From positions 1-44,984 of the IMG/VR virus record IMGVR_UViG_3300010371_000015: DNA of 44,984 nucleotides; one strand, written 5' to 3'. The position numbers and the translations under genes were made by a program. Within the stretch, counting starts at the first letter, position 1, and every line of letters begins with the position of its first letter. Of this stretch, positions 1 to 44,984 are shown piece after piece. This stretch comes from a virus. The notes under the pieces are model-generated. The model ran no database searches, was not told the origin of the DNA, and worked only from the letters and a program-made list of their open reading frames with translations.

Positions 1-382
1 CCTGGGCCCTGCGGCGGCCGAGATCGTGACGAGGGGCGACGAAGGCGCTGCCGCCGCGATCCAGATGGCGCTCGGGACTGCGGCGGACGCCGATCTGGAG
101 TTCCTGACGGACTCCTTCTGTGCCCGGTGTGACCTCGTTTACACCATGACCACGGGGGCGGGGCCTCGCCCGACTCCGACGCCCCTGAAGACCCAATATG
201 ACGAGCATTTCGCCCAGCGTTACATGGCGCTGGGCGAATGGCTCTTCTGGTGCATCCAGGAGAATTTCGCCGATTTTTTCGGCGACAAGGGGATCGGCGG
301 GTTCGTCAAAAAGCGCCAAGCGGAATTGGCGTCCCAATCCACCTCCCCACCGACGCAGACTGGTTCATCTGGCGGATCGTGA
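1..382 (+). CDS. Tail assembly chaperone, 3' part (gene continues from 44758 across the circular junction)
   Basis: Bases 1-123 repeat 44862-44984, so this reading frame joins in frame to the ATG at 44758 and gives a 161-residue protein ending in TGA at 380-382. Small proteins in this position, between tail tube and tape measure, are the G-type chaperones that coat the tape measure during tail assembly in the cytoplasm. The sequence fits: acidic and alanine-rich, with no membrane segment or enzymatic motif. The zero-frame tail ends in a serine/threonine/proline-rich stretch. A canonical slippery heptamer T-TTT-TTC at 274-280, correctly phased, would divert part of the ribosomes into the -1 frame. 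Function is inferred mainly from position and the frameshift arrangement. Confidence 0.8.
   Translation, partial: LGPAAAEIVTRGDEGAAAAIQMALGTAADADLEFLTDSFCARCDLVYTMTTGAGPRPTPTPLKTQYDEHFAQRYMALGEWLFWCIQENFADFFGDKGIGGFVKKRQAELASQSTSPPTQTGSSGGS
274..280 (+). promoter_or_regulatory. Programmed -1 ribosomal frameshift site
   Basis: The heptamer TTTTTTC is read T TTT TTC in the chaperone frame, a canonical X XXY YYZ slippery site. It lies upstream of an open -1 frame that ends just before the tape measure gene. A downstream stimulatory structure was not defined by eye. Confidence 0.7.
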
Positions 383-516
383 TGTCCAATCGGATCTCCT
401 CGGGACTCAGAGAAATCGAGAGGTACTGGACTCTCCTCGACGTCCTGGAAGCCCACCTGATCCTGGACGCGATCGAATCGGCCGAGGCAGAAGCGGCAAA
501 GCCCCCGGGAAAGTGA
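280..516 (+). CDS. Frameshift extension of the tail assembly chaperone (T domain); internal ATG at 382
   Basis: The -1 frame is open from the slippery site at 274-280 to the stop at 516. Slippage would fuse the first 128 residues of the chaperone to 78 residues from this frame, for about 206 residues. This is the G-GT arrangement known from lambda-like and many contractile tails, where the T part contacts tape measure and tube. The same frame also has an ATG at 382, overlapping the upstream TGA, which could give a separate 44-residue protein. That product is helical and acidic. Both readings are possible. The phased heptamer and the absence of stops favour the fusion. The tape measure starts 1 base after this stop. 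Confidence 0.7.
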   Translation, partial: RRQGDRRVRQKAPSGIGVPIHLPTDADWFIWRIVMSNRISSGLREIERYWTLLDVLEAHLILDAIESAEAEAAKPPGK

Positions 517-517
517 C

Positions 518-2182
518 ATGGCGGGAGCGCTCCGAGAGATCCTGGCAAAGTTCGGTTTCGATGTCGACACGTCGAAACTAGACGCTGCCAAGACCAAGAC
601 TGACGGCGTAGTCGGGGGCCTGAAGGCCCTCGCCGCCACGATCGCTGGAACCGCTCTGATCAACGGGATCCGTGGTTTCGTCTCAGACCTCGCTGAGCAA
701 GCAGAGCAACTCCGACTCACGTCCCAACAATTGGGAATCTCGACAGAGGATCTCCAACGGTGGCAAGGTGCTGCCAAACTCGCCGGGGTCTCGAATGAGG
801 GACTGAGCACAGGGTTTAAGTTCCTGCAAAAGAATGCCGCGGAGGCTGCCACGGCCGGGGGTGACGCGGCGGCCGAGTTCAAAAAACTTGGAGTCAATAT
901 CAAGGACTCCAACGGCCAGATCAAGCCTACGTCCCAGCTTATGGGCGACGTCGGCCTGGCAATTGGGGCGATGAAGAACCCGGCCGAGAGAACGGCCGCC
1001 GCTCTCAAGCTCCTGGGCCGTGGCGGACTCGAATTGATCCCCCTGTTCAATCAAGGGGAGGAGGGGCTTCAAAAGTTCCTGGATCGGATCGATGAACTCG
1101 GGGGCGGCCTTTCTGCAAAGGCGCTGGCCAACCTGGAGCAATACTCCCGCTCCACGAAAGAATTTGATTTCGCGATCCTCGGGTTGAAGTCCCGCCTGGC
1201 CGTCGAGTTGATTCCCAAACTCACGGACCTAATTACCTGGGTCACGAAGGGGATTCTGGCCTTTGCCGATATGGCGAAGGGCTCCAACATTTTCACGGCC
1301 GCGATCACGGTCCTGGGAACGGCCGCCGCGTTGACCGCTCTGAAAATGTACCTCCCCTATCTCCCGATCCTCGCTCTGTTCGCCGCCCTCATCCTCCTGG
1401 TGGACGAGGTTATTACCCTGTTCCAGGGTGGCGATACGTTGATCGGGGAGGGGATCGATAAGATCTTCGGGGCCGGGGCCGCCGCGAAAATGGTCGACAC
1501 CCTCACCCAGGCCTTCAATGAACTTGGAGGCACGACCAAAGTCCTGCCAGCGTTGATTATCGCCGTCGGGGCGGCCCTCGCCGCCGCAAACGCTCCGATC
1601 GTCGCCACGGCCGCTGCCGTCGCCTCGGTTACCGCTGCCGTGATGCAGTTTAAGAAACTGGATCAGGACAGTGGCGGTCACGGAATGGCGAACTGGTGGG
1701 CCAACGCAAAGAGGAATCTGGGCATTACCTCACAAGAGGAATACCAGAAGGAAAAACTGCAACTCGGGGCTGGGGCTACGAATGCCGCCCCGGGTTCCTA
1801 TGAGGACGCCGCGCGGAAAAAGGGAACGTGGTACGGGCAGAAACGGCCCGAGACTATCGACGAAACCAACGCCAGGCAAGCGGCCTATGCGGCGGCGCAT
1901 CCCGTCGTCCAGGGGCTCGCCGGGATGGTGCCCCAGGGCCCCTGGGCCGGGATGGTCCCTGGTGTGGCCCCGACGCCCACGATCCCCCTGCCCCCGCCCA
2001 TGCTCGCCCGGCCCCCGGAACCTGTCGTGCAACGGAAGGAGATCAAGGTCACGACTCAGAGCGATGCAAAGGTCACCTTCACGGGTCCGAGTCCGGATAA
2101 AGGTGACGTCCGCGGGGTTCTGTCGGACAACGCGAAAAACGTCCAGGCAGCGGTTCTCGCGGCATTGGAGCCCCAGAAATAA
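518..2182 (+). CDS. Tail tape measure protein
   Basis: This 554-residue protein follows the chaperone pair, the invariant position of tape measures. It sets tail length and is ejected with the DNA. The N-terminal 200 residues are helical and repetitive in heptad style. Residues about 265-310 form a hydrophobic stretch with alanine- and leucine-rich segments, as expected for the membrane-interacting part. The C-terminal third is proline/alanine-rich. By the usual rule of about 0.15 nm per residue, this predicts a tail near 83 nm, short for a contractile phage. The ATG at 518 directly follows the chaperone stop. No lysozyme or peptidase domain is evident. Confidence 0.88.
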   Translation: MAGALREILAKFGFDVDTSKLDAAKTKTDGVVGGLKALAATIAGTALINGIRGFVSDLAEQAEQLRLTSQQLGISTEDLQRWQGAAKLAGVSNEGLSTGFKFLQKNAAEAATAGGDAAAEFKKLGVNIKDSNGQIKPTSQLMGDVGLAIGAMKNPAERTAAALKLLGRGGLELIPLFNQGEEGLQKFLDRIDELGGGLSAKALANLEQYSRSTKEFDFAILGLKSRLAVELIPKLTDLITWVTKGILAFADMAKGSNIFTAAITVLGTAAALTALKMYLPYLPILALFAALILLVDEVITLFQGGDTLIGEGIDKIFGAGAAAKMVDTLTQAFNELGGTTKVLPALIIAVGAALAAANAPIVATAAAVASVTAAVMQFKKLDQDSGGHGMANWWANAKRNLGITSQEEYQKEKLQLGAGATNAAPGSYEDAARKKGTWYGQKRPETIDETNARQAAYAAAHPVVQGLAGMVPQGPWAGMVPGVAPTPTIPLPPPMLARPPEPVVQRKEIKVTTQSDAKVTFTGPSPDKGDVRGVLSDNAKNVQAAVLAALEPQK

Positions 2183-2902
2183 ATGGCGGCATACCTCCTC
2201 CCCGATGACCAGTCCTCGATCCTGATCTCGTTTGATTCTACGATTTCGGAGAATCACGAGGCGACGGCGGATGTTACGGAGCATCCCGTGGAACTCGGAT
2301 CCAATATCGCGGACAACGTGAAACAGAATCCGGCCTCCTTGACTCTGGAGGTCTACATGACCCTGACCCCAATCGTGCCCGGCGGCCCGGGGGCGGGTGT
2401 CGTGATCCCTCAACTCCTGCAATTCCCGACCTATATCCCGCCCCTCGCACCGACACCCGGGGCCCTGTTCAATCTGATCGGCAGCGGGCTCACGGCCCTG
2501 AGTCAGATGGTGTTCGGTCCTCCGCCCCCGATCGTCGTTCAAGTCCTGCAGTTTCCTACCCAATTCGACCCGATCAAGCTCACTCATACGGCCCTGCTTG
2601 ATCTATGGAGTCGAGGGCAAACAATGTCGGTCGTGACCTCGGTCAAAACATATGACACGATGGTCCTGGTGAATGTCTCCCTCCCTCGCACGGAACCCGG
2701 AGGGGCGACGTTCACCCTGAACTTCAAGCAAATCCGTACGGTGACCAGCGCCACGGTCGCGGCACCGAAACCCGCACAGAAACGGGGACAGCCTAACCAG
2801 GCCAAGGGGAGTCAATCCACGTCCGATCCGGGGGCAAACGCGGGCGCTAAGGCCAGCTTTGCCAAGCAACTGGCGAACAAGGTCCTGGGAGTGAACGGAT
2901 GA
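2183..2902 (+). CDS. Dit-like baseplate protein
   Basis: This 239-residue protein begins immediately after the tape measure stop. Its N-terminal part has the pattern of Dit-like tail proteins: a beta strand, then a THE/TEHPVE-type motif (about residues 33-37), then 'GSNIADNV' and 'SLTLEVYM'. In related phages this protein sits at the tail tip, joining the tube to the hub. The middle is proline-rich and the C-terminal 45 residues are a low-complexity lysine/alanine tail. It overlaps the next gene by ATGA. Family assignment rests on the N-terminal motif and gene order. Confidence 0.72.
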   Translation: MAAYLLPDDQSSILISFDSTISENHEATADVTEHPVELGSNIADNVKQNPASLTLEVYMTLTPIVPGGPGAGVVIPQLLQFPTYIPPLAPTPGALFNLIGSGLTALSQMVFGPPPPIVVQVLQFPTQFDPIKLTHTALLDLWSRGQTMSVVTSVKTYDTMVLVNVSLPRTEPGGATFTLNFKQIRTVTSATVAAPKPAQKRGQPNQAKGSQSTSDPGANAGAKASFAKQLANKVLGVNG

Positions 2903-3228
2903 GCGATCCCCTGGAGATCTCAATCCCGCAGAACCTCCCTCTTTTTTCCCAGAGGATTACCCTCGACGGGATCGAGTATCTGTTTCAGTTCGCCTGGAAC
3001 GACAGGGAGCAGCGTTGGTACGTCTCGATCTCGGACATTAACGACAACCCTCTGGCCATGGGCCTGAAAATCGTGGCCAACGTCCCCCTTCTCCGACGGT
3101 TCACGAATCCCTCCCTGCCCCAGGGGGATTTGATCGCCTGTGACCTTTCCAATCAATTCGGCGAGCCCCCGCTTTATACGGAACTCGGGGTCAGGGTCCG
3201 AATGTTTTACTTCCCGGTCGGGACATGA
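2899..3228 (+). CDS. Baseplate plug protein (Pam3 gp18-like)
   Basis: This 109-residue all-beta protein overlaps both neighbours. The pattern 'ITLDGIEYLFQFAWNDREQRW' followed by a short turn and 'LPQGDLIACDL' resembles the small plug protein of contractile-tail baseplates, described in cyanophage Pam3, which closes the tube opening near the hub. The position between Dit-like and hub proteins agrees. No transmembrane or enzymatic features are present. Confidence 0.62.
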   Translation: MSDPLEISIPQNLPLFSQRITLDGIEYLFQFAWNDREQRWYVSISDINDNPLAMGLKIVANVPLLRRFTNPSLPQGDLIACDLSNQFGEPPLYTELGVRVRMFYFPVGT

Positions 3229-4094
3229 CTACCGCCGTCCCCTTGTTCGGCCGAAAGGTCACGGTCACGATCGGCAACCCTACCGCGAAAAGCGCACAGG
3301 GGATCGCCAGCGGATCGGCAATCCAGGTGACCGATCTGGCGATGTCGTTCTCCGTCAAGAAAACCCTGAAGCCCGAACCAAACACCTGCGACCTTACGAT
3401 CTACAATCTGAGCCCCGACCATCGGGCGGCCCTAGAACAAATGCAGGTTGCCACCGTCCAGATCGAGGCGGGTTATCAGGAAGGGACCTCGGTCCTATTC
3501 GTCGGAGATCTCCGAACGGGGGTGTCGACCCATACCGGGGTTGACTACGAAACCAAGCTCTCCTCCGGCGATGGGGAGAAAGCGATCAAAACGGCCCGCG
3601 TCAATGTCGCGATGAAAAAGGGCACGGCCACCCCTGCCAAGGTTCTCCAAGCCGTTGCGTCCGCGCTCGGGGTAGGGTCGGGGAACCTGTCCCAGGCCGT
3701 GGCCAAACTCCAGGGCGCCGGGATTGCAAATAACTTCTCGGAGGGTGTCGTCCTCTCGGGATCCGCGTTCCGGGAAATGAACTCGATCTGCCGGACGTGC
3801 GCCCTATCGTGGAGCATTCAAAACGGCAAACTCCAGATCCTGCCCTTGGGCCAAGCGCTCCAAACGTCCGCGATTCAGATCGATCAAAATAGCGGAATGG
3901 TCGGGGCCCCTACCATCGACAATGATGGAGTACTGAACGTCAAAACCCTCCTGATCCCGGACGTGTTCCCGGGACGTCTCCTGGTGCTGAACGCCCAACG
4001 CCTGAAGGGGAACTATCGAATCGAGTCCTGCAAATATGACGGTGAGACTCACGGCCAGAATTGGTACAATACGATCCAGGCGAAACGGTACTAG
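3225..4094 (+). CDS. Baseplate hub protein (gpD/gp27-like)
   Basis: This 289-residue protein fits the hub subunits that form the central trimer of the baseplate and carry the spike. The N-terminal portion has 'FSVKKTLKPEPNTCDLTIYNLS', a hallmark of small hub proteins of contractile phages, followed by beta-rich domains. The C-terminal 'NYRIESCKYDGETHGQNWYNTIQAK' is also typical. It overlaps the plug gene by ATGA and abuts the spike gene, which starts on the base after its TAG. No lysozyme insertion is present. Confidence 0.75.
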   Translation: MTTAVPLFGRKVTVTIGNPTAKSAQGIASGSAIQVTDLAMSFSVKKTLKPEPNTCDLTIYNLSPDHRAALEQMQVATVQIEAGYQEGTSVLFVGDLRTGVSTHTGVDYETKLSSGDGEKAIKTARVNVAMKKGTATPAKVLQAVASALGVGSGNLSQAVAKLQGAGIANNFSEGVVLSGSAFREMNSICRTCALSWSIQNGKLQILPLGQALQTSAIQIDQNSGMVGAPTIDNDGVLNVKTLLIPDVFPGRLLVLNAQRLKGNYRIESCKYDGETHGQNWYNTIQAKRY

Positions 4095-4733
4095 ATGGCC
4101 CTCGACGTTGAACTAGGAGACCTCCTTCGACGGATCCTGGAAGCCCGGGTGACGGACATCTGGACTTCTTTCCCGGCTAGAGTCCAATCCTACGATCCGA
4201 GCACGCAAACCGCGGACGTCGCCCCCGTGATCCAGCGCCCCGTTCCGACAGGTGACGAGGGAGAGGATACGGCCTGGGAATCCCTGCCGGTCCTGCCCGG
4301 GATCAGGGTCTGTTTCCCCCGCGGCGGAGGCGACGCTTTCACTATCACCTGGCCCGTTCAAGAGGGAGATTGGGTAGCGGTCCACGTCTCGACCTACTCA
4401 TTTCAAAACTGGCTCCGAACAGGCCAGATCACGAACCCCCCGGGGGATACCAGACCTCACTCCCTCTCGAATTGTTGGGCTATCCCGTGCATGGCACCGA
4501 ACGCAAACGCGCTCGCCCAGGCTCAGGTGAATGCCCTTGTTCTGAAAGGGAATCCCACGCTCCTGGGTGACGAACACGCCTCAGATTTCGTGGCGCTTGC
4601 GTCCAAGGTTATGTCAGAATTGCAGAAGATCCAGACCACCCTGGGCACGGCCACCTCCCCAAGCGGCGCCGTCACCTATGGGACGCCCTACGTTCCTGGC
4701 CAGGTGGCAGCGCAAAAGGTCAAGGCGACATGA
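4095..4733 (+). CDS. Baseplate spike protein with Gp138-type OB fold
   Basis: This 212-residue protein resembles gpV/Gp138 membrane-piercing spikes. An N-terminal OB-fold-like domain (residues about 20-120) carries 'FPARVQSYDPSTQTADVAPV', 'LPVLPGIRVCFPRGGG' and 'WPVQEGDWVAVHVS'. The short C-terminal part would form the spike tip. The protein would sit under the hub and puncture the outer membrane on contraction. It follows the hub without a gap and overlaps the tailspike gene by ATGA. Confidence 0.78.
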   Translation: MALDVELGDLLRRILEARVTDIWTSFPARVQSYDPSTQTADVAPVIQRPVPTGDEGEDTAWESLPVLPGIRVCFPRGGGDAFTITWPVQEGDWVAVHVSTYSFQNWLRTGQITNPPGDTRPHSLSNCWAIPCMAPNANALAQAQVNALVLKGNPTLLGDEHASDFVALASKVMSELQKIQTTLGTATSPSGAVTYGTPYVPGQVAAQKVKAT

Positions 4734-6718
4734 GTCCTCCCCAGCAGCCGGCCCAGACTCCCCTCCTCGTCACGTTCGGCCCTGTGACCCCGGCTCAGAC
4801 CCCGATCCTGATCACGGTAGGGGTCAATCCTGGGGGGGATGCTGGGGCTTCAATCTCTGCTTCTGTCGCCAATGCCCCGACGGATCTCTCCCCCGGGGAC
4901 TATTCAGCGACTACCCCGATCCTCGTCCCGAGCAACTCTAACCTGACGGCAAACGCCAGGGTTAGTATCTCCTCCGCTCCGGGTAATTCTGGTGACGGAC
5001 ATACTAACTCTCCGGTTGTCGGTGTTTCAAACTCCGTACAAATCGGCACGCTTTCCGCGGACGTAACCGAGGGTGACACCGCCTTCACTTACACCCCCTC
5101 CATGGGTTCTCCGATTCCTGTCGTGGGGAATTACGTCTCTCTGAATCTGAATGGAGACGTGGCCCTCACCTTTCGGGTGAAGGCCATTGCCGGGAACGTG
5201 ATTACCACGGACGTCCCGATCCCCTTCAACTTTCCCCACGCATCCCCGGCCCCTACGGGTGTGATCCTCGTTAGCCCTACCAGTAACGTTCACGTCAACT
5301 TCGGGGGAGCCACGTTGACGCAGATCAACGGGGCTAGGGGGTTCTGGTTCCCGTACGCCTTCGATAGTGAGATCCAGAATCTTATCGCCTACTGCTCGGG
5401 CAGCGTGTTCGGCCCCGATCTCGACATCGGGGGACGAAGGAGTGTGCTGAGAAAAATTCATGCGATCTACGTGGCAAACGTAGGGGACGCCGGGCTCGCC
5501 ATCGAAGGAGGAATGTCTATGCTCATGGAGGAGTGCTCCTCTGAGGGCGCGTTCCCTTCTGGAATTCAAATTGGGGGTTACCGAAACGAGGTCCGTGGGT
5601 GTTCCTCTGATGGGGCCGTCAATAACGGCCTGACGCTCTGTCCCCAGGGCCCCATGGATCTTTGGGGGAGTCAGCGTGGCGTCGTGACGAGCGGACGTTA
5701 TGACAATGCCACGATCGGAGTACTTATCACCGGAAACTCCAGTGATAACGTGATTATGGGAGTCGACGCATCCTATAATACGAACGCGGGATTTTCGGTA
5801 TATGCTGGGGTGATTGCAGTTGTCGGAGGCCCCCAGAGGAATACGTTCCACGCCTGTACCAGCTACGGCGGTGCATACGGATGGATCATCGGAGACGAAA
5901 TCTCCGGAGCGATCGATACGACCCTGAACGCATGCGACGCCACGGGAGGATCACAGGCAGGGATCAAGGTGAACGCCGACGCCCTGCGCACCATGATCAA
6001 CGGCTTTCGTTCTGTCAGGAATGTTTTCGGCCTTTGCGCTCTAGGGGATGTAACGGTCTCCGGGTTCGTTTCGGTCAATGATGGCACGGGCGTCCGTTCG
6101 TTCAATAGTGCCAACGTCTCTATTACCGAAGCCCGCATCGAACAGAACCGATCAAACGGCTCCACGTGGGCTGCGGTCTATGTAGACAATACAAGTTCCC
6201 TTACTCTCTCTGATTCTTTGATCGTCATGAACGGTACCGGGGGCGGGGCTCAGGAGGGTGTGGTAGTCGCCGGAACGGCCAGGCTGACCAACGTACGGGT
6301 ATCGACATCCGCAAGCGGAACGTATGGTATCGTCGGAGGGGGTGGCGGGTCTTTCGTTTATATCGGCCCCGGGTGTGATTTCGGTGCATGCACCACCCCG
6401 ATCCTCCCTCAAAGCGCAACGGTGGTCTGGGAACAGGGGAGCGGCGCAACGCCCATTTCCTCCACACACACCCTGACCTTCATCGAACATTATAACGGAG
6501 ACATCGAACTCGCGGCGGGGGCTAGCGCTGATGCAACCGTTACGACCTACGGCCTCCCCGGTTTGCGCTTCACGGCTCGGAATCTTAGCTCTCACAATCT
6601 CACCGTGAAGACCAGCACCAGTGGAGACTCCGGAATCACGATCGCAGCAGGGAAGAGCGCGATCATCGAAGTCCGCGCCTCCGACTCCAAAATGTCACGG
6701 GTCACCGGAGATACATGA
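4730..6718 (+). CDS. Tailspike with right-handed beta-helix, possible depolymerase
   Basis: This 662-residue protein has a threonine/serine/valine-rich N-terminal region (about 1-150), then a long run of short repeating beta strands rich in Asn, Gly, Ser and Val (about 180-560). Examples are 'NAGFSVYAGVIAVVGG', 'NTFHACTSYGG' and 'VRNVFGLCALGDVTVSGF', characteristic of pectate-lyase-like parallel beta-helices. Such proteins bind or cleave surface polysaccharide. It is nested between spike and wedge genes rather than beside the tail fibre at 9510. Catalytic residues cannot be assigned by eye. A purely adhesive role is possible. Confidence 0.7.
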   Translation: MSPPQQPAQTPLLVTFGPVTPAQTPILITVGVNPGGDAGASISASVANAPTDLSPGDYSATTPILVPSNSNLTANARVSISSAPGNSGDGHTNSPVVGVSNSVQIGTLSADVTEGDTAFTYTPSMGSPIPVVGNYVSLNLNGDVALTFRVKAIAGNVITTDVPIPFNFPHASPAPTGVILVSPTSNVHVNFGGATLTQINGARGFWFPYAFDSEIQNLIAYCSGSVFGPDLDIGGRRSVLRKIHAIYVANVGDAGLAIEGGMSMLMEECSSEGAFPSGIQIGGYRNEVRGCSSDGAVNNGLTLCPQGPMDLWGSQRGVVTSGRYDNATIGVLITGNSSDNVIMGVDASYNTNAGFSVYAGVIAVVGGPQRNTFHACTSYGGAYGWIIGDEISGAIDTTLNACDATGGSQAGIKVNADALRTMINGFRSVRNVFGLCALGDVTVSGFVSVNDGTGVRSFNSANVSITEARIEQNRSNGSTWAAVYVDNTSSLTLSDSLIVMNGTGGGAQEGVVVAGTARLTNVRVSTSASGTYGIVGGGGGSFVYIGPGCDFGACTTPILPQSATVVWEQGSGATPISSTHTLTFIEHYNGDIELAAGASADATVTTYGLPGLRFTARNLSSHNLTVKTSTSGDSGITIAAGKSAIIEVRASDSKMSRVTGDT

Positions 6719-7125
6719 TCGAGGTCACCGGAACTCCCGACGTCACGATCAATGATCTGGCCGAACTCGCGCTGGATCCGGTGTCGGGAGACATCGCGTT
6801 TCCGCCCTATATCCTTACCGGGCCGCTCTGTGTCATTCAGAGGATCCGTGTTCGGTTCCGCTTTTTCCTCGGGGAATGGTTCCTGGATCAGCGGCTCGGG
6901 ATTCCCTATTTCCAGGACATCCTGATCAAGAATCCGGACCCGACCTTGATCTCCGCAATCTTCCGCCAGGTGCTCCTCACGACCCCTGGGGTTTTGCGAG
7001 TCGACGCTTTCACGGCCACCCTGGACGCCCCGACTCGGGTCCTTACGGTCAATTTCCAGGCGACTCTTACGGACGGCTCGACTATTATCACGGCTCAAGC
7101 GGAACCCTTCATCATCAGCACCTGA
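6715..7125 (+). CDS. Baseplate wedge protein, gp25-like
   Basis: This 136-residue protein is a short wedge subunit. The motifs 'RIRVRFRFFLGEWFLDQRLGIPYFQDIL' and 'TPGVLRVDAFTATLD' match the gp25-like (phage W) fold used in baseplates of contractile injection systems. It overlaps the tailspike gene by ATGA and lies four bases before baseplate J, the usual W-J gene order. It would link the sheath start to the hub periphery. Confidence 0.78.
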   Translation: MIEVTGTPDVTINDLAELALDPVSGDIAFPPYILTGPLCVIQRIRVRFRFFLGEWFLDQRLGIPYFQDILIKNPDPTLISAIFRQVLLTTPGVLRVDAFTATLDAPTRVLTVNFQATLTDGSTIITAQAEPFIIST

Positions 7126-7129
7126 ACCC

Positions 7130-8350
7130 ATGGGCGATTACGTCACACCGCAAGGTCTCGCGCTGCCATCCGTCCAGGATATTCTGGCGGATCTCGCCGA
7201 TGACCAGCGCTCGACTATCAATCCCAACCTGAACACCGATCCGGACTCGCCGATCGGACAGCTAAACGGGATCTTCGCCTCCGCCCTTGGGACCGCATAC
7301 GAGGCCCTGGAAATCGCCTTCAACGGGAACAATCCCGACGCGGCCGAGGGCTTCCTCCTCGAAACCGTCTCTGCCATCACGGGAACGAAACGGGCGCCCG
7401 CTACCCCGAGCAAGCTCACCGGCAATCAGCAGGTGACGGTCAATCTCAATCCGAATACCCTGCTCCCGTCCGGATCCCAGGCGTCCGTGCTCGGGAATCC
7501 GACGGTGATTTTCCAGACGACGGCGGACTTCACGGCCCCGAACGTGGGCTCCGCGGCGAATTACTCCGTCGATATGCAATGCACCCAGACGGGCCCGATC
7601 GTCTGCAATGCAAACACGCTGACTGTTATCGTTACCCCGGTAGTGGGCTGGAATTCGGTCACGAACCCCTTCGACGCGGTTCTGGGCACGAACGTCGACA
7701 CGGACCCGCAACTCCGCTATCGCCGCGAGTCCGAACTCCGGGCCACGGGGAAAAGCACGGTCGATGCGATCCGGGACGAACTCCTGGCCTTCGAATTCCC
7801 GGACGGGTCACAACCGATCTCGCAATGCATCGTCTTCCAGAACGATCAGGACTTCACGGACACGAACGGCCTGCCGCCACATTCGATCCGCTGCCTCGTG
7901 TTCGATGGTGTCAACGCCGTCGTTCCTAACGGGGACATCGCCCAGATCATCTGGAACACGAAACCGGGCGGAATCCAGATGACGGGAAACACGTCGGGCC
8001 CCGCCGTCGATGCCGCGGGCAACCCTCAGACCGTACCTTTTTCCCGGCCGGCGATCCTGGAAATCGTCTTTTCCTGCACCCTCACCCTGGCCAATTCCAA
8101 CCAGACACCTTCGCAATATCTCGCGGCCGTGCAAGCCGCGATCGTGACAGGGTTCCTGCAAAAGGTCACCCTCGGTTCCACGATTTACGTTCGCTATTAC
8201 GAGGGGCTGGTGTGCCAAATCCCTGGGATCAATGACTGCGAGATCCAGCTAGGGATTCAGGGCGATCCCCTTCTCCCCGTCGATACGAACCTAGTAATGG
8301 GCACGTTCCAGATGGGGGATGCGCAAACCACTAACATCACGGTGCAATGA
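7130..8350 (+). CDS. Baseplate J-like protein
   Basis: This 406-residue protein forms the outer wedge of the baseplate. It has the features of the baseplate J family: N-terminal 'LPSVQDILADLADDQRSTINPNLN' and 'PIGQLNGIFASALGTAYEALE', then 'RYRRESELRATGKSTVDAIRDELLAF' (about residues 196-225) and 'PPHSIRCLVFDG'. The C-terminal portion contains the typical tandem alpha/beta region with 'ILEIVFSCTL'. The ATG is at 7130. It overlaps the next gene by ATGATGA. Confidence 0.88.
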   Translation: MGDYVTPQGLALPSVQDILADLADDQRSTINPNLNTDPDSPIGQLNGIFASALGTAYEALEIAFNGNNPDAAEGFLLETVSAITGTKRAPATPSKLTGNQQVTVNLNPNTLLPSGSQASVLGNPTVIFQTTADFTAPNVGSAANYSVDMQCTQTGPIVCNANTLTVIVTPVVGWNSVTNPFDAVLGTNVDTDPQLRYRRESELRATGKSTVDAIRDELLAFEFPDGSQPISQCIVFQNDQDFTDTNGLPPHSIRCLVFDGVNAVVPNGDIAQIIWNTKPGGIQMTGNTSGPAVDAAGNPQTVPFSRPAILEIVFSCTLTLANSNQTPSQYLAAVQAAIVTGFLQKVTLGSTIYVRYYEGLVCQIPGINDCEIQLGIQGDPLLPVDTNLVMGTFQMGDAQTTNITVQ

Positions 8351-8895
8351 TGATCTCCTGGAACGTCCTCCGCAAACGCGATCACGGAACCAAGGGGCTG
8401 GCGCTCGGGTTCGGGATTCCTCTCGGGTCGATGCCCTCGGACGTGCTCACCGGCTATGCCATCGCGATCACAACCCAGGCCCCGCTCGGGGTGTCGTTCG
8501 GAGATCTCTCGACGGCGCGGCGGCTCACCCAGGCGCATGCGCCCGAGATCCCTCTGATCCTGTTCGGGATCGACGATGGGATCGCCTCCGTGCGCGCCGT
8601 GATCCTCTCGCACCTGACCCCTCCCCCGGCCGGCGTCCTGCGCGCCGGGACGCCCCCGAGCATCATCCAGGGAGACGTCCCCCTCGTGTGGGGGCCGCTG
8701 CTCGACAGGGCCCGCAACGGGAAGGGGAACGTCGTCCTGGCCACCGTGGGGGGCGCGGAATGGGCCGGCGTCCTAGAGGGTCTCGGTCCGTCCGGGAACG
8801 GCGTCACGATCACGATCGCGGACAAGGCGAGTCCCCCCACCCCGGCCCAATACCTCGCCGCCCTCTCGACGTTCACGACCCCGAAGAAAACGTGA
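8347..8895 (+). CDS. Baseplate-associated protein of unknown function
   Basis: A 182-residue protein not assigned to a family. It overlaps baseplate J upstream and the DUF2612-like gene downstream (GTGA), so it is co-translated with wedge components and is probably structural. The N-terminal two thirds are beta-rich with several hydrophobic strands. The C-terminal part is glycine/threonine-rich and ends in 'TFTTPKKT'. There is no signal peptide and no clear membrane helix. Two adjacent ATG codons (8347, 8350) could both serve as start. Confidence 0.6.
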   Translation: MMISWNVLRKRDHGTKGLALGFGIPLGSMPSDVLTGYAIAITTQAPLGVSFGDLSTARRLTQAHAPEIPLILFGIDDGIASVRAVILSHLTPPPAGVLRAGTPPSIIQGDVPLVWGPLLDRARNGKGNVVLATVGGAEWAGVLEGLGPSGNGVTITIADKASPPTPAQYLAALSTFTTPKKT

Positions 8896-9506
8896 CCCTC
8901 CTCGCGACTCAGATCACGGATTACGCCCAGACGGGCCTCGCTCAGTTGCTTTCCCAATTCCAGGGAAAGCCAGCTTTCGGGGCCCTGGTGCAATCGTATC
9001 TGAATCGTGTCCAGGAACTTGAAAACGCAATCTGGGAAGTGATCCTCATCCGGGGGATTGCGGCGTCCGAGGGTGTGAACCTCGACGCGATCGGGGTCAT
9101 CGTCGGGCGTCCTCGTCTCGGCCTGGACGACACTGATTATCGAGTAGCTCTCAACTGTCAGATCTTGATCAACCGTTCGTCTGGTTGCCCAGACGACATG
9201 ATCAACATTACGACTCTGAGCATTACCCCCGGGCAGATTTTCACCTATCAGGAGGCGTATCCGGCAACGGTCCTGGTCACGGTCGAGGGAATCGCGGCAT
9301 TCAATATCCCGGTCCTCTTTGACAACCTGTTCAGAGGGAAAGCAGCGGGTGTGCGCCTGTTGATCATCCTCTCCCTCCAACCCGCCGCGGATACATTCAC
9401 CCTCTCCCCTTTCCCAGGCTCGCCCGTTGCGAGCACGACTCTGGGTTTTTCGGACATCACGAACCCAGGAACCGGCGGATACCTCACAACGATCCTAGTG
9501 GGTTAA
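8892..9506 (+). CDS. Baseplate protein, DUF2612-like
   Basis: This 204-residue protein starts with GTG overlapping the previous stop. The segment 'FGALVQSYLNRVQELENAIWEVILIRGI', followed by 'GVNLDAIGVIVGRPRLGLDDTDYR' and 'RSSGCPDDMINI', is the characteristic DUF2612 pattern (helix, then the GVxLD-IG--VG motif). That family follows baseplate J and links wedges to tail fibres in many contractile phages. The C-terminal 40 residues are variable and probably contact the fibre encoded next. Confidence 0.75.
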   Translation: MTLLATQITDYAQTGLAQLLSQFQGKPAFGALVQSYLNRVQELENAIWEVILIRGIAASEGVNLDAIGVIVGRPRLGLDDTDYRVALNCQILINRSSGCPDDMINITTLSITPGQIFTYQEAYPATVLVTVEGIAAFNIPVLFDNLFRGKAAGVRLLIILSLQPAADTFTLSPFPGSPVASTTLGFSDITNPGTGGYLTTILVG

Positions 9507-9509
9507 ACC

Positions 9510-10967
9510 ATGTCCGTTGCCAAGCCTACCACCGTCCCCCGCTGGGCCTCCGCGAACCCGTCCTCCTCGACGGTCACCCCTCCCGCGAATACGGCCGCGA
9601 TCCCGAATTGGGCAGCGGGCCCGTTCACCCCCGGTCAATTGACCATGAGGGGCGGGCAGGAATACGTCGTGATCTCGATCGCCGGGACCGGGACCTCCAC
9701 GACGGGGCCGACGGGTTCTTCCAACCCTGTCCCGATCGACAATCCAGGGGCGAATCAGGTGCAATGGGGCTGGGTCGCCTCGGTTCCCACGACCCAGGAC
9801 AGCGGGTTTCAGCCGAACACGCAACCCCCCGCGCAATATTTCAACTGGCTTTTTTACTGGATCTACCTCTGGATCCTCTGGCTCCAGGACATCGCCAATC
9901 AAGATTTCACGTCCTCGGGTGTCGGACCGTGGACCGGACCTCACCTGTTCACGGGGGGCGGAGGTCCCGGATCGGCCGCTCTCATGGTCCTGGCAGGGAT
10001 CTCGGGAGGCTCGCCGGGAATCGACGGGATCTCCTCGACCGGATTTACCAACCCGGCCGGTCCCGCTGGCCGTGGTCTCGTCGGGATCGGTGGACCCCCG
10101 GGTGTCGGGCAAGATGGCGGAGCCGGGGTTTACGGAGAAGGTACAGGGGAACAAGCCGGAGGAACGTTCCAAGGGGGGACCTCGGGAACGACATCCGGCG
10201 GGGATGGGGTCGTTTCGACGGGCGGACCCTCGGGCCGTGGTGCGACGCTCCTGGGAGGTCCCGTTCCCTCTGGTGGGGGCTCGGCTGGGATGGGGGCGGA
10301 GATTACCGGGGGCGACGGTGCGAACGGCGCGGAAATGGTCGGGGGCTCAGCCATTTCAGGGACTGGTGGCAATGGCGCCCAAATGTCCGGAGGTGGGGGC
10401 GAGTCTATCGGTGGAGTAGGTATCGGAACCGGCGCTCAACCAGGATTGGCCGGAGCCAATCTCGGCGGCACGGGCCCTGGTGTGGAAGGGATCACATCGT
10501 CCACGGGATCCGCTGTCCAGGGGAAAGTCATTTCTGGAACGGCTGCCGCGCTGGAGGCGAATAACGGCGGGATCCTTTTCTCCGACACCGGGAGTCAGAC
10601 CCAAACCCCTGCAGCCCATGTCATGAGCGGGACCCAATACCCCAAAGCGGTCCTGGTTCTCTATTTCACGTCAGGCGTTGGATTCGTGGTCAAGCGCCAT
10701 ACCAACGTCACCCCTAGCAGCGTGTCCGTGGTCGGTGGATCAACGATCCAGTTCTCTTTCGGGGTCGATATGGCGGACGTCGATTACGGGTTCACCTATG
10801 GTGCGGGAGGCGCCGGGAATCCCAAGATCGTTCAATACATCACGGGTATCAATACCGTTCATACGGCCCAATATGCCGTTTTCGATATTACCTCTACGGG
10901 AGCTTCCGCGACGAACCTTTCGGCCTTCACCGGGCAGATCACGATCACGATCTGGGGCGACCAGTGA
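9510..10967 (+). CDS. Tail fibre protein, glycine-rich
   Basis: This 485-residue protein has an N-terminal attachment module (1-130) with 'GFQPNTQPPAQYFNWLFYWIYLWILWLQDI' split over residues about 94-124, a motif common at the base of tail fibres. A glycine/threonine-rich shaft follows (about 150-340) with many GG, GNG and GGG repeats, consistent with a polyglycine-type or loose triple-stranded fibre. The C-terminal 120 residues are beta-rich and probably the receptor-binding or trimerising tip. The gene ends one base from the convergent lipoprotein gene. No fibre chaperone gene is seen next to it. Confidence 0.78.
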   Translation: MSVAKPTTVPRWASANPSSSTVTPPANTAAIPNWAAGPFTPGQLTMRGGQEYVVISIAGTGTSTTGPTGSSNPVPIDNPGANQVQWGWVASVPTTQDSGFQPNTQPPAQYFNWLFYWIYLWILWLQDIANQDFTSSGVGPWTGPHLFTGGGGPGSAALMVLAGISGGSPGIDGISSTGFTNPAGPAGRGLVGIGGPPGVGQDGGAGVYGEGTGEQAGGTFQGGTSGTTSGGDGVVSTGGPSGRGATLLGGPVPSGGGSAGMGAEITGGDGANGAEMVGGSAISGTGGNGAQMSGGGGESIGGVGIGTGAQPGLAGANLGGTGPGVEGITSSTGSAVQGKVISGTAAALEANNGGILFSDTGSQTQTPAAHVMSGTQYPKAVLVLYFTSGVGFVVKRHTNVTPSSVSVVGGSTIQFSFGVDMADVDYGFTYGAGGAGNPKIVQYITGINTVHTAQYAVFDITSTGASATNLSAFTGQITITIWGDQ

Positions 10968-10968
10968 G

Positions 10969-11244
10969 CTAACGACTCACGCAAACGTTTGCACCCTGGG
11001 TCAATACCCCCGAATCGGTGCAACAGGGCTCGCACGACCATTTCTCGCCACACGTCGGGAATACGAGGGAATCGCAGCAGTCATCCGGAACCTCGCACGG
11101 TTCCAGGTGCGAGTCACACGTGGGGATAAAGTCGTCACACGTGATCTCCCCTCCGCCCCCGTCTCTCGGGATCGAAACAGGATTCAGGATCTCCCCGTCA
11201 TTGCATCCGACCAGGAACAGGACGGCAAACAAGGATCTTCGCAT
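10969..11244 (-). CDS. Cysteine-rich lipoprotein
   Basis: A 91-residue protein with a short signal peptide: 'MRR', a hydrophobic core and the lipobox LVGC with the lipidated Cys at residue 14. About eleven cysteines follow in the mature part, including two CC pairs, suggesting several disulphides in the periplasm or on the surface. The start at 11244 is chosen because GGGAG lies 8 bases upstream. It runs convergent to the tail fibre gene with a one-base gap. Phage lipoproteins can act as outer-membrane spanins or superinfection-exclusion factors. The cysteine pattern resembles secreted proteins of predatory or myxobacteria-like Gram-negatives, so it may be host-derived. Function is unproven. 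Confidence 0.72.
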   Translation of the reverse strand: MRRSLFAVLFLVGCNDGEILNPVSIPRDGGGGEITCDDFIPTCDSHLEPCEVPDDCCDSLVFPTCGEKWSCEPCCTDSGVLTQGANVCVSR

Positions 11245-11318
11245 ACACGTCTCCCTTCGCCCCATATTAGGGCGTTCCCTTATCCCATGATCTGGGCGAG
11301 CCTGTCTATTTCACGACG

Positions 11319-11555
11319 TTACGGCAGGACGCCGTGACGATTGCGGGCCGAGTCGATCGCCTCTTTCAGCCTCGGGTATTCGCCCATGAGCCGCTCCAAC
11401 GTCCGGCGCCTAGCGCCGCACGCCTCCGCCGCTCGGCCGAGGTCCCTCTCCGTATCGTAGGCCGTCACGATCCGGGCGATCGTCGCCTCGGGATCCCGGC
11501 GCATGTCCACACGGAGATCCGAGGTCTGTCCGATTCCTTCAGTGGGCTTGGGCAC
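11319..11555 (-). CDS. Small helix-turn-helix protein
   Basis: A 78-residue protein with a GTG start directly after the TAG of the upstream gene and a good site AGGAGGA before it. Residues about 38-70 ('LGRAAEACGARRRTLERLMGEYPRLKEAI') read as a Fis-like helix-turn-helix, suggesting DNA binding. It is the last gene before the lipoprotein in the leftward direction. It could be a regulator, or a packaging-site-binding protein like some small terminase N-termini. Confidence 0.6.
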   Translation of the reverse strand: MPKPTEGIGQTSDLRVDMRRDPEATIARIVTAYDTERDLGRAAEACGARRRTLERLMGEYPRLKEAIDSARNRHGVLP

Positions 11556-11830
11556 CTATTCCTCCTTCGGGGGCGGGGGGATCATGACGCTTCCGTGGGG
11601 CACAAGCTCGGCCCGGATCTCAGTCTCGGACAGGGTTCGGATCAACCCGTACCCATCCGAGACGAACACCTGCTGACCCCGTTTCCAGGCCCGTGCCGCG
11701 GTGTAGAGCGTCGGGTAGAGGACGGCGTAGCCGGAGGGCCACGGGGACCACCAGGCCCGCGCGCGCCACCCTACCAGGGCCCCGAGCACGACGCCGGAGA
11801 GGGCGCACAGGACCCCGAGCAGGGCCGGCG

Positions 11831-11834
<4 letters not shown>
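11556..11834 (-). CDS. Small membrane protein with one N-terminal helix
   Basis: A 92-residue protein with GTG start at 11834, overlapping the upstream stop (GTGA). Residues about 4-24 are a hydrophobic helix (ALLGVLCALSGVVLGALVGW), followed by a basic/aromatic region and a soluble C-terminal domain ending in 'PPPPKEE'. This N-in or signal-anchor layout fits an inner-membrane spanin or a small exclusion protein. Nothing in the sequence decides. It is translationally coupled with the acidic-repeat gene upstream and the HTH gene downstream. Confidence 0.55.
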
Positions 11835-12262
<428 letters not shown>

Positions 12263-12273
12263 CGTGACCTCCT

Positions 12274-12289
12274 AGTTTCACGTGAAACA
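12274..12289. promoter_or_regulatory. parS-like ParB binding site
   Basis: AGTTTCACGTGAAACA matches the bacterial parS consensus TGTTTCACGTGAAACA at 15 of 16 positions, with a perfect 14-bp palindrome at 12275-12288. It lies between the -10 (12286-12291, minus strand, overlapping by four bases) and the ribosome-binding site of the gene at 11831-12262. ParB bound here would block that promoter. I found no second copy in the window by eye. Confidence 0.65.
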
Positions 12290-12314
12290 TACGTCAGGGT
12301 TGACGCATAGTCAA
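12286..12314 (-). promoter_or_regulatory. Operator-promoter copy 7
   Basis: Minus-strand promoter with -35 TTGACT (12309-12314), 17-bp spacer and -10 TATGTT (12286-12291). The spacer holds the palindrome CGTCA-N4-TGACG at 12292-12305. Drives the gene at 11831-12262 and probably those coupled after it. Confidence 0.7.
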
Positions 12315-12327
12315 GAGGAAAAAGACA

Positions 12328-12359
12328 ACGCCCCGGCGTCCGTTGGGAGGCCGGGGCGT
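12328..12359 (-). terminator. Intrinsic terminator after 12386-12694
   Basis: Perfect 10-bp inverted repeat (arms 12328-12337 and 12350-12359, 12-base loop), followed on the minus strand by a T-rich stretch (TGTCTTTTTCCT). It ends the upstream transcript just before operator-promoter copy 7. Confidence 0.7.
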
Positions 12360-12385
12360 CGAGGTCCGCCGGGGTCGAGGGTGGA

Positions 12386-12694
12386 TCAGGTGATCGCGTC
12401 AGCGTCCGTGGCCGAGACGGACCACACGTCCCCCGCCTTGCGGAAGGAGGCGAAGTAGGTCTTCGTCACGGTGATCAGCGTGCCCGGCGCGCCGTTCGGG
12501 TCCTGCACCTGGACGGGGAGGGGCATCTTGTGCGGGCCGGCGCCGAAGGTCTTGACGATGGTCTCGATCTCGGGGGCGAGGGACTTCTCCAGCTTGAGAA
12601 CCTCCTTCTGCGCCTCCTTGATCACGGCGTAGGAGATCCCGATATTTGCCATGAGGGCGGGCTTCTGATCCAGGGTGGGCTTCGCGGTGCTCAT
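12386..12694 (-). CDS. Protein of unknown function, 102 residues
   Basis: Helical N-terminal half ('YAVIKEAQKEVLKLEKSLAPEIETIVKTF', about residues 22-50), then a beta-rich half with 'LITVTKTYFASFRKAGDVWSVSATDADAI'. There is no signal peptide, membrane helix or cysteine. ATG at 12694 is preceded by GGGAG. Its promoter differs from the operator set: TTGACC, 17-bp spacer, TAGATT on the minus strand just upstream. It ends at its own terminator (12328-12359), so it is a monocistronic unit. Family not recognised. Confidence 0.65.
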   Translation of the reverse strand: MSTAKPTLDQKPALMANIGISYAVIKEAQKEVLKLEKSLAPEIETIVKTFGAGPHKMPLPVQVQDPNGAPGTLITVTKTYFASFRKAGDVWSVSATDADAIT

Positions 12695-12719
12695 TTTCGT
12701 TCTCCCGTCTAGGGTGTGA

Positions 12720-12755
12720 CCCGAATCTATGCGCTCGGGTCCGTCCGGTCAATCT
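12720..12755 (-). promoter_or_regulatory. Promoter for 12386-12694
   Basis: On the minus strand, TTGACC (overlapping the stop of the 53-residue gene) is separated by 17 bases from TAGATT. The CGTCA-N4-TGACG palindrome is absent, so this unit is not under the shared operator. A short inverted repeat ACCCGA/TCGGGT flanks the -10. Confidence 0.5.
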
Positions 12756-12910
12756 TTTTTCTCAGGGTCATGCACGAACATCCGAGGGGCCCGCCGCGCT
12801 GCCTGTTCCCACGTCTCACGACTCGGGGGCGGCGGAGGCACGTGGCCCTCCGGTAACGGTCCCCAATCGTGATCGGGAACCTGTCCGGTCTGGGTCTCGG
12901 GCGTCGACAC
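12749..12910 (-). CDS. 53-residue protein, possibly translated from a leaderless mRNA
   Basis: A GTG at 12910 opens a 53-residue frame ending with TGA at 12749-12751. The protein starts V-S-T-P-E-T, is proline-rich in the middle ('PPPPPSRETWEQAARRAPRM') and charged at the end ('EKKD'). The -10 of operator-promoter copy 6 (12917-12922) lies only seven bases upstream, which places the transcription start at or next to the GTG. The message would be leaderless or nearly so. The longer frame starting inside the -10 (12921) would not be fully transcribed and is rejected. No family recognised. Confidence 0.5.
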   Translation of the reverse strand: MSTPETQTGQVPDHDWGPLPEGHVPPPPPSRETWEQAARRAPRMFVHDPEKKD

Positions 12911-12916
12911 CCCCGA

Positions 12917-12945
12917 GTCATACGTCAGAGTTGACGCGCCGTCCA
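12917..12945 (-). promoter_or_regulatory. Operator-promoter copy 6
   Basis: Minus strand: -35 TGGACG (12940-12945), 17-bp spacer with palindrome at 12923-12936, -10 TATGAC (12917-12922). Same geometry as the other copies. Confidence 0.7.
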
Positions 12946-12980
12946 GAAGTTTTTAGAGGTGGATCGTTCGGGATCCAGAG

Positions 12981-13022
12981 GACGATTTCTCTTGACTACT
13001 AGCTGAGTCAAGAGAAATCGTC
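12981..13022. terminator. Perfect 17-bp hairpin after the fibre-like gene
   Basis: Arms 12981-12997 and 13006-13022 are exact inverted complements with an 8-base loop. The hairpin begins in the stop codon of the gene at 13022-13678 and precedes operator-promoter copy 6. The stem is AT-rich for this genome. No T-run follows on either strand, so it may be a 3'-end stabiliser, a processing site or a bidirectional non-canonical terminator. Confidence 0.6.
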
Positions 13023-13678
13023 TAGCCGTTCAGCCAGTTCGTCCCGTCACTGACCAGGGTCACGCCCCCGTTATTGGTCGTGATGGTCGACGTCTGGAGG
13101 GTCTCCGAGGCGTGAGGCGTGATCGTGATCGTGTGGGTCGCGGCGTGGCCGGTCGCGTCCTGCACGTGGAACCGGAGGCCGGCATTCCCCGCGGGGTTCG
13201 GGGCCTGGACAGAGACGACGGCAGACGTCGGGTCCGCCTTGACGTACTCGCCGATCGCCGCGACGTACGCCGAACCCGTCACGAGGGCCCAGGAATTCGC
13301 GGAGGTCCAATTGGGTCCGGCGGGCCCCGTGGAGCCGTTCGTCCCGTTCGTGCCCGCCGCGCCCGTGGCCCCGGTGACACTCGCCACCGACAGGAGCGGG
13401 GGCTGCCCCGTACCGGCGACGACGTTCCCGGAACAGGCCGTGATCGCCAGCGCCTTGCAGGCCCACGTCTGGATCGTGGAGGACGCCGTGAGGGTGACGG
13501 GCTCACCGGCCCCGTTCGTGATCGTGACCGTGGACCCCGAGCCGTCCGGCAACTGGATCCAGTCCGCGGGCGCCTCGGGGGAAACCCCGTCGGCCGCGAG
13601 GAGGAGATTGTGCGGGAGCGCGCTCGCCACGGCCCCCACGTGCGTTGCGTCGTAATGCCTGACCCAATCCGAGATCAT
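13022..13678 (-). CDS. Collagen-like fibre or decoration protein
   Basis: A 218-residue protein with a beta-rich N-terminal domain (1-100), a short collagen-like stretch of about seven Gly-X-Y triplets ('GATGAAGTNGTNGSTGPAGP', about residues 112-131) and a C-terminal beta domain of about 85 residues. This layout is typical of trimeric phage fibres, capsid fibres or receptor-binding heads. It overlaps the small-terminase-like gene by ATGA and lies on the strand opposite to all other structural genes. No signal peptide. Confidence 0.6.
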   Translation of the reverse strand: MISDWVRHYDATHVGAVASALPHNLLLAADGVSPEAPADWIQLPDGSGSTVTITNGAGEPVTLTASSTIQTWACKALAITACSGNVVAGTGQPPLLSVASVTGATGAAGTNGTNGSTGPAGPNWTSANSWALVTGSAYVAAIGEYVKADPTSAVVSVQAPNPAGNAGLRFHVQDATGHAATHTITITPHASETLQTSTITTNNGGVTLVSDGTNWLNG

Positions 13679-14226
13679 GAGTTCCCGACCCTTTCCTGAA
13701 GCGCGCGCATGGTGCGCAATTCGTCCACCGACAGGCCCGAGAGATCGGGACCCGTGTCGACCTTCTCCGTTGACTCGCCCAGGGCCAGACGCTCTGTCCG
13801 AACCCCGAGAGTGATTGCCCGGATCATATCCCGAGGCAAGAGGAGCCCCGGCATATCACTCCCCTGGGAAGCCTTTAGGAGTTTATCCGCCTCCAATTCC
13901 CCGAGCCGTTGGAGTTTCCGAGCTAGCGCCCCCTGACGCTCGGCCCGTGCTCGCGCGTCCTCGCGCGTCACCTGTTCGATTGTCTCGACCCGCAACCGAT
14001 CCAGGTGCGAGTCCCAGCATTCGGCGCGAATTCCCCAACCGTCCTCCCAGGCCAATTCCTGGAGACGGGCCCACGACAGGCCATGCCCCGACGCCCGCTT
14101 CACGAGGTCCACTAGACGGCGGGGCGTAGGGAGCGCGAGGAACGCCTGGAACAAGTCCCAGGAGAGGTCCGTGTCACAGGGCTGGCGAACCCACGGCTCC
14201 GCGGGGTTGTACTCACGGATCGCCAC
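13675..14226 (-). CDS. Putative terminase small subunit
   Basis: About 183 residues. The N-terminal third carries a helix-turn-helix-like region followed by 'WAREDGWGIRAECWDSHLDRLRVETIEQVT'-type sequence (here about residues 55-85), then a long charged helix with 'ARKLQRLGELEADKLLKA'. This order (HTH, WD-HLDR, long helix, LE/TERLALG) is seen in many phage small terminases, which bind pac/cos and recruit the large subunit. The start is uncertain: GTG at 14226 is chosen, and TTG at 14244 is possible, but no strong ribosome site is visible. It is unusual in lying far from the large terminase and on the other strand. Confidence 0.55.
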   Translation of the reverse strand: MAIREYNPAEPWVRQPCDTDLSWDLFQAFLALPTPRRLVDLVKRASGHGLSWARLQELAWEDGWGIRAECWDSHLDRLRVETIEQVTREDARARAERQGALARKLQRLGELEADKLLKASQGSDMPGLLLPRDMIRAITLGVRTERLALGESTEKVDTGPDLSGLSVDELRTMRALQERVGNS

Positions 14227-14244
14227 GGACACAGAATAGCACAA

Positions 14245-14273
14245 GGCCCCCGAAAGGTAGTCCCTCGGAGGCC
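14245..14273 (-). terminator. Possible terminator between 14344-14598 and the terminase-like gene
   Basis: Arms 14245-14253 and 14265-14273 pair over nine positions with one mismatch, with an 11-base loop. The minus strand then reads TTGTGCTATTCTGTG, only moderately T-rich. The rest of 14274-14343 holds no gene that I can see. Confidence 0.35.
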
Positions 14274-14343
14274 CTGTGTCCTGAGTTTGCCGTCCAGGCC
14301 CGGTTGCGCGCGGAGGGACTCTATCCCTTGTCCGTGCTCGGGG

Positions 14344-14598
14344 TCAACCCCGTCGGCGTTTCTGCGCCTTGACGTCCGTCACCCCATTCCTGGCCAGGTG
14401 CTCGGCCGTGAAATAGAGCGCGGCGATTTCGAGGACTTCGCCGAAGTATTCCTCCCTCGACGTGTCCCGGTTGGCGTCAAAGTCCCGAGCCGCTCCGCGA
14501 AGCAGGGCGCGGGCCGTGCATCGAGTATCTCCCCCGGTGAGGCTGAGACCCGCCTCCTTGATTTCCTCGAAAAACTCCTTCGGCGTTTTCCTGCTCAT
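14344..14598 (-). CDS. Small helical protein of unknown function
   Basis: An 84-residue protein, strongly helical and charged ('TPKEFFEEIKEAG', 'REEYFGEVLEIAALYFTAEHLARNG'), ending in a basic 'KRRRG' tail. ATG at 14598 overlaps the upstream TGA. It is the third gene of a three-gene leftward operon read from operator-promoter copy 5. No membrane helix, cysteine motif or known family. Confidence 0.65.
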   Translation of the reverse strand: MSRKTPKEFFEEIKEAGLSLTGGDTRCTARALLRGAARDFDANRDTSREEYFGEVLEIAALYFTAEHLARNGVTDVKAQKRRRG

Positions 14599-14912
14599 GA
14601 CGCACCTTTCCGATCCAGGACGAATCCGTGATTACACCCGCCCTGGAGAGGGTGGCAGACGTGCGTCGTTTCGTCCGGTTGCTCGGCCCGGATCGCCTCG
14701 GGCAACTCGATCACGGCGCGGGCCCCGCACATAGGACAGGGCTGGGGGATGACGGTCGATTTGTAGTCTTTCCCCTTGTACGTCCAGGGAAACGTATCGG
14801 CCCCGAATGCCTGAAGGCATGCGGCAGGGGTTCGGCACCGATCCAGAGGGAATCCCTTGACCCCGTGTTTCGGGCAGGCGTCGCGCTTGGCGCGCGCGGT
14901 TTCGTTCTTCAC
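14595..14912 (-). CDS. Putative zinc-binding protein
   Basis: A 105-residue protein. GTG at 14912 overlaps the TGA of the upstream gene, which fixes this start against longer upstream frames. Cysteine/histidine pairs ('CPKHG' near the start, 'CRTPAAC', 'CPMCGA' about residue 60, 'CHPLQGGCNHG' near the end) suggest one or two zinc sites, similar to phage zinc-ribbon proteins that bind nucleic acid or host enzymes. Middle gene of the operon starting at operator-promoter copy 5. Confidence 0.62.
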   Translation of the reverse strand: MKNETARAKRDACPKHGVKGFPLDRCRTPAACLQAFGADTFPWTYKGKDYKSTVIPQPCPMCGARAVIELPEAIRAEQPDETTHVCHPLQGGCNHGFVLDRKGAS

Positions 14913-15148
14913 GACGCCACCATTGCGGCGCGTGCGACGTTGGAGACCAGGGACTCGACGGCCCAGCCAGAGTGAGACCGGCAGACTCCGTCCGCCCCGG
15001 TCCACCCCAGCCAACAGGTCCCCTCCCCGAAAATGCCCCCGATCTCTTCGATCGAATATACGCTGAACGAATCCGGTTTCGCGACGGGGCCGGAGATTTC
15101 GACCTTGTAGTCCCGACCATTGAAAGAGACACGCTTGCTGGTGGCCAT
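14909..15148 (-). CDS. Small protein of unknown function, 79 residues
   Basis: The first gene after operator-promoter copy 5. The protein starts with basic strands ('MATSKRVSFNGRDYKVEI'), then a glycine/tryptophan-rich centre ('CWLGWTGADGVCRSH') with two cysteines, and ends hydrophobic ('SNVARAAMVAS'). No clear signal peptide or family. ATG at 15148 has AGGA upstream. The stop overlaps the next GTG, so the three genes down to 14344 are coupled. Confidence 0.65.
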   Translation of the reverse strand: MATSKRVSFNGRDYKVEISGPVAKPDSFSVYSIEEIGGIFGEGTCWLGWTGADGVCRSHSGWAVESLVSNVARAAMVAS

Positions 15149-15171
15149 GTTCCTAACCGCCTTTCAAGAGA

Positions 15172-15200
15172 GTTATACGTCAGAGTTGACGTACTGTCCA
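15172..15200 (-). promoter_or_regulatory. Operator-promoter copy 5
   Basis: Minus strand: -35 TGGACA (15195-15200), 17-bp spacer with palindrome at 15178-15191, -10 TATAAC (15172-15177). Serves the operon 15148-14344. Confidence 0.75.
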
Positions 15201-15210
15201 GGAGAAAGAA

Positions 15211-15244
15211 CGGGACCCCGGTCGATTTCTCGGCCGGGGTCCCG
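15211..15244 (-). terminator. Intrinsic terminator after 15251-15523
   Basis: Perfect 11-bp GC-rich stem (15211-15221 with 15234-15244), 12-base loop containing TCGATTTC, then a T-rich TTCTTTCTCC on the minus strand. It lies between the stop and the next operator-promoter. Confidence 0.75.
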
Positions 15245-15250
15245 AGGCGG

Positions 15251-15523
15251 TCACGTGGGCTCGGGGAGGTTCGCGTCCCAGGTAGCCTTCGTCACGTGCG
15301 CGCCCTCCACCTGTCCGCGCCGGTCGTTCCACTGAAAGCCCTGCCAGGACTCCCAGCGCTTATAGACGACGTTCCACCGATAGATCAGGACGGCCTTGTC
15401 CCGGAACAGGTTGGCCTGGTGTTTGGCCTGTTCCTTGGCGGTCTCAGCCGATTCCTTCCCGGCCGGGATCTCCCGGGTGATGCGCCTGTCCGAACCGTCG
15501 AGCGTGATTGCGTAGCGGGCCAT
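15251..15523 (-). CDS. Small basic protein of unknown function, 90 residues
   Basis: A monocistronic cassette: operator-promoter copy 4, AGGAGG ribosome site, ATG at 15523 and its own terminator. The protein has a charged helix ('AGKESAETAKEQAKHQANLFRDKA', about residues 21-44, in parts) and an aromatic second half ('YRWNVVYKRWESWQGFQWNDRRG'). No membrane helix and no cysteine. It looks like a small cytoplasmic binder, as expected for host-takeover or counter-defence factors. That role is inferred from the cassette style only. Confidence 0.68.
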   Translation of the reverse strand: MARYAITLDGSDRRITREIPAGKESAETAKEQAKHQANLFRDKAVLIYRWNVVYKRWESWQGFQWNDRRGQVEGAHVTKATWDANLPEPT

Positions 15524-15542
15524 TTCGTTGCCTCCTGAGAGA

Positions 15543-15571
15543 GTTATACGTCAGTCCTGACGCATCGTCCA
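15543..15571 (-). promoter_or_regulatory. Operator-promoter copy 4
   Basis: Minus strand: -35 TGGACG (15566-15571), 17-bp spacer with palindrome at 15549-15562, -10 TATAAC (15543-15548). Confidence 0.75.
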
Positions 15572-15582
15572 GGGAAAAGAGG

Positions 15583-15611
15583 GAGGGTCCGGTCGATTTC
15601 CCCGGGCCCTC
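15583..15611 (-). terminator. Intrinsic terminator after 15619-15810
   Basis: Arms 15583-15592 and 15602-15611 pair over ten positions with one wobble. The loop again holds TCGATTTC. The minus strand continues TCTTTTCCC. Confidence 0.65.
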
Positions 15612-15618
15612 ACCTAGC

Positions 15619-15810
15619 TCACTTCTCCCTGTCCGACTCGGCCGCGTTCAGGGCCGAGCAAACGATGTCCGCGGCCGTCCTCGTGTGGTAGGGGCCGAGG
15701 AAAATCTCCTTCGTCTCGGTCAGGCAGACGTTCCAGCGCTCTTTCTTGATCTTGCCCTGCAACCCTCGGGCCGGCAGAACCTTGAACCGGGGCTTCTTCT
15801 TCGTGGCCAT
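15619..15810 (-). CDS. Small basic protein of unknown function, 63 residues
   Basis: A monocistronic cassette with operator-promoter copy 3 and its own terminator. ATG at 15810 is preferred over the GTG six bases upstream because AGGAGG is then correctly spaced. The protein begins 'MATKKKPRFKVLP' and has a central 'KKERWNVCLTETKE' and a C-terminal helix ('TAADIVCSALNAAESDREK'). It resembles nucleic-acid-binding or inhibitor proteins in charge distribution only. No family recognised. Confidence 0.66.
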   Translation of the reverse strand: MATKKKPRFKVLPARGLQGKIKKERWNVCLTETKEIFLGPYHTRTAADIVCSALNAAESDREK

Positions 15811-15827
15811 CGCCACCTCCTGGGATA

Positions 15828-15856
15828 GTTATACGTCAGAGTTGACGCACTGTCCA
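15828..15856 (-). promoter_or_regulatory. Operator-promoter copy 3
   Basis: Minus strand: -35 TGGACA (15851-15856), 17-bp spacer with palindrome at 15834-15847, -10 TATAAC (15828-15833). Confidence 0.75.
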
Positions 15857-15863
15857 GGAAAAA

Positions 15864-15898
15864 GAAAGGGCCCCGGTCGATTTCCCCGGGGCCCTTTC
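15864..15898 (-). terminator. Intrinsic terminator after 15901-16113
   Basis: Perfect 13-bp stem (15864-15876 with 15886-15898), 9-base loop with TCGATTT, followed by CTTTTTCC on the minus strand. The clearest terminator of the window. Confidence 0.8.
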
Positions 15899-15900
15899 TC

Positions 15901-16113
15901 TCACTCGGGAATCGGACCTCTCTGCCCTACCCTGTACCGCTTGAAAACCTTCGTGGGCGTCACCCCCACCGTCACGATCAGCACCTTGTCTCCTTCTCTC
16001 AGCCCCTCCAGTTTACTCACCTCGTTCATCGCTTCGGCCGAGGTCCAATCTCCCGGGACCTCCTTGACGTTGATCCCGAATTCGTCAACGATCTTGATTG
16101 CGTACCTGATCAC
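15901..16113 (-). CDS. Small protein of unknown function, 70 residues
   Basis: A monocistronic cassette between operator-promoter copy 2 and the terminator at 15864-15898. The GTG at 16113 is chosen because AAGGAG sits six bases upstream. A longer frame from 16155 would begin inside the -10 and is not possible from this promoter. The protein is alpha/beta with 'VIRYAIKIVDEFG', an acidic helix and 'EGDKVLIVTVGVTPTKVFKRY'. No recognised family. Confidence 0.66.
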   Translation of the reverse strand: MIRYAIKIVDEFGINVKEVPGDWTSAEAMNEVSKLEGLREGDKVLIVTVGVTPTKVFKRYRVGQRGPIPE

Positions 16114-16153
16114 GTTCGTTCTCCTTCGGTGTTCATCCACACCGTCTGAGAAC

Positions 16154-16182
16154 ACTATACGTCAACTCTGACGTACTGTCCA
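16154..16182 (-). promoter_or_regulatory. Operator-promoter copy 2
   Basis: Minus strand: -35 TGGACA (16177-16182), 17-bp spacer with palindrome at 16160-16173, -10 TATAGT (16154-16159). Confidence 0.75.
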
Positions 16183-16197
16183 GAAAAATCGACCGGA

Positions 16198-16638
16198 CTA
16201 TTTCGCCGCGGGATTGAGCCAGATCCTCCTCCCGGCGCCCTGTCCCTCGGCCATGACCGTGCCCGAGTCTCGGAGCCCTTTGAGGGCCTCGCCGAACGTG
16301 CCCTTCGGCATTCCCAGGGCATCGTTCACGACCCCGGGAGCGTGCTTCTTGGGGCTCGGGAGGGTGCCCTGTTCGGCCTTCAGCCATGCGACGATCTTCT
16401 CCGGGGCCGTGAGCCCCTCGACCTTCGGCTTGCTCGGGGCCGCCGCGTTCAGGGCCGTGAGAGTCGAGAGGAACTTGATCGCGTCCTCGGTCCTGTTGAC
16501 GATCGCGGCCGTGAGCGTCGGAACCTCGGGGAGGTCTCCCTTCTCCGCGAGGGCCAGGGCCGTGTCGAGGATCGGATCCCCGGGGATGATCGAGGTCAGG
16601 AACTTGAGGGCGCGGATCTGGGTGTCGTTCAGTTTCAT
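16198..16638 (-). CDS. Putative winged-helix regulator
   Basis: A 146-residue protein. The N-terminal 80 residues are helical. The C-terminal 60 ('LTAPEKIVAWLKAEQG', then 'PGVVNDALGMPKGTFGEALKGLRDSG', then 'RRIWL') have the order of a winged helix: helix, recognition helix, beta wing. It is the first leftward gene after the non-coding region and is read from operator-promoter copy 1, so it could bind the CGTCA-N4-TGACG operators and regulate itself and the block. That link is inference. The XRE protein at 17293 is the other candidate. ATG at 16638 follows GGAGG. Confidence 0.58.
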   Translation of the reverse strand: MKLNDTQIRALKFLTSIIPGDPILDTALALAEKGDLPEVPTLTAAIVNRTEDAIKFLSTLTALNAAAPSKPKVEGLTAPEKIVAWLKAEQGTLPSPKKHAPGVVNDALGMPKGTFGEALKGLRDSGTVMAEGQGAGRRIWLNPAAK

Positions 16639-16662
16639 GGTGGAACCTCCGTTTCGAGTGAG

Positions 16663-16691
16663 ATCATACGTCAGACTTGACGCCCTGTCCA
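16663..16691 (-). promoter_or_regulatory. Operator-promoter copy 1
   Basis: Minus strand: -35 TGGACA (16686-16691), 17-bp spacer with palindrome CGTCA-N4-TGACG at 16669-16682, -10 TATGAT (16663-16668). Confidence 0.75.
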
Positions 16692-16806
16692 GGTTTATTT
16701 TCGGGGCCGGGTTCGTGGCCCAGCTAGAGGAACGGGCGCGCCTAGATCATGCTCGGGGATGCGTCAACTAAATAATGGTGGCCAGCGCGGCATCTTGCCC
16801 CGGTCC

Positions 16807-16845
16807 GCCTACATGCCCCCACCTTTGCCTACATGCCCCCACCTT
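16807..16845 (+). repeat. Tandem 19-bp direct repeat
   Basis: Two identical 19-base units (16807-16825 and 16827-16845, GCCTACATGCCCCCACCTT) with a 20-base period. Confidence 0.9.
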
Positions 16846-16905
16846 CCCGGCAAGCCCTCGGGCGGTCCCTGACCAGGATTCGCGGACTTAGCCCCCAGGT
16901 GGCCA

Positions 16906-17026
16906 ATTGTTTAGTACCACCTTTAAGGCTGGCCACGGCCTGGCCAGAACATGGCCAAGAATTAGGGCCCTCGTAACTCCGCAGAAACAGGCCAGATCCT
17001 GACGAGGTATTGTTTAGTACCACCTT
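16906..17026 (+). repeat. Dispersed 18-bp direct repeat with TGGCCA boxes
   Basis: ATTGTTTAGTACCACCTT occurs at 16906-16923 and 17009-17026. TGGCCA boxes flank or overlap both copies and fill the interval. Confidence 0.88.
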
Positions 17027-17177
17027 GGCCAGCTTTTTTCGAAGTTAACCACCAGGAGGGGGGGAGTACTTGTATGTGTAGGTAAAGGGGGGATAAACGA
17101 AGCAGATCAGGGGGGTAGGGGGGAGAAAGAAGCGGGAAGGTGGAGGTGGTAGAAACCCATTCTTTCGAGCCCTCGCC

Positions 17178-17206
17178 CTGACGGGATTCCGTGTACGGTC
17201 TATCCT
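17178..17206 (+). promoter_or_regulatory. Candidate rightward promoter for the regulator/replication operon
   Basis: CTGACG (17178-17183), 17-base spacer and TATCCT (17201-17206) are in sigma70 geometry upstream of the XRE gene. Transcription would start near 17213 and leave a leader of about 80 bases. Confidence 0.4.
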
Positions 17207-17276
17207 ACATGGGCCCGCGCGCCGTCCAGGATCCGTCACGGTGGCGCTCGACGCCCTAGACACCGACCCTGAGAAA

Positions 17277-17312
17277 GGGCAGGGTGTGGCCCATGGTCAC
17301 GACGCCCTGCCC
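17277..17312 (+). promoter_or_regulatory. Hairpin over the start of the XRE gene
   Basis: GGGCAGGG (17277-17284) and CCCTGCCC (17305-17312) can pair perfectly. The stem takes up the ribosome site and places both possible start codons (GTG 17284, ATG 17293) in or at the base of the loop. Confidence 0.4.
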
Positions 17313-17550
17313 GGACCTCGCTCGACGCCTACAGGAGGCCCGCCGGTCCTCGGGTCTCACACAAGCTCAAGCCGCAACGGCCGTGGGCGTGGACGAATCC
17401 ACGATCGCCAATTGGGAGCGTCTCCGAGGGGAACCCCGAGCCTCCCAAATCGTGACCCTTGCCCGGACCTACGGAACGACCCCCCAGGCCCTGCTGGATC
17501 CTCTCGGGGTCATTGTCCCGACCGTGATTGAGGGGACGATCTCCGTATGA
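17293..17550 (+). CDS. XRE-family transcriptional regulator
   Basis: An 85-residue protein, almost entirely one Cro/CI-type helix-turn-helix: 'ARRLQEARRSSGLTQAQAATAVGVDESTIANWERLRGEPRASQIVTLARTYG' spans residues about 9-60 (recognition helix at 'DESTIANWE'), followed by a short beta end. It lacks a peptidase or oligomerisation domain, so it is Cro-like in size. ATG at 17293 is chosen with AGGG eight bases upstream; GTG at 17284 is possible. It is the first gene of the rightward operon and overlaps the next by ATGA. It is likely to control the divergent region or the repeated operators. Confidence 0.8.
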   Translation: MVTTPCPDLARRLQEARRSSGLTQAQAATAVGVDESTIANWERLRGEPRASQIVTLARTYGTTPQALLDPLGVIVPTVIEGTISV

Positions 17551-17735
17551 CGCCCCCGGACCTCAAAGACCGATTGACCGTGCCCAAGACTCAGGAATGC
17601 GCGGACGGGCTCGCGGCAACCGAGCGAGTTCTGGTCAGCATGTTTTCCGAAATGTTCGCTTATGACATGGGATACGGCTGGGACACGCTAGCAACCCTCC
17701 TGGTCGTGAACATGGCAACGGGTCCGGTGAACTAA
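17547..17735 (+). CDS. Small protein of unknown function, 62 residues
   Basis: Starts with ATG overlapping the regulator stop and ends one base before the methylase. Helical, with 'TQECADGLAATERVLVSMFSEMF' and a hydrophobic end. No family recognised. Its coupling to XRE suggests joint expression. Confidence 0.55.
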   Translation: MTPPDLKDRLTVPKTQECADGLAATERVLVSMFSEMFAYDMGYGWDTLATLLVVNMATGPVN

Positions 17736-17736
17736 C

Positions 17737-18504
17737 GTGCAATACCTCGGAGGAAAGACGCGCTGGGGCCGGAAGATTGCGGAGATCGTGTCCGTGTGGC
17801 GCGAACCGGGCGCCCTCTGGATCGATGGCACGTGCGGGGCCTTGAATGTCATCCGCCATGCGGCGCCCCCGCGTGTGGCCCTCGATCTGTGCCTCCCCCT
17901 CGTCACCCTCCTTCGGGCGGCCCAGGGGGGATGGCAACCCCCCGAGACGCTCACGGAGGCGCAATACGCCTGGATCAAGAAACACCCTGACCCCCTGCAC
18001 CCTCTCACGGCCTTTGCGATGTTCGGGTGTTCGTTCGGGGGGAAATGGGGCGGCGGATATGCCCGGAGCCATGCCACTACCGATCGTCGATCCCGTGAAG
18101 GGTATTGCGGCATGGTCCGGCGCTCGCTCGCCCGCAAGATGCAGGACTGCCGCGACGTCGACATCCTGCACGCGGACGTCCTCGAAATGCCGAACCCGCC
18201 CAGGGATTCGATCGTCTACCTCGATCCGCCTTACGAGGGCACGACGGCATATGCCGGGGTTCCGCCCTTCGATCATCGGAGGTTCTGGGACAAGGCCAGG
18301 GACCTCACGGCCGCCGGATCCCTCGTGTTCGTGAGCGAGGGATCAGGGGCACGTCCTCCGGGGGATTGGCTCATCCTCCATGAGTTCCACGTCAAAGGCA
18401 CCCTGGCCGGGGGGACGGGGGATTACCGGGCAGAGCGTCTGTACGTGCATCAGTCCTCGCCCATGGGCTGGGCAGTCGAGCGTGGGTATCGGTGCTTCGT
18501 ATGA
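17737..18504 (+). CDS. DNA adenine methylase (D12 class, Dam-like)
   Basis: A 255-residue protein with the D12-class order: N-terminal 'YLGGKTRWGRKIAEI' (the GGK motif that contacts AdoMet), motif I-like 'DGTCGALNVI' (about residues 30-39) and catalytic motif IV DPPYEGTTAY (about 165-174). These enzymes transfer a methyl group to N6 of adenine, often at GATC-like sites. No restriction endonuclease lies nearby, so it is probably an orphan enzyme that protects the phage or marks its DNA. GTG start at 17737. It overlaps the next gene by ATGA. Confidence 0.85.
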   Translation: MQYLGGKTRWGRKIAEIVSVWREPGALWIDGTCGALNVIRHAAPPRVALDLCLPLVTLLRAAQGGWQPPETLTEAQYAWIKKHPDPLHPLTAFAMFGCSFGGKWGGGYARSHATTDRRSREGYCGMVRRSLARKMQDCRDVDILHADVLEMPNPPRDSIVYLDPPYEGTTAYAGVPPFDHRRFWDKARDLTAAGSLVFVSEGSGARPPGDWLILHEFHVKGTLAGGTGDYRAERLYVHQSSPMGWAVERGYRCFV

Positions 18505-18680
18505 TCCGATATGTCCTCCGACAGGTGCGGCCGAGTCCCAGGATCGAATTCGCCTGGGTCCCCGTCGGGACTCGGCCGATCTGTCGAGACTACTCCCCTC
18601 CCTATGGGGGCCGGCGTCTCGACATGACTCTTTGCCAGAATTGTGGTCATGACGCCTGGCTGCATGGGAGGACGTCGTGA
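18501..18680 (+). CDS. Small zinc-finger-like protein, 59 residues
   Basis: ATG at 18501 overlaps the methylase stop, and its TGA overlaps the GTG of the primase-helicase. The C-terminal 'CQNCGHDAWLHG' gives a CxxC-H-H arrangement that can hold one zinc ion. The N-terminal half is basic. The tight coupling on both sides supports a real gene. Possible role in DNA binding with its neighbours. Confidence 0.6.
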   Translation: MIRYVLRQVRPSPRIEFAWVPVGTRPICRDYSPPYGGRRLDMTLCQNCGHDAWLHGRTS

Positions 18681-21085
18681 TCCGGTTCGCCCTGTTCGCT
18701 CACTCTCGGGATAACGAACCCAAGCAGCGCGAGTGTTCCTGGGAGGAATTCGCCCGGGAACTCGGGCCCCACCATTTCGACGTCCCGAAAAAAGAATCGT
18801 GCCCGATGTTCTCCCCGGTCGAGTTCCAGCCGGGCAAGGCTCGCACGAAGAAGAACGCGGTCCGGGTTTGGTTCGGGGTCCTCGACCTTGATCTCCTCAC
18901 GACGGAGCAGGTTGCCTTTATCGCCCAGCGCCTGGAGGGTCTGGATGCGATTCTCTATACAACCTGGAATCACTCGGCCGCCGCGGACAAGGGGCTCTGG
19001 AAACTCCGTGTCTGCGTCCGGTTCTCGCGCCCGGTCGAAATGCTGGACTGGCCCACGTTCTGGCAGGCCATGGCGGGATATTTCGGAGGTCTCCCGGACC
19101 CGCAATGTAAGGACGTGAATCGGTGCTATTTCGGCCCATTCGCGCCCCCGGCGAACGATCCCAGGATTCACCATTACGCCGTGTTCCAGGGCCAACCCCT
19201 GGACGTGGACAAGATCCCCTCCGCGGTCTTTGCCGGGTTCGTGACCCAGGGCACGGAGAGGATTTCCCGGGAGCGCCTAGAGCGCCAGGCCGATCGGTGG
19301 CGACGGTCCCGAGACCCCTACAAGGCCGAACTCGGGGAGGCCCTCCGTAAGGTGTGCAAGGGTGAGCCCTTCGCCGAAGAAGGCGGGCGGGATAACCTCA
19401 TCTATCAACTGGCCCAGGATCTCCTCCGAGCGTGGCCGAACGCCGACACGGAGAGCCTCTCGATCCTCTTTGCCCAAAGCCTGCAGATGATGCCGGGCAA
19501 GGAACCAATCACGGTCGAGGACGTCAAAGCCAAACTCGACCGGGCCCAGGAGCGCATCCAGACGGAGGCCCTGGCCGAGGAACAGGCCGTGATCTCGGAG
19601 CGGAAACTCCGTATCCGCCAGGCCTTCGCGCATATCGAAGCCAATCGTGAGGATCCCTATCACGAGGAGGAACTTCGGGAAGCGGCCGAAGCCTGCAAGT
19701 GTTCCCGTGAAGAACTCAGAAAAAGGTGGCTCATCCAACGGGGACCCCTGTTCTACGTCCTGGGCCCGGGGGCGGAATACTCGACGGCCTACACGGAGAA
19801 GGACGTCACGAATGCCATCGTCCGGGACCTCGCGCCCGCTGTCTCGGCCGGCGTCGATTTGTGGCAAGATACCCAGAACGGACCCATTCGCAAGCCCCTG
19901 GGCGCGCTCATGGCCGAATACGGCTCCGTAGCTACGCAATACGTCCTCGACATGAGGATCCAGAAGTCCGAATACGACGCCACCCAGAAACTCTTCATCG
20001 AAGCCCCATGCCCTCTCCGGCGCCTGACCCCGGCATATGACGCCGAAGTCTCTGCATGGTTGGAGATCTTGACGGGCCGATCGTTCGATGACGTCCAGAA
20101 TTGGATCGCTTGGCTCACCGACCTTGATTCCACGTGCGCCGCCCTGCTCCTGACCGGGGCCAAGGATACGGGAAAGAGCCTCTTTGCGTTCGGCCTCTCA
20201 CGTCTCTGGGCAACGTCGGGACCCATGACCCTACAGAACGCCCTGGGGAACTTTAACGAAGCGCTCAGTAGGTGCCCTCTCGTGTTCGCGGATGAGCAAC
20301 TCCCGAAGGACTTCCGGGGCAACGGCCGAACGGCCGAGATCCGGGAATTCCTCGGGGCCCATGCTCGACCCTTTACGAAGAAATTCTACCCCGAATCCAG
20401 CATCCTGGGGGCCGTGCGTCTGATCGTCGCGGCGAATAACGAGGAGATCCTCTCCATTCGTGAGCACCTGACCGGGAACGACATCGACGCTATCGCGGAC
20501 AGGTTCTATCACGTGAGGGTGAACCCCGCGGCGGCCGATTTCTTGAGGATGTGCGACGCGAGATCCTTCGTCCAGCAGGACCGGATTGCCCGCCATGCGC
20601 TCTACCTCAGAGACCACTATCCCCGACGTCGGGACGGGCGCTTTATTATCAAGTCCCCCGATCGGGAATTCTATCGGGGTCTGGCCACCAGGGCAGGAAT
20701 CCGAAGCGCGGTGTGTCAGTGGTTCGTGGGGTATCTCAAAGCGCCCCAACGTCTGGACTCCAGGCGCGATTACGGGGTCCGGATCAAGGGCGGTCACCTG
20801 TGCGTCCAATCCCCGACCGTCCTGGATTCCTGGGGGCTTTACGTGCCGAATGAGGATCCTCCCCCCGCGGGACTCCTGGCCAATGCGATCGGCGAGCTAT
20901 CCCTCCGACGGTGGAACACGACCAAGCCCGGGGGCGGCAGCGCCCATTATCGGGTCATCGATCCCGACCATATCCGGGCCTGGGCCGACCAGACGGAATT
21001 CGCCTCTCGGGAGGAGATTGACGCGGCCCTGGCCGTCGACACGGAGGACCGGATGAAAGTTCAAGGGGCGCGGATTTTGAATTGA
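18677..21085 (+). CDS. Primase-helicase with SF3-type ATPase
   Basis: An 802-residue replication protein. The N-terminal 230 residues resemble a primase-like domain: 'VWFGVLDLDLL' (acidic pair about residues 60-63) and 'LWKLRVCVRFSRPVE' with a later histidine. The C-terminal half is a virulence-E/D5-like superfamily 3 helicase, with Walker A 'LLTGAKDTGKSLF' (about 490-502), Walker B 'PLVFADEQLP' (about 533-542) and an arginine-containing sensor region. It would unwind the origin and prime synthesis. GTG start with GGGAGGA upstream. It is followed by a long gap holding a tRNA-like element. Confidence 0.8.
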   Translation: MIRFALFAHSRDNEPKQRECSWEEFARELGPHHFDVPKKESCPMFSPVEFQPGKARTKKNAVRVWFGVLDLDLLTTEQVAFIAQRLEGLDAILYTTWNHSAAADKGLWKLRVCVRFSRPVEMLDWPTFWQAMAGYFGGLPDPQCKDVNRCYFGPFAPPANDPRIHHYAVFQGQPLDVDKIPSAVFAGFVTQGTERISRERLERQADRWRRSRDPYKAELGEALRKVCKGEPFAEEGGRDNLIYQLAQDLLRAWPNADTESLSILFAQSLQMMPGKEPITVEDVKAKLDRAQERIQTEALAEEQAVISERKLRIRQAFAHIEANREDPYHEEELREAAEACKCSREELRKRWLIQRGPLFYVLGPGAEYSTAYTEKDVTNAIVRDLAPAVSAGVDLWQDTQNGPIRKPLGALMAEYGSVATQYVLDMRIQKSEYDATQKLFIEAPCPLRRLTPAYDAEVSAWLEILTGRSFDDVQNWIAWLTDLDSTCAALLLTGAKDTGKSLFAFGLSRLWATSGPMTLQNALGNFNEALSRCPLVFADEQLPKDFRGNGRTAEIREFLGAHARPFTKKFYPESSILGAVRLIVAANNEEILSIREHLTGNDIDAIADRFYHVRVNPAAADFLRMCDARSFVQQDRIARHALYLRDHYPRRRDGRFIIKSPDREFYRGLATRAGIRSAVCQWFVGYLKAPQRLDSRRDYGVRIKGGHLCVQSPTVLDSWGLYVPNEDPPPAGLLANAIGELSLRRWNTTKPGGGSAHYRVIDPDHIRAWADQTEFASREEIDAALAVDTEDRMKVQGARILN

Positions 21086-21387
21086 CATGCCCCCGGTTTT
21101 CGGCTACTCGCGCGACGTTCCAGGGTCCGGACGATTTTTCTTGACGCCCGATCGTGGCCGTGCCGCGGGCCGAAGAAAAAAGAAAAATTGGCTTGCCTGG
21201 TTTGCCTGGGACGTGTAGGGTCAGGAAATCCAGGGACGACAACCCCGGGACGACGCCTCAGAAGGTCGGGCCGGACCCGACCGAAAACGACGGCCCACGG
21301 GCCAGGACCACGAACAGGAAAGGAACCCTGAGTGATATTACCACGGGGCCCCGGCCGGACCTCCACGGCCGGGGCAATCCCGACACG
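21086..21387 (+). promoter_or_regulatory. Intergenic region with candidate promoter for the middle operon
   Basis: No gene is visible. A purine-rich AAGAAAAAAGAAAAATTGG stretch (about 21172-21190) is followed by TTGCCT, 17 bases and TAGGGT (about 21193-21222), a plausible sigma70 promoter for the genes from 21553. The region also has several short GC hairpins. Confidence 0.35.
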
Positions 21388-21460
21388 GGCGCGGTAGCTC
21401 AGACGGTAGAGCGGTCCGATCAAACGGGCAGGGAGCCGGGTTCGATTCCCGGGCGCGCCC
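21388..21460 (+). tRNA. tRNA-like sequence with a degenerate anticodon arm
   Basis: A 73-base cloverleaf-like element. The D arm (TAGCTC-AGACGGTA-GAGC) and T arm (CCGGG-TTCGATT-CCCGG) are perfect, and the acceptor pairs over six of seven positions (GGCGCGG with GCGCGCC). In standard numbering the loop would read ATCAAAC, anticodon CAA (Leu), but only two of five stem pairs form. A one-base shift gives a better five-pair stem with a six-base loop and no assignable anticodon. No CCA is encoded. Either a decayed tRNA or a tRNA mimic. Confidence 0.5.
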
Positions 21461-21552
21461 CTGGGGCAAGCGAGGAAACCGCCAGATCCTGGTTCAAGGG
21501 GCCAACCCTTCGGGGCGTCCCCCGGGCCGTGGACCTCGCTTAGCCCCTCTTT

Positions 21553-21897
21553 ATGACACCTGGCAAACGGCGGTATTCCCTAATTCCCGTCGAGTCCCTG
21601 AGCCTGATTGCGGATGCCCTCACCGGAGGCGCCGCCAAGCACGGAGACGACGGCTGGATCGAATGCGAGGCGGGCGACTACGTTGACGCTCTGTTTCGCC
21701 ACCTGGAGGAATACCGCTCGGGGGCTTGGACGAATCCCGACACCGGACTGCCGCACCTGGCGCACGTCGGGGCAAACGCCGTGATTCTGCTTGCGCTCGA
21801 ATTGCGCACAAGGGGTAAGCCGTGGCGAACTTCAAAGACACCTGGGCGATCGACTCGACCTTCACGGGGGGCTTCAAAGACCCGAACGAAATCCTGA
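21553..21897 (+). CDS. dATP/dGTP diphosphohydrolase-like protein (DUF5664)
   Basis: A 114-residue protein. Residues about 8-85 follow the DUF5664 pattern: 'ADALTGGAAKHGDDGW', 'YVDALFRHLEEYRSGAWTNPDTGLPHLAHVGANAVILLALE'-type sequence with Glu, His and Asp metal ligands typical of MazG-like all-alpha NTP pyrophosphatases. It would hydrolyse purine dNTPs to dNMP and pyrophosphate in the cytoplasm and tune the pool for replication. The last about 25 residues overlap the ParB-like gene and are basic low complexity, as expected for an overlap tail. Confidence 0.75.
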   Translation: MTPGKRRYSLIPVESLSLIADALTGGAAKHGDDGWIECEAGDYVDALFRHLEEYRSGAWTNPDTGLPHLAHVGANAVILLALELRTRGKPWRTSKTPGRSTRPSRGASKTRTKS

Positions 21898-23141
21898 TCG
21901 TCGGCGTCGACATCCCCGAGGAGGACCAATTCAAGGGGATCTTCGACACCGATCGCCTCCCTCTGTCGATGGCCAATCCCATCGATCCGGAGTCGATGTA
22001 TGCCACGATCGAGGGTGGCGGCAGCGTGCCCGCCGTCGAGGTCACGAAGATCAACGGGAAGGTGTACGTCGTGGAGGGGCGGCGCCGGATCATCGCCGCT
22101 CGGGCCGTCCGGAAACTCCAGGCCCAGCGCGGGAAACAGGCGGACGAATTCTTCCAGATTGCCTTCGTCCCGTCGAAGGCCATCGATCTCCAGATGGCCG
22201 TCCGCGCCGGGAACCTCGGCCGATTCGAGGACCCGCCCTGGGTGAAGGCCCGACAGGCAGCCAAGCTCAAAGCGTCGGGGAAGCCCGACAAGACGATCGC
22301 CGCTCTGTACGGTGTGGAGATCCACACCCTCGGATCGTGGTCCGCTTACATGAACCTCGACCCCGAGATCCAGAAGCGCGTCGAGGGCACGCCCCAGACC
22401 CTCACCTGGAACGCGGCGATCGAACTCGGCCGCATGGGGGAGGGCGAGTTCGCCAAGCAGCATCTGGTCCTGGCCGTGATCGCCAATACGGGGGCCGTGA
22501 TTCGTGGCGAGCGTGGCAGGGAGAATTTCAGGCGGGTGTGTGCGGCCGTGAAGAGCGGCGAGATCACGAAAGCTCCTCCCCCCGCCGGAGAGGTCCCTGC
22601 CCCGGCGGATGACGAGGACGAGGAGACGCCCGTCACGGTCCCGGATCCGGCCCCGAGCAAGGCCACGACGCCCGCCGGACCGAAGGGGCCGCCCCTGCTC
22701 ACGTTCGACGTGAACAAGCCGCAACCCAAGCACCTGGCCGAATGCGGAAAGGGCGGGTGTCTCGGGGCCAAGAAATGCCCCGCGGCAGCGTGGAACGTGG
22801 CAAAGGCCAACGCGGGACAGGCGCCCGCGGGAGGGAATACGAAAACCCCTCCAGCGGCCGAGACCCCGGCGCGCAAGAAGGGCGAGAAGAAGGACTCCGC
22901 GCCCGTGGCCGATCTCGGACTCACGACCGGGAAGAAACTCTCCATCGACGCCCTCCGCCAGGTGTTCGCCAATATCGAGCCCACGGCCGAGGAACCTCTG
23001 GAGGGTGAGGGGGAACGCGCCGTGTTCGCGGCCCTGGCCGTGATCGTCGGACAGGATCCGACGGGCGAGGGCCTGAAGGAATGGCCTTACCTGTATCGAC
23101 ACTTCAAACCGGCCCTCCGTTCCTCTCTCGTGACGTCGTGA
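21822..23141 (+). CDS. ParB-like protein
   Basis: A 439-residue protein. The N-terminal about 120 residues contain a ParB/Srx-type fold, with 'VPAVEVTKINGKVYVVEGRRRIIAARAV' (about residues 69-97) matching the G-x-R-R motif that binds CTP in ParB proteins. A central helical region (about 140-225) could be the DNA-binding HTH ('DKTIAALYGVEIHTLGSW'). The C-terminal half has an Ala/Pro/Lys linker and a Cys-rich 'CGKGGCLGAKKCPAA' segment. No ParA neighbour, so partition is not certain; phage ParB-like proteins also act as nucleases or regulators. GTG start with AAGGGG; overlaps the previous gene by 76 bases. Confidence 0.72.
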   Translation: MANFKDTWAIDSTFTGGFKDPNEILIVGVDIPEEDQFKGIFDTDRLPLSMANPIDPESMYATIEGGGSVPAVEVTKINGKVYVVEGRRRIIAARAVRKLQAQRGKQADEFFQIAFVPSKAIDLQMAVRAGNLGRFEDPPWVKARQAAKLKASGKPDKTIAALYGVEIHTLGSWSAYMNLDPEIQKRVEGTPQTLTWNAAIELGRMGEGEFAKQHLVLAVIANTGAVIRGERGRENFRRVCAAVKSGEITKAPPPAGEVPAPADDEDEETPVTVPDPAPSKATTPAGPKGPPLLTFDVNKPQPKHLAECGKGGCLGAKKCPAAAWNVAKANAGQAPAGGNTKTPPAAETPARKKGEKKDSAPVADLGLTTGKKLSIDALRQVFANIEPTAEEPLEGEGERAVFAALAVIVGQDPTGEGLKEWPYLYRHFKPALRSSLVTS

Positions 23142-23299
23142 CCCCGGCGACGTATTCCGTGCTCCTCATCCGCTGGGCCCGAAGCCTGGCCGAGGAATGG
23201 GGACCGCCGCGCCCGGTGTGGGAACTCGCGCTGGAAGAACGCCTCGGGAGGAAACTCACCCTCCGAGAAATCCAGCCCTCGATCCGACGGGTTCGATAG
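23138..23299 (+). CDS. Small helical protein, 53 residues
   Basis: GTG overlaps the ParB-like stop and the TAG overlaps the next GTG. The protein is helical and basic ('LLIRWARSLAEEWG', 'LALEERLGRKLTLREIQPSIRR'). No family recognised. Real gene status rests on tight coupling. Confidence 0.5.
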   Translation: MTPATYSVLLIRWARSLAEEWGPPRPVWELALEERLGRKLTLREIQPSIRRVR

Positions 23300-23529
23300 T
23301 GGAGGAAGATCCGGTGTGGTGCGAATGGTGTCACGGTGTCCCGCCCTATCACAAGCGAGCCTGCATCGCTGTCCGGACTCATGCGACGGCGAAGGCCCAA
23401 TGGCAGGACGGTTTCGCGATCGGTCGAAAGGGCTGGTGGCCCGAGTCCAAGAAGCCCTGCTACATGCTCGGCTGGGTCAAAGGGAGGATCGCTTGGGCCT
23501 GGTCGGGGGATCCTGTTTCTTCCTCCTAG
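23299..23529 (+). CDS. Small cysteine-containing protein, 76 residues
   Basis: GTG at 23299 shares a base with the previous TAG. 'WCEWCHGVPPYHKRAC' near the N-terminus could bind zinc (CxxCH...H...C). The rest is Trp- and Lys-rich ('GRKGWWPESKKPC'). Unknown function, probably nucleic acid or protein binding. Confidence 0.55.
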   Translation: MEEDPVWCEWCHGVPPYHKRACIAVRTHATAKAQWQDGFAIGRKGWWPESKKPCYMLGWVKGRIAWAWSGDPVSSS

Positions 23530-23564
23530 TGTGGATTTGCCTCAAGAGGATCGAGGGAGTCTAA
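23493..23564 (+). CDS. Possible 23-residue membrane peptide
   Basis: TTG at 23493, five bases after GGGAGG, opens a short frame that is almost entirely hydrophobic ('GGSCFFLLVWICLKRIEGV') and ends in TAATG with the next peptide. It overlaps the end of the previous gene in another frame. Weak evidence, but the ribosome site and coupling are good. Confidence 0.35.
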   Translation: MGLVGGSCFFLLVWICLKRIEGV

Positions 23565-23638
23565 TGCCTTACTTCGTGACGTTTCTGATCGGGATCATCG
23601 TCGGGGCGGCCGGTGTGCTCGCCCTTCAAAGGAAGTGA
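23564..23638 (+). CDS. 24-residue single-pass membrane peptide
   Basis: ATG at 23564 with a GAGGGAG site upstream. The sequence is one hydrophobic helix ('YFVTFLIGIIVGAAGVLAL') with a basic end 'QRK'. Small peptides like this can act as pinholins or membrane-stress peptides. There is no further evidence for lysis. Confidence 0.5.
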   Translation: MPYFVTFLIGIIVGAAGVLALQRK

Positions 23639-23640
23639 CC

Positions 23641-23766
23641 ATGAGAGCGTGCATCATCCGGAACTCCGCCTTCCAGGAAATCGCGGAGACCCTCGCGAAG
23701 GTCTACAATCCGATCAAGGCCTATCGGTGGGCCACGGTCCTGGATTCCACGCCACGGTGGCACTGA
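23641..23766 (+). CDS. Small protein of unknown function, 41 residues
   Basis: ATG at 23641 with AAGGAAG upstream; the stop overlaps the exonuclease ATG (TGATG). Helical, basic, no known motif. Supported by its ribosome site and tight packing. Confidence 0.5.
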   Translation: MRACIIRNSAFQEIAETLAKVYNPIKAYRWATVLDSTPRWH

Positions 23767-24620
23767 TGGGCGCGAAACAGATCAAGCGTCTGACGTTCCT
23801 CGACGTCGAGACTACCGCGATCCTCGGCCCGGACTCGCGGCAGGATTCCGTGATCGAAATCGCGGCGGCCGTCGTGGACCTCGAATCCCGATCCGTCGTG
23901 GATCGGTTCGATACCCTGATCAAGCCGTGGGGGCTGCAAAGCGATCTATTCTATGATCTCAAAAGAGACACCACGGATCCAACGGCATGGCCCCGAGGGT
24001 GGAGGCTCGGGGAGTTTCACACGAAGGCGGGTCACTTCGACGAAGCAGACTGGTCCAAAGGCATCGACTACACTCTGGCCCTGGACATCCTCCTGGATCG
24101 GTTCGTCACGGAGGGCGCGACGATCGCGGGACAGAACCCCCGCTTCGACATCGATCACATTCGCCGGGACGTCGAGGGCATCGATCGGCCGTGGCCGAAG
24201 ATCGATTACCATGTCCCCGATCTCTGTTCGCCGGCCCTGTTCCTGGTCATGGCGGGAATCACGGACGGGGTGAGCCTCCGGAATGTGATCCCGTGGGCGT
24301 ACGCCGACAAGGATCGCAAGCAGGCTCACCGGGCGCGGGGGGACGTCGAGGACGCGATCCGGGTGTTCTGGGCGATGTTCGATTTCTTCACGAGGGGGAT
24401 CGCCCCGAATCCGGGAGAGATCCTCGGTCCGAGCACGGAGAACCCCTTCGGGGCGACGGGTTCCGGGATCTATGACCAGGGCTCGGGAGACGGGTATGGA
24501 GTCCGGGGTCTCGGAGGTCACGAAGATTCCCTGGCTTTCCAGACGTTCGGGCCGTGCCCTGTCCCGGGATGTCCGCGGCCCCGCGCCAAGTTCAAGAACG
24601 ATTGCGGGAGCCATTCGTGA
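23766..24620 (+). CDS. DnaQ-like 3'-5' exonuclease (DEDDh)
   Basis: A 284-residue protein with all exonuclease motifs: Exo I 'LTFLDVETT' (about residues 9-17), Exo II 'GQNPRFDIDH' (about 123-132) and Exo III 'HRARGDVEDA' (about 190-199), with the DEDDh His. It would proofread or trim DNA 3' ends in recombination and replication. The C-terminal 70 residues are glycine-rich and end in a Cys pair ('CPVPGCPRPRAK'), an unusual tail. ATG at 23766 overlaps the previous TGA; longer upstream frames are rejected. It is encoded separately from the family A polymerase, which has its own N-terminal exonuclease-like motif. Confidence 0.82.
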   Translation: MGAKQIKRLTFLDVETTAILGPDSRQDSVIEIAAAVVDLESRSVVDRFDTLIKPWGLQSDLFYDLKRDTTDPTAWPRGWRLGEFHTKAGHFDEADWSKGIDYTLALDILLDRFVTEGATIAGQNPRFDIDHIRRDVEGIDRPWPKIDYHVPDLCSPALFLVMAGITDGVSLRNVIPWAYADKDRKQAHRARGDVEDAIRVFWAMFDFFTRGIAPNPGEILGPSTENPFGATGSGIYDQGSGDGYGVRGLGGHEDSLAFQTFGPCPVPGCPRPRAKFKNDCGSHS

Positions 24621-24856
24621 GCCGCTGTCCGATGCCGGGATGTGACAAGCCCGCCGAACGCGGATCGGTGTGTGACGCCTGCCTCGCCCGAGAACAGGCG
24701 GAGCCGGGGTCCCTCGCTCGGACCGTGGACAAGGAGGCATCTGTCCTCCGGCGTCGCCTCGTGTTCCGGTCGATCGGTATGGTGGCCCTGGCCGTTCTGT
24801 TCCTCTATGTGGTCCTGTTCGGGGCCGTGAAGGTGATCAAGCTCGCCGGAGGGTAA
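24617..24856 (+). CDS. Small zinc-ribbon membrane protein, 79 residues
   Basis: GTG overlaps the exonuclease stop. The N-terminal 'CPMPGCDKPAERGSVCDAC' is a four-cysteine zinc ribbon. After a charged linker, residues about 54-72 are a hydrophobic helix ('MVALAVLFLYVVLFGAV') with a basic end. The topology suggests the ribbon faces the cytoplasm. Unknown role. The exonuclease C-terminus carries a similar CPxPGC motif. Confidence 0.6.
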   Translation: MSRCPMPGCDKPAERGSVCDACLAREQAEPGSLARTVDKEASVLRRRLVFRSIGMVALAVLFLYVVLFGAVKVIKLAGG

Positions 24857-24857
24857 C

Positions 24858-25106
24858 GTGGGAATTCCGGGCTATGGCGCCAATAACCACGACATCGGGA
24901 CGGGACTTTTCCTGGCCCGGTATCAAGGAGACAAGATCGGCGCCATGGCCCTGGAACAGGAACTCCGAGAGTCCCAGGCCCGGTGTTCGCACCATGCGAA
25001 TCCCGAGCACGAAGATCGATGTTGGAAATGCGGAGTTTCGATGGTCGCCAAACCGGGCCCCGTCAAGGTCCGGGCGAAACCACTAGGGGTTAAGCAGACC
25101 GCGTGA
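24858..25106 (+). CDS. Small protein with zinc-binding motif, 82 residues
   Basis: GTG at 24858, one base after the previous stop. 'CSHHANPEHEDRCWKCG' gives a Cys-His-Cys-Cys cluster (about residues 43-59). The N-terminal half is alpha/beta and charged. Function unknown. Confidence 0.55.
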   Translation: MGIPGYGANNHDIGTGLFLARYQGDKIGAMALEQELRESQARCSHHANPEHEDRCWKCGVSMVAKPGPVKVRAKPLGVKQTA

Positions 25107-25107
25107 T

Positions 25108-26532
25108 ATGGTCGAGTCCGTGACCCAGGAACGTCGAGGGCCCCCGGGGTCGTTTAGTGCGACCCAGATCGAGAATTACTCCCTATGCCCCCGAAAATGG
25201 GCCTGGGATAAACTCGACGGGATCAAGGGCCCGCCCAACGTTTACGCCGAATTTGGCCTGGGACTTCACGGACAGATCGAGAGGTATCTGAGGGACGGTA
25301 TCCCGTTCGATCTCACGACCCCCGAGGGGGAAGCGGCGATGGCCGGGATTCACTTCCTCCCCATGCCCGGGACCTCGGGAATGGTCATCGAAGGGGACTT
25401 CACCCTTCAAGGTTGGGGACATACGTTCTTCGGGTTTAAGGACGTCCAGATCTGGAATCCTGGGGAGGTTCCCCTCGTCCTGGATCACAAGTCCACGGGC
25501 AACTTCAAATGGGCAAAGACCCCGGCCGAACTCGCGGAAAACACCCAGGCCGTCCTATATGCCGCTGACGCAATGGTTACCACGGGATCGAGTGCCGTGG
25601 ATCTTCGGTGGGTCTATTACAAGAGGACGAAACCCCACCAGGCGATCAAGGTGGAATGTCAGGTGACTCGGGAGAGCATTGCTCCCGCCCTGGAACGAAT
25701 TAAGGGCCACGCCGACGAAATGGCCCTGATCAAACTCTCGGGGCTAAGGGCAAAGCAACTCCCGCCCAACCCCCGCGCATGTAGAGCCTTTGGGGGCTGT
25801 CCCTACGTGCGTCAGTGTGACTTGAGCCCTCAAGAGGAAATGAGCGCGATCATGAGCCAGGGAACCCTCGACGCGGGGAAGAATGCCTTCCTCCAGACGA
25901 TCAAAGACAATCAGGCGCGGGCTGCCGGGGCGGGCGGGGCCGTGAACCCCCCGGCCCCCCAGGGCCCGCCCCCCGGTCCGCCGCCGGGTTACGGACAGCC
26001 CCCGCCCCAGGGGCCGCCCCCGGGCTACGGACAGCCCCCGCCCCAGGGGCCGCCCCCCGGTCCGCCGCCCGGCTACACGAACGGCGCCCCGCCCGCGGGG
26101 TCCTGGGGCGCGCCCCCGAGCGGTCCGCCCCAGGGGCCGCCCCCGGGCTACGGACAGCCCCCGCCCCAGGGGCCGCCCCCCGGTCCGCCGCCCGGTCCCC
26201 CGGCGACGCCCCAGATCGATGAACAGATCCTGATCCAGGCTCGGGGGGTCCACGCGAACTGGCAACCGGGCACGCCCTGGTGGAACGGGAGCGCCTATGT
26301 CAACCCCGGGGATCAGGGCTATCCTCCGGTGTACGTCCAGACCCTGAGCGCCCCCTCCGGCGGACAGCCCTCGTCCGAGGGGCAGGCCCCGCGCCGCGGG
26401 CGCAAGGCTCGGAATCCGGACGGGTCGACCGACCAGGATCCGGAGACCCTCGCGGCGGAGGGTTTCGAGTCGATCGCCGCCGGGTTCCGCAAGCTCGCCC
26501 AGGCCGTGAAGAACGGCCTCTGGGGGGAGTGA
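25108..26532 (+). CDS. PD-(D/E)XK nuclease with Fe-S cysteines (Cas4/AddB-like)
   Basis: A 474-residue protein. N-terminal 'SATQIENYSLCPRKWAWDKL' (about residues 14-33), the His/Glu helix 'FGLGLHGQIERYL', the catalytic 'LVLDHKSTG' (about 126-134) and the QxxxY-like 'TQAVLYAAD' define the RecB/Cas4 nuclease fold. Three late cysteines ('CRAFGGCPYVRQC') with the early one fit a 4Fe-4S cluster. It would resect DNA ends in recombination with the helicase encoded next. Residues about 280-370 are a Pro-Gly-Tyr-Gln repeat, a tail not common in the family, partly shared with 28271-29140. Confidence 0.78.
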   Translation: MVESVTQERRGPPGSFSATQIENYSLCPRKWAWDKLDGIKGPPNVYAEFGLGLHGQIERYLRDGIPFDLTTPEGEAAMAGIHFLPMPGTSGMVIEGDFTLQGWGHTFFGFKDVQIWNPGEVPLVLDHKSTGNFKWAKTPAELAENTQAVLYAADAMVTTGSSAVDLRWVYYKRTKPHQAIKVECQVTRESIAPALERIKGHADEMALIKLSGLRAKQLPPNPRACRAFGGCPYVRQCDLSPQEEMSAIMSQGTLDAGKNAFLQTIKDNQARAAGAGGAVNPPAPQGPPPGPPPGYGQPPPQGPPPGYGQPPPQGPPPGPPPGYTNGAPPAGSWGAPPSGPPQGPPPGYGQPPPQGPPPGPPPGPPATPQIDEQILIQARGVHANWQPGTPWWNGSAYVNPGDQGYPPVYVQTLSAPSGGQPSSEGQAPRRGRKARNPDGSTDQDPETLAAEGFESIAAGFRKLAQAVKNGLWGE

Positions 26533-26536
26533 TCCG

Positions 26537-28261
26537 ATGTCGGATCCCGGGCGCGTCGTCCAACACACCCGGGAACTAGAACGGGTTTTGCGCCTCCCCA
26601 GGCGAACATGGGGAGGCGCGGAGTCCGAACGCTGGGCCGAGGAACTCACGAAGGCCCTCCAATTGTCGCATGGGTCGATGGCCCTGCGGCCCATCCAAGC
26701 CCAGGCCCTGTATGAGTTCGCCTCGCTCAGAGGTGGATTCGGACCTATCGGCGTCGGTCACGGGAAGACCCTGATCACGGCGCTGATTCCCTATCTCCTA
26801 CAATCCCGACGTCCCCTCCTCCTGACGCGGGCGTCTCTTATCGAGAAGACGAAGCGCGAATTCCGGGCCCTGGCCTTTCATTGGCCGATCCTGAATTACA
26901 TTCGTCTGATGTCCTATGAGAGCCTGGGGAGGGCGAATCATAAGGACGATCTCGAATTGTTCTGCCCCGATGTCCTGATTTGTGACGAGGGTCACCGGCT
27001 CAAGAATCCCAAAGCGGCGGTCACGAAGCGCGTTGCCAGGTTCATGAACGCCCGGCCCCAGACAACGTTTATCGTCCTGTCGGGAACCCTCACCGGCCGC
27101 ACCCTCCGGAACTATGCCCACCTCCTCAAATGGGCGCTGAAGGCCGAGCATTTCCCCCTGCCGGACCACTACACGGAGATCGAGGATTGGGCCGAAGTCC
27201 TCGACACCCGGACTATTTCGAGCGGCGGAGTCCCGGCAATGCCCGGCGCCCTGATGCTCCTCTGTACGCCCGAGGAGAGGATTTCCGAGGATCCAACCCT
27301 AGCGGTCCGAGCGGCGTATAAGCGCCGGCTCACGGAAACCCCCGGCGTCGTGAGCACGGGAGAGGGAGCCCTGGGATGCTCTCTCATGGTTCAAAACCTG
27401 GAAATCGCGGTGTCTCCAAAGGTGGACGATGCCTTCCAGGTTCTTCGATATACGTGGACCACGCCCGACGGATGGCCGATCTCCGAGCCTATGACCCTCT
27501 GGCGTCATGCTCGGGAATTGGCCCTGGGGTTCTACTATCGCTGGGACCCTCGGCCGCCCGATTCATGGCTCCTGCCCCGGAAAGATTGGGCCGCATGGTG
27601 CCGCAAGATCCTGACGGAGAATCGGAGAAATCTCGACTCTGAGCTACAGGTGGTCAATGCCGTCGATGCGGGGTTTTACCCAGACGCGAAACACGCGCTG
27701 GATGAATGGCGGCGAGTCAAACCCTCCTTCGTGCCGAACACGGTCCCGGTGTGGATCGACGATTCGGTTTTGAACGCCTGCGCTCGCTGGGCCCATGAGC
27801 ACCCTGGGATCGTCTGGTGTGAACACGTGGCCTTCGCGGAAGCGCTTGCAAAGAAAACCAATCTTTCTTACTATGGCAGGGGTGGGTTGGACAGCCAGGG
27901 TAACGACGTCGAGCGCCACCCCCCGGACCAGAGTCTGATCGCGTCGATGGGTTCGGTAGGGGAGGGGCGGAATCTCCAGGCATGGTGCCGAAACCTGATT
28001 ACCTCGTGTCCGACGTCGGGAATTCAAGCGGAGCAAGTCCTCGGCCGAACGCATCGACCGGGACAACTGGCAGACGAAGTGACCTTTGACGTGCTCACGA
28101 CATCGATCGAACACGTCCTGGCATTCGAGCAAGCCCGGAGGGATGCGAGGGAGGAGGAACAGAGAACGGGCCTGAGTCAAAGGCTCAATTTCGCGGACAT
28201 CGTGTTTCCAACGGTGGAAGAAATTTGCATGACTCACCGTGGCCCACGGTGGATCAAGTGA
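26537..28261 (+). CDS. SNF2-type superfamily 2 helicase
   Basis: A 574-residue ATPase. Motif I 'FGPIGVGHGKTL' (about residues 69-80), motif II 'LICDEGHRLKN' (about 147-157) and motif VI 'QVLGRTHRPGQ' (about 498-508) identify a SNF2-like translocase with two RecA domains. It has a Gly-His in the Walker loop (GVGHGKT) in place of the usual G-x-G-K. Phage SNF2 proteins act in replication fork or recombination steps. It follows the PD-(D/E)XK gene directly. Confidence 0.8.
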   Translation: MSDPGRVVQHTRELERVLRLPRRTWGGAESERWAEELTKALQLSHGSMALRPIQAQALYEFASLRGGFGPIGVGHGKTLITALIPYLLQSRRPLLLTRASLIEKTKREFRALAFHWPILNYIRLMSYESLGRANHKDDLELFCPDVLICDEGHRLKNPKAAVTKRVARFMNARPQTTFIVLSGTLTGRTLRNYAHLLKWALKAEHFPLPDHYTEIEDWAEVLDTRTISSGGVPAMPGALMLLCTPEERISEDPTLAVRAAYKRRLTETPGVVSTGEGALGCSLMVQNLEIAVSPKVDDAFQVLRYTWTTPDGWPISEPMTLWRHARELALGFYYRWDPRPPDSWLLPRKDWAAWCRKILTENRRNLDSELQVVNAVDAGFYPDAKHALDEWRRVKPSFVPNTVPVWIDDSVLNACARWAHEHPGIVWCEHVAFAEALAKKTNLSYYGRGGLDSQGNDVERHPPDQSLIASMGSVGEGRNLQAWCRNLITSCPTSGIQAEQVLGRTHRPGQLADEVTFDVLTTSIEHVLAFEQARRDAREEEQRTGLSQRLNFADIVFPTVEEICMTHRGPRWIK

Positions 28262-28270
28262 GGGAGTGAA

Positions 28271-29140
28271 ATGGGAATCTTCGACGGCCTGGGGAAGGCC
28301 GAGACCTTCGAAAAAGGGAATTACCTGAACCCCGGCTATTACGTGGTGAAGGTGGAACGGTGCCTCCTCAAGAAGTCCCGCGAGTCTGGTCTGGGGTTGA
28401 TCGTGGAATTGGACATCCTCCAGTCCACGTTCCGGCCCCAGGTGGACCCGAAGAACCAGAACCGCACCTGGCAGAATACGCCGGTCGGGATCCCCGGTAC
28501 GTGGTGGCAGAGCATGGAGGCGGACGGGGCCCTGAACTCGGTCAAGGGATTCGTCCGGTCGGTCCTCGGGCTTCGCCTCGGGACTCATCCGGCGGAATGC
28601 GCCGAACTCGACGCCCCGATCCCGGGGACCTCGACGGCGCTGGTAGAAAACATGATGACGCTGGCCACGTCGGATCTGAACCTCCTCGGGGGTCTCCTCG
28701 TGAGCGTCGAGTGTTACATGATCGAGACCCAGAAGCGGAAACAGGACTTCACGGTTTACAACTGGAGTCCTCTCGATTTCGTGGCCCTCGGGATCCAGTC
28801 CGCCGCTCCCAACGTCCGCGCCCTGTTCGATCGTGCTCGGACCCCGGCGAGCCCCTGGGGGGCGCCCGCGGCGAGTTCCTGGGGCTCGCCCCCGCCGCAA
28901 GGTCCGCCGCCGGGAACGCCCGCCGGATGGGGGCCCCCGCCCACGGCGCCGCAATTCCGGACCGGCCCCGCCGCGCCCCAGCCGGCCTGGGGGCCGCCCC
29001 CGGGCTACGGACAGCCCCCGGCCCCTCCGTGGAGCCAACCCGCGGGGCCTCCCGTGTGGACGCCGCCCCCCGGGGCCGAGGTCTCGCCCGACCGGCGCTG
29101 GTGGCGATACCCCGGTCAACAGTGGCAGCAGGTGCCCTGA
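28271..29140 (+). CDS. Putative single-stranded DNA-binding protein with Pro-Gly tail
   Basis: A 289-residue protein. The N-terminal 180 residues look OB-fold-like ('NYLNPGYYVVKVERCLLKKSRESGLGLIVELDIL', then 'SVECYMIETQKRKQDFTVYNW'), resembling phage DUF669-type ssDNA-binding proteins. The C-terminal 95 residues are proline, glycine and alanine-rich, with 'PPGYGQPP' also found in the nuclease at 25108, and end in an aromatic 'RWWRYPGQQWQQVP'. Its place between helicase and polymerase supports an SSB role. The acidic tip usual for bacterial SSB is absent. Confidence 0.5.
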   Translation: MGIFDGLGKAETFEKGNYLNPGYYVVKVERCLLKKSRESGLGLIVELDILQSTFRPQVDPKNQNRTWQNTPVGIPGTWWQSMEADGALNSVKGFVRSVLGLRLGTHPAECAELDAPIPGTSTALVENMMTLATSDLNLLGGLLVSVECYMIETQKRKQDFTVYNWSPLDFVALGIQSAAPNVRALFDRARTPASPWGAPAASSWGSPPPQGPPPGTPAGWGPPPTAPQFRTGPAAPQPAWGPPPGYGQPPAPPWSQPAGPPVWTPPPGAEVSPDRRWWRYPGQQWQQVP

Positions 29141-29141
29141 C

Positions 29142-31112
29142 ATGATTCGCCTGACCCTCGACACGGAAACCGATCTCATCCGGCCCGGGAACCAATTCCC
29201 GGATCTGGCTTGTGTCGCGCTTCGTGTCGGGGGTCAGGGGTCTCTGTTCCACGGGGCCGAGCAATCGACGATCGAGCTAGTCCGGGAGATTCTCGCCAAT
29301 CCCGAGATCCTGATCGTCGGCCATTCAATCGCCTATGATATGGGCGTTTTCCTCGCCAGAGACTTTAGCCTCTGGCCCCTCATCCGAGACGCCTATAAGG
29401 CCAATCGGATCACGGATACGGAGATCCGAGGCAAACTCCTGGACATCGCCGCCGGGACTCGGAAATTCTACGATGACGGAGACGGGGCGGAAAAAAGCAC
29501 GTACGCCCTAGATGCCCTCGCGGAAAGGTTCCTGAATCGGAAACTCGATAAGAACACCTGGCGCCTCCGGTATGGTGAACTCCGACGGTTCCCGCTCGAC
29601 GGATGGCCCGAAGGTGCGCGCCTCTACCCCCTGGAGGATGTCCGGGCCACGGACGATCTTTACGAGATTCAGGCCACCCAGGACCCCCGATTTCTCCGAG
29701 ATGAGTTTCGCCAGGCCCGCGCCGCGTTCTGGATCCGCCTCATGGGGGGCTGGGGAATCCACACGGACGAACAGGGGATCCGGGAACTCGCACGGCGCAC
29801 GGAGCAGGAATATCAGACCGTGGCCCGCGATATGCGAATGTGCGGGCTACTCCGCGACGATCGCACGGTCCGACGCCGAACGGGGGCCGTGGAAACGCTC
29901 CCTGGGGCTCGGAATACCAAAGCGGCCCAGGCCATGATTATCGAGGCGTACCGGCGCCAAGGTCGGGATTTCCCCCGGACCGCAACCGGCCTCCCGGCCC
30001 TGGACGAACAAGCCTGCCAGGACTCGGGTAATAAGACGCTGATCGCATATGCCAAACTCGCCCGGCTAAAGGCGATCCTGTCGAAGGACATTCCTCTCCT
30101 GGAGCGGGGGATTAAGTTCCCGATTCATTCCCGATTTGAGACCCTCCAGGAATCCGGTCGCACGGGATCTGCAGATCCGAACATCCAGAATCCCAAGCGC
30201 TCGGGGGGCATCCGGGAGTGTTTCGTCCCCCGGTGTCTCACGTGCGGGCACGTGCTCACGGCTAACGACGTCGGAGCCCAACGGTGCCAATGCGGAGCGG
30301 GCCTGACGGTATTCCTGGAATGTGACTATTCCGGCGCCGAACTCTGCACTCTTGCGCAAACCTGTCTGGAAATCGTCAAATTCTCCTATTTGGCAGACGC
30401 CCTAAACGCCGGCCGGGATCCGCATCTGATGATCGCGGAACAGATCCTGGGACAGCCCTACGATCTCCTGAAAGAGACTCACGGGGCGGGCCCCCAGGCG
30501 GGTTGTGTCGCGGAGAAGGCTGAACACTGTCCCTGTCCGTATTGCACCGTGGACAATGCCAGGCAGACGGGCAAGGTAGCGAATTTCGGATTTATGGGTG
30601 GTCTGGGCCCCGTGGCGTTGGTGGCCTTCGCCCTCGCGCAATACGGGGTCCGTCTAACCGAGGATCAGGCACGGGACCTCAAACGCACCTGGATGCGAAT
30701 GTGGCCCGAAATGCGAAAGTTTTTCGATTATATCGATCGCTGTATCAATCAACCTTTCCCGTGCGTCGAGCAACTCTATTCGGGCCGATGGGTCGGGAAT
30801 CCCATTTATACGAAAGCCTGCAATACTTATGCACAGGGCCTCGCCGCGGACATGGCAAAGGAGGCCGGTTGGCTCATCCTGGAGGCGACGTTCGACCCCT
30901 CGTCACCCCTGTTCGGGTGTCGGATCGTGAACTTCGTTCATGACGCTTTCATGCTTGAATGTCCCGAGTTCCGCGCCAAGGAGGCAGCAAAGGAACTCTC
31001 CAGGCTCATGATCGAAGCGGCAAAGGTCTGGATCCCCGACGTCAAGATCAAGGCTAAGCCGGTGATCATGCGGCGCTGGTCCAAAAAACCGGAGTTTGCA
31101 TGGGCCGCGTGA
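29142..31112 (+). CDS. Family A DNA polymerase
   Basis: A 656-residue polymerase. An N-terminal exonuclease-like motif 'LTLDTETDL' (residues 4-12) is followed by the polymerase core: motif A 'LECDYSGAELC' (D395, E400), motif B 'RQTGKVANFGF' (R474, K478, F482), motif C 'NFVHDAF' (H600, D601). The motif C glutamate is replaced by Ala602, and the O-helix tyrosine position (486) is Gly. Before motif A is a four-cysteine insert ('CLTCGHVLTANDVGAQRCQC'), and before motif B 'HCPCPYC'; both could bind zinc. ATG at 29142 follows the previous stop by one base. Confidence 0.85.
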   Translation: MIRLTLDTETDLIRPGNQFPDLACVALRVGGQGSLFHGAEQSTIELVREILANPEILIVGHSIAYDMGVFLARDFSLWPLIRDAYKANRITDTEIRGKLLDIAAGTRKFYDDGDGAEKSTYALDALAERFLNRKLDKNTWRLRYGELRRFPLDGWPEGARLYPLEDVRATDDLYEIQATQDPRFLRDEFRQARAAFWIRLMGGWGIHTDEQGIRELARRTEQEYQTVARDMRMCGLLRDDRTVRRRTGAVETLPGARNTKAAQAMIIEAYRRQGRDFPRTATGLPALDEQACQDSGNKTLIAYAKLARLKAILSKDIPLLERGIKFPIHSRFETLQESGRTGSADPNIQNPKRSGGIRECFVPRCLTCGHVLTANDVGAQRCQCGAGLTVFLECDYSGAELCTLAQTCLEIVKFSYLADALNAGRDPHLMIAEQILGQPYDLLKETHGAGPQAGCVAEKAEHCPCPYCTVDNARQTGKVANFGFMGGLGPVALVAFALAQYGVRLTEDQARDLKRTWMRMWPEMRKFFDYIDRCINQPFPCVEQLYSGRWVGNPIYTKACNTYAQGLAADMAKEAGWLILEATFDPSSPLFGCRIVNFVHDAFMLECPEFRAKEAAKELSRLMIEAAKVWIPDVKIKAKPVIMRRWSKKPEFAWAA

Positions 31113-31564
31113 TTTGGTTCTTCGACCCCGGGCGGGAGACTGGGTGGGCCGTGGGATGGGACGGAGAACTCCTGGCTTGTGGATTGCTCCGAGCCTATCC
31201 GGACAAGGCTCTCTGGATGCCCGGTGAGGAAGGAGAGGCAAAAGCCTGGATCGAGTTCCCGGAATATCGGGAGCACAATAACAAGGTTGCGATCAACGAT
31301 CTCCTGGCACTTGCCTCGAAAGCGGGCCGAATCGAAGAAAGGTGCCTCCTCTGGGGATATACCACGCACAGGGTCAAACCCTCTGGGTGGAAAGGCGCGG
31401 TCCCGAAGGAGATTCACCATCAGCGGGTTCTCGCCGAACTCCGCCCCGCGGAACACCAGATCTTGACTCCCGTACTGAGCGCCCTTGCTCACGGGATCCG
31501 GCATAACGTCCTGGATGCGGTCGGAGGTTTCCTCTGGGCCGCAAAGCGAGAGGGGTTGCGATGA
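31100..31564 (+). CDS. RuvC-like Holliday junction resolvase
   Basis: A 154-residue protein of RNase H fold: 'VIWFFDPGRETGWAVGW' (first catalytic Asp about residue 9), a middle acidic region, and 'HNVLDAVGGFLWAAKR' (Asp about residue 140) as in RuvC-like nucleases. It would cut branched DNA before packaging. It overlaps the polymerase by 13 bases and the next gene by ATGA. Confidence 0.72.
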   Translation: MGRVIWFFDPGRETGWAVGWDGELLACGLLRAYPDKALWMPGEEGEAKAWIEFPEYREHNNKVAINDLLALASKAGRIEERCLLWGYTTHRVKPSGWKGAVPKEIHHQRVLAELRPAEHQILTPVLSALAHGIRHNVLDAVGGFLWAAKREGLR

Positions 31565-31815
31565 CTCTGGAGGATTGGGTCCTGGAACGTGTCCAGGCAA
31601 GCGACGGAATGGCCACGGCCGATAGTGTTCTCCGGGCCCTCGCGGATAGCTCGGGGGTGTCGTTCGTCACTGTCTCGGGGGCGTACCGTGGCGCGAGGAT
31701 GGGCCTTTACACGAAGGCCAGGGCCGTGAGCAAGGCGACGGGTTGGAAAGTCTCGATTCCCACCCTTTGCGGGGATACGGACATCACGGCCGAGATTCGG
31801 AGCATGTTCTCGTGA
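31561..31815 (+). CDS. Small protein of unknown function, 84 residues
   Basis: ATG overlaps the resolvase stop. Residues about 5-50 read like a winged helix or HTH ('ADSVLRALADSSGVSFVTVSGAYRGAR'), then a short beta end. Possibly DNA-binding. No family recognised. Confidence 0.55.
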   Translation: MTLEDWVLERVQASDGMATADSVLRALADSSGVSFVTVSGAYRGARMGLYTKARAVSKATGWKVSIPTLCGDTDITAEIRSMFS

Positions 31816-32048
31816 GCGAACTCTCCCAACCCCCCGAGAAACCGATCCCCTGGACGTTCAGGACTCCCGCCGAGGGACCCAAACTTCTCCAGCCTCATAT
31901 TACAGATTATCCTAACATCGTGGTTATCTTTCAGAAGGTCACCTCCTGGCGTCAAACCACGGTCCTGGATAGGTTCGCTTTCCCCGCCCGTCAGAAGGCC
32001 GCTCTCATCCTCGGGGTATCTCCCGAATCCCTGGAGCTTGTGAAATGA
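31812..32048 (+). CDS. Small protein of unknown function, 78 residues
   Basis: GTG overlaps the previous stop (GTGA) and the stop overlaps the next ATG. Proline-rich start, then alpha/beta ('NIVVIFQKVTSW', 'ARQKAALILGVSPESLELVK'). No motif recognised. Confidence 0.55.
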   Translation: MSELSQPPEKPIPWTFRTPAEGPKLLQPHITDYPNIVVIFQKVTSWRQTTVLDRFAFPARQKAALILGVSPESLELVK

Positions 32049-32317
32049 CCATTTCCCCTGAACAATTCGCGGACTTCGAACCTCCCTCCGCCCCCGATAT
32101 CTCGGGATCCTCTGGCGAATATTCGCATCTGGTCCTGCATTGGGGCGACGAAACCCTCCGAGTCACCTCCGACGGAGAGATCGAGATCAACGGGGAGATC
32201 ATCGGTGAGCCCAGGGACATCGGCGAGACCCTGATTGATTGGGCCCGTTACATGGCAGCGCACACCCCGGCCCATCCCTCGCCCATCGTGACGGCCCCGA
32301 ACCCCGGGAGGGAATGA
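32045..32317 (+). CDS. Small acidic protein of unknown function, 90 residues
   Basis: ATG overlaps the previous stop and its own stop overlaps the next ATG. Strongly acidic in the first 65 residues ('SGEYSHLVLHWGDETLRV' followed by 'DGEIEINGEIIGEP'), then a proline-rich end. Its charge would suit a DNA mimic or a partner of a basic protein. No family recognised. Confidence 0.55.
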   Translation: MTISPEQFADFEPPSAPDISGSSGEYSHLVLHWGDETLRVTSDGEIEINGEIIGEPRDIGETLIDWARYMAAHTPAHPSPIVTAPNPGRE

Positions 32318-32934
32318 TGAGCCGGAAAGATCCCCCCGCCCCCGTGACCGATCTCGCGACCATCCGCGCCGAACTCGACCCCGAGCAGGCCGAGACGTCC
32401 GCGGCCGTCGCGTGGATCCGTGACGTGTTCCAGATCGTGGACGATGCCACGTTCGCCACGGCAGGGGAAATGCTCACCCAGGCCAAGGGGCGTTGGAAAA
32501 TCCTGGAGGACAAGCGGACCTCCCTGACGAAACCCCTCCTGGCGGTCAAGCGTGGGATTGACGATCTGTTCTCCCCCGTGCTCGGGAGCCTCGCTCAAAC
32601 CGAGCAGATCCTGAAACAGAAGATCGGCGCGTTCACGGCCGCTCGGGAGGAGCAGCGTCGAGCGCTCATGAGGTCTAGCGCGGCGGAACATCAGGCCGGG
32701 GGAACGCCGATCATGGTCATCCCCGAACCCGCCAAGGTGCAGGGCGTCTCGGTTCAGGTGTTCTGGAACTTCCGAATCACGGACCCCGATCAAGTCCCCC
32801 GGGATCTCTGTTCCCCGGACCAGGCCAAGATCGGGCGCGCGGTGTGGTACGCAAACACGGAGACTCCCCCGCGCCCGATCTCTGGTGTCGAATTCTTCCT
32901 GGATCAACAGGTGTCCGCGAGGGCCGCAAAGTGA
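32314..32934 (+). CDS. Coiled-coil protein of phage recombination operons
   Basis: A 206-residue protein. A long helical region (about 20-130) with 'KGRWKILEDKRTSLTKPLLAVKRGIDDLF' and 'AAREEQRRAL' is followed by a compact C-terminal motif 'VFWNFRITDPDQVPRDLCSPDQAKIGRAV' and 'ISGVEFF'. This C-terminal motif recurs in uncharacterised phage proteins near recombination genes. Role unknown; a DNA-recombination accessory is inferred from neighbours. Two ATG codons at 32314 and 32317. Confidence 0.6.
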   Translation: MMSRKDPPAPVTDLATIRAELDPEQAETSAAVAWIRDVFQIVDDATFATAGEMLTQAKGRWKILEDKRTSLTKPLLAVKRGIDDLFSPVLGSLAQTEQILKQKIGAFTAAREEQRRALMRSSAAEHQAGGTPIMVIPEPAKVQGVSVQVFWNFRITDPDQVPRDLCSPDQAKIGRAVWYANTETPPRPISGVEFFLDQQVSARAAK

Positions 32935-33773
32935 CCGCCCAGGTTTGGAATCAGGACTCCCTCGGCCTCCCGGCGTCCTACGTGGCGCAATTCCACGTCA
33001 TGATCACGGATCCACCCTATCGGCCCTGGGTACATGAAAAGGCCACGTCCCAGAGTGTCAGTCGCGGAACCCGACACCGGGATCTGGGCTTTGACCCGAT
33101 CTCGGACACGATGCGGAACACCATCGGGGCCTGGACGGCCCACGTTCAGCGATGGTCGATCGTATATTCCGACGTCGAGACCTCGCACCTTCTGCAAGAA
33201 GCCGGCGAGCGTGCGGGATCCGAGTATATCCGGACCATGCCCTGGGTTCGATGGTCGATGCCCAATCTCCAGGGGAATCGCCCGGCCCAGGGTTTCGAGC
33301 ATATTCTGGCGTTCCACCCTCCGGGCAAGAAACGCTGGAACGGACCGGGGTCCCTGGTGGCGTTCACGGATGAGCCGGGGGCCGACGATACGATCGTCTT
33401 CCTGGAAAAGGCGCTCCGGGGTGAGTCGAAACACAAGACGGAGAAACCCCTCGACCAGGCTCTGAATCTCGTTTCTTACTTCACGGACATCGGGGAGTCC
33501 GTGTTCGATCCCTTCTCTGGACACGCCACGATTGGCCTGGCCTGTCGCCTCCTCGGCCGGCATTACGTCGGTTTCGAGATCGATCCCGGTTGGGCGTCGA
33601 GGTCCCAGGCTCGCCTCTCGGGGCCCTTCTCGGAGCGGGACATGCAAAGGGTTATCCGATGGCTCGAAACCGACTCTGAGCCCGTGTCCTCTCTCACGGA
33701 GGGGCCGTCGGTCGAGAGGGCCAAGCGACGGGCCCAGGACAAGGAAAACGTCAGAAACGGAGTCTTCCTGTGA
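32931..33773 (+). CDS. DNA methyltransferase, beta class
   Basis: A 280-residue protein. DPPY-like catalytic motif IV 'MITDPPYRPW' lies near the N-terminus (about residues 24-33), and AdoMet motifs X/I ('KHKTEKPLDQALNLV', 'VFDPFSGHATIGLACRLLGRHYVGFEID') lie about residues 168-222. That order defines the beta class. DPPY favours adenine-N6 as target. No restriction partner is nearby. GTG start overlaps the previous stop (GTGA). It is the second methyltransferase of the phage. Confidence 0.82.
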   Translation: MTAQVWNQDSLGLPASYVAQFHVMITDPPYRPWVHEKATSQSVSRGTRHRDLGFDPISDTMRNTIGAWTAHVQRWSIVYSDVETSHLLQEAGERAGSEYIRTMPWVRWSMPNLQGNRPAQGFEHILAFHPPGKKRWNGPGSLVAFTDEPGADDTIVFLEKALRGESKHKTEKPLDQALNLVSYFTDIGESVFDPFSGHATIGLACRLLGRHYVGFEIDPGWASRSQARLSGPFSERDMQRVIRWLETDSEPVSSLTEGPSVERAKRRAQDKENVRNGVFL

Positions 33774-34138
33774 AAAAGCGTCTGGTCATCATCGAATCCC
33801 CCTTCAAGGGAGACGGGATCAATCCCCCGGAGCGAAACGCCGAATATGCCAGGGAGTGTCTCCGTGATTCCCTCCGTCGAGGGGAGGCGCCCTTCGCCTC
33901 TCATCTGCTTTACACGCAAGTCCTGGACGACACGAACCCGGCCGAGAGGACTCAGGGAATCGAGGCGGGCCTGGCCTGGGGGGCGAAGGCCGATCTGACC
34001 GCGGTCTACACCGACAGGGGGATCTCCGACGGTATGCGCCTCGGAATCGCGGCGGCGGAGAAGGCCGGGCGGAGGATCGAATTCCGCAAGGTCAACGCCT
34101 ACAATCCCAAACACTTTGCGGATCCGGAAAAGGACTGA
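33770..34138 (+). CDS. Deoxyribosyltransferase-like protein (DUF7768/DUF4406 type)
   Basis: A 122-residue protein with the pattern 'VIIESPFKGDG', 'YARECLRDSLRRGEAPFASHLLYTQ', 'ERTQGIEAGLAWGAKAD' and 'GISDGMRLGIAAA', typical of the small phage and bacterial family related to nucleoside 2-deoxyribosyltransferases. It may act on nucleotides or DNA-precursor pools. Substrate unknown. GTG start; the stop overlaps the large-terminase ATG (TGATG). Confidence 0.65.
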   Translation: MKKRLVIIESPFKGDGINPPERNAEYARECLRDSLRRGEAPFASHLLYTQVLDDTNPAERTQGIEAGLAWGAKADLTAVYTDRGISDGMRLGIAAAEKAGRRIEFRKVNAYNPKHFADPEKD

Positions 34139-35685
34139 TGTTCGATCTCCGGACTCGGATCGCTACGGACCGCGCCCTGGTGGCGAAGGGGACCTTTTAC
34201 GATTTCTTCCCCATGGTCTGGCATATGCTCGATCCGGCCCCCCTCGTCCGGAATTGGCATATCGAGCAGGTGTGTATTCACCTGGAGGCAATGTCTCTGG
34301 GGGAGATTCGCAAGCTCCTGATCAATATCCCCCCCGGTTCCGGGAAATCAAACCTCCTCACGGCCTGGAACATCTGGGAATGGATCCACCGTCCCCAGAC
34401 CAAATTCCTTTTCATGTCCTACGATGCCTCCCTGGTCGGGACTCGGGACGGAGGGAAGGTGGTCAAGGTTCTCCAATCGGACTGGTTCAAGATGCGCTGG
34501 GGCGAACTCTTGCCTTCGGGCAAACCGGCCGCTTCGATGTTCGATACCAAAGCGGGAGGATTCCGATTCTCGACCAGCCCAGGGGGAAAGGCGACCGGGC
34601 GTCACGCCGACATCCGAGGGATCGACGATCCCCTGAAACCGAAGGACACCATGGGCGGGGCCACGCAAACCAAAGCGGCCCTCCGAACGGTGTCCGAGTT
34701 CATCGGTGGAACGATGTCCTCCCGAGCTACGGATCTCCGAACGGTCCGGGACTTGATCGTGATGCAGCGCCTTCACGAGGAGGATCCGTGTGGGGAAATG
34801 CTCGCAAAGGGGGGCTGGCTCCAGTTGCGGTTTCCCATGCTTTACGAGGCAGCGTTTCCCTGTAAAACCCAATGGGGCGGCGATCCCAGGGAGACAGAGG
34901 GGGACCTCCTCTTTCCCGAGCGCTTTCCCTTGGAGGAGGTCACGGACCTCCGAGACAATCGGATCGGCTTGGACGGGTTCGCGGCGCAATACCAGCAGCG
35001 CCCCGTGAGGCAGGGCGGCAGTATCTTCCAGCGCTCATGGTGGCGATTCTTTCACACGATCCCCGACGTTCCGGAGCCCTGTCTCTGTGATCGATGCCAT
35101 GCCCTGAAAAGGACCATTCCCGGGTGTCGAGAGGCTCCCGCTAGGACGTGTCGCCTCCTGCCCTTTACGGGGTTCGATTCCGAATCCTGGGATTGCACCT
35201 TCAAGAAATCGGACACGTCAGACTTCGTAGCTGGGGGTGTTTTCCGGGCGGCGGAGAACGGCGTCTTCCTCCTCGACGTACGGAACGAACGCCTTTCGTT
35301 CACCCAGACGATCCAGGCTATCCGAGACATGAGCCTGGCCCACCCTCACGCTTACGATAAACTGATCGAGGACAAGGCCAACGGCCCCGCCGTCGAGGAC
35401 GCCCTCCGGGCCGAGATCCCCGGCCTGACCCTGGTCAATCCCATGGGCGGGAAACCGGCCCGCGCTAACGCAGGATCGGTCTACATGAGCGGCGGCCGGT
35501 TCTACCTACCCCACCCTGACCTAGCCCCCTGGGTGTGGTCTTTCATGGCTCAGCATGAGGGTTTCCCGAACGCTGCCTTCGATGATATGGTTGACATGAC
35601 GTCGCAATATCTGGTCCGCCTGAAGTCTCACGGTGAGCATTTCAGCGCCGCAATGGCCCGGATCCGGCAAGGTCTCAAACCATGA
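34138..35685 (+). CDS. terL: Terminase large subunit
   Basis: A 515-residue packaging motor. The ATPase domain has Walker A 'NIPPGSGKSNLL' (about residues 62-73) and Walker B 'IRGIDDPLK' (about 160-168). The nuclease domain has the acidic cluster around 'TGFDSESWDCTFKKSD' (about 344-359) with later Asp residues near 'FDDMVDM'. A Cys-rich segment (about 315-337) lies between them and could bind metal. It cuts the concatemer and pumps DNA into the prohead. It overlaps the portal gene by ATGA. Confidence 0.9.
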   Translation: MFDLRTRIATDRALVAKGTFYDFFPMVWHMLDPAPLVRNWHIEQVCIHLEAMSLGEIRKLLINIPPGSGKSNLLTAWNIWEWIHRPQTKFLFMSYDASLVGTRDGGKVVKVLQSDWFKMRWGELLPSGKPAASMFDTKAGGFRFSTSPGGKATGRHADIRGIDDPLKPKDTMGGATQTKAALRTVSEFIGGTMSSRATDLRTVRDLIVMQRLHEEDPCGEMLAKGGWLQLRFPMLYEAAFPCKTQWGGDPRETEGDLLFPERFPLEEVTDLRDNRIGLDGFAAQYQQRPVRQGGSIFQRSWWRFFHTIPDVPEPCLCDRCHALKRTIPGCREAPARTCRLLPFTGFDSESWDCTFKKSDTSDFVAGGVFRAAENGVFLLDVRNERLSFTQTIQAIRDMSLAHPHAYDKLIEDKANGPAVEDALRAEIPGLTLVNPMGGKPARANAGSVYMSGGRFYLPHPDLAPWVWSFMAQHEGFPNAAFDDMVDMTSQYLVRLKSHGEHFSAAMARIRQGLKP

Positions 35686-37121
35686 GCATTCTGGAGAGGG
35701 TTCGCAATCGCTGGGATTCGTGGACCAATTTCTGGACGGGTCTCGGGACGCCCCGAGACAAGACCGAATATGGTGACTATCAACTCAACTCCCGCCTGAC
35801 TGATTACGAACTCGCCGCGCTCTACAATACCAGCGCCATCCCGCGGCGAATCGTCAACATCGTCCCTCGGGAAATGCTCCGCCAGGGTTTCGCGGTCACC
35901 TGTCCCGACCCTACCGCCGCCACGACCGTCTCCGAAAAGCTCAAGTCCCTGGACGCCCTCAACATGGTTCGGGAGGGGTTCATCCTCGGGCGCCTGTTCG
36001 GCGGGGCCGTCCTCATGATCGGGGCGGACGACGGGCGGGATCCCACCGAACCCCTGGACGAGGGGGGGATCCGATCTCTCAAGTTCCTCCAGGTGTTCGA
36101 TCGTCGGCGGGTCATCCCCGAGACGTATTACCAGGATCCGAGACATCCCAAATTCGGGGAGCCGTGTGTTTACCGCCTCTCGGCCCTCCGAACCGGGGCC
36201 GTGTCCTACGTCCACGAATCCCGCCTGATCGTGTTCCGTGGGGCCTATACCCCGGCCCAGGAGCGCCTTTATCTCGTGTCCTGGGACTATTCGGTCCTTC
36301 AGGCGCCCTATTCGGAACTCCGGCAGTTTTCGATGAATCATAAATCCGTCGAATACCTCATGACGGATGCCAGCCAGGGCGTGTTCACCATGCGGGGGCT
36401 TCTCCGCATGATCGCCGAAAACAAGCTGGAAGACCTCCAAGCGCGCGCAACTCTCCTGGACATGAGTCGATCCTTCGCTCGGGCCGTCATGCTCGACGCC
36501 GACCAAGGGGAGAAATTCGAGAAAGTCCAGACGACGTTCGCCGGGATCAAGGATGTCCTGGATGCGAGCGCGCAACTCCTGAGCGCGGCATCCGGGATCC
36601 CTGTCGCGGTCCTCCTCGGGAAAATCGAGGCGGGCCTGAATGCGACGGCCGAGGGCCCGATCCGTCTCTGGTATGATGAGCTTTCCTGCGACCGGGAACA
36701 GGATCTCCAACCCCGGCTGGAGCGTCTGGTCAAGATCGTCGCCCTGTCCCTCCGTCTCGGGGATAGGAAATTCGGAGTCCGCTTCAAACCCCTCTGGCAA
36801 GAGACGGCCAAGGAGAAGGCCGAACGCAACAAATTGGAGGCGGAGGAGGCCCAGATCTGGATTACGGCCGAAGTCCTGACCCCGGACGAAGTTGCCGTCG
36901 CCAGGTTCTCGGGCGAGGAACCGCAACCCTACCGCGTCAATCCCAAATCCAGGATCGTGGATCCCACCCTCGGGATCGGCGATATTCCGGGCGCTCGCCC
37001 CGCGGCAGCGAAACCGGAACCCCCGGCGATCCCGGACGGGAACCAGGGTCTGAGCGGTCCGGCGCCCCCGGTACAGAAACCCCCGCCGGATGCGAAAGCG
37101 GACCTCCCGCTGACCGTATGA
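35682..37121 (+). CDS. Portal protein (DUF1073 type)
   Basis: A 479-residue protein. The N-terminal 'WDSWTNFWTGLGTPRDKT', 'LAALYNTSAIPRRIVNIVPREMLRQGF' and 'LKFLQVFDRRRVIPE' are the pattern of the DUF1073 portal family. It would form the dodecameric ring through which DNA enters. The C-terminal 80 residues are proline-rich. It overlaps the terminase and the gpF-like gene by ATGA. Confidence 0.85.
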   Translation: MSILERVRNRWDSWTNFWTGLGTPRDKTEYGDYQLNSRLTDYELAALYNTSAIPRRIVNIVPREMLRQGFAVTCPDPTAATTVSEKLKSLDALNMVREGFILGRLFGGAVLMIGADDGRDPTEPLDEGGIRSLKFLQVFDRRRVIPETYYQDPRHPKFGEPCVYRLSALRTGAVSYVHESRLIVFRGAYTPAQERLYLVSWDYSVLQAPYSELRQFSMNHKSVEYLMTDASQGVFTMRGLLRMIAENKLEDLQARATLLDMSRSFARAVMLDADQGEKFEKVQTTFAGIKDVLDASAQLLSAASGIPVAVLLGKIEAGLNATAEGPIRLWYDELSCDREQDLQPRLERLVKIVALSLRLGDRKFGVRFKPLWQETAKEKAERNKLEAEEAQIWITAEVLTPDEVAVARFSGEEPQPYRVNPKSRIVDPTLGIGDIPGARPAAAKPEPPAIPDGNQGLSGPAPPVQKPPPDAKADLPLTV

Positions 37122-37984
37122 GCGCCAGGCGCCGAATCCCGAGCGCCCGTCATCGGCGAACGAAGGGCCTTAAACCCCCCATGGGGGAGGCCCTTCGTTA
37201 TGCCGCGTTCATCCGCGGACTCCTGGTCAAGTTCCAGGACAGGGCTCTCCCGATCATCCTCCACGGTTGGGAAAAGAACACCGTCGCCTTCGGCCACGGG
37301 AAACCCCTTCGGGCAGATGCCTCCGAGTTTCGAGGGCAGAAACTCGGGGCCCTGAAACTGGAGCTAGAGGAGGTTCTAGATCCCAATACGATCACGCCCG
37401 AGATCGAGAAATTCGCCGCCAAGATCAGCGACAAGGGGAAGACAGAGTTTAAGCGGGTGATCGGGATCACGTCCAAGGAGACGGGCGTTGCGGCGAAACT
37501 CCGGCAATTCCAGATCGATAACATTTCTTATATCAAGTCCCTGGCCGGGAAACAGATCCAGGACATCGACGCGATCCTGGTCGATGCGGAGGCGGGGGCT
37601 TGGCGCGTCGAGGATCTCTCTGAAAAGCTGGTGCATTCGTTCGGGGTGACCCAATCAAAAGCGGACCTCCTCGCCCGAGATCAAACCCTGTCCCTGAATG
37701 GGCAACTGACCCAAATCCGCCAGACGAACGCTGGGATTACCCAATATGTCTGGACGACAAGCAATGACGAGCGGGTCCGCCCGACGCACCAGGATCTGGA
37801 GGGCACGGTCCAATCATGGGCTAGCCCGCCCGAGGTCTCAGACGACGGGCGCACGGGTCACCCGGGCGAGGACTTCCAATGCCGTTGCACGGCGTTTCCC
37901 ATCCTTGACGAACTCGGAGGAGCGGACTCGGCCCTGGAAAACCTACGCTCAAACCCCGCGGCGCGTCCTAGCCAGGATGAGTGA
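37118..37984 (+). CDS. Mu gpF-like minor head protein
   Basis: A 288-residue protein. The C-terminal motif 'VWTTSNDERVRPTHQDLEG', followed by 'GHPGEDFQCRCTAFPIL' (about 205-265), is the signature of the phage Mu F / SPP1 gp7 family of minor head proteins, which sit inside the capsid near the portal. The N-terminal two thirds are helical. It follows the portal and precedes the protease/scaffold gene, a standard order. Confidence 0.85.
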   Translation: MSARRRIPSARHRRTKGLKPPMGEALRYAAFIRGLLVKFQDRALPIILHGWEKNTVAFGHGKPLRADASEFRGQKLGALKLELEEVLDPNTITPEIEKFAAKISDKGKTEFKRVIGITSKETGVAAKLRQFQIDNISYIKSLAGKQIQDIDAILVDAEAGAWRVEDLSEKLVHSFGVTQSKADLLARDQTLSLNGQLTQIRQTNAGITQYVWTTSNDERVRPTHQDLEGTVQSWASPPEVSDDGRTGHPGEDFQCRCTAFPILDELGGADSALENLRSNPAARPSQDE

Positions 37985-38003
37985 CTCCTGGTAGGGTGGA
38001 ACC

Positions 38004-39278
38004 ATGGCCGTCCCGGTCCGTCGTTATGACGTGGGATCGATGTCGTCCTGGGAACGTACTCCCCAGGGTGGCTTGCGCATCCCCTCGCGCCCTACCAGGG
38101 TCGGCGTCTTTCCGTACGTGACCGCGGACGGGACCACGCGCCGGGAATACCGGCCTCCGGAGGAAGTCTTTGCGCCGGATTCGTTGGCCACGCTCAAACA
38201 CGCTCCGGTTACGGATCTTCACCCGGAGGAGGACGGGGTTCGGATTCCCGTCGATCCGGCGAACTTCCGCGATTTGGCCGTGGGCCACGTGGCGGAGGAC
38301 GTTCGGCAGGATGGCTCGCACGTCGGGGCGACGCTCCTAGTACAGGACGCCCGCATGATCCGCCTTATCGAGGCGGGCGAGCGCCAGGAGTTGTCGTGTG
38401 GGTACGCCTGTATCCTGGATCCAACGTCGGGCGTGACGCAAGATGGCCAGCCCTATGATGCGATCCAGCGTGAGATCGTGTATAACCATGCTGCTCTAGG
38501 CCCCCAGGGTTGGGGCCGTCAAGGTTCCACCGTCGGCCTGAAATACGATTCTGGCGACGCGATCCAGACACCGGAGACGCCCGTGGAAAAAGAGACCATC
38601 GACGGCAAGGAATACACGATCGGAACCCCGGAATGGGTCGCGGCGGTTCGCGCCCATCGGGCCAAGCTCCAGACCGATCTCGCCACGGCCAACGGCCGAG
38701 CGGACGCCCTGGAGAAGAAGACCAAGGAGACCCCGGCCCCGGCCGTGGATCCGAAGGTGTTCTCCGCCGCGGTTTCCCGCCGCGTCAAACTGGTCGCGGA
38801 CTGTGCTCGGATCGCCAAGAAGGCCGGCGTCAAGTTCGACGCCGAAGCGGCGGCCGAGTCCGGCGACGAAGGATCGATGATCGCGGAGGCGATCAAGCTC
38901 CTGGATCCCAAGTTCGATCCGGCGGGCAAGGATCCGGCGTACCTCATGGGCTACTTCAACGCCCTGATCAACGCGATGGGGGGCGCGGAAACCGAGGCGG
39001 ACGACACGACGGCCACGGAGACCCCCGGCGCCATGAACGACGGCCAGGCCCCCACCACGACGGCGCTGCCGCAAAAGCCCGGCGAGGCGAAGCAGGACGG
39101 GGGCGCCAAGCGCTCGATCTTCACGGCGCGCACCGATGGGGGCGGCGGAGGGGGAACGGTCCCGACCGGGCGCCAGGACGACGGAGAGGACGCCGCGGAC
39201 AAGGCCCGACAGGCGATGATCGAGAAGGCGAACGGCGCCTGGAAGAACCCCCTCGCCGCGAACAAGCCCAAAGGCTGA
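38004..39278 (+). CDS. Prohead protease/scaffold (DUF2213)
   Basis: A 424-residue protein. The first 190 residues have the DUF2213 pattern: 'YRPPEEVFAPDSLATLKHAPVTDLHP', 'GHVAEDV', 'GERQELSCGYAC' with His, Ser and Cys suited to a protease core. The C-terminal 220 residues are a helical, acidic scaffold-like part with a long coiled segment and a low-complexity end (TETPGA, GGGG). It would shape the prohead and then be cleaved out. ATG at 38004 after GGTAGGG. Confidence 0.8.
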   Translation: MAVPVRRYDVGSMSSWERTPQGGLRIPSRPTRVGVFPYVTADGTTRREYRPPEEVFAPDSLATLKHAPVTDLHPEEDGVRIPVDPANFRDLAVGHVAEDVRQDGSHVGATLLVQDARMIRLIEAGERQELSCGYACILDPTSGVTQDGQPYDAIQREIVYNHAALGPQGWGRQGSTVGLKYDSGDAIQTPETPVEKETIDGKEYTIGTPEWVAAVRAHRAKLQTDLATANGRADALEKKTKETPAPAVDPKVFSAAVSRRVKLVADCARIAKKAGVKFDAEAAAESGDEGSMIAEAIKLLDPKFDPAGKDPAYLMGYFNALINAMGGAETEADDTTATETPGAMNDGQAPTTTALPQKPGEAKQDGGAKRSIFTARTDGGGGGGTVPTGRQDDGEDAADKARQAMIEKANGAWKNPLAANKPKG

Positions 39279-39293
39279 GCACAGGAGAAGACC

Positions 39294-39881
39294 ATGGCTT
39301 TCCCGCCCGACATCCAGATCCCCCAGGTTTCCTACGCGCTCCGCCCGGCCCCGGCCTTCGCGGGGCAGCGGTCCGATGACGGCCCCGTGGACATCATGTC
39401 CACGATCTGCGGACAGCAGGCCACGAACACCGGCGCGCCCGGATCCCAGGTTCTCGCCGCCGGATTCGACGCGGGCTTCGGCGTCGTGATGGGCACGTCC
39501 ACGGCCCCGAGCACGGGCGATCGGGTCGTGACGTCGGTTCTCCCTCAACAGGCCAGCGACGTGGCGAACCTGTTCCTGGGCGTCGTGCAGTTCCTCGCTC
39601 AGCGCGAGCCCTACGCCAATACCCAGAACCGCTATCAGCCGGGCGATGCCGCGCCGGTCGCGTCGAAGGGCCGGTTCTGGGTCCGTGTCGATCCCACTAC
39701 TTCCAACCCCGCGACGATGGTCGATCGCGGCCCCGTGTACCTCGTCTATTCCGGTCCGTACGCCGGGACGTTCCGGGGGGACAACGCGAACTCCAACGCG
39801 GCGCTGGTGAGCGGCGCCCGGGTGTGGACGGGGGGCACGGCCGCAAGCGGCGTGGCCGAGGTCAACTTCAACCTGACGTGA
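39294..39881 (+). CDS. Capsid decoration protein
   Basis: A 195-residue all-beta protein between protease/scaffold and major capsid genes, the usual place for decoration or cement proteins. Residues 'SKGRFWVRVDPTT' and 'GPVYLVYSGPYAGTFRG' suggest a jelly-roll-like fold. The N-terminal 60 residues are more open and would anchor to the capsid. No signal peptide. ATG at 39294 after AGGAGA. Confidence 0.68.
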   Translation: MAFPPDIQIPQVSYALRPAPAFAGQRSDDGPVDIMSTICGQQATNTGAPGSQVLAAGFDAGFGVVMGTSTAPSTGDRVVTSVLPQQASDVANLFLGVVQFLAQREPYANTQNRYQPGDAAPVASKGRFWVRVDPTTSNPATMVDRGPVYLVYSGPYAGTFRGDNANSNAALVSGARVWTGGTAASGVAEVNFNLT

Positions 39882-39909
39882 TCGTGGCGCGCAACTAGGA
39901 GAATCGGAA

Positions 39910-40872
39910 ATGGCGATGATCAATAAGGCGCGCCTGATGCGCCACCTGGAGGACATGGGGATTCGGGCGGACGCCGGAGAAACCGCCCTCATCCTCCGCT
40001 CCCTCCTGTTCGTGGAACAGGAGATCTACAAGGTCGAATACGTCGAGAACCGGGCGGCGGAGTTCATCCCGCTGGATACCACCGTGCCCGCCTGGGCGGA
40101 TTCGTTCTCCTGGCGCCTGCTCGATTGGCGCGGGATGGCCAAGCTCATCCGCGACGCGGGCACGGACCTCCCGGCCGTCGACATCATCCTGGCCGAGTTC
40201 ATCCAGAAGGTTTACGAGATCGGCGATTCGTTCAACTACACGCTGAACGATCTCCGGGCCGCCGCGAAGAACAACATGCCCCTGGACACGGAGAAAGGGG
40301 AGCTTGCTCGCGCGGCGCAAGAGAACCTGATCGAAGTCCTCGCGGCGTTCGGCGATGCGTCAACCGGGATGCCGGGCTTCCTGAACAATCCCAACGTCCC
40401 GATCCTCACGTCGCCGGGACAGTTGAACGGCAACTGGCTGAACCCGGCCACGACCCCGGCCCAGATCCTCGCGGATATGCATTACATGGCGCAATCCGTG
40501 GTCAACGTGACGAAGAACGTGCAGAAGCCCGATACCATGCTTCTGCCCACGGCTCACTTCGGTTACATCGCCCAGACCCAGGCCAATCCGCTGAACCTCG
40601 CAACGATCCTGGAGGTCTTCCTCAAGCAGAGCCAGTACATCCGTTCCGTGGATCAGTGGCCCTATCTCGACAATGCCAACGCGACCGGCAACGGCCCGCG
40701 GGGCATGGTCTACAAGCGGGACCCGAAGGCCGTCCGCCTGGTGCGCCCGCTCCCCTTCGAAATGCTCCCGCCCCAGCCCAAGGGGCTGGCGTTCGTGATC
40801 CCCTGTCACTCGCGCTTCGGTGGCGTGTCCTGGCGCCGCCCGATGTCCGGGGCCTACGCCGACGGGATCTGA
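39910..40872 (+). CDS. Major capsid protein (DUF2184)
   Basis: A 320-residue protein that follows protease and decoration genes. Residues 'FVEQEIYKVEYVENRAAEFIPLDTT', 'SFSWRLLDWRGMAKLI' and 'DSFNYTLNDLRAAAKNNMPLDTEK' match the DUF2184 family of HK97-fold capsid proteins. It would form the icosahedral shell. The gene starts after AGGAGA and is followed by a GC-rich 79-base gap. Confidence 0.88.
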   Translation: MAMINKARLMRHLEDMGIRADAGETALILRSLLFVEQEIYKVEYVENRAAEFIPLDTTVPAWADSFSWRLLDWRGMAKLIRDAGTDLPAVDIILAEFIQKVYEIGDSFNYTLNDLRAAAKNNMPLDTEKGELARAAQENLIEVLAAFGDASTGMPGFLNNPNVPILTSPGQLNGNWLNPATTPAQILADMHYMAQSVVNVTKNVQKPDTMLLPTAHFGYIAQTQANPLNLATILEVFLKQSQYIRSVDQWPYLDNANATGNGPRGMVYKRDPKAVRLVRPLPFEMLPPQPKGLAFVIPCHSRFGGVSWRRPMSGAYADGI

Positions 40873-40951
40873 TCCTCTCGGGTGTCTCGCCGGGGTCCCC
40901 GGGTGACGGCGGAAAACCGCTGCCCCGGGGATTCCGAGTCAGGGAGACACC
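40873..40951 (+). other. Intergenic region after the major capsid gene
   Basis: No gene. GCGGAAAACCGC forms a small tetraloop hairpin (about 40911-40922), flanked by CCCCGG-type repeats. No T-run follows, so it may slow or partly stop transcription to raise capsid message, or only stabilise the 3' end. Confidence 0.35.
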
Positions 40952-41431
40952 ATGCCGCAAAAGTTCACGAACACGCGCGCCGGGATGATCACGATCGCTC
41001 ACGTGGAATTCCTCCCGGGCGATACCAAAGAGATCCCCTCGGCCGAGACCCTGGCGAAATGGCAGGCCGAGCACGACGCCCACAAGGCCGATCCTCGGCC
41101 GGCGTCGGAGAAGGGGAACGGGCCCGGGAAGCCCGAGGACCGGGAAGCCAAGCTCCTGGCCCAGGTGGAGGCGTCGAGCGTCTACAAGGCGAAACATCTG
41201 GTCAAGGGACAGGTGACGCTCCCCGAGCCCCCCGCACGGCCCGCGGGCGCCGTCATGGTGGCTTCGAACAAGCCCTCCTCCCTCGCCGAATTCGACATCA
41301 CGAGGGCAACGGCCCTGGTCCGTCTGGAGACGTCCCTGGAGATCCTCGCCGGATGGTCGAGCAAGGAGAACCGGACGGAGGTTCTCGACACGATCAAGGC
41401 GCGCGCGGAGTACCTCTCGACCAAGGTCTGA
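40952..41431 (+). CDS. Structural protein of unknown function
   Basis: A 159-residue protein between the capsid and the DUF4054-like connector. Basic and alanine/proline-rich in the middle, with a helical end ('ITRATALVRLETSLEILAGW'). Probably a head or head-neck component. No family recognised. ATG follows AGGGAG. Confidence 0.6.
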   Translation: MPQKFTNTRAGMITIAHVEFLPGDTKEIPSAETLAKWQAEHDAHKADPRPASEKGNGPGKPEDREAKLLAQVEASSVYKAKHLVKGQVTLPEPPARPAGAVMVASNKPSSLAEFDITRATALVRLETSLEILAGWSSKENRTEVLDTIKARAEYLSTKV

Positions 41432-41434
41432 CCC

Positions 41435-41755
41435 ATGGCGCTCCCGTTCTCTGACGCGGTACCGTATCCGCTCGACATTCCCACGTTCCTGGGAATGTTC
41501 CCGGAATTCCAAACCGCTCAGAACGTCGCCGGCCTGATCCAATCCCGTCTCAACATGGCGGGTCTCCGTCTCGATCGCGCCGTGTGGGGCGAGAAGATCG
41601 GCGAGGGCCAGGCGTACCTCGCCGCTCACCTTCTCTGCATCGCCCCCGGCGGGACCTTCGCCCGCCTCCAGTCCAATAAAGGGGACTCGACCTATAACAC
41701 CCGTTACGAGGAGCTTTGCCGGGAACGGGCATTCCTCCGGATGCGGGTGACGTGA
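41435..41755 (+). CDS. Head-tail connector, DUF4054-like
   Basis: A 106-residue helical protein with 'FLGMFPEFQTAQNVAGLIQSRLNMA' and 'GQAYLAAHLLCIA', the pattern of DUF4054 adaptor proteins that bind under the portal. Overlaps the next gene by GTGA. Confidence 0.75.
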   Translation: MALPFSDAVPYPLDIPTFLGMFPEFQTAQNVAGLIQSRLNMAGLRLDRAVWGEKIGEGQAYLAAHLLCIAPGGTFARLQSNKGDSTYNTRYEELCRERAFLRMRVT

Positions 41756-42231
41756 TCCTCTCAAAGATCACGGACAAGGATAGGGGCCTGAAGGCCCTGT
41801 TCGGACAACTGAAAAACTCGAAACACCTTGTCCTGACGGTCGGTGTCCACGGGCCCGAGGGTTCCGAGCCTCACGAGGGGGGCGGGATCACGGTGGCGCA
41901 ACTGGCCACGATCCACGAATTCGGTCTGGGTAGGTCCCCCGAGCGCTCTTTTATCCGAGCCTGGGCCGACGAAAAACAGGCCGATCATATGAACGCGCTC
42001 CGGGCGATCGGCCGTGAGGTTCTCAAAGGGACCTATTCAGCAATGATTGGTCTGGAGCGGCTCGGGGTCCTGTTCGTGGGAGAGATCCAAGCCAGGATCT
42101 CCGGCGGTATCTCCCCGCCGCTCATGGGAAAGACGATCGAGCGCAAGGGATCGTCCGTCCCCCTGATCGACACCGGGCAACTCCGATCGTCGATCCGCTA
42201 CCGAATCAAGAAGGAGGGTGAGGACTTTTGA
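41752..42231 (+). CDS. Neck/tail completion protein (HK97 gp10-like)
   Basis: A 159-residue protein. 'LATIHEFGLGRSPERSFIRAW' and the C-terminal 'LIDTGQLRSSIRYRI' are typical of HK97 gp10-like tail-completion proteins that finish the neck. GTG start within the previous stop; the stop TGA overlaps the next start (TTGA). Confidence 0.78.
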   Translation: MILSKITDKDRGLKALFGQLKNSKHLVLTVGVHGPEGSEPHEGGGITVAQLATIHEFGLGRSPERSFIRAWADEKQADHMNALRAIGREVLKGTYSAMIGLERLGVLFVGEIQARISGGISPPLMGKTIERKGSSVPLIDTGQLRSSIRYRIKKEGEDF

Positions 42232-42830
42232 ATTGGGATACGATCAGGCCCCAATTGAAGGCGCTCCTCTCCCAGATGGGGAGTGATCCTAGTAGCGTCG
42301 ACTCCACGCCTGTCGAATGCGTCTGGGAGGATGAGCCTCGCCCGTTCACGGATCCGGTGAATCAGGCGATCATGATCCTGAAGATTATTGCCGTCGTGGG
42401 CCATGGTGGCGACGAATGGCAAACGAACCAGGATTTGACTCAGCCCCAGGGCCAGGAACTCCAGGACGTCTATTCGGGGAATCGGTCCTTCACCCTCTCG
42501 TGTCGAGTCGAATCCGAGATCCAGACGGACACCGGATTTTCCTACGAATACCTGGAACGGGTTCGGAACGCCCTGAACTTCCGCTTCAACATCGACGCGC
42601 TACACGCGCTGAACCTCGCCTGGGTGGACGCGCTACCTACCCAGGATCTAAGCCAGACGATCGACGATCGGCGTCACTCGATCGCTAACCTGGACATCCT
42701 CATGTCCCGGCGTCAGGTTTACACCGACCCTCACCGTTACGGATACATCGCGACGGTGGATCTGAAGGGAACCATTTCGAGGGTTCCAGGGGATCCGGAC
42801 CCCTTGACCGGAGAGATCGACGGGGGGTAG
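42228..42830 (+). CDS. Tail terminator-like protein
   Basis: A 200-residue protein in the position of the tail terminator, between the gp10-like gene and the sheath. Beta-rich with 'RSFTLSCRVESEIQTDTGFSYEYLERVRNALNF' and 'RVPGDP' at the end, as in phage neck terminators. It would stop tube and sheath growth and join to the neck. TTG start overlaps the previous TGA. Confidence 0.65.
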   Translation: MNWDTIRPQLKALLSQMGSDPSSVDSTPVECVWEDEPRPFTDPVNQAIMILKIIAVVGHGGDEWQTNQDLTQPQGQELQDVYSGNRSFTLSCRVESEIQTDTGFSYEYLERVRNALNFRFNIDALHALNLAWVDALPTQDLSQTIDDRRHSIANLDILMSRRQVYTDPHRYGYIATVDLKGTISRVPGDPDPLTGEIDGG

Positions 42831-42839
42831 AGTTCAACT

Positions 42840-44192
42840 ATGGGCCTGGAAGAAGTCCTCAATCTTCAGATCACGCAAGAGTCAGAAATGCCCACCAGGG
42901 CGGGTTTCGGAACCCCGCTCCTGATGTGCTACCACACCCTGCCGATCCCTCTCCGGTCCTACACGAATACCGCGGACATGGTGACCGACGGTTTCGCGAT
43001 CACGTCGCCGGCCTATCTCATGGCCCAGAAGGCGTTCTCCCAGAACCCCCGGCCGACGAATGTCATGGTCGGGAAACGGCTCACCCCGTTTACCCTGGTC
43101 CTCTCCCTCACGCCGACGAATCTGACCGTCGGGTTTACCTACACGTTCACGGTCACGGACCATCTAGGGGTGTCGACCGTGATCTCCTACGTCGTCCAGA
43201 CGGGTGACACCGTGTCGTCCCTCTGTGCGACCTTTACCTCCCTGTTCTCGGGCGTGGCCGACATCGCTCCGGCAGCCCTCCCGAGCGGGACTCATACCCA
43301 TTTCACCCTGACGGCAGGGACGGCGGGGAATATCTTCGCCCTGTCCGGATTGCCGCTCCCGGCCTATCTCCAGATCCAGGACATCACCGCCGATCCCGGG
43401 ATCGCGGCGGACATGACCTCCGTCTATGCGATCGATTCCGGCGCGTCGTGGTACGCCGTCACCCTCGATCACGCGGGCAAGGCGGAGATCCTGGCCCTCG
43501 CGGCTTGGCTGGAACAGTATCGGCGCCTGGCGCTGAACAATACCAGCGATTACGACGTGATCTCTACCACGTCCGGGAACGTAGCTGCCACCCTCAAAGC
43601 GTCCGATTACGTGCGCTCGGACGTCCTCTGTTCCTACACGGCCACCCAGCAATATTCGGCCGTGGCATGGCTCGGGGTCATGCTCCCGAACGATCCGGGG
43701 AGCGCCACGTGGGCTTACAAGACCCTCGCCGGGATCGCGCCCGACATCCTCACTTCCTCCCAGAAGACGACGGCGAACACCCAGAACAATGCGAACACGT
43801 ACACGACCCTGGCCGGGATCAACGTGACGCAATGGGGGAAGGACGAGGACGGGGGTTACACCGACATCCTGATCGGAACGGACTGGCTCTTCGCAAATCT
43901 CCAGGTGGACGTGTTCTCCCTGTTCGCCAATGCGAAGAAGATCCCTTACACCGACTCGGGGATCGATCAGGTGCGAATGGTCATCCAGAACCGCCTCCTG
44001 ATCGCGGCGGCGAACCCTTACAACATCCTCGCCAATTCCCCGGCGAGCGCGGCCCCGAGCGTGTCTTTCCCGGCGAAGGCCAACATCGATCAGGCGGACA
44101 TCCTCGCCCGCAATCTCCCGGACGGGACCTTCACGGCCACCTATCAGGGAGCGATCCACACCGTACAACTGACCGGAACGATTTCGTTCTGA
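42840..44192 (+). CDS. Tail sheath protein (DUF3383)
   Basis: A 450-residue protein. The N-terminal 'LQITQESEMPTRAGFGTPLLMCYH' and 'FSQNPRPTNVMVGKR', and the C-terminal 'ATYQGAIHTVQLTGTISF', fit the DUF3383 contractile sheath family. It establishes that the tail is contractile. The sequence is polar and beta-rich with a large central insertion. It is followed by the tube gene after nine bases. Confidence 0.88.
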   Translation: MGLEEVLNLQITQESEMPTRAGFGTPLLMCYHTLPIPLRSYTNTADMVTDGFAITSPAYLMAQKAFSQNPRPTNVMVGKRLTPFTLVLSLTPTNLTVGFTYTFTVTDHLGVSTVISYVVQTGDTVSSLCATFTSLFSGVADIAPAALPSGTHTHFTLTAGTAGNIFALSGLPLPAYLQIQDITADPGIAADMTSVYAIDSGASWYAVTLDHAGKAEILALAAWLEQYRRLALNNTSDYDVISTTSGNVAATLKASDYVRSDVLCSYTATQQYSAVAWLGVMLPNDPGSATWAYKTLAGIAPDILTSSQKTTANTQNNANTYTTLAGINVTQWGKDEDGGYTDILIGTDWLFANLQVDVFSLFANAKKIPYTDSGIDQVRMVIQNRLLIAAANPYNILANSPASAAPSVSFPAKANIDQADILARNLPDGTFTATYQGAIHTVQLTGTISF

Positions 44193-44201
44193 CGAGGGGC
44201 C

Positions 44202-44654
44202 ATGAGCGCGGAGACCACGAAGGTTTACGATGTTGTCGAGGTCACGTGTAACCTCGGAGGCATCCCCCTCGACCAGCTTGGAGGCTGGGGCGAGGGGGAT
44301 GAAACCATGTCCGTCGAGAGGGACAGCGAAGCCTTCACGGACAAGGTTGGCGCCGATGGGAGCGTGACCCGATCCCCGACCCACGATAACCGGGCGACCG
44401 TGACCCTGAATCTCATGCAGACGGCGGGGGCAAATGCCGTCCTCTCGACCCTCGTCACGGGTGACATGAACGCGCCCAACGGGGCTGGAGTCGTCCCGTT
44501 CATGCTCCGAGATCGTCAGGGCCTGTCCCTCGTCACGGCCACGAAAGCCTGGCTCCTCGGGCCCCCGAAGAAACTGACCTTCGGCCCGCAAGCGGGAAAC
44601 AATCAGTGGAAGATCCGCCTCGCCGATTCGACGATCTTCGCGGGCGGGAACTAG
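44202..44654 (+). CDS. Tail tube protein (DUF3277)
   Basis: A 150-residue beta-rich protein directly after the sheath. 'SVERDSEAFTDKVGADGSVTRSPTHDNRATVTLNLMQT' is the DUF3277 signature of inner tube subunits. It would form the rigid tube driven out during contraction. ATG at 44202. A long hairpin region follows. Confidence 0.85.
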   Translation: MSAETTKVYDVVEVTCNLGGIPLDQLGGWGEGDETMSVERDSEAFTDKVGADGSVTRSPTHDNRATVTLNLMQTAGANAVLSTLVTGDMNAPNGAGVVPFMLRDRQGLSLVTATKAWLLGPPKKLTFGPQAGNNQWKIRLADSTIFAGGN

Positions 44655-44662
44655 CACCTACC

Positions 44663-44734
44663 ACGGCCCATGAGAGGGCCTCCGGGCCGTCTCCCGTTCT
44701 CCCGGGCGGGTTCGGAGGCCCTCTCATGGGCCGT
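44663..44734 (+). terminator. Long perfect inverted repeat after the tail tube gene
   Basis: A 22-bp perfect inverted repeat (arms 44663-44684 and 44713-44734) with a 28-base, CCCGGG-rich loop. It separates the highly expressed tube gene from the chaperone gene. There is no T-run, so partial termination or RNase processing is more likely than a full stop. Confidence 0.6.
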
Positions 44735-44757
44735 TAGAACCAGGGAGAACGCGGGCA

Positions 44758-44984
44758 ATGGGCATCGAAAAACGCACTACCACGATCGACGGACACACCT
44801 ACACTCTGACCCTGTTCGGCGCGAAGGAGGGGCAGCGGGTCCTCTTGCGCCTCGCCAAGATCCTGGGCCCTGCGGCGGCCGAGATCGTGACGAGGGGCGA
44901 CGAAGGCGCTGCCGCCGCGATCCAGATGGCGCTCGGGACTGCGGCGGACGCCGATCTGGAGTTCCTGACGGACTCCTTCTGTGC
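44758..44984 (+). CDS. Tail assembly chaperone, 5' part
   Basis: ATG at 44758 follows AGGGAG. The first residues (M-G-I-E-K-R, then 'TTTIDGHTYTLTLFGAKEGQRVLLRLAKIL') are typical of phage tail assembly chaperones. The frame runs off the window end and continues at base 2 after removing the 123-base overlap. Confidence 0.8.
   Translation, partial: MGIEKRTTTIDGHTYTLTLFGAKEGQRVLLRLAKILGPAAAEIVTRGDEGAAAAIQMALGTAADADLEFLTDSFC
44862..44984 (+). repeat. Terminal direct repeat, identical to 1-123
   Basis: The last 123 bases equal the first 123. The repeat lies inside a gene and restores it when collapsed, which fits an assembly overlap of a circular or permuted genome. A physical terminal repeat of exactly this length is not excluded. 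Confidence 0.95.

Follow-up and report, generated by a model that had tools for sequence, protein, structure and literature searches.

At positions 15211 to 16182 of a viral genome, three small genes follow one another on the minus strand. A preliminary description of this DNA had proposed that each carries its own operator-promoter, strong ribosome site and intrinsic terminator. Are such units exchangeable blocks, and what controls them? The window, which is the whole stretch of DNA analyzed, comprises 44,984 bp and is a complete virus record in IMG/VR. Profile matches mark it as a myovirus, with genes for tail sheath, baseplate, tape measure, major capsid protein, portal and large terminase, and it encodes a family A DNA polymerase, a helicase, exonucleases and DNA methyltransferases; no integrase was seen among the subset of gene products scanned. 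The nearest relatives of its major capsid protein and large terminase are in small myoviruses, e.g., Aeromonas phage 56 and Vibrio phage CP-T1 (33 to 36% identity). The phage is thus not T4-like but an unrelated 45-kb myovirus. The three genes belong to an accessory arm that runs leftward from 16.7 to 11.9 kb, with tail genes on one side and replication genes on the other. Our reading, to which we give a probability of about 0.7, is that this arm is a dispersed, coregulated early regulon whose units are insulated and interchangeable and answer to one phage repressor.

All of the elements proposed for the three genes (here cassettes 1 to 3) are present (Table 1). The palindrome CGTCA-N4-TGACG occurs in seven copies in the arm, each located exactly within the 17 bp that separate −35 from −10 in a sigma70-type promoter, and the exact palindrome is found nowhere else in the 45 kb. 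A search for the pattern TGGACR-NN-RCGTCA-N4-TGACGTAT, allowing up to 3 mismatches, gave seven matches in the window, each of them a minus-strand site in the arm; shuffles predicted 0.00. The −35 element is mostly TGGAC, and the −10 elements are TATAAC, TATAGT, TATGAT and similar hexamers; the three cassette promoters read TGGAC(A/G)-17 bp-TATA(AC/GT), with the palindrome filling the spacer. Beyond these three, four copies that the preliminary description had overlooked were found, at 16691, 15200, 12945 and 12314. The gene at 16198-16638, upstream of cassette 1, has the same type of promoter.

Table 1. Features of the accessory arm and its flank in window coordinates; in the text, promoters are cited by their higher coordinate.
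Feature	Coordinates	Strand	Details
XRE/HTH_31 regulator gene	17293..17550	+	divergent from arm; kept in all three phages; lead repressor candidate
Operator-promoter 1	16663..16691	-	TGGACA-17-TATGAT; operator core 16669-16682; first in arm, no upstream terminator
Winged-helix protein gene	16198..16638	-	146 aa; homologue behind operator in all three phages
Operator-promoter 2	16154..16182	-	operator core 16160-16173, centre in opposite orientation; weak hairpin upstream
Cassette 1 ORF	15901..16113	-	70 aa; GTG start; Shine-Dalgarno GAAGGAG; paralogue of cassette 3
T1 intrinsic terminator	15863..15899	-	14-bp arms; loop GGAAATCGA; fold −33.6 kcal/mol
Operator-promoter 3	15828..15856	-	operator core 15834-15847
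Cassette 2 ORF	15619..15810	-	63 aa; Shine-Dalgarno AGGAGG; orphan
T2 intrinsic terminator	15583..15611	-	one C.A mismatch; loop GGAAATCGA; fold −20.7 kcal/mol
Operator-promoter 4	15543..15571	-	operator core 15549-15562
Cassette 3 ORF	15251..15523	-	90 aa; Shine-Dalgarno AGGAGG; paralogue of cassette 1
T3 intrinsic terminator	15211..15244	-	15-bp arms; GAAA tetraloop inside GAAATCGACCGG; fold −29.8 kcal/mol
Operator-promoter 5	15172..15200	-	operator core 15178-15191
First ORF behind promoter 15200	14909..15148	-	79 aa; overlaps 14595-14912, next 14344-14598
Operator-promoter 6	12917..12945	-	operator core 12923-12936; precedes 53-aa GTG ORF 12749-12910, almost leaderless
Intrinsic terminator upstream of operator-promoter 7	12326..12361	-	unrelated loop
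Operator-promoter 7	12286..12314	-	operator core 12292-12305; precedes ORF 11831-12262

A spacer of 17 bp is optimal for sigma70. Since the spacing is already optimal, a protein occupying the palindrome should block RNA polymerase rather than activate it. We read the palindrome as a repressor operator because a protein bound between the −35 and −10 elements is expected to act in this way. An activator of the MerR type was considered and rejected: such activators work at promoters with 19- to 20-bp spacers, whereas the spacers here are 17 bp. At promoter 16182 (region 16158-16198), the operator centre and a GGTCGATTT stretch are both reversed relative to the other joints, which gives this joint the look of a rearranged remnant. 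Right behind promoter 12314 lies AGTTTCACGTGAAACA (12274-12289), in which 15 of the 16 positions agree with the parS consensus of bacteria, TGTTNCACGTGAAACA; no such match is present at the corresponding place in the two related phages described below. The window also encodes a ParB-like protein (21822-23138; PHROG, 1e-10).

Terminators T1, T2 and T3 each consist of a hairpin and a T-run; their fold energies (Table 1) compare with a background mean of −13.9 kcal/mol (standard deviation, 4.6). The preliminary description had stated that they share a loop although their stems differ, and this held. The common loop is GAAATCGA, within the 12-mer GAAATCGACCGG, which has three exact copies in the window where 0.03 are expected (0 of 100 shuffles had three). 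The stems differ by paired changes, e.g., G-C versus A-T at one position of T1 and T3. Across the window and its two relatives, a strong hairpin lies directly upstream of 11 of the 13 internal promoters, with fold energies of −20.7 to −33.6 kcal/mol over the 50 nt upstream; background means are near −14 kcal/mol, and the lowest 5% fall below about −21 to −23. The three promoters that come first in their arms, one per phage, have no strong hairpin upstream.

Insulation is not uniform along the arm. The internal promoters that lack a convincing upstream terminator are 16182 and 12945. Because the hairpin at the 16182 joint, between the 16198-16638 gene and cassette 1, is only weak (−10.0), read-through into cassette 1 is likely and its upstream insulation is probably incomplete. 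The unit behind promoter 15200 is probably polycistronic, since its ORFs (14909-15148, 14595-14912 and 14344-14598) overlap in succession. The term "monocistronic" is therefore apt for the three named ORFs but not for the arm as a whole. A long, A+T-rich perfect hairpin (CGATTTCTCTTGACT...AGTCAAGAGAAATCG) without a T-run was also seen at about 12977-13022, directly behind a fibre-like gene (13022-13678). The product of the ORF behind promoter 7 (11831-12262) has an extended run of acidic residues, DEDEDEDEDEDEDE, and a possible metal-binding stretch, CEHCHMGQDYHVNGRC.

A megablast of the window against INPHARED phages gave no match, nor did tblastn of its 802-aa replication protein against phages or scans of viral contigs with single proteins (cassette 3 and the winged-helix protein). 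When the operator-promoter was looked for in 2.9 million viral contigs, a single record came up, IMGVR_UViG_3300035661_000106 (G001; 46,095 bp), whose major capsid protein is 58% identical to that of the window. A search with an alignment of the replication protein added IMGVR_UViG_3300037010_002200 (G005), in which that protein is 56% identical. G005 is a partial record of 24,188 bp; its promoter coordinates are counted on the record in reversed orientation, and the part of it that was retrieved is L029. The operator-bearing comparison set is thus the window (G000), G001 and G005, i.e., two relatives only, one of them a 24-kb fragment. In two more distant relatives (G002 and G003; major capsid proteins 47% and 43% identical), the operator in its promoter form was absent. 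The backbones of the window and G001 are colinear, with 35 to 66% amino acid identity.

The three phages hold 16 operator-promoters: 7 in the window, 4 in G001 and 5 in G005. At all 16, the −35 to −10 spacing is exactly 17 bp and the palindrome sits at the same place. The genes between these joints vary. For the six window genes at 14344-16113, which include all three cassettes, there is no homologue in G001 and none was found in G005. Most arm genes of G001 and G005, the closer pair, are colinear, and the order of the winged-helix gene and the 23611-type gene differs: the latter comes first in G005 (L029), and the reverse order is found in G001. Gene 24033 of G001 follows the winged-helix gene without a promoter of its own; its G005 homologue (59% identical) lies 3 to 4 kb away, behind the terminator GGGCCCGGCGAGAAATCGACCCGGGCCC and an operator-promoter. 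Ahead of the conserved 11556/17880/14754-type gene, the slot opens with an additional gene in both the window and G005; G001 has none there. The preliminary description had named fixed gene content in related phages, together with long read-through transcripts, as grounds for giving up its view that units are shuffled as blocks. Content at the joints is not fixed among the three phages, and different joint genes, changed order and a relocated cassette beside a colinear backbone support the view. Probable lipoproteins with Cys-rich domains are encoded in the same arm of both relatives (L005, about 9340-10040, and L029, 900-1313, both minus strand) and are missing from the window.

Duplication had also been suggested, and here the evidence is within the window. 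Cassettes 1 and 3 match in BLASTP (E value, 6e-5) and in Smith-Waterman alignment (score of 49 versus a shuffled maximum of 44; 0 of 2,000 shuffles reached the score). The nucleotide identity of the two genes is down to roughly background (0.49 versus 0.46), while the terminator-promoter joints downstream of them are 92% identical. The simplest reading is that a block of gene, terminator and promoter was duplicated and that the joint has since been kept alike by constraint or by recombination.

Another explanation is that these are ordinary accessory genes, gained and lost in a random mosaic, and that selection on regulation, rather than exchange at the joints, accounts for the repetition of promoters and terminators. 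The operator would be constrained regardless of exchange, and in terminators and leaders the mean identity of joints within a genome is only slightly higher than between genomes. This account is possible but rather doubtful, given that the T1 and T3 joints are 92% identical behind genes at background identity and that the relocated cassette of G005 sits in a terminator-promoter frame. Since terminators and operator-promoters are alike from joint to joint, recombination there could exchange cassettes, and judged from the sequences, recombination through the joints appears to explain the pattern best. The original suggestion that the loop in particular is the site of recombination was not borne out: the conserved element is the whole terminator-promoter joint. 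The loop AAATCG(A/T)C is seen again in G005 terminators, e.g., GGGCCCGGCGAGAAATCGACCCGGGCCC, but is absent from the terminators of the G001 joints, and we rejected it as a lineage-wide feature. It is unlikely, though conceivable, that the joint (the hairpin with GAAATCGACCGG plus the operator-promoter) is a dedicated exchange platform, in which recombination homogenizes the joints and the operator silences any entering gene together with the arm. Were it so, the phage could take in unfamiliar genes safely, and the conserved loop might itself be a recognized site, for RNA binding, antitermination or recombination.

Which protein would bind the operator? The leading candidate is the XRE/HTH_31 regulator. 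It matches PF13560 (52.6 bits versus a cutoff of 27), PF01381 (46.7 versus 23) and phage repressor PHROGs. The 5-4-5 spacing of the palindrome is the geometry of 434-type operators of XRE dimers. We prefer XRE over the winged-helix protein encoded in the arm because its recognition region, GVDxxTxxNWExxRxEPRAS, is conserved among the three phages and because the palindrome fits the 434-type geometry. No operator is present at the promoter of the XRE gene itself. In all three phages, this gene is closely trailed by a DNA methyltransferase gene (17293-18504 in the window, 5309-6381 in L019 and 4955-5995 in L029), a pairing that resembles the controller and methyltransferase of restriction-modification systems. 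The divergent intergenic region at 16807-17026 holds two exact 19-bp copies of GCCTACATGCCCCCACCTT and two exact 18-bp copies of ATTGTTTAGTACCACCTT, possibly a replication origin or regulator sites.

The winged-helix protein might instead bind the operator and shut off the whole arm and, by feedback, its own gene, with Cro-like timing. In each of the three phages, its gene lies directly behind an operator-promoter. A winged helix is predicted for the C-terminal half of the protein (pLDDT of about 82 to 87 over most of it), and a wing motif, AEGxGxxRRxW, is conserved. MarR/ArsR-like regulators are its best fold matches, though weak ones, with E values of about 0.007 or worse. From phage to phage, the operator is nearly constant but the putative recognition helix of this protein is not well conserved, whereas the XRE recognition region is, and the palindrome geometry also favours XRE dimers. 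We therefore consider this assignment somewhat unlikely.

A third possibility is that a regulator encoded by the host binds the palindrome, in which case the phage arm would extend a host regulon. The arm promoters are of the host sigma70 type, and hosts can control phage promoters. Yet a search of 84,980 species genomes for the full pattern found two matches, each a single site, where chance would give about 10 at most; the host may be missing from that collection. The two matches were judged to be due to chance, and control by a host regulator seems very improbable.

With a phage repressor, most plausibly XRE, the arm would work as follows. A unit would begin with a promoter and its embedded operator, continue through a leader with a ribosome site and a small gene, or a few of them, and close with a hairpin terminator. 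Transcription by host sigma70 RNA polymerase would be initiated at every TGGAC(A)-17-TATA promoter and would end at the terminator, ahead of the next unit. A dimeric repressor on CGTCA-N4-TGACG at all seven sites would turn all units off together. Recombination within like joints could insert, delete, duplicate or move a cassette and leave its neighbours undisturbed, and a newly arrived gene would fall under the same control at once.

The products of the three cassettes had been proposed as candidates for anti-defence or host inhibition functions. They are small orphans in a variable, probably early arm, and phages often keep anti-defence and host takeover functions in such arms. None of the three had a match above background in Pfam or PHROGs, a match in PADLOC or a tblastn match among 50,697 phages, and the predicted structure of cassette 3 was unusable (pLDDT of 47). 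Anti-defence or host takeover roles are thus a tentative suggestion that we hold to be doubtful.

Several known systems resemble this arrangement in part. Morons of lambdoid and other phages are genes with their own promoter and terminator; they are usually isolated among late genes, and their promoters are unlike one another. The three cassettes likewise are single small genes with their own promoter and terminator, and they have no homologue in G001 or G005. Unlike morons, the window units are many, stand in tandem and have a common operator-promoter, and the shared operator argues against moron-like independent expression. One repressor site at many scattered phage promoters is also familiar from the CIR sites of phiC31 and the C1 operators of P1. 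To our knowledge, no such dispersed-operator system couples the site to a terminator at nearly every position, with reshuffled single-gene units. The stoperators of Cluster A phages are likewise repressor sites dispersed in the genome (PMC9283540); they act within transcription units, unlike the promoter-spacer operators of the window.

The SAS/ESAS elements of Cluster K mycobacteriophages are short repeats before many small nonstructural genes, partly with inverted repeats (PMC3203893). SAS is an asymmetric 13-bp element, GGGATAGGAGCCC, at the ribosome-binding site, whereas the window repeat is a palindrome between −35 and −10, a promoter-spacer operator coupled to terminators. The haloarchaeal myovirus HGTV-1 (Sencilo et al. 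2013) is outlined in PMC3950731 as having a promoter-like motif and an inverted repeat before most ORFs of one arm, for which shuffling was proposed; as outlined there, the motif is of the archaeal TATA type and has no operator inside a bacterial promoter.

The closest likeness is to the promoter early stem-loops (PeSLs) of T4-type phages, which, in the accounts given in PMC4503421 and PMC3950731, mediate gene shuffling (Arbiol et al. 2010; Comeau et al. 2014). As described there, PeSLs are composites of stem-loop and promoter between small variable genes, linked to modular shuffling. Here, too, such a composite is repeated between small genes (at 11 of 13 internal promoters), and related phages are shuffled with respect to each other (gene order differs and one cassette is relocated between G001 and G005, and the window cassettes are in neither). 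Set against those accounts, the promoters of the window phage are of the sigma70 type and differ in sequence, and each spacer is filled by a palindromic operator. Because each spacer holds this shared operator, the units would form one repressible regulon. The arm thus appears to work like PeSLs, by analogy; we do not class it as PeSL because its carrier, a 45-kb phage whose capsid and terminase are nearest those of small myoviruses, is not T4-like. The cassette logic described in T4-like phages, and put forward for a haloarchaeal virus, is now seen in an unrelated lineage of small myoviruses, with a common operator inside every promoter, and the operator-promoter is a simple marker by which the slot genes of this lineage can be listed. 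These comparisons suggest that phages have repeatedly reached plug-in slots for accessory genes, here with automatic corepression.
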